39,737 nt of DNA from an uncultured Rhodospirillaceae bacterium. GTDB lineage: Bacteria; Pseudomonadota; Alphaproteobacteria; SP197. The translations under genes were made by a program, and so were the position numbers. Each line of letters begins with the position of its first letter. Positions within the stretch are counted from its first letter, which is position 1. Of this stretch, positions 1 through 39,737 are shown piece after piece. The DNA lies in assembly GCA_937880925.1 (NCBI GenBank), contig CALGGB010000101.1, positions 1 through 39,737 of the forward strand. Reading direction: 5' to 3'. Below the pieces are notes generated by a model. That model searched no databases. It was not told where the DNA came from and saw only the letters and a list, made by a program, of their open reading frames with translations.

Positions 1-739
1 GATTTCGGGGCGACGCGACTTTACAAAGAATTGGGTCCAGACGCAGAAAATAATTTTTAGCGCCCTTCTTCCTTATATATGATGATGGATTATAATATTG
101 ATAGAGAGAGAACGCGGCAACGTCCGCGGCCTGAATTAGATAAGATTGATGGGACTTTCTTAGGCTTGGATCTTCGATTACATGATTTAAAGGTAATAGA
201 CGATATCCTATTCCGAATTGATTTGGTATGGGATTATATACTCCCATCTTTCGAATTATACGCCGTAGCGCTGCTTCGTCAGTCTCGTCACAAAATATGA
301 TTCCGCGGTCGTCGGCATTTCTAGGGCCATTAAAGTTATTGTGATTTATGGTGTTTTCAAATCGTTGAATTAAAGCCTGCCATGCCCTTTCAAAGGGGTC
401 GTAAGTTTGTGGTTTTCCCTGTTTATCTACAACTACGTTTATTATATTTAAATATCCTAGTTGCGACATTTCATCTAGAAAATGTCGGAGGATGGTCAAT
501 CGATCGTTACGCCTAATCTTTACTAAATTTCCCGGTCTCGTTAACATACGGCCTGCATGAATCTCTTCGCGCATCAACAAACCAAACGCCGATCTCATGC
601 GGCTCCGATAGGCGATCATAGCATCAAGCCATTCTCGCCAACGCAATTCGTGGACGACAATCCCTGTAAGTACAAAATATCGCGTCGGCGAGTTCACCAA
701 GCCCGCGTCACCGCTCTCATCAACATACATTAGGTACAT
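1..739 (-). CDS. DUF3800 domain-containing protein (partial, C-terminus beyond window)
   Basis: Translating the minus strand from the ATG at 739 gives 246 codons without a stop, running off the window. The N-terminus reads MYLMYVDESGD, the hallmark of DUF3800. It is followed by an EIHAGR segment, an internal IFCDETDE segment and, late in the protein, QAADVAAFSLYQYY. These match the acidic and Gln-Ala-Asp motifs of the family, which is thought to have an RNase H-like fold and is common in mobile and defence-related contexts; its biochemical role is not established. The gene is strikingly AT-rich (ATA, TTA and AAT codons) beside a strongly GC-rich genome, which suggests recent horizontal acquisition. 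It starts 36 bases after the araC-type stop on the same strand, and I see no good ribosome binding site; an in-frame ATG three codons later is an alternative start. Identity is confident, function is not. Confidence 0.85.
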   Translation of the reverse strand, partial: MYLMYVDESGDAGLVNSPTRYFVLTGIVVHELRWREWLDAMIAYRSRMRSAFGLLMREEIHAGRMLTRPGNLVKIRRNDRLTILRHFLDEMSQLGYLNIINVVVDKQGKPQTYDPFERAWQALIQRFENTINHNNFNGPRNADDRGIIFCDETDEAALRRIIRKMGVYNPIPNQFGIGYRLLPLNHVIEDPSLRKSHQSYLIQAADVAAFSLYQYYNPSSYIRKKGAKNYFLRLDPILCKVASPRN

Positions 740-753
740 GGTTCAAAATTAGA

Positions 754-770
754 CTAGCTTTCGGCGCTAG
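754..770 (-). terminator. weak hairpin plus T-rich tract after the araC-type gene
   Basis: On the minus strand a five-base stem (CTAGC/GCTAG with a seven-base loop) lies just after the regulator stop codon and is followed by TCTAATTTTG. It could be a weak intrinsic terminator separating the regulator from the DUF3800 gene. The stem is short, so the call is tentative. Confidence 0.3.
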
Positions 771-775
771 CGCAA

Positions 776-1627
776 CTAACGATTGCCACCTGCAATATAC
801 CGCCCCGGCGTTTCCCCCAGCATCCGCCTGAACATCGTGATGAACGCTGACGGGCTCTCGTAGCCCAGGTCCAGCGCCACAGTCGTCACCGCGTCCCCCG
901 CCGCCAGCCGCGCGATCGCGGCCTGCAGGCGCCGCCGCTGGCGCCAGGCGCCGAAGGTCATGCCGGTTTCGCGCTGGAAGAGGCGGGCGAGGGTGCGTTC
1001 GCTGGCGCCGGCCTCGTTTGCCCAGTCGGCGAGGTCGCGGCGGTCGCCGGGGTCGGCGACCAGGGCGTCGGTGACGGCGGCAAGGCGCGGGTCGGACGGC
1101 ATGGGCAGGTGCAGGGGTTCGGGCTCCAGGCGGCGAAGCTCGTCGGGGATGACGGCGACCAGGCGCGCGGCGGGGCCGTCCGGCGTGTAGTCGATGCCCA
1201 GGTCGATGGCGCGCAGGATCAGTTCGCGCAGCAGCGGCGGCACGGGCAGGACGCAGCAGGTTTCCGGCATGCCGTGGCAGGCGGCGGGTTCCATGTAGAG
1301 CGAGCGCATGGCCATGCCGCGGGTGGCGACGACGTTGTGCTCGATGCCGGCGGGCAGCCAGACCGCCTGCTGGGGCGGCACCACCCAGGTGCCGTCGCGG
1401 GTGTGCGCGGTCATCACGCCGCGGATGGCGTAGAGCAGCTGGCAGCGGCGGTGGCGGTGCCAGCCGGTCTCGTGCGGGCCGTGGTCGTCCTTGAGGCCCA
1501 GCACCGGGCGGGCGGGATCGGCGATGTCGCCGATGTGGCCGGGGCGCTCCATGCGCAGCGGGCGCGGCAGGGCCGCGGCCTGGGGCCGGGTCGGGGGCGG
1601 CTTTGCGGGCTGTCTGTTTTGCGTCAT
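776..1627 (-). CDS. AraC-family transcriptional regulator
   Basis: A 283-residue protein with a cupin-type N-terminal sensor half and a C-terminal AraC double helix-turn-helix. The sensor half contains HRHRRCQLLYAIRG at about residues 57-70, a histidine-rich strand typical of cupin AraC_binding domains. The C-terminal half contains ASERTLARLFQRETGMTFG and, in the second helix-turn-helix, ALDLGYESPSAFITMFRR. The first ~30 residues are Pro/Ala/Arg-rich and probably disordered. It is divergent from an MFS transporter across about 260 bases, an arrangement common for a local regulator of an efflux or uptake gene (NimR/NimT-like layout). That pairing is inference, and the ligand cannot be read from the sequence. 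Confidence 0.87.
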   Translation of the reverse strand: MTQNRQPAKPPPTRPQAAALPRPLRMERPGHIGDIADPARPVLGLKDDHGPHETGWHRHRRCQLLYAIRGVMTAHTRDGTWVVPPQQAVWLPAGIEHNVVATRGMAMRSLYMEPAACHGMPETCCVLPVPPLLRELILRAIDLGIDYTPDGPAARLVAVIPDELRRLEPEPLHLPMPSDPRLAAVTDALVADPGDRRDLADWANEAGASERTLARLFQRETGMTFGAWRQRRRLQAAIARLAAGDAVTTVALDLGYESPSAFITMFRRMLGETPGRYIAGGNR

Positions 1628-1693
1628 CGAATGTCAGTATGCCGCAAGACAGGCAGATGCGGGAGGGGTTAGATCGTCTCCGCCCTCTCTGGT

Positions 1694-1847
1694 GTCATCC
1701 CGGCCCCCGCATCCAGTGCGGGGCAGGCTCCGCGAAGCGGAGAGCCGGGAGCCATGCCGGAACGTCGCCACCATCGCCGGCGCCTGTTGCAGGGTTCCGG
1801 CATGGGTCCCGGATCGGCGCGGCCTGCGGCCGCTTGTCCGGGATGAC
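1694..1847. repeat. dispersed palindromic repeat family A, copy 1
   Basis: The left arm begins GTCATCCCGG and ends near CATGCCGGAAC. The right arm is its inverse, GTTCCGGCATGGGTCCCGG through TCCGGGATGAC. It fills most of the gap between the AraC-type regulator and the MFS gene. The same design recurs at 20861-20994. The arms could form a long stem, and the element may have been spread as a non-autonomous REP-like unit. Confidence 0.75.
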
Positions 1848-1888
1848 GGTTGGGGGCAATGATCGCGCCGCGAACGAGGACAGAGACG

Positions 1889-3130
1889 ATGAAACGCTTC
1901 AATCCCTTTCTTGCCGACTGGAGCGGCGTCCTGAAGGACGGCTGGCGCGGGCCGCAGATCCTGCTGCTGCTGTTCTCGGCCTCGATCCCGCTGGCGTTCG
2001 AGGCGTGGTCGGTGCTGCTCAACAACTTCGCCATCGAGCGGGCGCAGTTCACGGGGCTGGAGATCGGCATCCTGCAGGGCATCCGCGAGATCCCCGGGTT
2101 CCTGGCCTTCACGGTCGTCTTCACGCTGATGATCTGGAAGCAGCAGACCTTCGCGGTGATCGCGCTGATGGTGATGGGCTTTGGCGTGGCCATCACCGGC
2201 TTCTTCCCCACGATCCTGGGGCTTTATGTCACCACCTTCATCATGTCGACGGGCTTCCATTATCTCGCCACCATGGAGCAGTCGCTGGCCATGCAGTGGT
2301 CGGACAAGCGCGAGCTGCCGCTGGTGCTGGGGCGCATGGCGGCGGCGGGGTCGTTCGCGGCGCTGATCACCTACGGCCTGGTCTGGGTCGCGGCCGGGCC
2401 GCTGGGCATGAGTTACCTCTGGATGTTCGCCATCGGCGGCGCGCTGACCATGGGGCTGGGCCTGGTCGCCTGGCTGTGTTTCCCGCACTACAAGGCGACG
2501 ACCTTCCAGAACATGCAGATCCTGCTGCGCAAGCGCTACGGCCTCTACTATGCGCTGGAGTTCCTTTCGGGCGCGCGGCGCCAGATCTTCATGGTGTTCG
2601 CGGCTTTCATGATGGTCGAGAAGTTCCACTACGACGTCTCCCACATCACGCTGCTGTTCCTGGTCAACTGCGTCATCTCGATCTGGATCGCGCCCAAGGT
2701 GGGCCGCCTGATCATCCGCTGGGGCGAGCGCCCGGCCCTGCTGCTGGAATACGGCGGGCTGGTCTTCGTCTTTGCCGCCTATGCCTTCGTCGAGACGGCC
2801 TGGATCGCGGCGGGGCTCTACATCGTCGATCACATGTTCTTTGCGCTGGCCATCGCCTTGCGCAGCTACTTCCGCAAGATCGCCGATCCCAGCGAGATCG
2901 CCTCGACCACGGGTGTGAGCTTCACCATCAACCACATCGCCGCCGTCGGCCTGCCGCCCCTGCTGGGCGGGTTGTGGCTGGTCTCGCCCTCGGCCGTGTT
3001 CCTGCTGGGCTCGGCCATTGCGTTGGTGTCCTTCGGTATCTCCCTGCTGGTCCCCCGCGAACCGGCACCGGGCAACGAGACCGTGTTCTGGAAGAGCAAG
3101 GCCGGCGCCCTGATCCAGCCGGCGGAGTAG
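1889..3130 (+). CDS. MFS transporter
   Basis: A 413-residue integral membrane protein with about twelve hydrophobic segments and loop features of the major facilitator superfamily. The ATG at 1889 is chosen because GAGGA sits nine bases upstream; the longer reading from 1850 would start inside the family A repeat. The N-terminal half has an EIGILQGIREIPGFLAF segment and the C-terminal half an SFTINHIAAVGLPPLLGG segment, typical of sugar-phosphate or drug-type MFS proteins with no recognisable substrate signature. The divergent AraC-type gene may control it. Membrane location is confident, substrate unknown. Confidence 0.82.
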   Translation: MKRFNPFLADWSGVLKDGWRGPQILLLLFSASIPLAFEAWSVLLNNFAIERAQFTGLEIGILQGIREIPGFLAFTVVFTLMIWKQQTFAVIALMVMGFGVAITGFFPTILGLYVTTFIMSTGFHYLATMEQSLAMQWSDKRELPLVLGRMAAAGSFAALITYGLVWVAAGPLGMSYLWMFAIGGALTMGLGLVAWLCFPHYKATTFQNMQILLRKRYGLYYALEFLSGARRQIFMVFAAFMMVEKFHYDVSHITLLFLVNCVISIWIAPKVGRLIIRWGERPALLLEYGGLVFVFAAYAFVETAWIAAGLYIVDHMFFALAIALRSYFRKIADPSEIASTTGVSFTINHIAAVGLPPLLGGLWLVSPSAVFLLGSAIALVSFGISLLVPREPAPGNETVFWKSKAGALIQPAE

Positions 3131-3137
3131 GCAGGGG

Positions 3138-3408
3138 TTTCACGCGGAGGGCGCGGAGAAGGACCGCAACGCCCTCCCCTTCTTCTCCTCATGCCTGCGA
3201 AGGCAGGCATCCAGACGCACCGACATCAAGGGGGCGCGTCACCCATCTTGCCGTGAAGGCACGCATCGCCGCCCCCTTCCATGAATGAAACCCTCCCAGC
3301 CGTAGCCCCCACAGGCGTATGTGCGTCTGGATCCCCGCCTGCGCGGGGATGAGGAGAGGGTGGAGAGGTCGGGCTCTGTCTCTCCGCGTTCTCCGCGGCT
3401 CCGCGTGC
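3138..3408. repeat. nested palindromic repeats: family C arms enclosing a family B copy
   Basis: The outer arms are CACGCGGAGGGCGCGGAGAA (from 3141) and the inverse TCTCCGCGTTCTCCGCGG (from 3381). The inner arms are CTCCTCATGCCTGCGAAGG (from 3184) and, inverted, CCTGCGCGGGGATGAGGAG (ending 3356). The inner core between arms is about 100 bases with no recognised gene. The region fills the gap between the MFS gene and the amidohydrolase stop. The nesting suggests that one mobile palindrome inserted into another. Confidence 0.75.
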
Positions 3409-3412
3409 GTTC

Positions 3413-4654
3413 CTAAGCGTCGGCCATGGCCACCAGGGCGTCGGCCAGCACGCGGGCGCCGGCGGCGAGGTCGTCGGGCTTGGCGCGTTCGGATTCGCTG
3501 TGGCTGATGCCCTTGAGGCAGGGCACGAAGAGCATGCCGGTGGGGCAGAGCGGGGCGATGAGCTGGGCATCGTGGCCCGCGCCCGAGGGCATCGCCGTCA
3601 CGGGGATGCCCAGATCGCGCGCCGTGCCGGCGATCATGGCGACGACATCGTCGGGGAAGATACTGGGCTGGTTCCTGTGGCGGATGAAGACGCTGACCGC
3701 GCAGGGCCCGGCGTGTTCGCGGCAGACCGCCTCGATGCGGTCGGCGCGGGCGTTGAACACCTCGGCCTCGGGATGGCGGAAGTCGACCGTGAAGACGACC
3801 TTGCCGGGGATCGTGTTGGGCGAGCCGGGATAAGCCTGGAAGCGGCCGATGGTGAACTTCACGATATCGTCGGGATCCTCCATCAGGCGTTCGAGGCCGC
3901 CAACAATGGCGACGGCGCTCCTCATGGCGTCGCGGCGCAGCTTCAGCGGCACGGTGCCGGCATGGCCCTCCTCGCCCGTCACCGTGATCTCGAAGCTCGA
4001 GCCGCCCTGGATGCCGGTCACCGCGCCGATGGTGAGACCCTCGGCCTCCAGGCGCGGGCCCTGCTCGATATGGGCCTCGATGTAACCAGCGAGCGGCAGG
4101 CCCGCCTTGCGGTGTCTTGCGTGGGGTGTCGCCGCGATGGTCTTTTCCACCTCATCGATCAGGCGGGCGCCGTCGGGCGCGCGGGCCTCGGCGTAGTCGG
4201 CGATGGCGCCGACTCCGGCAAAGACCATGGAGCCGGTGCAGCCCGGGGCGAAGCGGCAGCCTTCCTCGTTGGTCCAGACCACGGCCTCGACCGGGCGGCG
4301 CGTCTTCATGCCGGCATCCTCCAGGGCCTCCAGCACCTCGAAGGCGGCGAGCACGCCATAGACGCCGTCGAAGTTGCCGCCGGCGGGCTGGGTGTCGAGA
4401 TGGCTGCCCGAGAGCACCACGGGCGCGCCCTGCTCCCAGCCCTCGCGCCGGATAAACATGTTGGCCGCCTCGTCGATCAGCACCTCGAAGCCGCGAGAAT
4501 GGGCCCAGTCGGCGAGTTCGGCGCGGGCGGCGCGGTCGTCGTCGGTCAGCGCCTGGCGGTTGACGCCGCCGTTGCCGGTCTTGCCGTGCTGCGCGATCGC
4601 CATGTGGCGGGCCCAGAGACGATCGGCGTTCACGAAGTCGCTGGGGCGTGCCAT
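3413..4654 (-). CDS. Zn-dependent amidohydrolase, N-carbamoyl-L-amino-acid hydrolase/allantoate amidohydrolase family
   Basis: A 413-residue M20-type metallohydrolase. It carries the family metal-binding and catalytic segments in order: LSGSHLDTQPAGGNFDGVYG (His and Asp ligands), WTNEEGCRFAPG (Glu pair), HIEQGPRLEAEG, the dimerisation-domain GEEGHAGTVPLKLRRDA, and a C-terminal GAGHDAQLIAPLCPTGM followed by GISHSESE. Such enzymes release ammonia and CO2 from N-carbamoyl amino acids or from ureido compounds such as allantoate; the exact substrate cannot be assigned. The ATG at 4654 gives MARPSDFVNADRLW; longer readings run into the upstream thioesterase gene. Five bases separate it from that gene's stop, so the two are very likely co-transcribed. 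Confidence 0.87.
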   Translation of the reverse strand: MARPSDFVNADRLWARHMAIAQHGKTGNGGVNRQALTDDDRAARAELADWAHSRGFEVLIDEAANMFIRREGWEQGAPVVLSGSHLDTQPAGGNFDGVYGVLAAFEVLEALEDAGMKTRRPVEAVVWTNEEGCRFAPGCTGSMVFAGVGAIADYAEARAPDGARLIDEVEKTIAATPHARHRKAGLPLAGYIEAHIEQGPRLEAEGLTIGAVTGIQGGSSFEITVTGEEGHAGTVPLKLRRDAMRSAVAIVGGLERLMEDPDDIVKFTIGRFQAYPGSPNTIPGKVVFTVDFRHPEAEVFNARADRIEAVCREHAGPCAVSVFIRHRNQPSIFPDDVVAMIAGTARDLGIPVTAMPSGAGHDAQLIAPLCPTGMLFVPCLKGISHSESERAKPDDLAAGARVLADALVAMADA

Positions 4655-4659
4655 GGCGT

Positions 4660-5118
4660 TCAGCCCTTGCGCCGGATGCCGACGACGCTGCCCGACCAGT
4701 CCGGGCGCGGATCGGCGATGAGGCCCGCCAGGCGCTGCTGGATCTCTTCCGGCATCGGCGCGGTCTTCTCGTTTTTCATGTCGAAGTGCAGCAGCAGGCA
4801 TTCGAAGGTGGCGATCACCGTGTCGCCCAGGCGCGCGACATGGCCGACATGGACGCGCTTGGCATCGGCATCGATCACCATGCTGTCGAAGACGATGGTG
4901 TCGCCGCGGTAGGCGCCGTCGAGATAACGGATGTGGCTTTCCACCGTCATCATCGCCATGCCCGAAACGTCGAAGTAGTCGGTGCCGATGCCAAGCTCGG
5001 CCTGCAGCGCCCATGAGGCATCGCTGAAGGCGACGACGTAGTAACCCTCGTTCATGTGGCCGTAGTGGTCGGTCCAGCTCTCCTGAACTTCTGCGTCATA
5101 GACATTGAGGATGGTCAT
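4660..5118 (-). CDS. hot-dog-fold acyl-CoA thioesterase
   Basis: A 152-residue protein of the 4-hydroxybenzoyl-CoA-thioesterase-like hot-dog family. SWTDHYGHMNEGYYVVAFSD contains the usual Asp and His-Met-Asn region. VESHIRYLDGAYRGD and DADAKRVHVGHVAR follow the pattern of the thioesterase linked or fused to L-carnitine dehydrogenase (CdhB, betainyl-CoA thioesterase type). It is downstream of cobM by 54 bases and just upstream of the amidohydrolase. A role in quaternary-amine or acyl-CoA catabolism is possible but is inference; no carnitine dehydrogenase lies in this window. Confidence 0.8.
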   Translation of the reverse strand: MTILNVYDAEVQESWTDHYGHMNEGYYVVAFSDASWALQAELGIGTDYFDVSGMAMMTVESHIRYLDGAYRGDTIVFDSMVIDADAKRVHVGHVARLGDTVIATFECLLLHFDMKNEKTAPMPEEIQQRLAGLIADPRPDWSGSVVGIRRKG

Positions 5119-5172
5119 CGGCGCCCTTTCCGCGGTTGTCGGCCGGCACCATAACGCCTCAGGTCCGCGGCT

Positions 5173-5943
5173 TCACCCCGCCTTGAGCGCGCGCGGGCGC
5201 AGGACGTGATGGTGGGCGGCATCGTAGAGCCGGCTGTCGCGGAACTCCGCCTCGCCCAGGACATGGCCGACCAGGATCAGCGCCGTGCGCGTGAAACCCG
5301 CCGCCTTCACCTTGGGCCGGATGTCGGCAAGCGTCCCCTTCACGAATTCCTGGTCGGGCCAGGAGACGCGGTAGGCCACCACCACCGGGCAGTCCTCGCC
5401 GTAGAACGGCACCAGTTCGCGCACGACGCGCGCCAGGTTGTTGACCGACAGGTGAATCGCCAGCGTGGCGCGCGAGGCCGCCAGGGTCGCCAGGTCCTCG
5501 CCCTCGGGCATGGCGGTGGCGCGCACGGCGGTGCGCGTCAGGATCACGGTCTGGCTGATGTCGGGCAGGGTGAGTTCGGTCGCCAGCGCGGCGGCAGCGG
5601 CAGCAAAGGCCGGCACGCCGGGAGTGACGTCGTAGGGAATGCCCTCGACATCGAGCCGGCGCATCTGCTCGGCAATCGCGCCGTAGAGCGAGGGATCGCC
5701 CGAGTGGACACGCGCCACGTCCTGCCCCTTGCCGTGGGCCTCGACCATCATGGCGATGATCTCGTCGAGATGCAGCGGCGCGGTATCGACCACGGTCGAA
5801 CCCTCGCTCGCCTGGGCGATGACCTCCTCGGGCACCAGCGAGCCGGCATAGAGCACCACGGGGCAGGCCTGGATCAGCTTCAGCGCACGCACGGTGATGA
5901 GATCGGGCGCGCCGGGTCCGGCGCCGATGAAATGAACGGTCAT
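5173..5943 (-). CDS. cobM: precorrin-4 C11-methyltransferase
   Basis: A 256-residue SAM-dependent tetrapyrrole methylase. It begins VHFIGAGPGAPDLITVRALK, the conserved glycine-rich SAM loop of the family. LYAGSLVPEEV, VARVHSGDPSLYGAIAEQM and PGVPAFAAAAAAL are diagnostic for CobM/CbiF, which methylates C-11 of precorrin-4 or cobalt-precorrin-4. Length matches the family. Its start codon overlaps the stop of the CbiG-CobJ fusion by four bases (ATGA), so it is translationally coupled as the last clear gene of the corrin-ring operon. Confidence 0.95.
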   Translation of the reverse strand: MTVHFIGAGPGAPDLITVRALKLIQACPVVLYAGSLVPEEVIAQASEGSTVVDTAPLHLDEIIAMMVEAHGKGQDVARVHSGDPSLYGAIAEQMRRLDVEGIPYDVTPGVPAFAAAAAALATELTLPDISQTVILTRTAVRATAMPEGEDLATLAASRATLAIHLSVNNLARVVRELVPFYGEDCPVVVAYRVSWPDQEFVKGTLADIRPKVKAAGFTRTALILVGHVLGEAEFRDSRLYDAAHHHVLRPRALKAG

Positions 5944-7739
5944 GGGGTCACTCTCTTCCTGGCATAGCCGCGCGGCGTATAGACGGCGTCGGCGCCGAGG
6001 CGCCGGTAACGCCGCGTCTGGCTGGCGCCGACCAGCACGACGCTCATCATGTCGACATCGTCGACCGCCAGATCGGCAAGGGTGGTGTGTGCCATGGATT
6101 CCTCGGGTCGGCCCAGCATGCGCCCGATCATCACCGGGGTATCGGCGGGGCGATGTTCCAGCAGGATGGTGCGGGCTTGCGCAAGCTGGTCGCGGCGGCG
6201 CTTGGAAACCGGATTGTAGAAGGCGATGGCGAAGTCGCCCTCTGCCGCCGCCTTCACGCGCTTCATGATGACCTCGCGCGGGGTCAGCAGGTCCGAGAGC
6301 GAAATCGTGCAGAAGTCGTGGCCGAAGGGCGCGCCGGCCCGCGCCGAGGCGACCTGGAAGGCCGAGACGCCCGGCACCACGGCGACCTCCACCCCGCGCC
6401 AGGCGGGCTGGGGATCGACATCGAGCACCTCATGGACCAGGGCGGCCATGGCGTAGATGCCTGGATCGCCCGAGCAGAGCAGCGCGACATGGCGGCCCTG
6501 GCCTGCCAGATCGAGCGCGGCGCGGCAGCGCGCCTCCTCCTCGCCGAGCGCAAAGTCGTGGCGTTTCTTGCCCGCCGCCAGCGAACCCGCCAGATCGATG
6601 TAGTAGCCGTAGCCCACAAGGTCGGTGGCTTCGGCAATGGCCCGGCTGGCCTCGGGCAGGCGCAGCGCCGCATCGCCCGGCCCCAGGCCGACCAGCACCA
6701 GCCGTCCGCGCGCACGGCCGGCGGCGCGAGCGTCGATGTCGGCAGGTGCCAGCGCTACGGCGCAGGTGGCGCGTTTCGACTTCTTCTTCGCCACGAACAG
6801 TTCGGCATCGGAGCCCGCCGCAGCCAGCGCCGCACCCTCGCTGACGCCATGGCAGCCGACCTCGGCAAACACCACATCGGAGGGGTTGATGAGACGCGGT
6901 GTTTCACGCTCCAGCGTCGCAGCATCAAACAACACCAGCGGCGCATCGAGCGCGGCGGCTGCGGCAATCACGGCAGGCTCATCGGCCTTCAGGTCGATCG
7001 AGCCGACACAGGCGACCGCACCTTCGGCGAGACCGGCCTCAGCGAGCGTGGCGCGTACCAGGTCGACCAGTTCGGAGGGCTCGCAATCGCGCTCGCAGCC
7101 GACACCGACCGCCAGGCGCGGCGGATGCAGCACCAGCGTCCTGTCGTCTCCCCCATGGGCGCGTTCGGTGATCACGACGCGGTGGTCACCCGCGCCCGCA
7201 AACGGCAGACCGGCCAGCCATGCCGCTGCGCCTTCCAGCGCCACGGGTTCGCCCGCCAGCAGCGCGGCCATCACCGCCTTGGCCGCCTTCGGGTTGGCCA
7301 CGCGCCAACCGGGCGGCGGCTCGTCCAGCGCGACACCGAAGCGGGCATCGCCCGCCGTCGTCACCGCCGCACGGCCGCCCAGCAGTTGGGCGCAGGCGCG
7401 CGCCAGGGCGTTGGCGCCATGGTGGCCGCCGATCAGCGGCACGGCGGCACTGCCATCCTCGGCAACGGCAACCACCGCGCTCTCGCTGAACTTGTCGGCG
7501 AGATGCGGCGCGACGGCGCGAATCAGGATGCCCGCCGCACAGATACCGACCACGGGAATGCCCGCAGCGAACAATCCGGCGACATGGGCCATCGTATCGT
7601 CGAAGGCGACATCGGCCCCGGCAACGCGCGGCGCAAAGCCGTGCAGCCGCGCACCCGGCAGACCGGCGACCAGCCTGCGCGCCACATCCTCCCCACCCGG
7701 CCCCAGAGCGAGCACGGCAACACCATCGGGAAACGTCAT
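5940..7739 (-). CDS. cobJ: CbiG-CobJ fusion: cobalt-precorrin-5A hydrolase/precorrin-3B C17-methyltransferase
   Basis: A 599-residue two-function protein. Residues ~1-200 are CbiG-like (DTMAHVAGLFAAGIPVVGIC, LIGGHHGANALAR). Residues ~208-330 are the CbiG C-terminal/CobE-like domain (LAVGVGCERDCEPSELVDLV). From ~346 the CobJ/CbiH methylase begins with LVLVGLGPGDAALRLPEA, followed by LCSGDPGIYAMAALVHEV, VPGVSAFQVASARAGAPFGH and AIAFYNPVSKRRRDQL. CobJ methylates C-17 with ring contraction, and CbiG opens the ring-A lactone of cobalt-precorrin-5A. The ATG at 7739 overlaps the cobI stop by four bases; an upstream extension is only a shadow of cobI. CbiG is normally a marker of the early-cobalt route. 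Confidence 0.93.
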   Translation of the reverse strand: MTFPDGVAVLALGPGGEDVARRLVAGLPGARLHGFAPRVAGADVAFDDTMAHVAGLFAAGIPVVGICAAGILIRAVAPHLADKFSESAVVAVAEDGSAAVPLIGGHHGANALARACAQLLGGRAAVTTAGDARFGVALDEPPPGWRVANPKAAKAVMAALLAGEPVALEGAAAWLAGLPFAGAGDHRVVITERAHGGDDRTLVLHPPRLAVGVGCERDCEPSELVDLVRATLAEAGLAEGAVACVGSIDLKADEPAVIAAAAALDAPLVLFDAATLERETPRLINPSDVVFAEVGCHGVSEGAALAAAGSDAELFVAKKKSKRATCAVALAPADIDARAAGRARGRLVLVGLGPGDAALRLPEASRAIAEATDLVGYGYYIDLAGSLAAGKKRHDFALGEEEARCRAALDLAGQGRHVALLCSGDPGIYAMAALVHEVLDVDPQPAWRGVEVAVVPGVSAFQVASARAGAPFGHDFCTISLSDLLTPREVIMKRVKAAAEGDFAIAFYNPVSKRRRDQLAQARTILLEHRPADTPVMIGRMLGRPEESMAHTTLADLAVDDVDMMSVVLVGASQTRRYRRLGADAVYTPRGYARKRVTP

Positions 7740-8440
7740 CGCCAGGCCTCGCCGCGGCGGTGGATGAGGATCATGGAGAAGTAGGGCGCCTTGGCCTGGT
7801 CGAGGTCGGCGAAGGCGAGCACCCTTTGGTCGGCCATGGTGGCGTGTTCGACGTAATGGGCGCGGTCGGCAAGGCCCAGGGCCTCGATGACGCGGCAGAC
7901 CTTGGCGAAGTGGCGGCCGATCTTGATGATCGCGGCGGCCTCGGCGGTTTCCAGCCGGGCGCGCAGCTCGTCCTCGTCCAGGGTCGCCGGGCAGACCATC
8001 AGCACGTCGTCGCGCGAGGCGAGCGGGGCACCGGCCGCCGCCGGGCAGGCGACCAGCGAGGAAACGCCGGGCACCACCTGCGTGCGGAAGCGGTCCGAAA
8101 GACGGCCGAAGAGATACATGAACGAGCCGTAGAAAAACGGGTCGCCCTCGCAAATCACCGCGACATCGCGCCCGGCCGTGAGGTGGCCCGCGATTTCCTC
8201 GGCCGCGCGGTCATAGACCGCCTCGACCGGGAAACGGTTGGCGTCCAGCGGCATGCGGATGGCGATCTCGGTCTGGCCTTCCACCAGATGCGGCGCGACG
8301 ATCCGGCGCGCCAGGCTCTCGCCGGTCTCGGGCGCGGGCCAGGCCAGCACCGGCACGCTGCGCAGCAGGCGGTAGGCCTTCAGCGTGATGAGCTCGGGAT
8401 CGCCGGGGCCGACGCCCAGGCCGTAGAGCGTGCCGCTCAT
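7736..8440 (-). CDS. cobI: precorrin-2 C20-methyltransferase
   Basis: A 234-residue SAM-dependent methylase. LYGLGVGPGDPELITLKAYR is the canonical start of CobI/CbiL. AVICEGDPFFYGSFMYLF and VVPGVSSLVACPAAAGAPL follow, with IIKIGRHFAKVCRVIEAL near the C-terminus. It adds the C-20 methyl to precorrin-2 (or its cobalt form). The ATG at 8440 overlaps the cobL stop by four bases, which fixes the start; its own stop overlaps the CbiG-CobJ start in the same way. Confidence 0.95.
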   Translation of the reverse strand: MSGTLYGLGVGPGDPELITLKAYRLLRSVPVLAWPAPETGESLARRIVAPHLVEGQTEIAIRMPLDANRFPVEAVYDRAAEEIAGHLTAGRDVAVICEGDPFFYGSFMYLFGRLSDRFRTQVVPGVSSLVACPAAAGAPLASRDDVLMVCPATLDEDELRARLETAEAAAIIKIGRHFAKVCRVIEALGLADRAHYVEHATMADQRVLAFADLDQAKAPYFSMILIHRRGEAWR

Positions 8441-9642
8441 GGTTTCACCGCGCGCCACTGGGTGACCGGCATCATGGGTCGCCAGCCGGTGAGGCCCCCG
8501 ACGGGTTCGGCGCGGCTGACCGCCACGCGCACCAGTTCGCCGCCGAGCGTTTCGTGGTGGCGGTAGAGCGCCTGCTCGCTTTCCAGCGTCACCGCGTTGG
8601 CGACCAGACGCCCGCCCGAAGGCAGCGCGTTCCAGCAGGTCTCGACCACGCCCTCGCCCGCGACGCCGCCGCCGACAAAGACCGCATCGGGCGCCTCCAG
8701 GCCGTCCAGCGCGGCGGGCGCGCTGCCGGCGATGACCTTCAGGTTCGGCGTGCCCAGCGCCAGCGCGTTGTGCGCCGTCATGGCGCGGCGCTCGGCATTG
8801 CGCTCGATGGCGATGGCGCAGGCCCGGTCGGCCGCGCGCATCCATTCGATGGCGACCGAGCCGCAGCCCGAGCCGACATCCCACAGCCGCGCGCCGGGGG
8901 TGGGGGCAAGGGCGGCCAGCGTCATGGCGCGGACCTCGCGCTTGGTCATCTGGCCGTCGTGCTCGAAGGCGTCGTCGGGCAGGCCGGGCGAGCGCGCGAG
9001 CACACGCGTGCCGGGCGTTGCGCCGAGTTCCACCCCAATGGTGTTGAGATCGTCCACGTCTTCTCCGATGCCTTCCGCCGCCAGCGCCGTGATCAGGCGC
9101 TCACGCGGACCGCCCATGTGGCACAGCACATGGAGGCGGCTTGGCCCGAAACCGGCACGGGTGAGCAGGTCCGCGACCTTGGCGGGCGTGGAAGCATCTT
9201 CCGACAGGATGAGCAGGCGCTGGCCGGGCGCCAGATGGGCATTCAGAAGCTCCAGCGGACGGCCGTGCAGGGTGAGCTGCACGGTCTCGGCCAGCGGCCA
9301 GCCCAGGCGCGCGCAGGCCAAGGTGAAGGCCGAGAGCCCGGGGATGACGCGGGCGCTATCGGCGCCGAAGCGGCGCAGCAGGGTCACGCCGATGCCGTAG
9401 GCCATGGGATCGCCCGAAGCGAGCACGCAGACACGCTTGCCCTTCAGGCCCTCCAGGCGCTCCACGGTCTTTTTCAGCGGGCTTTCCCAGGTCAGGTGCT
9501 GCGCACCCGTGTCGCCGGCAAGCTCCAGATGGCGCGCGCCGCCGACCAGGACCTCCGCCCCGTCGACCAGCGCGCGGGCGGCCGGCGCCAGGCCCTCCAG
9601 CCCGTCCTCGCCCAGGCCGACGATCGATAACCAGGCCGTCAT
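8437..9642 (-). CDS. cobL: precorrin-6Y C5,15-methyltransferase (decarboxylating)
   Basis: A 401-residue protein with the CobL two-domain layout. The CbiE-like N-terminal methylase opens WLSIVGLGEDGLEGLAP and contains VLASGDPMAYGIGVTLLRR and VIPGLSAFTLACARLGWPLA. The CbiT-like C-terminal half has a Rossmann SAM motif, LWDVGSGCGSVAIEWM. It methylates C-5 and C-15 and decarboxylates the ring-C acetate. Full family length suggests an intact gene. The ATG at 9642 lies directly after the CobH-fusion stop with no spacing. Confidence 0.95.
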   Translation of the reverse strand: MTAWLSIVGLGEDGLEGLAPAARALVDGAEVLVGGARHLELAGDTGAQHLTWESPLKKTVERLEGLKGKRVCVLASGDPMAYGIGVTLLRRFGADSARVIPGLSAFTLACARLGWPLAETVQLTLHGRPLELLNAHLAPGQRLLILSEDASTPAKVADLLTRAGFGPSRLHVLCHMGGPRERLITALAAEGIGEDVDDLNTIGVELGATPGTRVLARSPGLPDDAFEHDGQMTKREVRAMTLAALAPTPGARLWDVGSGCGSVAIEWMRAADRACAIAIERNAERRAMTAHNALALGTPNLKVIAGSAPAALDGLEAPDAVFVGGGVAGEGVVETCWNALPSGGRLVANAVTLESEQALYRHHETLGGELVRVAVSRAEPVGGLTGWRPMMPVTQWRAVKP

Positions 9643-11205
9643 TCAGATGCCTCCCATCAGGGCGTTGACCGCGGCGGCGGCCATGGCGCTGCCGCCGCGC
9701 CGGCCGTGGACCGCGATATAGTCGATGCCGCTGGCGGCCAGCGCGCGCTTTGATTCCGCCGCGCCAACGAAACCCACCGGCATGCCGATGATGAGCGCCG
9801 GGCGCGGCCCGCCGGACGCCACGATCTCAAGCACGCGGAAAAGCGCCGTGGGCGCATTGCCGATCGCGACCACCGCGCCTTCCATCTGCGACGCCAGCAG
9901 GTCGATGGCGGCGGCCGAGCGCGTGCCCCCGCGGCTTGCCGCGCGTTCGGCGGCGGCCTTGGCCGCGACCTTGCAGAGCACCTTGTTCCCGGCCGGCAGG
10001 CGCCGCGCGATGATACCCTTGGCGACCATCTCGACATCGGCGATCACCGGCGCGCCGGCTTCCAGCGCCGCGCGGCCCCTGGCCACTGCGCCTTTGGAGA
10101 GATCGAGGTCGCGCGGCAGGTCGGTCATGCCGCAGGTGTGGATCAGGCGCACCGCCAGGGGGTGGGCCTCCACTGGCACATGGGAAAGATCGGCCTCGGA
10201 TTCGATGATGCGCCGGCTCTCCCGGTAGATCGCCTCCGGGTCGTCGATATAGGCAAAGCCGCTGGAGAACAGGCCATCGACATCGACCGGCTGCCGTCCC
10301 GCGCGGATTCCCGGCCGGTCGATGCCCAGCACCCAGCCCTCCTCACGCTCCACCGCCTGGTGCTCGGCCGGCGTCAGGCCGGGCGCGCCTGCAAACACGG
10401 CAGAAAGCGCACCCTCCTCGTCCAGCCGGGCGAAGTGGCCGGCGATGGCCTGGACCTGAAGGGAATCCTTGACCGCCTCCTCGCGTGCCTGCGGAGCGAC
10501 CAGCGAAGGGTAGATCTCGGTGAGGATCACGGGATGGCGCCGCGTCGTCTCCTCATCGAGCGGGGCGAGCCCGGTCTCGAAGGGCCAGACGCGGCAGAGG
10601 TCCTTCAGCCGCCGGTCGCGGCGCAGCAGGCGCACGACGGGAATACCCGTCAGCGCCTGGCTGCCGACCGAACCCGCGCCCGAGAGCTTCCACACCGGCT
10701 GCGGCCCGCTGATGAACCGCTCGCCGATACGCTTTTCCGGAAGGGCGCCATAGCTCGGCCGGGTCATGACCAGATGATCAAAGCTGCGGCCCTGGGGATG
10801 GCCCCAGAACGGCCCGGCCTCCAGACCCATGGCGGCGTTGAGGCGGTCGGCGACGGCAAAGCGGTTGTTGGCGTTGTCGGCGCCATCGTCGATCACCGCG
10901 GCCAGCCGGTCCCAGGTCGCCTGCCAAGGCGCACCCTTCAGCCCCAGTGCGGCGGCAGTCCCCGCGGGATAGCCGAAGGGGAAATCAAAACCTGCCAGCG
11001 TGCGCTTGCCCTGCCCTGCAAGGTCAGCCAGCAGGTCCGCGATCCGGGCGCGCGCACCCTGGCGTGTCGCGGCATTCTCCAGCACCGCCAGGCGCAGGCC
11101 GCGCGGCGTCCGCTCGGCCAGCGCCAGCCAGATGCTGTCGCGGCCAAGCTTGGGACGCGCCTCCGCGCTCCAGTCGACCATGAGATAGGCATCGAACAGG
11201 GTCAT
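9643..11205 (-). CDS. cobH: DUF429-like domain fused to precorrin-8X methylmutase (CobH)
   Basis: A 520-residue protein of which only the last ~204 residues (from about 317) are CobH/CbiC. AVRLIHTCGMTDLPRDLDLS carries the catalytic histidine at about residue 356. GAPVIADVEMVAKGI, AIGNAPTALFRVLE and IGMPVGFVGAAESK follow. This domain shifts the C-11 methyl to C-12 to give hydrogenobyrinic acid. The ~300-residue N-terminal part begins DAYLMVDWSAEARPKLGRDS and has GFDFPFGYP (~72-80) and ILTEIYPSL (~227-235), a spacing of acidic motifs like the DUF429/RNase H-like fold. Its function in cobalamin synthesis is unknown to me. A normal CobH is about 210 residues, so the extension is a true fusion within one frame. 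Confidence 0.9.
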   Translation of the reverse strand: MTLFDAYLMVDWSAEARPKLGRDSIWLALAERTPRGLRLAVLENAATRQGARARIADLLADLAGQGKRTLAGFDFPFGYPAGTAAALGLKGAPWQATWDRLAAVIDDGADNANNRFAVADRLNAAMGLEAGPFWGHPQGRSFDHLVMTRPSYGALPEKRIGERFISGPQPVWKLSGAGSVGSQALTGIPVVRLLRRDRRLKDLCRVWPFETGLAPLDEETTRRHPVILTEIYPSLVAPQAREEAVKDSLQVQAIAGHFARLDEEGALSAVFAGAPGLTPAEHQAVEREEGWVLGIDRPGIRAGRQPVDVDGLFSSGFAYIDDPEAIYRESRRIIESEADLSHVPVEAHPLAVRLIHTCGMTDLPRDLDLSKGAVARGRAALEAGAPVIADVEMVAKGIIARRLPAGNKVLCKVAAKAAAERAASRGGTRSAAAIDLLASQMEGAVVAIGNAPTALFRVLEIVASGGPRPALIIGMPVGFVGAAESKRALAASGIDYIAVHGRRGGSAMAAAAVNALMGGI

Positions 11206-11237
11206 GGGCGGACGGCGATCCTCACCAGGCAGAGGGC

Positions 11238-11336
11238 ATCACGCGGAGCCGCGGAGCGCGCGGAGAAACAACACAGAGAAATCCGGCCGCGCATGCCGTT
11301 TGGCCGCGCGGCCTTTCTCCGCGTCTCCGCGTGCAT
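11238..11336. repeat. dispersed palindromic repeat family C, copy 2
   Basis: The left arm reads CATCACGCGGAGCCGCGGAG and continues CGCGCGGAGAAA. The right arm is TTTCTCCGCGTCTCCGCGTG. They flank a short core containing GGCCGCGCGGCC. The repeat occupies the gap between cbiX and the CobH fusion. A stem here could attenuate or insulate transcription between the two, but no terminator U-tract is visible. Confidence 0.72.
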
Positions 11337-11358
11337 CCGCATCATGTCGTGTCCGTTC

Positions 11359-12438
11359 CTACGACTTCAGCGTCTTTGGCCCCAGCGGATGATCGGCATG
11401 GGGATAGGGATGATGACCGTGATCGTGGCCGTGGCTGTGTCCATGGTCGTGGCCGTGATGATGGTCGTGGCCATGGTCGTGGCCATGGTCGTGGCCATGG
11501 TCATGGTCATGATCGTGGCTGTGCCCGTGATCGTGTCCGTGGCCATGACCGGCGGCGCCGGTGCCGATGCCTTCCACATGATGGTGATGGCTTTCCTGGG
11601 GCAGGCCGACCTCGGCCTCGAAGCCCAGGACCTGCTCGCGATACTTGCAGGTCTGGCAGTTCATGTTGCCGGTGCCTTCCAGGATTTCGTGGACCCGGTC
11701 GACGAAGGTGTCGAGAACCAGGGGATGGTCGTTGAGGTAACCGGCCTTCACGAACTGGGTGTCGCCATGCTTGGCCGCGGCGGCATCGACGGCGTCGTAG
11801 ATGCGCTGCACCAGGATGCCGTTGAACAGGAAATACGGGAAGACGACGACGCGCTTGAAGCCTAAGCGCACGACATGATCGAGCGCGGGCGCGACCAGCG
11901 GGAAGGTGACGCCGGAATAGGCGACCTCGCCCCAGCCGAAACCCAGGCCCTCCCACAGCATGCGCGCAACCTTGGAGACGTTGGAATTGGCATCGGGATC
12001 GGAGGCGCCGCGCCCCACCGTCACAAGCAGGGTGTCGTGATAGGCGACCGGACCGTGCTCTGCGTCGGCGGCCGCCATCGCCGCCTTCACCCGCTCGCCC
12101 GCGGCGCGCACCAGTCGCGTGTCGATGCCCAGATCGCGGCCATAACTGATACGCAGGCCCTCGTGCTGTGCCTGGTACGTGTTGAGCACGCTGGGCACGT
12201 CGTTCTTCACGTGGCCGGCGGCAAACAGCATCCCCGGTACCGCCAGGATGCGGCGGGCGCCCTGGGCGCGCAGCTTGTCCAGGCCGTCGCGGATGATCGG
12301 CGTCGCGAATTCCAGGAAGCCGTATTCCATCGGCCAGGCAAAACGGCCCTTCAACTGTTCGGCGACGTTGGCGAACTCGCTGATCGCCCGTTCGTCCCGG
12401 CTGCCGTGGCCGCACATCATCACCGCGATGTCGCTCAT
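11359..12438 (-). CDS. cbiX: sirohydrochlorin cobaltochelatase CbiX, long form with His-rich tail
   Basis: A 359-residue CbiX. The N-terminal chelatase half opens VMMCGHGSRDERAI with a likely metal-binding His11. The second half has VTVGRGASDPDANSNVSKV and GVTFPLVAPALDHVVRLGFK, typical of long CbiX. At ~259-266 is MNCQTCKY, a CxxC motif like the Fe-S/redox motif of CbiX-L proteins. The tail from ~284 is almost wholly His, Gly, Asp and Ser (repeated HDHG units), probably a metal store or handover segment. It inserts Co(II) into sirohydrochlorin in the early-cobalt route. It heads the corrin-ring operon, separated by a family C repeat from the next gene. Its coexistence with cobN is notable. 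Confidence 0.92.
   Translation of the reverse strand: MSDIAVMMCGHGSRDERAISEFANVAEQLKGRFAWPMEYGFLEFATPIIRDGLDKLRAQGARRILAVPGMLFAAGHVKNDVPSVLNTYQAQHEGLRISYGRDLGIDTRLVRAAGERVKAAMAAADAEHGPVAYHDTLLVTVGRGASDPDANSNVSKVARMLWEGLGFGWGEVAYSGVTFPLVAPALDHVVRLGFKRVVVFPYFLFNGILVQRIYDAVDAAAAKHGDTQFVKAGYLNDHPLVLDTFVDRVHEILEGTGNMNCQTCKYREQVLGFEAEVGLPQESHHHHVEGIGTGAAGHGHGHDHGHSHDHDHDHGHDHGHDHGHDHHHGHDHGHSHGHDHGHHPYPHADHPLGPKTLKS
11400..11560 (-). repeat. imperfect 6/12-base tandem repeat encoding the His-Asp-Gly tail of CbiX
   Basis: Plus-strand units such as CATGGTCGTGGC recur in direct succession around 11470-11515, with degenerate copies on both sides, and are in frame with the HDHG-rich CbiX tail. Such tracts can vary in copy number by slippage without breaking the frame. 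The array is coding and not a CRISPR. Confidence 0.8.
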
Positions 12439-12506
12439 GTTCTCGTGTCCTCTCGTCTCTTCTGGTTCCGATTGACGGCAGGCGCGGTCGCAACCACCTT
12501 GCCGCC

Positions 12507-13478
12507 ATGTTGTTCGATATCGCCCTGCCCGCCGTTCTGGGGGCCGCCCTGCTTCTGGACGCCCTGATCGGCGACCCGCGCTGGCTGTGGTCGAAGATCC
12601 CCCATCCGGTGGCCCTGTTCGGTGCGCTGATCGGTTGGGCCGACCGGCGGCTCAACCGGCGCGACGCCGACAGCCGCCGCCTGCGCAGCACGCTGCTGCT
12701 GATCGCTCTTGTTACGCTCGCCGGGGCGATCGGATCGTTCTTTGCCTGGCTCTCGGCCGTCACCGTATGGGGCTGGATGATCGAGGCGGTGATCGCCTTT
12801 TCCCTGATCGCCCAGCGCGACCTCTACGAACACGTCCGCCGTGTCGCCGTGGCGCTGATCAACGAGGGCCTGCCCGGCGGACGACGTGAGGTCGCCATGA
12901 TCGTGGGCCGCGACCCGCAGGCGCTCGACGAGGGCGGCGTCTGCCGCGCGGCCATCGAATCGCTGGCCGAAAACTTCGCCGACGGCGTGGTCGCGCCGGT
13001 CTTCTGGTACCTGGTGGCGGGCCTGCCGGGGCTGGTCATCTACAAGGCGGTCAACACCGCCGACAGCATGATCGGCCACAAGACCGACCACTACCTTGCC
13101 TTCGGCTGGGCCAGCGCCCGCTTCGACGACCTGCTGAACCTGGTGCCCTCGCGCCTGTCGGGCCTGATCTTCATCGTGGCGAGTGTGGCCATGCCCGGCG
13201 GCGACCCGAAGGAAGCCGCCATCGCCATGTGGCGCGATGCGCCGGGCCACAAATCGCCCAGCGCCGGCTGGCCCGAGGCCGCACTCGCCGGCGCCCTGGG
13301 CATCGCCCTTGCCGGTCCGCGCCGCTACCACGGCGAGATGGTGCGCGACGCCTGGATGGGCCGCAACGGCCGCGCCCGCTGTACCGCCGCCGACATACAG
13401 AGGAGCCTTGCCCTCTATGTCTATGCCTGTGTCCTGTGGGGCCTCACCGCCATCGCCGTGCTGACCTGGGCGGTGTGA
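12507..13478 (+). CDS. cbiB: adenosylcobinamide-phosphate synthase (CbiB/CobD)
   Basis: A 323-residue membrane protein. LLLDALIGDPRWLWSKIPHP at the N-terminus is the CbiB signature, followed by HPVALFGALIGWADRRLN. Internal SLAENFADGVVAPVFWY, GLPGLVIYKAVNTADSMIGH and FGWASARFDDLLNLVPSRL are equally characteristic. It joins the aminopropanol (phosphate) linker to adenosylcobyric acid. Length is normal. It is divergent from cbiX across only 68 bases, so the two promoters must be closely packed or shared. P. denitrificans nomenclature calls this gene cobD. Confidence 0.94.
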   Translation: MLFDIALPAVLGAALLLDALIGDPRWLWSKIPHPVALFGALIGWADRRLNRRDADSRRLRSTLLLIALVTLAGAIGSFFAWLSAVTVWGWMIEAVIAFSLIAQRDLYEHVRRVAVALINEGLPGGRREVAMIVGRDPQALDEGGVCRAAIESLAENFADGVVAPVFWYLVAGLPGLVIYKAVNTADSMIGHKTDHYLAFGWASARFDDLLNLVPSRLSGLIFIVASVAMPGGDPKEAAIAMWRDAPGHKSPSAGWPEAALAGALGIALAGPRRYHGEMVRDAWMGRNGRARCTAADIQRSLALYVYACVLWGLTAIAVLTWAV

Positions 13479-13521
13479 AGGGAGAGGCTGCCCCAGACTT
13501 GATCCGGGGGTGAGGGTCAGT

Positions 13522-14991
13522 TCAGCGCGCACGGGCGATCTCCAGGATGCGGTCGAGATCAAGCGCAGCTTCCAGCCCTGCGGCCAGTTCATCCAGCGCG
13601 GCCTCGACACCGGCCTCGAAGGCGATGCCGCTGCTCTCGCGTGTGCGCAGGCGGCCGAGGAATCCGGCGCGGAAATCGTCGGAGGCAAACAGGCCGTGCA
13701 GGTAACTCCCCATGACGCGGCCATCGGCCGAGACCGCGCCCTCCTCCTGGCCCGCCAGGCGCAGCAGGGGACGGATGCGGTCAGCGCCTTGCGTCACACC
13801 CATGTGCATCTCGTAGCCGGTCACCGCTTCGCCGCTCGCCGCCACGCCTTGCGCGGCAACCAGGCGCTTGTCGCCCGAGAGCACGGTGGTGACGTCGAGC
13901 AGGGCGAGGCCCTCCTCGCTGCCGGCCGGGCCTTCGATGCCGTCGGGATCGGCGACCGAGCGGCCGAGCATCTGGTAACCGCCACACAATCCCATCACGG
14001 CGCCGCCGCGCCGGACATGGGCCGCGATATCGACATGCCAGCCGTTGGCCTTCAGCGCGCGCAGATCGCTCATGGTGCTCTTGGAGCCGGGCAGCAGGAT
14101 CAGGTCGGCATCACCCGGAATCGCCTCGCCCGGCGCGACCAGAACGACCGCGACATCGGGTTCGGCGACCAGCGGATCGAGATCGTCGAAGTTTGCGATA
14201 CGGTCGAGACGCGGCACGGCGACCTTGATCGCACGTCTCTCGCCCGCCGCGATGGCGCCGTGGCTGTCGAGCGCCATAGCGTCCTCGGCGGGCAGGCGGC
14301 GCGCGGCGGCCAGATGAGGCACCACGCCCAGGCAATCGAGCCCGGTGCGACCCTTCAGGATCGTGATGGCGCCGTCGAACAGCGACACATCGCCGCGGAA
14401 CTTGTTGATCATGTAGGCCGCAACCGCGGCACGCTCGTTTTCCTCCAGCAGCGCCATGGTGCCGACGATGCTGGCGATGACGCCGCCGCGCTCGATGTCG
14501 CCGACCAGCACCACCGGCACGCCCTCGGCCAGCGCAAAGCCCATGTTGGCGATGTCGCCCGCGCGCAGGTTGACCTCGGCCGGACTGCCTGCGCCCTCGA
14601 TCAGCACCAGATCGGCCTCCTGCTCGAGGCGGGCGAAGCTGTCGCGCACGGCGGCCATCAGGGTCGGCTTCATGGCGTGGTAGTCGCGCGCCTGCGCCGC
14701 ACCGGCGACCCTGCCCTGGACGACGACCTGGGCACCCTTTTCCGACTGCGGCTTCAGCAGCACCGGGTTCATGTGGACGCTGGGTGCGATGCCGCAGGCG
14801 CGCGCCTGGAGCATCTGGGCGCGCCCGATCTCGCCGCCGTCGGCGGTGACCCCGGCGTTGTTCGACATGTTCTGCGGCTTGAACGGGCGCACGACGAGAC
14901 CGCGGCGCGTGAAGGCGCGCGCCAGGCCCGCAACCACGAGCGACTTGCCGACATCCGAGCCGGTGCCCTGGAACATCACGGCGGCGGTCAT
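13522..14991 (-). CDS. cobQ: cobyric acid synthase
   Basis: A 489-residue glutamine-dependent amidotransferase. The P-loop [14 protein letters not shown] (residues 6-19) begins the dethiobiotin-synthetase-like domain, followed by [20 protein letters not shown]. The C-terminal class I amidotransferase domain has [10 protein letters not shown] with the nucleophilic cysteine and MGSYLHGLF with the catalytic histidine. It amidates the b, d, e and g side chains of adenosylcobyrinic a,c-diamide. The ATG at 14991 is the family start; a longer reading from 15054 runs into the SYLF gene. It is convergent with cbiB and downstream of the SYLF pair. Confidence 0.95.
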
Positions 14992-15004
14992 GCTGGCACT
15001 GCAC

Positions 15005-15682
15005 TCACCGCTGGAGATCCATGAGCATGGCGCGCAGCGGATCGGCCGCGGCATTGGAAACGGTGCCGGCCTGGACGATCTCGCGCGTCGTCGCGGCCTC
15101 GCCGTAGAAGTCTATGTTGGCGTCCTCGTCGGGCACGATCAGGCCGCCCTGCACCGAGACCCCGGCAAACAGGCCCTCGCTGGTGCCATAGGCGTAGATA
15201 TCGGCATCGAAATCGCTGGAAGTGGTGGCTGCCCGCGCCGCCGCCCCCACCGGACCGGCGGCGACCGACGCGTCGGCGCCGACGTTGATGCGGTCCGACA
15301 GCAGCGCCTCCAGACCCGCCTCGGTCATCACCACCAGCACAAGCTGGGTCTGCGAGGCACCGAGCTGCAGGCCGATGCTGGCCGAGCCGAAATCAAGGAA
15401 GGCAGGGTAGCTCCAGGTGCCCGCCGAAAGGTCGTGGGCCAGCAGCACGCCCCGGCCCGCCTCGCCGCCGATGATGAAACCCGCCTTGTAGAGCTGGGGC
15501 ACGATGACGACGCCCCGCGCACGGGCCAACAGCCCGTGCAGGCTGGCGAAATCGCCATCCGAAAGCATCTCCCACAAGGTCGCCCGGGCGTCCTCGACGA
15601 CGCCATGCCCTGCCGTGGCCGCGGAAGGCGCGGTCAAGGCGAGCACGACGGCGACAAGAACGATGGCCGGAGCCTTGCGCAT
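15005..15682 (-). CDS. secreted SYLF-domain (Ysc84-type) lipid-binding protein, paralogue 2
   Basis: A 225-residue protein with a clear signal peptide (a basic start, then [12 protein letters not shown] and ATAG as likely cleavage region). The rest is a SYLF domain: [58 protein letters not shown] and [24 protein letters not shown] proteins bind phosphoinositides or other lipids in eukaryotes; the bacterial role is poorly known and probably periplasmic. It follows its paralogue with an 8-base gap, and its stop lies 13 bases before the cobQ start, so it may be co-transcribed with cobalamin genes. Confidence 0.9.
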
Positions 15683-15690
15683 GACGCCCT

Positions 15691-16356
15691 CTAGAACCCG
15701 GCAAGCGCGGCGCGCAGGGCGTCGGCGCCGGCATTGAACCCGGCCTCGCCGAAGACGATCTGGCGTGTCGAGAATTCAGCGCCGTAATAGAAGCGGTTGC
15801 GGTCGGGATCGGGTTCAAGCACCGCACCCTCGATCGCCGCGCCGGCGAACAGGCCCTGGGATTTGGCGTAGGAATAGACGTCGTCGTTGACGTCGCTGGT
15901 CGACTGGGCGTTGACGCCTGCCCCCACGGGACCGGCGGCGACGGAAGCCTCGCCGCCCAGGGTGACCTTGTCCTTCAGCATGGCGTCCAGGCCCGTATCG
16001 GTCATCACGACCAGCACGACCTGGCTCACCGAGCCGCCGATCTGCAGACCGATGGAGCCCGAGGCGAGCGTCACGAAGGCGGGCTGGCTCCAGGTGCCGG
16101 TGGCATCGTCGCGCGCCAGCATGACGCCCTGGCCCCATTCGCCGCCGATGATGAAGCCGCCCTTGATCATCTCGGGCACGATCACCACCGCCTTGGCGCG
16201 GGCCAGCAGGCTGTTGAGATTGGCGAAGTCGGGATCCGACGTCATGTTGTTGTAGGTCGCCAGCGCCTGATCGACGACGCGCTGGGGCGCCTCCTCGGCG
16301 CGGGCGGCCCCGGCGAAGGCGGCAATACACAGCAGGCTCAGCAGAAAACGTTTCAT
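15691..16356 (-). CDS. secreted SYLF-domain lipid-binding protein, paralogue 1
   Basis: A 221-residue SYLF protein with a signal peptide (MKRFLLSLLCIAAFAGAARA, cleavage probably after ARA). It shares with its neighbour [51 protein letters not shown] and SYAKSQGLFAGAAIEG. The ATG at 16356 is preceded by GGAG at 16365-16368 on the minus strand and gives the expected signal peptide; a longer reading from 16422 lacks that logic. Tandem duplication with the next gene is evident. It lies 70 bases after cobO, inside the cobalamin gene series, without an obvious role there. Confidence 0.9.
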   Translation of the reverse strand: MKRFLLSLLCIAAFAGAARAEEAPQRVVDQALATYNNMTSDPDFANLNSLLARAKAVVIVPEMIKGGFIIGGEWGQGVMLARDDATGTWSQPAFVTLASGSIGLQIGGSVSQVVLVVMTDTGLDAMLKDKVTLGGEASVAAGPVGAGVNAQSTSDVNDDVYSYAKSQGLFAGAAIEGAVLEPDPDRNRFYYGAEFSTRQIVFGEAGFNAGADALRAALAGF

Positions 16357-16426
16357 GCTTCTTGCTCCAAGTGGGTTCGTGCCCCCCGGTGACATTCTAC
16401 ACCCGCCCCCGCGCGCGCCCATGCCA

Positions 16427-16996
16427 TCAGAATTCCACGCCCGGCTGGCTCTTCACGCCTTCGCGGAAGGGATGTTTGACCAGCGTCATCTCGGTGACGA
16501 GATCGGCCAGATCGATCAGTTCCTCCTTGGCGTTGCGCCCGGTGATCACGACATGGAGGTCCGGCCGCTTGTGGGCGAGCGTGTCGAGCACATCCTCCAG
16601 GTCGACGTAGTCGTAGCGCAGCGCGATGTTGAGCTCGTCGAGGATCACCATGCGGATGCCGGGATCGGCCATCAGCTTCTTGGATTCCTCCCAGGCCGCG
16701 TTCGCCATGGCGATATCGCGCTCGCGGTCCTGGGTCTCCCAGGTGAAGCCCTCGCCCATGATCCTGTAGGTCACCTGCTCGGGGAACTTCGAGAACAGCA
16801 GGTGCTCGCCGGTGTCGCCGCGTCCCTTGATGAACTGCACGATGCCGATGCGGTAGCCGTGGCCGATGCAGCGCGCCGCCATGCCCCAGGCAGCAGACGA
16901 CTTGCCCTTGCCCTTGCCGGTATGGACGATGATCAGGCCGCGCTCCTCGGTCTTCTGCGCCATCAGGCGATCACGCGCCGCCTTGCGCTTGGCCAT
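16427..16996 (-). CDS. cobO: cob(I)yrinic acid a,c-diamide adenosyltransferase (CobO), 5' end possibly frameshifted
   Basis: The reading frame from the ATG at 16996 encodes 189 residues. The P-loop is at IIVHTGKGKGKSSAAWG (residues ~22-38), followed by RIGIVQFIKG, FTWETQDRERDI, VILDELNIALRYDYVDLEDV and HVVITGRNAKEEL, which identify CobO/BtuR. It transfers the adenosyl group of ATP to Co(I) corrinoids. An upstream ATG at 17052 overlaps the cobN stop as ATGA and encodes MSETENEAGDELNARQIG, which resembles the missing CobO N-terminus but is offset by one base from the main frame. One added base near 17000 would join them as ...RQIGKMAKRKAARD. Either a base is missing or translation starts internally. 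The core of the enzyme is intact. Confidence 0.9.
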   Translation of the reverse strand: MAKRKAARDRLMAQKTEERGLIIVHTGKGKGKSSAAWGMAARCIGHGYRIGIVQFIKGRGDTGEHLLFSKFPEQVTYRIMGEGFTWETQDRERDIAMANAAWEESKKLMADPGIRMVILDELNIALRYDYVDLEDVLDTLAHKRPDLHVVITGRNAKEELIDLADLVTEMTLVKHPFREGVKSQPGVEF

Positions 16997-17048
16997 CTTC
17001 CGATCTGGCGCGCGTTCAACTCGTCGCCGGCCTCGTTCTCGGTCTCGC

Positions 17049-20000
17049 TCATGCCACCTTCTCCTTCTTTTGCGTCCTGCCGGAGAGTGCGGCAAGGCGC
17101 TCCCCGGTGCTGTTGCGCCGCGGCTTCCACAGGCCACGCGCCTGGGCCTCGGCAAGCCGGGCCGCGATGTCGGCAAGGGCCGCCGGATTGACCTCGGCCA
17201 TCCAGTCACGCACCGCCGCATCATCCAGAAAGGCATCGAAGACCGCATCGAAGTGATGGTCCTCGACGCAGCGGGCCGAAGCGGCAAAGCCGAAGAGATA
17301 ATCGACCGTGGCGGCCATCTCGAAGGCGCCCTTGTAGCCGTGGCGCATCACGCCCGCGATCCACTTGGGGTTCACCACGCGGGCGCGCACGACGCGGCCG
17401 ATCTCCTCCTGGAGGGTGCGGATCTTCGGGCTCTCAGGCCGCGAGTGATCGTTGTGATAAACCGCCGGCTGCTGGCCCGAAGCCTTGCGCACGGCAGCCG
17501 TCATGCCGCCCTCGAACTGGTAGTAGTCGTCGGAATCGAGCAGGTCATGCTCGCGGTTGTCCTGGTTGTGGAGCACCGCCTCGACCTTGCCCAGGCGCCG
17601 CTCGAAGAGATCATGGGCGGGTTTGCCTTCGGCACCCGCGCCATAGGCCCAGCCCGACCAGGCGACATAGGCGCGCGCCAGATCGTCGGCATGGTTCCAG
17701 CCGCCCTCGTCGATCAGCGCCTGCAGGCCCGCGCCGTAGGAGCCGGGCTTGGAACCAAAGACGCGGGTGGCGGCCTGGCGCCGGGCGGCATCGGCATCCT
17801 CGCCCGCCTGTGTCGCACGTGCGGTCTCGGCGGCGGCGCGGGCGGCGAGCGGGTTGATCTCCTCGGGTTCGTCCAGCGCGGCGACGGCGCGCGCGGCGCT
17901 GTCGACCAGATCGATCAGGTTCGGGAAGGCATCGCGGAAGAAACCCGAGACACGCAGCGTGACATCCACACGGGGACGGCCGAGCACGCTAGCCGGCATG
18001 ATCTCGAAGCCGGTGACCCGGCCGCTGCGCGGTTCCCAGGTCGGCTGCACGCCCATGAGCGCCAGCGCCTGGGCGATATCGTCGCCGCCCGTCCTCATGT
18101 TCGCCGTGCCCCAGGCCGAAAGCGCCACGGCGCGCGGCCAGTCGCCATGTTCCTGGGCATGACGCTCGACCAGCCGGGTGGCCGAGGCCCAGCCCAGCCG
18201 CCAGGCGGCGGGCGTGGGCACCGAGCGGGTATCGACCGAATAGAAGTTGCGCCCCGTCGGCAGCACGTCCGGCCTGCCGCGCGAGGGTGCGCCCGATGGC
18301 CCCGGCTGCACGAAGCGGCCGTCGAGGCCGGTCAGCAGCGCGCCGATCTCGGCATCGCCGCAGGCTGCCACGGCGGGGCGCAGGTGCGCCTCGATCTCGG
18401 CCAGCACGGCGGCGGTCGCCGTCCATCCGGGATCGCAGGCGGCCTCGCCGCCGACCAGCGCCAGGGCGAGCAGCTCCAGCCGCTCCACCGTGTCGCCGTT
18501 GCTGCGCCAGGGCGCGTCCGTGATGGCGGCCAGCACCCCGGGCCGTTCGCCCGACCAGGGCGCGGCCATGTCCGCATCGAGCGGGTCGATGGAGAGCCCA
18601 AGGTCGGCGGCCAGCGCACGGGTGAGCGAGGCATGGCCGCCCTTGCCGTCGCCGCGCGGCACGCGGACCAGGGCAACGGTCAGCGCATCGGCCAGCGCCT
18701 TCTCCGGCGAGCGGCCGAAGATATGCAGGCCGTCGCGGATCTGCATTTCCTTCAGCTCGCAGAGATAGCCGTCGAGCTTGGAGAGACGTTCACCCTCGTT
18801 GTCGCCCGCACCGATGCCGCAGTCCTTGTCGAGCCCGGTGGAGACGCACAGGTCGAGGATGTCGCGCGCCAGGGGTTTGAGGCGGCGCGGATCGGTCTGG
18901 CTGGCCTCGAAGTACTCGTCGACCAGGGCCTCCAGGTCGCGCAGGGGACCGTAGGTTTCCGCCCGCGCCAGCGGCGGCGTCAGGTGGTCGACAATCACGG
19001 CGGCGGTGCGCCGCTTGGCCTGGCTGCCCTCGCCGGGGTCGTTGACGATGAAGGGATAGAAATGCGGCAGGGGCGCAAAGGCCGCCTCCGGAAAACAGGT
19101 TTCCGAAAGCGCCAGCGCCTTGCCCGGCAGCCACTCCAGGGTGCCGTGTTTGCCCATGTGGATCACGGCATGGGCGCCGAAACCGCGGGCCAGCCAGGCA
19201 TAGAAGGCTAGGTAACCGTGGGGCGGCACCAGATCGGGATCGTGATAGGTCGCCTTGGGATCGATGTTGTAGCCGCGCGCGGGCTGCACCCCGACTGCGA
19301 TGTTGCCCCAGACATGCACCGCAAGCTGGAAGGCGCCGCGTGCGACATGGGGATCGCGCTCGGGCGTACCCCAGCGATCGGTGATCGCGTCGCGCACCGC
19401 TTCGGGCAGGGCGTCGAAGAAGGCGCGGTAGTCGGCGAGCGGCAGGGCGACCGAACCCTCGCGCGGACGCGTCAGGTCGTTGGTCGGCCCGGCCAGCAGG
19501 GTTTCGATCAGCGCCCGCCCGTCGCCCGGCACACCCGTTACATTGTAACCGGCCTCGCCCAGGGCCTGCAGCACGACGCTGGCCGAGGCGGGCGTATCGA
19601 GCCCCACGCCGTTGCCGATGCGGGCATCGCGGTTGGGATAGTTGGCGAGCACCATGGCGACCCGTCGCTCACCCGCGGGCGTCGCGCCGAGGCGCGCCCA
19701 GCCGGCGGCGAGCCGGGCTGTCCATGCGACGCGGTCGGCGACCGGCTCGTGGCGCACGACATTGCTTTGCGTCGCTTCGTCCCAGCGGGCCGCAGACTTG
19801 AAGGAGATGGCGCGCGTCAGGATGCGGCCGTCGACCTCCGGCAGGGCGACGTTCATGGCGATGTCGCGCGGCGCCATGCCGCGTGTGCCGCCCTCCCAGG
19901 CCTCCCGCGTGCCGCCCGAAAGCACGGCCTGCAGGATCGGGCAGTCGGCGGCATCGAAGGGCGTGGGCCCGCGCTGCGCCCCGGGGCTCGCCAGCGCAAA

Positions 20001-20801
20001 GCCGGTGCAGTTGAGGATCACCGAGGGCGGATGGAGGGCGAGCGCCTCCTCGACGAAGGATGCCGCGGCCGGGTCCTTGAGGCTCTGGCTGTGGAGCGGC
20101 AGGGCGTTGAGGCCCTGCTCTGCCAGCGCTGCGACCAGCGCATCAATCGGTGCGGTGTCACCCGCCTGGACCAGCGCCCGGTAGAAGACGATGGCGGCGA
20201 CCGGGGCGCCCGCCACCCAGTGTCCGGCGACATCGGCCAGTGACGGCAGCGTCACGCCGGGCCAGTGACAGCCGGCACGCGGCAGGGTCTCGGGCTCTCC
20301 CGCCTGCGTTGCGTATCCGGCGAGGCTTGCGGCATGGCGAAGGAAGTTCACCGCGTTGCCGTGGCCGCCGTGGATCAGGTAGGCCCAGAGCCGGTCGTAG
20401 TCGGCTTGCGACACGGTGGAGAGGCGGCGCAGTTCGCCGTCCTCGCGGTCGTCGCCCGGCAGAAGGGCTAGGTGAACGCCGTTCGCCCGGGCCGCCGCGG
20501 CGATCTCGTCGGCGCCGTAGCGCCAATAGGCCGCACCGCCCAGCAGGCGCACGACCACGACCCTGGCGTGCGCCGCCACGGCTTCGACATAGGTGTCGAC
20601 CGACAGGTTGTGCGACAGGGCCATGACGCTGGCGAGGCGCAAGCTGGGTCCATCCCCGGCCAGCGTGGCGGCGGCATCGGCAAGCAGCGCAAGTTCGGTG
20701 TCGGCGGCCGAAAGCACGACGATCTCGCCCGGCGTCTGGCCGAGATCGATCGCCTCGCTGCCGTCGCTCACCTCACCGGGTTGCGCCGCAAGCAGATGCA
20801 T
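17049..20801 (-). CDS. cobN: aerobic cobaltochelatase subunit CobN
   Basis: A 1250-residue protein, the usual CobN length. Recognisable stretches include VVRLLGGAAYWRYG and LLPGDDREDGELRRLSTV near the N-terminus, then VFYRALVQAGDTAPIDAL, LANYPNRDARIGNGVGLDTP, HMGKHGTLEWLPGKALALSE, FYPFIVNDPGEGSQAKRR, DGLHIFGRSP and the C-terminal MRHGYKGAFEMAATVDYLFG. CobN is the large subunit of the ATP-dependent late chelatase acting on hydrogenobyrinic a,c-diamide with CobS and CobT AAA-type subunits, which are not in this window. Its stop overlaps the likely original cobO start by four bases. It follows cobW across a 271-base repeat-filled gap. Confidence 0.95.
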   Translation of the reverse strand: MHLLAAQPGEVSDGSEAIDLGQTPGEIVVLSAADTELALLADAAATLAGDGPSLRLASVMALSHNLSVDTYVEAVAAHARVVVVRLLGGAAYWRYGADEIAAAARANGVHLALLPGDDREDGELRRLSTVSQADYDRLWAYLIHGGHGNAVNFLRHAASLAGYATQAGEPETLPRAGCHWPGVTLPSLADVAGHWVAGAPVAAIVFYRALVQAGDTAPIDALVAALAEQGLNALPLHSQSLKDPAAASFVEEALALHPPSVILNCTGFALASPGAQRGPTPFDAADCPILQAVLSGGTREAWEGGTRGMAPRDIAMNVALPEVDGRILTRAISFKSAARWDEATQSNVVRHEPVADRVAWTARLAAGWARLGATPAGERRVAMVLANYPNRDARIGNGVGLDTPASASVVLQALGEAGYNVTGVPGDGRALIETLLAGPTNDLTRPREGSVALPLADYRAFFDALPEAVRDAITDRWGTPERDPHVARGAFQLAVHVWGNIAVGVQPARGYNIDPKATYHDPDLVPPHGYLAFYAWLARGFGAHAVIHMGKHGTLEWLPGKALALSETCFPEAAFAPLPHFYPFIVNDPGEGSQAKRRTAAVIVDHLTPPLARAETYGPLRDLEALVDEYFEASQTDPRRLKPLARDILDLCVSTGLDKDCGIGAGDNEGERLSKLDGYLCELKEMQIRDGLHIFGRSPEKALADALTVALVRVPRGDGKGGHASLTRALAADLGLSIDPLDADMAAPWSGERPGVLAAITDAPWRSNGDTVERLELLALALVGGEAACDPGWTATAAVLAEIEAHLRPAVAACGDAEIGALLTGLDGRFVQPGPSGAPSRGRPDVLPTGRNFYSVDTRSVPTPAAWRLGWASATRLVERHAQEHGDWPRAVALSAWGTANMRTGGDDIAQALALMGVQPTWEPRSGRVTGFEIMPASVLGRPRVDVTLRVSGFFRDAFPNLIDLVDSAARAVAALDEPEEINPLAARAAAETARATQAGEDADAARRQAATRVFGSKPGSYGAGLQALIDEGGWNHADDLARAYVAWSGWAYGAGAEGKPAHDLFERRLGKVEAVLHNQDNREHDLLDSDDYYQFEGGMTAAVRKASGQQPAVYHNDHSRPESPKIRTLQEEIGRVVRARVVNPKWIAGVMRHGYKGAFEMAATVDYLFGFAASARCVEDHHFDAVFDAFLDDAAVRDWMAEVNPAALADIAARLAEAQARGLWKPRRNSTGERLAALSGRTQKKEKVA

Positions 20802-20860
20802 CAGGCCCTCCGGGGTGTCGCGAAGAGCCGAGAAAACACGGCAGCGCCCCTCACCACGAT

Positions 20861-20994
20861 GTCATCCCGGACAAGCGCCGAAGGCGCGCCGATCCGGGAC
20901 CCATGCCGGAACATGGCCAAAAGCGTCGGCGCGAGTGTGGTCGTTCCGGCATGGGTCCCGGATCTGCGGCGCTGCGCGCCTTGTCCGGGATGAC
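20861..20994. repeat. dispersed palindromic repeat family A, copy 2
   Basis: The left arm GTCATCCCGGACAAGCGCCG leads to GGGACCCATGCCGGAAC. After a short spacer comes its inverse, GTTCCGGCATGGGTCCCGG through TTGTCCGGGATGAC. The termini match copy 1 at 1694-1847. It sits between cobW and cobN in the middle of the series driven from the cobalamin riboswitch and might influence readthrough. Confidence 0.75.
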
Positions 20995-21017
20995 GGGAGA
21001 GTAAGGGCACACCGGTC

Positions 21018-21049
21018 CCCCTCCGCGCACTCCGCGGCTCCGCGTGCAA
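21018..21049. repeat. dispersed repeat family C, single arm
   Basis: CCCTCCGCGCACTCCGCGGC followed by TCCGCGTG matches the right arm of the family C palindromes at 3381-3407 and 11314-11336. No matching left arm is obvious, so this copy looks partial or is the remnant of an insertion next to family A copy 2. Confidence 0.6.
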
Positions 21050-21072
21050 TCCATGCCCGCCGACCATCATGC

Positions 21073-22116
21073 TCAGGCCCGCCCGCCCAGCGCCGTGGTG
21101 ATGGCGTCGCGGTCGAGGCCCTTGAGGCCGATGACGACCAGCTCGCTGCGCCGCGGCTCATCGGTCTTCCATGGGCGGTCGAAGTAGCGGTCGAAACGGC
21201 CGCCCACACCCTGGACCACATGGCGCATGGCCTTGCCCGGCACCTCCAGGAAGCCCTTCACGCGCAGGATGTCGTGGTCGGCCACAGCCTGCTTGAGGCG
21301 GGTTTCCAGCGCGTCGGGATCGGAAACGGGATCGAAATGCACCGTGAAGGTATCGAAATCGTCGTGGTCGTGTTCGCCGTCGACGCCGTCGTGGTGGCTG
21401 GGGCGGGCGTCGAGATCGTCCTCGGCGGCGGCATGAAGGCCGAGCAGGACCATGACATCGACCACGCCCGAGGTCGCGGTCACCACCTTGGTCGGGGCGC
21501 GGCGGGCGTCATCGACCATCTGGCGGGCGCGCACGCGCTGGCCTTCGTCCATCAGGTCGGTCTTGTTGAGCACGATCATGTCGGCGGCCAGCACCTGCTC
21601 CTCGAAGACCTCCTCCAGGGGGTTTTCGTGGTCGAGGCCCGGATCGGCAGCGCGCTGGGCAGCGAGCGCCTCGGGATCGTCGGCAAAGCGGCCGTCGGCC
21701 AGCGCCCGCCCGTCGATCACGGCGACGACGCCGTCGACCGTGACGCGGGTCTTCACCTCGGGCCAGGCAAACGCCTTGATCAGCGGCTTGGGCAGCGCCA
21801 GACCGGAGGTCTCGATGATGATGTGGTCGGGCGGATCGGCGCGGTCGAGCAGGGCCTGGATCGTGGGCAGGAAATCATCGGCCACGGTGCAGCAGATGCA
21901 GCCGTTGGCCAGCTCCACGATGTCCTCGTCCTTGCAGTCCTCGTAGCCGCAGCCCGCGATCACCTCGCGGTCGACACCCAGGTCGCCGAACTCGTTGATG
22001 ACAAAGGCGAAGCGCCGCCCGCCCGCGTTCTGGATCAGGTGGCGGATCAGGGTCGTCTTGCCGGCGCCGAGGAAGCCGGTGATCACGGTGGCGGGAATCT
22101 TCGGGGCGAGGTTCAT
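21073..22116 (-). CDS. cobW: cobalamin biosynthesis GTPase-type metallochaperone CobW
   Basis: A 347-residue G3E-family protein. The P-loop is VITGFLGAGKTTLIRHLIQN at residues 11-30. ANGCICCTVADDF at ~70-82 carries the CxCC metal-binding site. LNKTDLMDE is the base-recognition motif. A His/Asp-rich loop (SHHDGVDGEHDHDDFD) lies before the C-terminal CobW_C domain, which contains LRVKGFLEVPGKAMRHVVQG. CobW is thought to deliver Co(II) to the CobNST chelatase. The ATG at 22116 overlaps the cobU stop by four bases. cobN lies downstream on the same strand, consistent with the proposed partnership. Confidence 0.94.
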   Translation of the reverse strand: MNLAPKIPATVITGFLGAGKTTLIRHLIQNAGGRRFAFVINEFGDLGVDREVIAGCGYEDCKDEDIVELANGCICCTVADDFLPTIQALLDRADPPDHIIIETSGLALPKPLIKAFAWPEVKTRVTVDGVVAVIDGRALADGRFADDPEALAAQRAADPGLDHENPLEEVFEEQVLAADMIVLNKTDLMDEGQRVRARQMVDDARRAPTKVVTATSGVVDVMVLLGLHAAAEDDLDARPSHHDGVDGEHDHDDFDTFTVHFDPVSDPDALETRLKQAVADHDILRVKGFLEVPGKAMRHVVQGVGGRFDRYFDRPWKTDEPRRSELVVIGLKGLDRDAITTALGGRA

Positions 22117-22691
22117 CGAACGTCCTTCAGGGTCTGGGCAATGCCCGCGGTGACGAAAAGGACGCGGCCGGAAACCGCCGCGACCTTGAGATGGATGAGG
22201 CCGGCCTCGTCGCGGAAGCGGCGGGCCAGCGCATTGTCGGGCACGATGCCCTGGCCGACCTCGTTGGAGACCAGCACGATCGGGCCCGCGGCATCGGCCA
22301 GCGCGACGGCCAGGCGATCGCCCTCGGCCACGGGGTCGCGCTCCGCCCCCATCAGGTTGGCAAGCCACAGGGTCAGGCAATCGACCAGGATGATGCGCTC
22401 GGGGCCGGCTTGCGCGATCAGCACGTCGATCAGCTCCAGCGGCTCCTCGATGGTCTTCCAGACCTGGCCGCGGCGGGTGCGGTGGCGGGCGATGCGCTCG
22501 GCCATTTCGCCGTCGCGCGCTTCCGCCGTGGCGAGGTAGACCGGCTCCAGGCCGCTCGCCAGCACCTGGCCCTCGGCGACGGCGCTCTTGCCCGAGCGGG
22601 CGCCGCCCAGCACGAGGCAGACCGATGGCGAACCGGCAGCACGGGCAGACTTGGCCGCAGACGCGGTAACGGATCCCTTGGTATCGGACAT
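22113..22691 (-). CDS. cobU: bifunctional adenosylcobinamide kinase/adenosylcobinamide-phosphate guanylyltransferase
   Basis: A 192-residue protein, also called cobP. The P-loop LVLGGARSGKSAVAEG (27-42), VYLATAEARDGEMAERIARH with the guanylated-histidine region (RHRTRRGQVWKTIEEPLEL), LVDCLTLWLANLM and VSNEVGQGIVPDNALARRF define the family. It phosphorylates and then guanylylates cobinamide. The ATG at 22691 is preceded by a strong GGAGGGAGG ribosome binding site that lies in the leader of the cobalamin riboswitch, so it is almost certainly the first regulated gene. The first ~20 residues are Ser/Ala-rich and variable. Confidence 0.94.
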   Translation of the reverse strand: MSDTKGSVTASAAKSARAAGSPSVCLVLGGARSGKSAVAEGQVLASGLEPVYLATAEARDGEMAERIARHRTRRGQVWKTIEEPLELIDVLIAQAGPERIILVDCLTLWLANLMGAERDPVAEGDRLAVALADAAGPIVLVSNEVGQGIVPDNALARRFRDEAGLIHLKVAAVSGRVLFVTAGIAQTLKDVR

Positions 22692-22714
22692 CCGACCTCC
22701 CTCCGAGGTGCATG

Positions 22715-22895
22715 TGGTCCAGCTTGGAACGGGGAGGTTTCCTGGCTCCGGCTCACCGGCGACGGACCCCTTCCCGGCCACAGGGCCAGTGGGATGATGT
22801 CCGTCGTCTCACCGTTACAGTTGCGGGGGCAGCGCCGGCCTGTGCCCACACGGGCGGCACCGGCTTCCCTCGTCTCGTTCCGGGGTGGAACCTAG
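22715..22895 (-). promoter_or_regulatory. cobalamin (B12) riboswitch upstream of cobU
   Basis: Read on the minus strand the leader contains GAGGGAAGCCGGTG, then GCTGCCCCCGCAACTGTAAC, then CCACTGGCCC, and finally the B12 box GAGCCAGGAAACCTCC. These are the conserved elements of adenosylcobalamin riboswitches, in the correct order and spacing. The B12-box CCTCCC is complementary to the GGGAGG of the cobU ribosome binding site, which suggests translational control, though this is inference. It should repress cobU-cobW and possibly the downstream cobN series when coenzyme B12 is plentiful. Confidence 0.93.
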
Positions 22896-22931
22896 CAGAG
22901 CGGAGGCGGGGTTTCCATGGGGGCCTGCCGC

Positions 22932-23546
22932 CTACTTCGGCAGCCGGTTGATCCAGGCCACACGCCAGGTTTCCGGGTGGCCGTCGTCGCCGGTGAAGTG
23001 GTCGAGGCGGGTGAGCGAGATGTTTTCGGTGGCAAAGCCCAGCGCCGCCTCGGGATCGAGGTTGAGCGCCCCGGCGATGGCGGCGCGGATCGTGCCGCCG
23101 TGGGCGACGGCGATGATGTCGCGACCGGCGTGGTCGGCGGTGAGGCGGTGGATGACGCGGGAGACGCGCACGCAGAGGTCGGCGAAGCTTTCGCCGCCCG
23201 GCGGGCAGTGGGTGGCTGGCGCCAGCCAGAAGCGGTGGGCCGTGGGCAGGGCATAGACCTCGTTGTGGGTCATGCCGTGCCAGTCGCCGAAATCCTGTTC
23301 GCCCAGATCGGGTTCCTCGGCGGGATCGATGGTGCGCCCGCCCGCCGCGGCGATGGCGGCGGCCGTCTGCTTGGTGCGCTTGAGGTGGCTGGTTACCCAG
23401 AAGGCGTCCTGGGGCAGCAGGCGGTGCAGGCCGGCGTAGGACTCGGGATCGTTGGTGTCGCAGTTGGGGTCGGTGGAGCCGTAGATGCGGCCCCTGGTTT
23501 CCGTCACGGGCGCATGGCGCACCCACCACCAGTTCGTCTGCGTCAT
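22932..23546 (-). CDS. cobC: histidine phosphatase family protein, probable alpha-ribazole phosphatase CobC
   Basis: A 204-residue phosphoglycerate-mutase-like enzyme. VRHAPV near residue 9 carries the phospho-acceptor histidine in the RHx position. LKRTKQTAAAIAAAGG, EPDLGEQDFGDWHGMTHNEV and IIAVAHGGTIRAAIAGALN complete the active-site set. Its start overlaps the cobS stop by four bases. In this setting it probably dephosphorylates alpha-ribazole-phosphate or cobalamin-5'-phosphate, the usual task of CobC. The family is broad, so the assignment leans on context. Confidence 0.87.
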   Translation of the reverse strand: MTQTNWWWVRHAPVTETRGRIYGSTDPNCDTNDPESYAGLHRLLPQDAFWVTSHLKRTKQTAAAIAAAGGRTIDPAEEPDLGEQDFGDWHGMTHNEVYALPTAHRFWLAPATHCPPGGESFADLCVRVSRVIHRLTADHAGRDIIAVAHGGTIRAAIAGALNLDPEAALGFATENISLTRLDHFTGDDGHPETWRVAWINRLPK

Positions 23547-24340
23547 GTCACCGCCGCTGCTGCGCAGATCACGCCGATTTCGGCGGCCTGCTGGATTGCG
23601 CCCAGGACATCGCCCGTCTGGCCGCCGAAGGCAACCCTGGCGCGCCAGGCGATGATCCAGGCAAAACCGCCGCCGAACAGGATGGCGGGCAGCCAGCCCC
23701 AGGGCAGCATCATGGCGACCGCCAGCACTGCGGCCACAGCCAGCGCCACGAGCATCTCCTCCACGCCGGGCGTGCCCGCACCCGCGCCCAGGCCGTCGCT
23801 GCGCGCGGGCGGCATGTAGCGCATGGCGACGACCACGGCGGCGCGCGAGACCGCCCCGGCCGCGATCAGGGTGAGGATCACCGTGGCGGGGTTATGCAGT
23901 TCGGCCAGCCCGCCGACACGGGCGCCGAGCGCCAGCACCAGGGCGATGACGCCGAAGGCACCGATGCGGCTGTCGCGCATGGCGGCCAGACGCCCTTCGC
24001 GCTCGCCGCGGGCGCCGAGACCGTCGGCGACGTCGGCGAGACCGTCCTCGTGCAGGGCGCCGGTGACGACGATCGCCGCCAGCACCGCGGCAAGCGCGGC
24101 GAGCCAGGGACCCAGGCTCAGCCACCAGGCAAGGAGATAGGCCAGGCCCGCGATGAGGCCGACCATGGCCCCGACCAACGGGAAGGCGTTGGTCGCGCGC
24201 GCCAGATCGTGGCCATGGCGGGCCGAAACCGGCAGGCGCGTCAGGAAAGCCGTCGCCGTGCGCAGGCAATCGATCCAGTCGGGCGCCGATCCGTGGCGGT
24301 GGCGGGGATCGGGCGCGTCCTCGTCGTGGGTATGGCTCAT
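23543..24340 (-). CDS. cobS: adenosylcobinamide-GDP ribazoletransferase (cobalamin synthase)
   Basis: A 265-residue polytopic membrane protein, called cobV in some species. Key segments are DWIDCLRTATAFLTRLPVSA near the start, NAFPLVGAMVGLIAGLAYLL, and the acidic motif HEDGLADVADGLGARGERE followed by RLAAMRDSRIGAFGVIALVL. It joins alpha-ribazole to adenosylcobinamide-GDP in the inner membrane. The N-terminal ~20 residues are hydrophilic and His/Asp-rich. It is translationally coupled to cobC and 49 bases downstream of the GDT1-type gene, suggesting one transcript. Confidence 0.93.
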   Translation of the reverse strand: MSHTHDEDAPDPRHRHGSAPDWIDCLRTATAFLTRLPVSARHGHDLARATNAFPLVGAMVGLIAGLAYLLAWWLSLGPWLAALAAVLAAIVVTGALHEDGLADVADGLGARGEREGRLAAMRDSRIGAFGVIALVLALGARVGGLAELHNPATVILTLIAAGAVSRAAVVVAMRYMPPARSDGLGAGAGTPGVEEMLVALAVAAVLAVAMMLPWGWLPAILFGGGFAWIIAWRARVAFGGQTGDVLGAIQQAAEIGVICAAAAVT

Positions 24341-24389
24341 GGCAATGTCCCCCAGGGTGCGGGCGCCATCATAGCAGGTGGCGGGCGAT

Positions 24390-24977
24390 TCAACCGAACG
24401 CCATGGCGCCCGAAGCCTCCAGCAGGATCAGCAGGCCGATGACGATGAACAGACCGGCCGCGACCGCCCGGATGGTGGCCAGCGGCAGGCGCGCCGCGGC
24501 AAAGCCGCCGATCAGCACCGCCGGCACGTTGGCCGCCATCATTCCCAGCGTCGTGCCCGCCGTGACCAGGAGCACACTGTGGAACTGCGCTGCCAGCGCG
24601 ATGGTGGCGATCTGCGTCTTGTCGCCGATCTCGACCAGGAAGAAGGCGACGGTGGTGGCAAGGAACGGCCCCCAGCGCTCGACCGGGCCGGCTTTTGTCT
24701 CGTCGTCGTCCAGCTTGTCGGGCACCAGGGTCCACAGGCCCATGGCGATGAAGGAGCCGCCCAGCAGCCAGCGGAAGAGCTCGCCCTGCAGCAGCCCGGC
24801 GACCGTCGCCCCCAGCAGGGCGGCGCAGGCATGGTTGGCGAGCGTGGCGACGAGGATGCCGAGAATGATCGGCACCGGACGGCGGAACCGGGCGGCCAGC
24901 AGCAGAGCCAGCAACTGGGTCTTGTCGCCGATTTCTGCCAGGGCAACGACGCCGGTCGAGACGAGGAGGGCTTCCAT
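24390..24977 (-). CDS. GDT1/UPF0016 (TMEM165) family cation transporter, probable Mn2+ exporter
   Basis: A 195-residue membrane protein with about six helices arranged as an internal duplication. Each half holds the family motif: ALAEIGDKTQLLALLLAARF near the N-terminus and FLVEIGDKTQIATIALAAQF in the second half. The glutamate/aspartate pairs bind the transported cation. Bacterial members such as MneA export manganese. The leader at 25085-25195 is a yybP-ykoY manganese riboswitch, which strongly supports Mn2+ export. The ATG at 24977 gives MEALLVSTGVVALAEIGDKT. It is followed by cobS on the same strand. Confidence 0.9.
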   Translation of the reverse strand: MEALLVSTGVVALAEIGDKTQLLALLLAARFRRPVPIILGILVATLANHACAALLGATVAGLLQGELFRWLLGGSFIAMGLWTLVPDKLDDDETKAGPVERWGPFLATTVAFFLVEIGDKTQIATIALAAQFHSVLLVTAGTTLGMMAANVPAVLIGGFAAARLPLATIRAVAAGLFIVIGLLILLEASGAMAFG

Positions 24978-25000
24978 GAACACGTTCCCAGGGCCGGGAA

Positions 25001-25050
25001 TGGACCACGACCGGACGCAACGCCCGGCCCTTCCCGGCGCGTCCGGTCCA
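25001..25050 (-). promoter_or_regulatory. leader hairpin between the Mn riboswitch and the GDT1-type gene
   Basis: TGGACC-ACGA-CCGGACGC (25001-25018) is the near-perfect inverse of GCGTCCGGTCCA (25039-25050). It forms a strong stem just upstream of the start codon at 24977. No T-tract follows, so it is more likely part of an expression platform or an anti-structure than a plain intrinsic terminator. Confidence 0.5.
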
Positions 25051-25084
25051 TGGTCTCGCCAATGCCCGCTGCTGCAGGCCGTTT

Positions 25085-25195
25085 GCGCCATGACGGCAGG
25101 CCGAAGACCCGTCGCCAAGTATGTTGACGCAAACCCTCCTGGGAAACGGAGGCGGCTACTCCCCAAAGACGGTGGGGTCTTTAGCCTGCCGGAGA
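25085..25195 (-). promoter_or_regulatory. yybP-ykoY manganese riboswitch
   Basis: On the minus strand the leader contains GGGGAGTAGCCGCC (25151-25164 region) preceded by a stem (AAAGACCCCACCGTCTTT). It continues to GCGTCAACATACTTGGC (about 25115-25131) and GACGGGTCTTCGGCCTGCC. The GGGGAGUAGC and GUCAACAUACU segments are the conserved ligand-binding loops of the yybP-ykoY class, which senses Mn2+. The downstream gene belongs to a protein family repeatedly found under this riboswitch. Edges are approximate. Confidence 0.85.
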
Positions 25196-25274
25196 AGATG
25201 CCGCAAGGGGCGGCTCGCCCTTGGCGGCGAAGCCACCTGCCTCTAGCTTGCCCGCCTCACCCGAAGGCGGACCC

Positions 25275-26300
25275 ATGACGATTTCGAGCTTCGACGACAT
25301 CCGCGCCCTGATGGCGACCATGCCCCATGCCGACAGCGCCGCCATCGAGGCCGCACAGGCCCGCGACGGCCAGCTCACCAAACCGCCGGGCTCGCTGGGC
25401 AAGCTGGAGCATCTGGCGCTGTGGCTGGCCGCCTGGCAGGGGCGCAACCCGCCGCGTGCGCAGGACATCCAGTTCCTGGTCTTTGCCGGCAACCACGGCG
25501 TCACCGCCCAGGGGATCTCCGCCTTTCCGGCGGAGGTCACGGTGCAGATGGTGGCGAACTTCCAGCACGGCGGCGCCGCGATCAACCAGCTCGCCAGGCT
25601 CGCGGGCGCCGAACTGACCGTCATCCCGCTGGAGCTGGAGAAGCCCACCGGCGACTTCTGCGCCGGCCCGGCGATGAGCGAGGCCGAGACCTGCGCGGCC
25701 TTCCAGACCGGCTTTGAAGCCGTCAGCAAGGGCGATCTCTGCTGCATCGGCGAAATGGGCATCGGCAACACCACGGTCGCCGCGGCGCTCGCCGCCGCGC
25801 TCTTCGGCGGTGACGGCGCGACCTGGGCCGGGCCGGGCACGGGCCTCGACCCCGAGGGTGTGAACCGCAAGGCCGAGGTCATCGACCGCGGCCTGGCGCT
25901 GCACCGCGAGCGCCTTGGCGATCCGCTGCAGGCGCTGGCGTGCCTGGGCGGGCGCGAGATCGCCGCCATGGCCGGCGCGATCCTGGCCTGCCGCATGCAG
26001 CGCGTGCCGGTGATCCTGGACGGCTACGTCAACTGCGCGGCCGCCGGTGTGCTGAAGAAACTCGACGAACGCGCGCTCGACCACTGCCAGGCCGGGCACC
26101 GCAGCGCCGAACCGGCGGCGGGCCGCCTGCTGGGCGAACTCGACTTCGACCGCAACCTGGAGCCCCTGCTCGATCTCTCCATGCGCCTTGGCGAATGCTC
26201 GGGTGCTGCAGTCGCCGCGCTGATCGTCAAGGCGGCCGTCGCCACCCACGCCGGCATGGCGACCTTTGCCGAGGCGGGTGTGGCGGGCAAGGACGCCTGA
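25275..26300 (+). CDS. cobT: nicotinate-nucleotide--dimethylbenzimidazole phosphoribosyltransferase
   Basis: A 341-residue enzyme, called cobU in P. denitrificans. KPPGSLGKLEHLALWLAAW is the N-terminal substrate-loop signature. FAGNHGVTAQGISAFPAEVT, GEMGIGNTTVAAALAAALFG and GPGTGLDPEGVNRKAEVI follow. The end has AGHRSAEPAAGRLLGELDF and LDLSMRLGECSGAAVAALIV with the catalytic glutamate; most homologues have LGEGSG where this one has Cys. It makes alpha-ribazole-5'-phosphate from dimethylbenzimidazole. The ATG at 25275 follows an AAGGCGG. It is divergent from the GDT1-type gene and its riboswitch, and just upstream of mmcB. Confidence 0.95.
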   Translation: MTISSFDDIRALMATMPHADSAAIEAAQARDGQLTKPPGSLGKLEHLALWLAAWQGRNPPRAQDIQFLVFAGNHGVTAQGISAFPAEVTVQMVANFQHGGAAINQLARLAGAELTVIPLELEKPTGDFCAGPAMSEAETCAAFQTGFEAVSKGDLCCIGEMGIGNTTVAAALAAALFGGDGATWAGPGTGLDPEGVNRKAEVIDRGLALHRERLGDPLQALACLGGREIAAMAGAILACRMQRVPVILDGYVNCAAAGVLKKLDERALDHCQAGHRSAEPAAGRLLGELDFDRNLEPLLDLSMRLGECSGAAVAALIVKAAVATHAGMATFAEAGVAGKDA

Positions 26301-26305
26301 ACGCG

Positions 26306-26755
26306 GTGGTGGAGGACGCGCAGGAAACGGCGCAGACGCGCGAGGCGATCCTGCTGGCGCGCGGCGTCTGCCGGCTGTTCGACGCCATGGGCCATGCCTG
26401 CCTGACCGAGGTGACGGTCAAGAACGGCCGGCGCGCCGATGTCCTGACCATGGACGGCAAGGGCCGCTTCACCATCGTGGAGATCAAGACCTCGCTCGCC
26501 GACTTCCGCGCCGATGCCAAGTGGCCCGAGTACCTGGAGTTCTGCGACCGCTACTACTTCGCCGTGCCCGCCAACTTTCCCCAGGAGGTGCTGCCGGAGA
26601 ACCACGGCCTGATCGTCGCCGACGCCTGGGACGCCACCGTCCTGCGCGCATCCGAGGAAGCCGCCATGAACGGCGCCCGGCGCAAGGCCCAGACCCTGCA
26701 CTTTGCCCACCTCGCCGCGCGCCGCCTGCGCCTGCTGCTCGACCCGCCGGTATGA
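26306..26755 (+). CDS. mmcB: MmcB family DNA repair protein
   Basis: About 149 residues with a PD-(D/E)XK-like core: CLTEVTVKNGRRADVLTMDG then FTIVEIKTSLADFRADAKWP, providing the acidic and EIK catalytic-type residues. YLEFCDRYYFAVPANFPQEV and HGLIVADAWDATVLR complete the MmcB family pattern. Caulobacter mmcB is an SOS-linked repair gene; here no LexA box was identified. No ATG is available near the start, and the GTG at 26306 (or 26309) five to eight bases after the cobT stop is most likely. The close spacing suggests co-transcription with cobT. Confidence 0.88.
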   Translation: MVEDAQETAQTREAILLARGVCRLFDAMGHACLTEVTVKNGRRADVLTMDGKGRFTIVEIKTSLADFRADAKWPEYLEFCDRYYFAVPANFPQEVLPENHGLIVADAWDATVLRASEEAAMNGARRKAQTLHFAHLAARRLRLLLDPPV

Positions 26756-26756
26756 C

Positions 26757-27995
26757 GTGAACGCACCCCGCCCCGCGACGGCCGGCATGGCGGCGCTGAT
26801 GCGTGACGCCAGCTTCCGGCGCATCTGGTCGGTCGGCCTGCTGGGCGGCGTCGGACGCTGGCTGGAGATGCTGGTGCTGGGCATCTGGGCGGTGGAGACG
26901 ACGGGCTCGCCCTTCCTGGTGGCGCTGCTTCTGTTGTTGCGCATGGCGCCCTTCGTGCTGCTGGGGCCGATCGTGGGCGCCTTTGCCGACCGGCTGCCGC
27001 CGCGCCCCTTCCTGGCCGTGGGTTTTGCCGTGGCGACCGCCGTCTCGACCGTCGTGCTCTGCATCTTCCTTGCCGGTGTCGAGGCCTACTGGCTGGTCGC
27101 CACCGCCGCCGTCGTCACGGGCACGGTCTGGACCACCGACATGCCGCTGCGCCGGCGCATGCTGGGCGACATCGCAGGCTCCGACCGGCTCGCCGCCGCC
27201 ATGGGCACCGACAGCGCCACGGGCAACGCCACGCGCATGCTGGGCCCGCTGCTGGGCGGGCTGCTCTACGAGGCGCTGGGGGCGCCGGGCGCCTTTGCCC
27301 TTTCCAGCCTGCTTTACGGCGCCAGCGTCGTGCTGGTGCTGGGCCTGCCCGACATGCCGCTGGCCAGCGCCGCCGGACACCGGGCCGAACGCCTGGCGCG
27401 CCAGATGCGCGAGGCCGTGGTCTTTGCCGTCTCCAACCGCGACATGCTGGCGATCCTGGCGGTGACCGTGATCTTCAACCTGTGGTGTTTTCCCTTCGTC
27501 GCCATGATCCCCGTCATCGGTGCCGAGACCCTGGCGCTCGATCCCGCCTGGATCGGCGTGCTGGCGGCCCTGGAGGGGGCTGGCGCCTTCCTTGGCGCCG
27601 TGGTCGTGGCGATGACCGCGCGGCCGCGCTTCTTCCGCGCGATCTACGTCGGCGGCACGGGCGTCTACCTGCTGCTGATGCTGCTGGTCAGCGGCCTTGG
27701 CACCGTCTGGCCGGTGGCGCTGACGGTCTTTGCCATCGGCCTGGCCAGCGCCTGTTTCGGCTCGATGCAGAGCACGCTGGTCTACGCCTGCGCGCCGCCG
27801 GCGATGCGCGGGCGCCTCTTCGGCCTGCTGGTGCTGTGCATCGGTTCGGGCCTGCTGGGTTTTGCCAACATCGGCTGGATGGGCGACCTGCACGGCGGCT
27901 CGGCCGCCGCGCGCATCGTTGCGCTGGAGGGTATCGTGCCGCTGCTGCTGGTGCTGATCCTGTGGCGGCGCCTGCGCGGCGGCACCCCGAGCTGA
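26757..27995 (+). CDS. MFS transporter, MFS_3/enterobactin-exporter-like
   Basis: About 412 residues with roughly twelve membrane segments. SFRRIWSVGLLGGVGRWLEM at the start, LLGPIVGAFADRLPPRPF (loop 2-3 motif) and DRLAAAMGTDSATGNATRML resemble the MFS_3 exporters (EntS-like). The start is either the GTG at 26757, one base after the mmcB stop, or the in-frame ATG at 26787; no strong ribosome binding site decides. Substrate unknown. Confidence 0.82.
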   Translation: MNAPRPATAGMAALMRDASFRRIWSVGLLGGVGRWLEMLVLGIWAVETTGSPFLVALLLLLRMAPFVLLGPIVGAFADRLPPRPFLAVGFAVATAVSTVVLCIFLAGVEAYWLVATAAVVTGTVWTTDMPLRRRMLGDIAGSDRLAAAMGTDSATGNATRMLGPLLGGLLYEALGAPGAFALSSLLYGASVVLVLGLPDMPLASAAGHRAERLARQMREAVVFAVSNRDMLAILAVTVIFNLWCFPFVAMIPVIGAETLALDPAWIGVLAALEGAGAFLGAVVVAMTARPRFFRAIYVGGTGVYLLLMLLVSGLGTVWPVALTVFAIGLASACFGSMQSTLVYACAPPAMRGRLFGLLVLCIGSGLLGFANIGWMGDLHGGSAAARIVALEGIVPLLLVLILWRRLRGGTPS

Positions 27996-28065
27996 CCCCA
28001 GGCGAGGTCCTGCCTTCTTGCGCTGGATCAAGACGGCGCCGGGCAGGCCGTGGCATTCTTGCGCC

Positions 28066-29286
28066 ATGGTCGAGACACCGCCCCGCCCCACGCTGCAACG
28101 CCGTCTGGGCCTGATCGGACTGACGCTCTACGGCCTGGGCGTCACCATCGGCGCGGGCATCTATGTGCTGATCGGGCAGGTCGCCGGTCTTGCCGGTGCC
28201 GCCGCGCCCTTTGCCTTTCTGCTCGCGGCTTTCGTCGCGGGACTGACCGCCATGTCCTTTGCCGAACTTTCGGTGCGCCTGCCCCACAGCGCCGGCGAGG
28301 CGGTCTATGTCCGCCAGGGCCTGGGCAGCCCGGCGCTGGCCCTGGTGACCGGGCTGGCGGTGGCGCTGACCGGCATGGTGGCCGCCGCGGCGGTGCTGAT
28401 CGGCGCGGCGGGCTACCTTGCCACCCTGGCGCCGCTGGCGCCCTGGATCATCGCGCTTGCCCTGATCGTCGTGCTCTGCGCCCTGGCTGTCTGGGGCATC
28501 GCCGAGTCGGTTGCCGCGATCGGCCTGGTGACCCTGGTCGAGATCGGCGGCCTGCTGGTGATCCTGGCGGTGGCCGCCCCGGCGACGCTTTCCGGCGCCA
28601 CCTGGCCCGCTTCCGGCGACCTGCCTCTGGCGGCGGGCAGCTTCACCGCCGCGGTGGTCGTCGCGTTCTTCGCCTTCATCGGCTTCGAGGACATGGTCAA
28701 CGTCGTCGAGGAAGTGCGCGCGCCCCAGCACACCATGCCGCTGGCCATCGGCCTTACCCTGATTGCCACCACCGTGCTTTACGTCTCCCTGGTCTGCGCC
28801 GCACTGGGCGTGGCGGGTCCGGCCGAACTTGCCGACAGCACCGCGCCGCTCGCCCTGGTCTTCGAGCGCGCCACCGGGCTGTCGGCAGCCCCCTTTGCCG
28901 TGGTCGCGGGCATCGCCACGGTCAACGGTGTGCTGGTGCTCGTCATCATGGCCTCGCGCGTGCTCTATGGCCTGGCTCGCCAGGGCAGCCTGCCGGCGGC
29001 CCTCGGTCATGTCTGGGGGCGCACCGGCACCCCGGCGCTTGCGACCCTGCTGGTCGGGGCGGCGGTGCTGGCCGGCGCGCTGACCCTGCCCATCGCCCTG
29101 CTCGCGCAGGCCAGTTCCATGCTGACGCTGACCAGCTTCACCCTGGTCAACGTCGCGCTGATCGCACTGAAGCGGCGCGACGCGCAAGGCACCGGCGGCT
29201 TCCGCGTGCCGGTCTGGTGGCCCTGGCTGGCGGCGCTGGCGAGCAGCGGCGTACTGATCGCCGAACTTTGGCGCCTTCTGGCTTGA
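28066..29286 (+). CDS. APC-family amino acid permease
   Basis: A 406-residue transporter with about twelve hydrophobic helices. LTLYGLGVTIGAGIYVLIGQ in helix 1 is the substrate-binding GxGIF-type motif of the APC superfamily. ELSVRLPHSAGEAVYVRQGL and FFAFIGFEDMVNVVEEVRAP (helix 6 region) are also typical, as is IMASRVLYGLARQGSLPAAL. It probably imports or exchanges amino acids or polyamines at the inner membrane. The ATG at 28066 is preferred; upstream codons lack a hydrophobic or conserved start. It lies 70 bases after the MFS gene. Confidence 0.88.
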   Translation: MVETPPRPTLQRRLGLIGLTLYGLGVTIGAGIYVLIGQVAGLAGAAAPFAFLLAAFVAGLTAMSFAELSVRLPHSAGEAVYVRQGLGSPALALVTGLAVALTGMVAAAAVLIGAAGYLATLAPLAPWIIALALIVVLCALAVWGIAESVAAIGLVTLVEIGGLLVILAVAAPATLSGATWPASGDLPLAAGSFTAAVVVAFFAFIGFEDMVNVVEEVRAPQHTMPLAIGLTLIATTVLYVSLVCAALGVAGPAELADSTAPLALVFERATGLSAAPFAVVAGIATVNGVLVLVIMASRVLYGLARQGSLPAALGHVWGRTGTPALATLLVGAAVLAGALTLPIALLAQASSMLTLTSFTLVNVALIALKRRDAQGTGGFRVPVWWPWLAALASSGVLIAELWRLLA

Positions 29287-29353
29287 TCGAATCGGCAGCG
29301 GCTCCCACGTGCAGATGGAGCGTCATCCATCCGTCACAGCACAGGAGTTTCCC

Positions 29354-29842
29354 ATGCCGCACAGCAAACCCGTGAAGACCTGGATCGTCGTCGCCGATGC
29401 CGCCCGTGCCCGCATCATCGAGCAGGCCGCCCGCAACGAGCCGCTCAAGGTGATCGAGGAGCGCCATCACGAGGCCTCGCGCCAGCCTTCCCGGGAAATC
29501 GCCAGCGACGGCAAGGGCCGCTCCTTCGACAGCGGCGGCCAGGGACGCCACGCCATGGAACCCTCCACCGATCCGCAGCGCCACGAAAAGACCGTGTTCA
29601 CCAAGGAACTGGCCGAGGCGCTGAACCACGCCGGCAAGACCAACCGTTTCGACCGCCTGCTGATCGCCTGCCCGGCCCAGATGCTGGGCGAGTTGCGCCG
29701 CGATCTCGACAAGGCGGCCTCCGGCAAGGTCGCCGCGGAGTTCCCCAAGGATCTCAGCGCCATTTCCCTGCACGACCTGCCCGGCCACTTCAGCGACCAC
29801 ATCGTGGTGCCCGACCCTCGCGCCGGAAACGGCGGTCGCTGA
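29354..29842 (+). CDS. host attachment family protein
   Basis: A 162-residue soluble protein starting at the ATG at 29354 with ACAGGAG (29341-29347) as a good ribosome binding site. KTWIVVADAARARIIEQAAR, followed by a Gly/Ser/Arg-rich mid-region (GKGRSFDSGGQGRHAMEP), then HEKTVFTKELAEALNHAGKT and FDRLLIACPAQMLGELRRDL, matches the 'protein required for attachment to host cells' family (PF10116). The fold resembles eRF1/baeRF domains. The name comes from an Agrobacterium mutant; the true activity is unclear. Confidence 0.87.
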   Translation: MPHSKPVKTWIVVADAARARIIEQAARNEPLKVIEERHHEASRQPSREIASDGKGRSFDSGGQGRHAMEPSTDPQRHEKTVFTKELAEALNHAGKTNRFDRLLIACPAQMLGELRRDLDKAASGKVAAEFPKDLSAISLHDLPGHFSDHIVVPDPRAGNGGR

Positions 29843-29926
29843 TCCCGATACAGCCATGAGCGCCGTTGCGCCCATGGGCGCGCGGCGCTAATGCTGCATG
29901 CGCACATGCTTCCAGGAATGCCGCCG

Positions 29927-30982
29927 ATGAACATGCCCGAAGGTTACGCCGCCAAGCTGGCGCGCAAGCCGCAGATGAGCCCGGACCCCAAGGTCTATGT
30001 CAGCGCCGAAACCTACGAAGCCGAGCGGCGCGGAATCTTCGCGGCGACCTGGCAGTACGTCGGCGATGCCCGATCGCTGAAGAAGACCGGCGACCGCGTC
30101 GCCGCGACCTTCGCGGGTTTCCGCGTCGTCGTGGTCCGCCAGTCCGACGGCGGCCTGAAAGGCTTCCACAACATGTGCCGCCACCGCGCCGCCGCGGTCG
30201 TCCACGAGGACGGCTACGGGCGCTCGGCGGTGCTCACCTGCCCCTACCACCGCTGGGCCTACGGCCTGGACGGCGGACTGCGCACCACGCCGGAGTTCGG
30301 CGAGGTCCAGGGCTTCTGCAAGGAGGACTTCGGCCTGATGCCGGTCCATGTCGGGGAATGGCGCGGCCATCTCTTCGTCAACCTGGCCGAGACGCCCGAG
30401 CCGCTGGAGGCCGCACTGGGCGACATGCCGGGCCTGATCGCCAAGCGCCCGCTGGAGCGCTGCACGCTGGCCGACAGCTGGCATCTCGACTTCGACGCCA
30501 ACTGGAAGGTCTATACCGAGAACTACGTCGAGGGTTACCACGTACCCTCCGTGCATCCCCAGTTTGATGCCGAGCTGGAATCGGGCACCTTCACGACCAC
30601 TGCCTACAACCGCTGCATCGCCATGCGCGCTGGCGCCAAGGCGGGCGGCCTCTACGAGGGTCTGTGGACCTGGACCTGGCCGGCCTTCACCCTGGTCACC
30701 TTCCCCGGCGGCTACGACGTCTCGCGCATCGTTCCCCTGGGACCGCAGAAGACCCGCGCCATCTTCGATGTCTTCATCGACCCCGAGGCGGGTCTTTCGC
30801 AGGCCGAAATCAAGGACACCTCGCGCGCGATCCGCGATCTCGTCGCCGAGGACATGGCGATCTCGGTCGCCGTGCACGAGAACCTGGCCAGCGGCGTCTT
30901 TCCCGGCGGCCCGCTCTCGCCGCGCCACGAGGAGGGTGTCGCCCTGTTCCACGACATGCTGCGCGAGGCCGGCGTGGCCTGA
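29927..30982 (+). CDS. Rieske non-heme iron oxygenase, alpha (catalytic) subunit
   Basis: About 351 residues. The Rieske centre is NMCRHRAAAVVHEDG (Cys84, His86) with TCPYHRWAYGLDG (Cys105, His108). The mononuclear iron site is in ENYVEGYHVPSVHP (His205, His210), with an acidic ligand probably in AEDMAI further on. This is the aromatic-ring-hydroxylating/quaternary-amine demethylase group, which oxidises with electrons from a separate reductase; no reductase is adjacent, and the substrate cannot be named. AGGA nine bases upstream supports the ATG at 29927; an in-frame ATG at 29891 would add twelve residues. Confidence 0.9.
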   Translation: MNMPEGYAAKLARKPQMSPDPKVYVSAETYEAERRGIFAATWQYVGDARSLKKTGDRVAATFAGFRVVVVRQSDGGLKGFHNMCRHRAAAVVHEDGYGRSAVLTCPYHRWAYGLDGGLRTTPEFGEVQGFCKEDFGLMPVHVGEWRGHLFVNLAETPEPLEAALGDMPGLIAKRPLERCTLADSWHLDFDANWKVYTENYVEGYHVPSVHPQFDAELESGTFTTTAYNRCIAMRAGAKAGGLYEGLWTWTWPAFTLVTFPGGYDVSRIVPLGPQKTRAIFDVFIDPEAGLSQAEIKDTSRAIRDLVAEDMAISVAVHENLASGVFPGGPLSPRHEEGVALFHDMLREAGVA

Positions 30983-31074
30983 GTCCCCGTTCGGCTCAGT
31001 GGCGGCGCGCCACGTACCGGAAGTCCGCAACTGGCGAAAGCACAGGGCGGCATGGTGACCGCTCGAGGGCAGAG

Positions 31075-31686
31075 CTAGATGGCGACCCCGCCGGCCTCGC
31101 GCAGCAGCCTCTCCCTGTGGCGGGCAAGCCAGAGCAGCGGGATCGTGGCGTGGGAGGCCTGGATGCGGCCGTCGTCGACCATGGTCAGGGCCTCCTCCAG
31201 GGACAGGACGTGGACCAGGATGTCCTCGCCCTCCTCGGTCAGGCCGTGGATACCGGCCGCGCCGCTCAGATCGCACGGCGCGATGAACGCATGGACGCGG
31301 GTCGCGACCGCGCCGGGACAGGGCAGGATAGCGCCTGCGGGGATCATCCGGTCGATGGTGAGTCCGGCCTCCTCCACGGCCTCGCGGCGGGCGACCCCCT
31401 CGGGAGTCTCGCCGGGGCCGAGGTCGCCGGCGATGGTTTCCAGCAGCCAGGGCGTCTCGGTGATTCCGGCGACGGCGCCGCGGAACTGTTCGATCAGCAG
31501 CACCCGGTCGCTTGCGGGATCCCAGGGCAGGACGCAGGCGGCCTCGCCGAGGTCGAAGACCTCCAGCACCAGGGGGGCGCTCTCGTGCCCGGCGAAGGTC
31601 TCGTGGCGCAGGGTGATACGGTCGGCGCGGAAGTGGCCGCGCCAGATCGCCTCGCGCGCCTCGATGCGGTGGCGGCGCGGCGTCAT
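31075..31686 (-). CDS. NUDIX hydrolase, ADP-ribose pyrophosphatase type (paralogue 2)
   Basis: A 203-residue protein with a perfect NUDIX box at residues 87-109 (Gly87, Glu93, Arg101-Glu102, Glu105-Glu106, Gly108). The N-terminal region ITLRHETFAGHESAPLVLEV and CVLPWDPASDRVLLIEQFRG is typical of NudF-type ADP-ribose pyrophosphatases, which split ADP-ribose into AMP and ribose-5-phosphate. The ATG at 31686 overlaps the preceding stop by four bases (ATGA) and is preferred over the ATG at 31701. It is a tandem paralogue of the next entry. Confidence 0.88.
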   Translation of the reverse strand: MTPRRHRIEAREAIWRGHFRADRITLRHETFAGHESAPLVLEVFDLGEAACVLPWDPASDRVLLIEQFRGAVAGITETPWLLETIAGDLGPGETPEGVARREAVEEAGLTIDRMIPAGAILPCPGAVATRVHAFIAPCDLSGAAGIHGLTEEGEDILVHVLSLEEALTMVDDGRIQASHATIPLLWLARHRERLLREAGGVAI

Positions 31687-32291
31687 CGTCCGCGACTCCA
31701 TGCCTCGCGCACTTCTTCACGATGGAGTGCGAGCCAATAGACCGCGACGATGGTGTTGCCGGCGACGATGCGGCCGTCCTCGGTCATGGCGAGCACCTCT
31801 GTAAAGGGCAGGACGTGGACCTTCATGTCCTCGTGTTCGTCCTGCAGGCCGTGGACACCGCCGGCGCTGGCAGCATCGACCGGGGCGACGAAGACATGGA
31901 GCTCCTCGGTCACCGCGCCGCAGCTCGGCAGAAAACTGGTGACATGGCGCAGTTCGTTGAGTGCGAGGCCCGCCTCCTCCATCGCCTCGCGTCGGGCGAC
32001 CTCCTCGGGCTTCTCGCCGGGTTTCATGGCGCCGGCGATGGCTTCGAGCAGCCAGGGGCTTTTCGCTGTGGGGATGGCGGCGGCGCGGAACTGCTCGACC
32101 AGCACGACCTCGTCGCTCACGGGGTCCCAGGGCAGCACGCAGGCGGCATGGCCACGGTCGAAGATCTCCAGGCCGTGGACGTCCGACCAGCCGCCGCGGA
32201 ATGTGGTGTGGCGCACCTGCCAGCGGTCGGCGCGGAAGTAGCCTTCGTAGAGCGGTTCCCTGGCGACGATCTCGTACTTCTTTTCGTTCAC
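31683..32291 (-). CDS. NUDIX hydrolase, ADP-ribose pyrophosphatase type (paralogue 1)
   Basis: A 202-residue NudF-like protein with a NUDIX box at residues 87-109 in the same register as its downstream paralogue. WQVRHTTFRGGWSDVHGLEI and CVLPWDPVSDEVVLVEQFRA correspond to the same segments of the paralogue, indicating a tandem duplication. The start is a GTG at 32291 that overlaps the macrodomain stop as GTGA; no ATG fits. Probable hydrolysis of ADP-ribose or a related nucleoside diphosphate sugar. Confidence 0.88.
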   Translation of the reverse strand: MNEKKYEIVAREPLYEGYFRADRWQVRHTTFRGGWSDVHGLEIFDRGHAACVLPWDPVSDEVVLVEQFRAAAIPTAKSPWLLEAIAGAMKPGEKPEEVARREAMEEAGLALNELRHVTSFLPSCGAVTEELHVFVAPVDAASAGGVHGLQDEHEDMKVHVLPFTEVLAMTEDGRIVAGNTIVAVYWLALHREEVREAWSRGR

Positions 32292-32827
32292 GTTGCGATT
32301 CCCTTGTTCGCCAGCGCCGCACGATAGACCGCCGCATCGCCCTGCGAGAAACAGCAGAAGACAACACGCTGCGGCAGCGCCTGTGTTTCGAGGAAGGCAG
32401 CGGTCGCGTCCACCGCAATCGCCGTCGCGGCTTCGAGGGGATAGCCGTAGATGCCCGTGGAGATCGCGGGAAAGACGATGCTCGCCAGACCCTCCCGCGC
32501 GGCGATGGCGAGGCTCTCGGCATAACAGGATTCCAGAAGCGCCGCCTCGCCCGCGCCGCCGCCGTGCCACACCGGCCCGACGGTATGGATGACATGGCGC
32601 GCCTTCAGGTCGAACCCCGGCGTCAGCACCGCCTGCCCCGTGGGGCAGCGCCCGATGGCGCGGCAGGCTTCCATCAGGCGCGGCCCCGCGGCGCGGTGGA
32701 TCGCGCCATCGACCCCGCCACCGCCGCGCAGCCCCTCGTTGGCGGCGTTGACGATGGCGTCGGCCTCCAGCGTGGTGATGTCGCCCGTGACAAGCGCGAT
32801 ACGCTGCGAACCCTCCATGGTCCTCAT
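32288..32827 (-). CDS. macrodomain protein, O-acetyl-ADP-ribose deacetylase type
   Basis: About 179 residues. LVTGDITTLEADAIVNAANE then GLRGGGGVDGAIHRAAGPRL is the MacroD/YmdB signature, with the asparagine and aspartate implicated in catalysis. HVIHTVGPVWHGG and VFPAISTGIYGYPLEAA close the ADP-ribose pocket. Such proteins remove O-acetyl or mono-ADP-ribosyl groups and release ADP-ribose. The ATG at 32827 follows AGGAAAGG closely; 32818 is another candidate. It is the first gene of a three-gene overlapping unit with two ADP-ribose pyrophosphatases. Confidence 0.92.
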   Translation of the reverse strand: MRTMEGSQRIALVTGDITTLEADAIVNAANEGLRGGGGVDGAIHRAAGPRLMEACRAIGRCPTGQAVLTPGFDLKARHVIHTVGPVWHGGGAGEAALLESCYAESLAIAAREGLASIVFPAISTGIYGYPLEAATAIAVDATAAFLETQALPQRVVFCCFSQGDAAVYRAALANKGIAT

Positions 32828-32911
32828 CCTTTCCTGCAAACCTGACCCTGCGGGGATGACAGGGCGATACGCCAGCGCCTATCGTGCCCGCCCGCTTCAG
32901 AGAGACAACCC

Positions 32912-34519
32912 ATGGCCCGGTCCCGCCCCATGCGCAGCAGCTACAGCCCGCCCCGTTCCACCGCCTACGCCGAAAACGGCATGGCCTGCACCTCGCACCC
33001 CCAGGCCTCGCTCGCCGCGCTCGACATGCTGCGCGCCGGCGGCAACGCCATGGATGCAGCGGTCGCCGCCGCTGCCGTTCTGGCGGTGGTCGAGCCGATG
33101 TCGACCGGCATCGGCGGCGATGTCTTCTGCCTCTACGCCAGGGGCGGCACCAGCGACGTTCTCTCCTACAACGGTTCGGGCCGCGCACCGGGCAAGGCCG
33201 ATGCCCAGTGGTTCCTCGACAACGGCATCGAGAAGATCGGTACCGAAAGCCCGCACAGCGTCACCGTGCCCGGCACGATCGACGCCTGGTGCCGCCTGCT
33301 TGCCGACCACGGCACCATGGGCATCGACCGGGTGCTGGCGCCGGCCATCGCCTATGCCGAGAACGGCTACACGATCCACGAGGTGGTGCATCAGTCCTGG
33401 GCCGACAGCGTCGCGCGCCTCAGCGGCGACGAAAACGCCAAGCGCATCCTGCTGGTCGACGGCAAGGCCCCGGCGCTGGGCAGCGTCCACACCCAGCCGC
33501 TGCTCGCCAAGGCGATGAAGGAGGTCGCGGCCAAGGGGCGCGACGGCTTCTACACGGGCTGGGTCGCCGAGGACATCGTCACCTACCTCAACAGCCTGGG
33601 CGGCCTGCACAGCCTGGACGACTTCGCCGCCGCGGCGGGCGAATACGTCGATCCGATCTCCACGGAGATGGCGGGCTACCGCGTCCACGAATGCCCGCCC
33701 AACGGCCAGGGCATCGTCGCGCTGATGATGATGAACATCCTGAACGGCTACGACATCGCCGACATGGATCCCCTGGGCGCCGACCGCATCCACCTGACCC
33801 TGGAGGCCGGGCGCCTGGCCTTCCGCGACCGCGCCGAATACGTCGCCGACCCCGCCATGGCCGAGGTGCCGGTCGAGACGCTGCTCTCGGAGGCCTATGC
33901 CCGGATGCAGCGCGACGCCATCGACCCCAAGCGCGCCATGAAGGAAGTGCCGGGGCCGAAGCTGCCGACCACGCCCAACACGGTCTATCTCTGCGTCATC
34001 GACAAGGACCGCAATGCCGCGAGCTTCATCAACTCCACCTACTGGGGCTTCGGCAGCGGACGCGTTGCGCCGAAGTCGGGCGTCGTGCTGCAGAACCGCG
34101 GCGCGGGTTTTGTCATCCAGCCCGGCCACCGCAACTGCATCGCCCCGGGCAAGCGGCCGATGCACACGATCATCCCGGCGATGCTGACCAAGGGCGACAA
34201 GGTGATCATGCCCTTCGGCGTCATGGGCGGCGACTACCAGCCCTGGGGCCACACCCATGTGCTGCAGAACATGCTGCTCCACGGCATGGCGCCCCAGGAG
34301 GCGCTCGATCTGCCGCGCTACATGTTCGAAAACGGCGTGGCCTCCATGGAGGCCTCCGTACCCGCCCACGTCCTCCACGACCTGGCCTGCCGTGGCCACA
34401 AGGTCGCCATCTCGCCGGAGTTCCACGGCGGCGGCCAGGCGATCTGGATCGACTGGGAAAAGGGCACGCTCGCCGGCGGCACCGAACCCCGCAAGGACGG
34501 CATCGCCCTGGGGTACTAG
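32912..34519 (+). CDS. gamma-glutamyltransferase family protein (Ntn hydrolase)
   Basis: A 535-residue member of the gamma-glutamyltranspeptidase family. ASLAALDMLRAGGNAMDAAV and EPMSTGIGGDVFCLYARGG are the N-terminal signature. The autoprocessing/catalytic threonine is Thr357 in PNTVYLCVIDKDRNAASFIN; the next residue is Val where E. coli Ggt has Thr. The small-subunit region continues with STYWGFGSGRV, PGKRPMHTIIPAM and GVMGGDYQPWGHTHVLQNM. No signal peptide is seen, so it may be cytoplasmic (YwrD-like). It may act on glutathione conjugates or gamma-glutamyl amides. Divergent from the macrodomain gene. Confidence 0.9.
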   Translation: MARSRPMRSSYSPPRSTAYAENGMACTSHPQASLAALDMLRAGGNAMDAAVAAAAVLAVVEPMSTGIGGDVFCLYARGGTSDVLSYNGSGRAPGKADAQWFLDNGIEKIGTESPHSVTVPGTIDAWCRLLADHGTMGIDRVLAPAIAYAENGYTIHEVVHQSWADSVARLSGDENAKRILLVDGKAPALGSVHTQPLLAKAMKEVAAKGRDGFYTGWVAEDIVTYLNSLGGLHSLDDFAAAAGEYVDPISTEMAGYRVHECPPNGQGIVALMMMNILNGYDIADMDPLGADRIHLTLEAGRLAFRDRAEYVADPAMAEVPVETLLSEAYARMQRDAIDPKRAMKEVPGPKLPTTPNTVYLCVIDKDRNAASFINSTYWGFGSGRVAPKSGVVLQNRGAGFVIQPGHRNCIAPGKRPMHTIIPAMLTKGDKVIMPFGVMGGDYQPWGHTHVLQNMLLHGMAPQEALDLPRYMFENGVASMEASVPAHVLHDLACRGHKVAISPEFHGGGQAIWIDWEKGTLAGGTEPRKDGIALGY

Positions 34520-34526
34520 AGCGGTT

Positions 34527-34880
34527 TCACACCTGGGAACGTCTTCGGGGCAAGGCGGCAAACGCGGCGCGGAACAGGGGCCTGAGGATCGAAAGAGCCA
34601 CAACAACGGCCAGCACCTCAACCGCGCTGGTCAGAGCAAGAAACACAGGGAAGAACGACCGGCTGACAGGCACGTGCAGCCCTTGCATGCCGCCGATGTC
34701 GTTCAGCAATCCCAGGTAATCCTCGATGATCGCCCACCCCATGACCAGGACGACCGCGCAGACGTAGCGCCAGAGAAAGCCCCAGACCATTCCCAGGATC
34801 GCCCGCAACGTGGAACGGTCGAGCACGAGACCGTGGCGGTGATTCCATTCCGGCAGCCTCGGCTCGAAGTCCGGCATCAT
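34527..34880 (-). CDS. small membrane protein of unknown function
   Basis: A 117-residue protein if it starts at the ATG at 34880, which has GGAG six bases upstream; a GTG at 34931 would lengthen it without a binding site. Two hydrophobic segments are clear (LGMVWGFLWRYVCAVVLVMG and VFLALTSAVEVLAVVVALSI), with a basic C-terminus (LPRRRSQV). I do not recognise the family. It converges on the gamma-glutamyltransferase gene with a 7-base gap. Confidence 0.65.
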   Translation of the reverse strand: MMPDFEPRLPEWNHRHGLVLDRSTLRAILGMVWGFLWRYVCAVVLVMGWAIIEDYLGLLNDIGGMQGLHVPVSRSFFPVFLALTSAVEVLAVVVALSILRPLFRAAFAALPRRRSQV

Positions 34881-34914
34881 CGCTGCTCCGGACGCGGTCT
34901 TGCCGCATGCATCG

Positions 34915-35007
34915 TCATGATGCGAGATCACGCCAAGTGAAATCCGACTTCTCCGGATCGGGTCGTGGGGCGACGGACCGTCTGCGAAGGGTGGTGTCGC
35001 GTGTCAT
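34915..35007 (-). CDS. possible 30-residue small protein or leader peptide
   Basis: A short ORF, MTRDTTLRRRSVAPRPDPEK followed by SDFTWRDLAS, with AAGGGGGA at a proper distance from its ATG. It ends 34 bases before the membrane-protein start on the same strand and may be coupled to it. The composition is basic and Pro-rich. Coding is plausible from the ribosome binding site alone; no homology is claimed. Confidence 0.4.
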   Translation of the reverse strand: MTRDTTLRRRSVAPRPDPEKSDFTWRDLAS

Positions 35008-35049
35008 GGCAATTCCCCCTTGTTGGTGTTCTTGTATTGTTCTTATCTT

Positions 35050-35081
35050 TTGCGTCAGATCAAGCGGTGATGTTGCGTCAG
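35050..35081. promoter_or_regulatory. pair of TTGCGTCAG direct repeats
   Basis: TTGCGTCAG occurs at 35050-35058 and again at 35073-35081, a 23-base period or about two helical turns. They lie in the ~180-base gap between the small ORF (minus) and the PodJ-like gene (plus), the most AT-rich gap in the right half of the window. They may be an operator for a dimeric regulator; the regulator is unknown. Confidence 0.35.
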
Positions 35082-35187
35082 TGACAGCGGAAACCACGAG
35101 CATGGCCGCCTTGAGGCATCGCGCTTGTGTTGCCGTACCGCGCCCGCTCCCTCAGGATGGGGCGATGGGCCAGTTCGAGGTACAGCG

Positions 35188-36141
35188 TTGACCGACAAGG
35201 ATCGCCAGCCGTGGTCGGTGCGCGGCGTCACGGGCGAGGCGCGGGCGCGCGCCGCGCGCGCGGCCCATCGCCGGCGCATGACCATCGGCGAGTGGGTGAC
35301 CGAAACCATCCTGAAGGCCGCCGCCCGCGATCTCGGCGAAACCGACGAGGCGCCTGCGCCCGAGGCCGGGCTGCCCGCCGTGCAGGCCGCGCCCGACAAG
35401 GCGCTTGCCGGGGCGCTGGGCGCCCTGGTGCAGCATCTGGAGAACGACCGCGGCGCCGGCATGGCCGAGGTCGCCCGCCGGGTCGAGCGTACCGAGGCGG
35501 TGCTGACCGGTCGCATGGAGCAGATCGCCGCGGCGATGTACGGCGTGATGCAGACCGTGGAGCGCCGCGCCATGACCACGGTGGAGCACGAGGAGGACCC
35601 GCGCGAGTCCGCCATGGCCGCAGAGCAGGCGCGCCTTGCCGAACAGGTCGCGCGCCTTGCCGGACAGGAAAACCGCCGCCAGGACCAGATGGCCGCGATC
35701 GCAGAGGCGCTGACCCTGCTCGCCGGCAAGGTCGATGCCGCGGGTCAGCCGGTGGTGCAGCCCGAGCCGGAGCCTGCACAGGTAGAGCCCCAGGCAGCGC
35801 CGCAACCAGCGGCCCCGCAGGCGCAGCCCATGGAACAGCCCGCGGCGCCCCGGCCCGCCCCCGCGGACACCATCGCGGCGCCAGCGGCCGCAACGCCGGC
35901 CGCGCAGCCCGCACCCTCGACCTTTGCCGTGCATGAAACACCGCCACGTGCCGAGGTGGCCCCCGGCCCGGTCGAACCCCAGGCCGTCCGGCCACGCCAG
36001 GGCATGCACCACGATCCCCGCGCCGAGGCGGTCGCCGCCGAGATCCGCGCCGCCGCCAAGCGCCCGCCCGAGATGCCCGAGGACGACGACCGCGACAGCC
36101 GCCGCCGCGGCTTCCTCGGCCGCCTGCTGCGCCGCGACTGA
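35188..36141 (+). CDS. PodJ-like N-terminal motif protein with coiled coil and Pro/Ala-rich linker
   Basis: About 317 residues from a TTG start at 35188, supported by GAGG seven bases upstream. Residues ~9-42 (PWSVRGVTGEARARAARAAH then RRRMTIGEWVTETILKAA) match the conserved N-terminal motif of alphaproteobacterial PodJ and SEL1-like localisation proteins, which recalls a ribbon-helix-helix. Residues ~95-190 are heptad-rich and probably coiled coil. The remainder is Pro/Ala/Gln-rich linker with a basic end (RRRGFLGRLLRRD). No membrane helix or SEL1 repeats are visible, so it is a truncated-type relative. A role in polar or envelope organisation is inference only. Confidence 0.68.
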   Translation: MTDKDRQPWSVRGVTGEARARAARAAHRRRMTIGEWVTETILKAAARDLGETDEAPAPEAGLPAVQAAPDKALAGALGALVQHLENDRGAGMAEVARRVERTEAVLTGRMEQIAAAMYGVMQTVERRAMTTVEHEEDPRESAMAAEQARLAEQVARLAGQENRRQDQMAAIAEALTLLAGKVDAAGQPVVQPEPEPAQVEPQAAPQPAAPQAQPMEQPAAPRPAPADTIAAPAAATPAAQPAPSTFAVHETPPRAEVAPGPVEPQAVRPRQGMHHDPRAEAVAAEIRAAAKRPPEMPEDDDRDSRRRGFLGRLLRRD

Positions 36142-36190
36142 GACGCCCGGCCCGAGCGGTATTCGTAACCTGCCCGGCTCCATCCTGTTT

Positions 36191-36330
36191 CTCCTCATGC
36201 CCGCCAAGGCGGGCATCCATACGCACGGGCGTTGCGCTCCGGACGCGGCGGTGAAGGGCTGCACCATTCCGCTCCGCGCCTTTCGGAACCACCTGTGCGT
36301 ATGGGTCCCCGCCTTGGCGGGGACGACGAG
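36191..36330. repeat. dispersed palindromic repeat family B, copy 2
   Basis: The left arm CTCCTCATGCCCGCCAAGGC and CATCCATACGCAC is mirrored by GTGCGTATGGGTCCCCGCC and TTGGCGGGGACGACGAG. It occupies the gap downstream of the PodJ-like gene, between it and the DUF971 gene's end. Chance translations such as VPAKAGTHTH are a known by-product of this repeat type and should not be annotated as protein. Confidence 0.78.
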
Positions 36331-36379
36331 AATGAGAAATCGAGCGGGTGGACCGACGCCGGGGTTCTCGCGCGCCCCC

Positions 36380-36757
36380 TCAGGGGTCGCGGCTTTTGCC
36401 TTCGGCTTCCAGGCGGTCGAGGTAGGCCTGCCAGATCTCGTCCCGGCGGCTGCCCAGCTCGTGCAGGTAGTTCCACGAGAAGATGCCGGTGTCGTGCATG
36501 TCGTCGAACTTGATGCGGATGGCGTAGTTGCCGACCGGCTCGACCTCCATGATTCCGATGTGGCGGCGCCCGGCGATGGTCTTCTTCTGGTCGGGCCCAT
36601 GGCCCTGGACCTCCGCCGAGGGGCTCTCGACGCGCAGCAGTTCGGCCGGCAGGGCAAAGCTGGCACCGTCATCGAAGCTGATCACCAGCTCCTTTTCGGC
36701 CCGCCGCAGGCGGACTTCGGTGGGCCAGTGTGCGGTGGCCTGGGCTTCGGTCTTCAT
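36380..36757 (-). CDS. DUF971 domain-containing protein
   Basis: A 125-residue protein. WPTEVRLRRAEKELVISFDD and GASFALPAELLRVESPSAEV at the start, then VGNYAIRIKFDDMHDTGIFS and WNYLHELGSR, match DUF971, the domain also found at the N-terminus of gamma-butyrobetaine hydroxylase and near MRP/ApbC-type Fe-S proteins. Function is not established. It is the last gene of a minus-strand block with Trm112, LON-domain and thioredoxin genes, an order seen across alphaproteobacteria. Confidence 0.9.
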   Translation of the reverse strand: MKTEAQATAHWPTEVRLRRAEKELVISFDDGASFALPAELLRVESPSAEVQGHGPDQKKTIAGRRHIGIMEVEPVGNYAIRIKFDDMHDTGIFSWNYLHELGSRRDEIWQAYLDRLEAEGKSRDP

Positions 36758-36763
36758 GGAGCG

Positions 36764-36952
36764 TCAGCTTTCTTCGTCGAGCTTGCGGGCCTCGTCGACC
36801 AGCATGATCGGGATGCCATCGCGGATGGGATAGGCAAGCCCGGCCTGCTCGCTGACCAGTTCCTGGTGCTCGCGGTCGTAGGTCAGCGGCCCCTTGGTCA
36901 GGGGGCAGACGAGAATTTCCAGCAGCTTGGGATCGACGGCGGCCTCGGTCAT
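36764..36952 (-). CDS. Trm112 family protein
   Basis: A 62-residue protein. [20 protein letters not shown] and [20 protein letters not shown] are the Trm112/YcaR signature. Only one cysteine is present, so the zinc-ribbon of eukaryotic Trm112 is degenerate, as is common in proteobacterial members. Trm112 acts as an activator of methyltransferases in eukaryotes and archaea; the bacterial partner is not evident here. Six bases separate its stop from the DUF971 start. Confidence 0.93.
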
Positions 36953-37016
36953 GGCTCACTCCACAGCAGGTGCGCGATCATAGCAGCATCATGCGCGCGC
37001 GATCACTGGCCCACGA

Positions 37017-37682
37017 TCACTGGCGCGGTGCGTCCTCGTCGTCCTGCGTGCCGCCCATCTGGAGCAGCGCGATCAGGGTCTCGGCGCGCCGGCTGCCGTT
37101 GGCCGCCTCCAGCAGGGCCTGCTTTTCGGCGGTGCCGAAGGGGCAGACCATGGCGAGCGCGGTCACCAGGCTGGCGTCGTCGGCCTCTTCCATGGCGTCC
37201 CAGTTGGCATCGATCTGGCGGCTGGCGAAGAAGGCGCGCAGATGGGTAAAGAGCCGATCGCGGTCGATCTCCAGCACTTCGTCGTCGGCATGAAGATCGG
37301 GCCCGAAGCCGCCGTAGTCCGGCTCGATCAGGCGGTAGCCGCCGTCCATCCTGGGCAGCTCGCGGGCGATGCGGAAACGCGCGATGCCGGTCAGCGAAAT
37401 CAGGTAACGCCCGTCCTCGGTCTCGCTGAACTGGGTGATGCGCCCGGTGCAGCCGACCGTGTAGGTGCTTGCCGCGCCGACGTCGCCCGTCTCGTCCTCG
37501 GGCTGGATCATGCCGATCATGCGGCTGCCCGCCAGGGCATCGTCAACCATGGCGAGGTAGCGCGGCTCGAAGATGTTGAGCGGCAGGGTGCCGCCGGGCA
37601 GCAGCAGTGCGCCCGGCAACGGAAAGATCGGCAGGGTGCGCGGCAGCGCCGCGATGCTCTCAAAATAGGGTTTTCCGGCCAT
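37017..37682 (-). CDS. LON peptidase substrate-binding domain protein
   Basis: A 221-residue protein made only of a Lon N-terminal (LonN/PUA-like) domain, with no ATPase or protease parts. LPRTLPIFPLPGALLLPGGT and LPLNIFEPRYLAMVDDALAG open it. GCTGRITQFSETEDGRYLIS, LTGIARFRIARELPRMDGGY and a C-terminal CPFGTAEKQALLEAANGSRR follow. Stand-alone LonN proteins may bind protein substrates, but the partner protease is unknown. It follows the thioredoxin/TPR gene across 55 bases. Confidence 0.93.
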   Translation of the reverse strand: MAGKPYFESIAALPRTLPIFPLPGALLLPGGTLPLNIFEPRYLAMVDDALAGSRMIGMIQPEDETGDVGAASTYTVGCTGRITQFSETEDGRYLISLTGIARFRIARELPRMDGGYRLIEPDYGGFGPDLHADDEVLEIDRDRLFTHLRAFFASRQIDANWDAMEEADDASLVTALAMVCPFGTAEKQALLEAANGSRRAETLIALLQMGGTQDDEDAPRQ

Positions 37683-37737
37683 GGCGCTTGTTACGCCGAA
37701 GGGCGCTGCTTGGATGCCTGCCTGCGCAAGACCATGC

Positions 37738-38646
37738 TCAGCTGAACCACGCCGCGGAAAGCTTGCGCCGGCCGGCGGCCGTGGCCGGATCGGTCGGGCC
37801 GAAGGCCTCGAAGAACTTCAGGAGCTGCTTCTTGGCCGCCTCGTCGTTCCAGTCGCGCTGGATGGTGATGCTCGCGATCAGCTGGTCGATGGCGTCGTCG
37901 CGCCGGTCGGCCGCGGCATAGGCCTTGGCAAGCTCGATGCGCGCCTCGTGGTCCTTGCCGTTCTCGGCCACCTTGGCCTCAAGTGCTGCCATGTCCCCGC
38001 CGCCCTCGGCCAGCAGCTCGAGCTGGGTCTTCACGCTGACGATCCTGGGATCGGCCGAGAGCTCGTCGTCGAGCGCCTCGAGAAGCTGGCGCGCGTCCTC
38101 GGCCTGGCCCAGCGCAATCAGGGCGCGGCAGAGGCCCGCGACGGCATCGGCATTGTCGGGCTCGTGCTGCATCACCTGCTGGTAGATCGCGGCGGCCTGC
38201 TCGAACTGCTTGGCCTCCATGGCGGCAGCGGCCTGCTCCAGCGCCTGGTCGACCGGGGAAGGGCCCATGGGCCCGGTCAGGCGCTCGATGAAGGCCTTGA
38301 TCTGGCTTTCGGGCTGGGCGCCGACGAAGCCGTCGACGGGCTGGCCCTGATCGAAGGCGAAGACCGCGGGAATCGACTGGACGCGCAGCGCCTGGGCGAT
38401 CTGAGGCTCCTCGTCGATGTTGATCTTGACCATCTTGACCTTGCCCTTGGTCGCCGCGACGGCCTTTTCCAGGATGGGGCCAAGCTGCTTGCAGGGGCCG
38501 CACCAGGGCGCCCACAGGTCGACGATCACGGGCTGCTGCATGGATTCCTGCAGCACGTCGGCCTGGAAGCCTGCGGTGGTGACGTCCTTGACGGGCGCGC
38601 CCTTGGCCGGGGCCGCCGCGTCGCCTTCTCCGATGATGAGCGCCAT
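37738..38646 (-). CDS. thioredoxin/TPR protein of the CnoX (YbbN) family
   Basis: A 302-residue protein. The thioredoxin domain has PVIVDLWAPWCGPCKQLGPI with the active WCGPC at residues 48-52 and the cis-proline at SIPAVFAF. A C-terminal half of TPR-like helices (QFEQAAAIYQQVMQHEPDNA, ALIALGQAEDARQLLEALDD) matches CnoX. CnoX hands unfolded, oxidised clients to chaperonin and trigger factor systems. A GAGGAGAG lies upstream of the ATG at 38646. It heads the LON/Trm112/DUF971 block. Confidence 0.92.
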   Translation of the reverse strand: MALIIGEGDAAAPAKGAPVKDVTTAGFQADVLQESMQQPVIVDLWAPWCGPCKQLGPILEKAVAATKGKVKMVKINIDEEPQIAQALRVQSIPAVFAFDQGQPVDGFVGAQPESQIKAFIERLTGPMGPSPVDQALEQAAAAMEAKQFEQAAAIYQQVMQHEPDNADAVAGLCRALIALGQAEDARQLLEALDDELSADPRIVSVKTQLELLAEGGGDMAALEAKVAENGKDHEARIELAKAYAAADRRDDAIDQLIASITIQRDWNDEAAKKQLLKFFEAFGPTDPATAAGRRKLSAAWFS

Positions 38647-38760
38647 GGGAGTCTCTCCTCGACGGCTGGTGCCGTGTCTGTTCTCTGTCGCCTGCTATGT
38701 GGACCGTCGGCGGCCCGGAGGCAAGGGTCCGGGCCGATTTCGCCCGTGTGCGGCGCGCGC

Positions 38761-39264
38761 CTAGGCAGCCTCGCCGTCGATCGCCATGATCGCCGGCTCG
38801 TGCCCGGTGGAGCGGATGAAGGCCAGCAGTTCGGCCGGGGTCAGCGCCGTCGTCGCCTCGTTGGTCAGCGGGTGATAGTTCACCAGATCGGCCTGCATCA
38901 TCACCGCGTCGAGCACGACATGGACGCGGCCTTCCGTGTCGTTGGCGAGAGCAAAGGGCGTCACCGAACCCGGCACCACGCCCAGCACCTCGGCCAGCAG
39001 CTCCGGCTTTCCGAAGGAGAGGCGGGCCGAACCGATGCGCTTGTCGAGCGACTTCATGTCGATCGCGGCATCGTCGCGCGCCACGACCAGCCACAGCTCG
39101 CCCTTCTTGTCCTTCAGGAACAGGTTCTTGCAGTGGCAGCCGGGCAGGTGGCCGCAATGGGCGCGCGCCTCCTCCACCGTGAAGACGGCGGGGTGGCGGT
39201 GGGTGGTGTGCGCGATGCCCAGCGTGTCGAGCCGGGCCAGCAGGTCGTCGGGGGAAAGTGCCAT
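38761..39264 (-). CDS. prolyl-tRNA editing family protein (ProX/YbaK-like)
   Basis: A 167-residue protein. HRHPAVFTVEEARAHCGHLP, then CHCKNLFLKDKKGELWLVVA, is the ProX signature with the catalytic-region lysine. RLSFGKPELLAEVLGVVPGS, VTPFALANDTEGRVHVVLDA and VNYHPLTNEATTAL complete it. Stand-alone ProX enzymes deacylate Ala-tRNA(Pro) and related mischarged tRNAs. The ATG at 39264 gives MALSPDDLLARL, the expected start; an upstream reading lacks family similarity. Confidence 0.93.
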   Translation of the reverse strand: MALSPDDLLARLDTLGIAHTTHRHPAVFTVEEARAHCGHLPGCHCKNLFLKDKKGELWLVVARDDAAIDMKSLDKRIGSARLSFGKPELLAEVLGVVPGSVTPFALANDTEGRVHVVLDAVMMQADLVNYHPLTNEATTALTPAELLAFIRSTGHEPAIMAIDGEAA

Positions 39265-39325
39265 GGGCGGATTTCTAGCCGCTGGCCGACGCCCTGTCAC
39301 CCGCCCGCGACGCGGCGAATCGCCT

Positions 39326-39535
39326 TCAATGGCAGCGGAAGACCAGCGCCTTCATGGTGCCCAGCGTCGAGTCGTCCTGGGGAGCCATGGCGAGCGCCAG
39401 GAAGGTGAGCGCGATCATGGCGCCCATGACCAGGCCGGAGCCGATCAGCAGGCGCCGGGCGAGCCTCTCCCAGCGCGCGGCTTCCTCGGGCGAAAGGCCG
39501 TCGGGATGGCCCGCCGGGCGCGGTTCGCCGCTCAT
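39326..39535 (-). CDS. small single-pass membrane protein of unknown function
   Basis: A 69-residue protein with a charged N-terminus (GLSPEEAARWERLARRLLIG) followed by one hydrophobic helix (LVMGAMIALTFLALAMAP). It resembles the many short DUF-type inner-membrane proteins; I do not recognise the family. It is upstream of the ProX gene on the same strand and divergent from the tRNA. Confidence 0.6.
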   Translation of the reverse strand: MSGEPRPAGHPDGLSPEEAARWERLARRLLIGSGLVMGAMIALTFLALAMAPQDDSTLGTMKALVFRCH

Positions 39536-39662
39536 GACGGCCTGCTGGGGTGATGAATCGCCATATCAGCAGCTTCCCCCTGTCGGAGCCGCTTGCCAAG
39601 CCCCCGCCCCTGTTGTACCAAACGCGCCCGCACCAAGCCGTGCGGCGATGAACCTGTGATGC

Positions 39663-39737
39663 GCGGGCGTAGCTCAGGGGTAGAGCACAACCTTGCCAAG
39701 GTTGGGGTCGGGCGTTCGAATCGCCTCGCCCGCTCCA
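39663..39737 (+). tRNA. tRNA-Gly (GCC anticodon)
   Basis: A 75-base cloverleaf with acceptor stem GCGGGCG/CGCCCGC, D-stem GCTC/GAGC, anticodon stem CAACC/GGTTG presenting TTGCCAA (anticodon GCC), and T-arm GGGCG-TTCGAAT-CGCCT. The 3' CCA is encoded and is the last base triplet of the window. Confidence 0.97.

Follow-up and report, generated by a model that had tools for sequence, protein, structure and literature searches.

The gene at positions 9643 to 11205 of the minus strand raises the question of why an enzyme of cobalamin biosynthesis is preceded by a second domain of about 300 residues, and whether that domain has a job in the same pathway. The window, by which we mean the whole stretch of 39,737 nucleotides that was analysed, has a cobalamin gene cluster of the aerobic type on its minus strand. 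The open reading frame starts with ATG and encodes 520 amino acids, and a preliminary description of this DNA had placed it at exactly these coordinates. It joins an RNase H-like, DUF429-like domain to CobH (precorrin-8X methylmutase). The cobL gene (8437 to 9642, minus strand) lies flush against the stop codon, with no nucleotides between them, and the cbiX chelatase gene (11359 to 12438, minus strand) is found upstream. A cobalamin riboswitch (22735 to 22870, minus strand) lies upstream of a cobW-cobN-cobO series on the same strand.

Some other features of the window are of separate interest. A yybP-ykoY manganese riboswitch (24989 to 25176, minus strand) is near the cobalamin riboswitch. 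The cluster combines CobN (17049 to 20801, minus strand), the CbiX of 11359 to 12438 (minus strand), which has a long histidine-rich tail, and CbiG. CobN belongs to late cobalt insertion, and the CbiX chelatase is a marker of early insertion. Tandem SYLF/Ysc84 genes (PF04366; 15005 to 15682 and 15691 to 16422, both minus strand) separate cobO from cobQ. In many relatives, including Magnetospirillum, cobQ likewise has a SYLF gene beside it, and because this adjacency recurs, SYLF may regularly belong to cob clusters of this kind.

The C-terminal half of the protein is a complete and ordinary CobH. The methylmutase domain comprises residues 322 to 520 (9646 to 10242, minus strand), and Pfam CbiC (PF02570) matches residues 325 to 516 with an E value of 1e-68 and 231 bits against a cut-off of 22.5, covering profile positions 2 to 194 of 196. 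This half shares 58% identity with Brucella CobH (3e7d), on which the model superposes with a TMt of 0.94. His356 (IHTCGM, 10138 to 10140, in the VR.(I/V)H.CG motif) aligns with the catalytic histidine of 3e7d and 1f2v. No CbiC other than the fused CobH was found in the genome, and this CobH keeps the catalytic histidine, so it must serve as the enzyme.

The two domains are separate in the predicted structure. The N-terminal domain takes up residues 1 to about 300 (10306 to 11205, minus strand), as delimited by an AlphaFold2 model and a match to NCBIfam NF011066, and a linker of about 20 residues follows (residues 301 to 321; 10243 to 10305, minus strand), where model confidence is low. The two-domain layout given in the preliminary description therefore stands, with the front domain ending near residue 300, but CobH has about 199 residues and not about 204. 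In the full-length model each domain is well predicted, while pLDDT is 63 to 72 over residues 311 to 330 and pTM for the whole protein is 0.69. With the linker so poorly determined and this pTM, no fixed interface between the domains is predicted. The same in-frame fusion is found at 48 loci (among 171 loci with the domain, some genomes being counted twice), and these include isolates of Magnetospirillum, Rhizobium albus, Pararhizobium haloflavum, and Consotaella. The fusion is thus not an assembly artefact.

The front domain is nearly absent from the domain libraries. Residues 1 to 320 have no Pfam match, and none of 51 relatives has a credible one. The best named match is to the C-terminal "unknown domain" (profile positions 167 to 441) of NF011066/PRK14495, which aligns with residues 3 to 294 at an E value of 1.6e-50 and is also matched by 49 of the 51 relatives. 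The protein scores 172 bits against this equivalog's whole-protein cut-off of 596 and matches only its unknown-domain half, so it falls outside the equivalog. Since Pfam gives nothing and PRK14495 is the only informative NCBIfam match, the searched libraries know the domain only in a molybdenum cofactor (Moco) protein, where it is left unnamed. A sequence search of the PDB with the domain gave no match, and in the literature library searched there was no publication on the CobH fusion or PRK14495 and nothing relevant about CobH/MobB fusions; the leading hits for DUF429 were word matches to DUF4297.

The predicted structure of the front domain has the topology of the RNase H fold. The AlphaFold2 model, built with 48 sequences, has a pLDDT of 95.5 and a pTM of 0.94. 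Its elements are strands 1 to 3 (residues 6-11, 25-33, and 36-45), a helix (48-64), strand 4 (69-73), a helix (180-195), strand 5 (226-230), and two further helices (246-263 and 279-289). This is the order of the RNase H-like core (b1-b2-b3-a-b4-a-b5-a), interrupted by a large insert that comes after strand 4 and before the helix leading to strand 5. Foldseek matches in the PDB are all weak and none is significant (best E value 0.014, TM below 0.2), and they are led by a terminase nuclease, herpesvirus UL15, RuvC, RuvX, and Argonaute; weak matches among viral models are led by RuvC and terminases. Because no close relative has a solved structure, the fold assignment depends on the predicted topology and on which folds appear among the weak matches.

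The conserved residues of the domain include a predicted acidic cluster. The preliminary description had pointed to VDW, GFDFPFGYP, and TEIYPS motifs and had suggested structure prediction as a check. These motifs are present and correspond to invariant columns of the family, so they are not due to chance, and the model has an RNase H-like order with a conserved acidic cluster. D11 (VDWS; 11173 to 11175, minus strand) is at the end of strand 1 and is invariant in alignments A1 and A2, and D74 (GFDFPFGYP; 10984 to 10986, minus strand) is at the end of strand 4 and is likewise invariant; both are proposed metal ligands. E230 (TEIYPS; 10516 to 10518, minus strand) at the end of strand 5, E289 (EEGWVLG; 10339 to 10341, minus strand) at the end of the last helix, and the basic residue R159 (10729 to 10731, minus strand) are invariant. 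D247 (VKDSLQVQA; 10465 to 10467, minus strand), at the beginning of the helix that follows strand 5, is conserved in at least 90% of sequences. The full set of residues invariant in the 51 relatives is D11, W12, D74, R159, V180, G181, G187, P208, E230, and E289. By their positions in the model, D11, D74, and D247/E289 place carboxylates on strand 1, strand 4, and C-terminal helices. Six key residues (D11, D74, R159, E230, D247, and E289) are intact at 166 of 171 loci whatever the neighboring genes: in 46 of 48 CobH fusions, 10 of 10 MoeA fusions, all copies with mob or cob neighbors, and 80 of 83 unlinked copies. D11 is kept at all but two of the 171 loci, and both exceptions are copies of one degenerate gene. 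That an acidic active site is kept intact under selection with any partner argues for catalysis. The front domain is best described as a distant, DUF429-like, predicted RNase H-fold hydrolase.

The relationship to DUF429 is distant. Direct membership, which was considered as a candidate, was rejected at the level of Pfam, since none of the 51 relatives matches PF04250 (cut-off 23 bits) at an E value of 1 or less. Comparison of the family with a set of five DUF429 sequences by hhalign also gave nothing significant. With an HMM of the front-domain family, the best of 5471 open reading frames outside the family is a DUF429-like protein, L194, at a modest 19.7 bits (E = 1.5e-4). L194 has no Pfam match itself, and it matches another protein, L092, at 2e-48, which in turn matches PF04250 with 31.5 bits. 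This bridge is modest and L194 is below the DUF429 cut-off, and so the domain is called DUF429-like and not a member of DUF429. By eye, D247 may be equivalent to the aspartate of the DUF429 DALxxA motif. A distant subfamily (L073, L075, L076, L077, L079, and L080; alignment A4) has a DUF429-like DALxxA motif where D247 seems to fall. Its genes are mostly found directly behind rarA, and several are then followed by crcB and/or rluC.

The domain is mainly alphaproteobacterial and usually present in a single copy. It is matched in 53 of 337 genomes of the class, strongly in 37, and nearly all of these have one copy. In a sample of the phylum (398 genomes), 35 of 38 matches fall in the class; the remaining three are weak matches. 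A few metagenome-assembled genomes labelled Acidobacteriota or Actinomycetota, with the labels taken as given, also have it. The scan for related loci used the window protein alone as its query. Among 171 loci (some genomes represented twice), the domain is fused to CobH in 48 and to MoeA in 10, it has another cob gene nearby in 23 and mob genes nearby in 7, and in 83 it is elsewhere. The common order in cob clusters is cbiX-[domain]-cobH-cobL. Rhodobacterales have an fdhD-mobA-mobB-[domain]-moeA cluster, and the domain is fused ahead of Glp/MoeA in Alloyangia and Salipiger and is a separate gene in Ruegeria TM1040. In three genera (families f2, f60, and f67) cobU is directly upstream of the domain (L042:7486-8894, L048:6364-7781, and L049:7465-8897). 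In two of these three genomes (G074 and G081) there is no CbiC, a sign of corrinoid salvage, and such genomes probably obtain corrinoids by salvage only. Many copies in Caulobacter and Phenylobacterium are near an alcohol-dehydrogenase-type gene and none are near cob genes. A Caulobacter vibrioides genome, included as a control, has no CbiC match. Pfam and NCBIfam scans around about 20 unlinked loci revealed no common neighbor theme.

The domain is under purifying selection where it is intact, and its association with cobH has changed repeatedly. The dN/dS ratio of the domain is 0.17 for the pair that includes the window and 0.09 to 0.34 for other intact pairs. On the supported branches of a quick tree of 81 non-redundant domains, the CobH-fused state changed at least seven times, the cob-neighbor state at least six times, and the unlinked state at least four times; the root was not inferred, and gains and losses are therefore indistinguishable. 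All mob-linked copies fall together in a single group with support. The pattern fits a single old place in the cob cluster with repeated in-frame joining to and splitting from cobH. In two genera of one family, CobH-fused copies are degenerate remnants: L173 and L174 lack the strand 1 aspartate, and L187 and L188 are much shortened. In these pairs the ratio is 0.37 to 0.47 for the domain versus 0.07 to 0.08 for its own CobH half, a difference of about fivefold. Judging from these ratios, the domain has decayed under relaxed constraint in both genera while CobH was conserved.

The distribution of the domain relative to CobH argues against a necessary role in corrin synthesis. Of 37 strong carriers of the domain, 25 have CbiC, versus 91 of 300 other genomes (raw counts that ignore kinship and genome size). 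Nine carriers that are at least 90% complete have no CbiC, absences from draft genomes being only as reliable as their completeness. In the family of the window, 15 of 16 genomes have CbiC, and it is fused to the domain in seven, adjacent to a separate domain gene in three, and without a detected domain in five. One relative in this family (G015) has the whole cbiX-cobH-cobL order and no domain. In another case two genomes of the same genus differ: G177 has CbiC and a cobQ-domain order, and G274 has no CbiC and the domain adjoins a SYLF gene, which is its neighbor in G177 also. The occurrence of the domain without CbiC, and of CobH without the domain in close relatives, suggests that the domain is dispensable for corrin synthesis. 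The preliminary description had taken the fusion to CobH as an argument for a cobalamin-related job; a cobalamin-specific one is not supported, in view of the nine CbiC-less carriers, the Moco cluster, the five CobH-containing relatives with no domain, and the two genera with decayed domains. A cobalamin-specific regulator, scaffold, or chaperone was rejected as the leading explanation on these grounds other than the Moco cluster. It had also been proposed that random occurrence away from cobalamin genes would refute a link to the pathway. Here 83 of 171 loci do have no cob or mob neighbor, but the mob and cobU contexts recur, so the placements are not all random.

The explanation we favor, and think somewhat probable, is that the gene is a real fusion of two independent enzymes, a metal-dependent RNase H-fold hydrolase and an ordinary CobH, and that corrin synthesis does not require the hydrolase. 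The front 300 residues or so would be an RNase H-fold domain from the RuvC/terminase side of the superfamily and distant kin of DUF429. D11, D74, E230, and D247/E289 would most likely hold a divalent metal for hydrolysis of phosphodiesters. The hydrolase gene would have had its place in a common cob cluster, flanked by cbiX and cobH, with in-frame fusion to and separation from cobH occurring repeatedly, and the two activities are most likely independent of each other. What the data show is the fusion, its conservation, its contexts, and the predicted topology; the metal binding, the hydrolytic chemistry, the independence of the domains, and (from comparing genomes) the dispensability of the hydrolase are our inferences. 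A point against this explanation is that nuclease or phosphodiesterase activity of the domain is only predicted, and YqgF and Tex, which have the RNase H fold with carboxylates and no demonstrated nuclease activity, are a reason for caution (PMC3985635). In addition, CbiC is commoner in carriers of the domain than in other genomes, before any correction for kinship, and the domain is placed in B12 and Moco operons more often than expected for an unrelated passenger, including next to cobU in CbiC-less genomes, and a shared cofactor-linked role is possible.

One form of such a role, which we regard as doubtful but as the main rival, is a hydrolase common to B12 and Moco synthesis that cleaves or proof-reads a nucleotide-linked intermediate, so that its location varies and the class of substrate does not. 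GMP is attached in both pathways, by CobU/CobP to cobinamide and by MobA to molybdopterin. The three cofactor neighborhoods (cbiX-[domain]-cobH-cobL, cobU-[domain], and the fdhD-mobA-mobB-[domain]-moeA cluster with its MoeA fusions), the MobB fusion modelled by NCBIfam, and the nearly universal single copy agree with this idea. However, 83 of 171 loci have no cofactor neighbor and the scanned unlinked loci share no theme, CobH itself handles no nucleotide, and a small genome that is at least 90% complete (G211) keeps the domain although neither CbiC nor MoeA was found in it. MoeA is present in 36 of 37 strong carriers, but it is so common that this co-occurrence carries little information. More speculatively, and with correspondingly less confidence, the domain could be the first representative of a hydrolase family, so far unrecognised, with a function in both pathways, for example as a phosphodiesterase that cleans up cofactor intermediates which are guanylated or damaged.

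Other roles depend more directly on CobH or on a different chemistry, and they are less probable. Hydrogenobyrinic acid is the product of CobH and is bound by it, and its binding might gate a front domain that cleaves or binds nucleic acid and in this way adjusts the expression of cob genes. We consider such a sensor improbable, even though the CobH-like domain of the regulator CoaR is a real precedent with solved structures (PMC7689651) and a cobalamin riboswitch is present in the cluster. The fused CobH must work as the enzyme, the domain is mostly unfused and exists where CobH does not, no fixed interface is predicted, and CobH stays where the domain has decayed. A role without catalysis, in which the domain supports CobH as a scaffold or as a chaperone for its substrate, had been suggested earlier and could account for the shortened remnant lacking an active site that is kept in frame in two genera, but it too is quite unlikely. 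An active site pattern conserved in 46 of 48 CobH fusions would be needless in a scaffold, the roughly fivefold higher dN/dS of the remnant is as expected of decay, and close relatives have CobH alone. Very unlikely is an ATPase or phosphatase of the ASKHA type (actin/hexokinase-like). The weak Foldseek matches do include glucokinase, Ppx/GppA, and FtsA, but a single RNase H-like unit is predicted here versus two in ASKHA proteins, and the acidic cluster is on strands 1, 4, and 5 and the C-terminal helices, as in nucleases of the RNase H fold.

Annotation by fusion partner has concealed this domain. A conserved and apparently catalytic domain, by prediction, with no Pfam family is hidden in genes annotated as MoeA/Glp, MobB, or CobH. 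Its presence in the operons of two unrelated metal cofactors is a concrete lead to a shared activity. If it were a clean-up hydrolase, it would be an extra step missing from the textbook pathways for both B12 and Moco. If its activity is unrelated, it would be a clear case of neighboring genes fusing with no common function.

The window protein can be compared to several known systems. PRK14495, the "MobB/unknown domain fusion protein," contains the same domain, and its partner is MobB where here it is CobH; the model assigns the domain no function. The Glp/MoeA fusions of Rhodobacterales (L038, L040, L068, L071, and others) have the same N-terminal domain with the same conserved residues. Their partner is a molybdotransferase, and Glp is the only name that the records give to the full fusion. 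The CobH structures that have been solved (1f2v and 3e7d) are of proteins with about 200 to 230 residues and no N-terminal domain. CoaR, a MerR-type cobalt regulator with a CobH-like domain (PMC7689651), shares the plan of a different N-terminal domain joined to a CobH-like one. Unlike CoaR, the window protein has no MerR match, its front domain is RNase H-like, and its CobH part is the working enzyme.

DUF429 proteins (PF04250; COG2410, COG4328, and COG4923) are RNase H-like as the front domain is, and they have D.., aiDaPfGLP, E.y/hP, and a C-terminal D..DA in the same order. The DUF429-like protein L194 also ends in EGWI, as members of the front-domain family do. In contrast to DUF429, the family has a long insert (about residues 85 to 180) and its own set of VGSQ..GIP, WPFETG, and EEGW motifs. 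In a 2014 classification of the RNase H-like superfamily, DUF429 is in clade D together with RuvC and terminase (PMC3985635). The nuclease domains of RuvC and the large terminase, which lead the structure matches of the front domain, thus belong to the clade of DUF429 (PMC3985635). They differ from the front domain in their inserts and match it with a TM below 0.2, and the front domain has no sign of a junction or packaging function.
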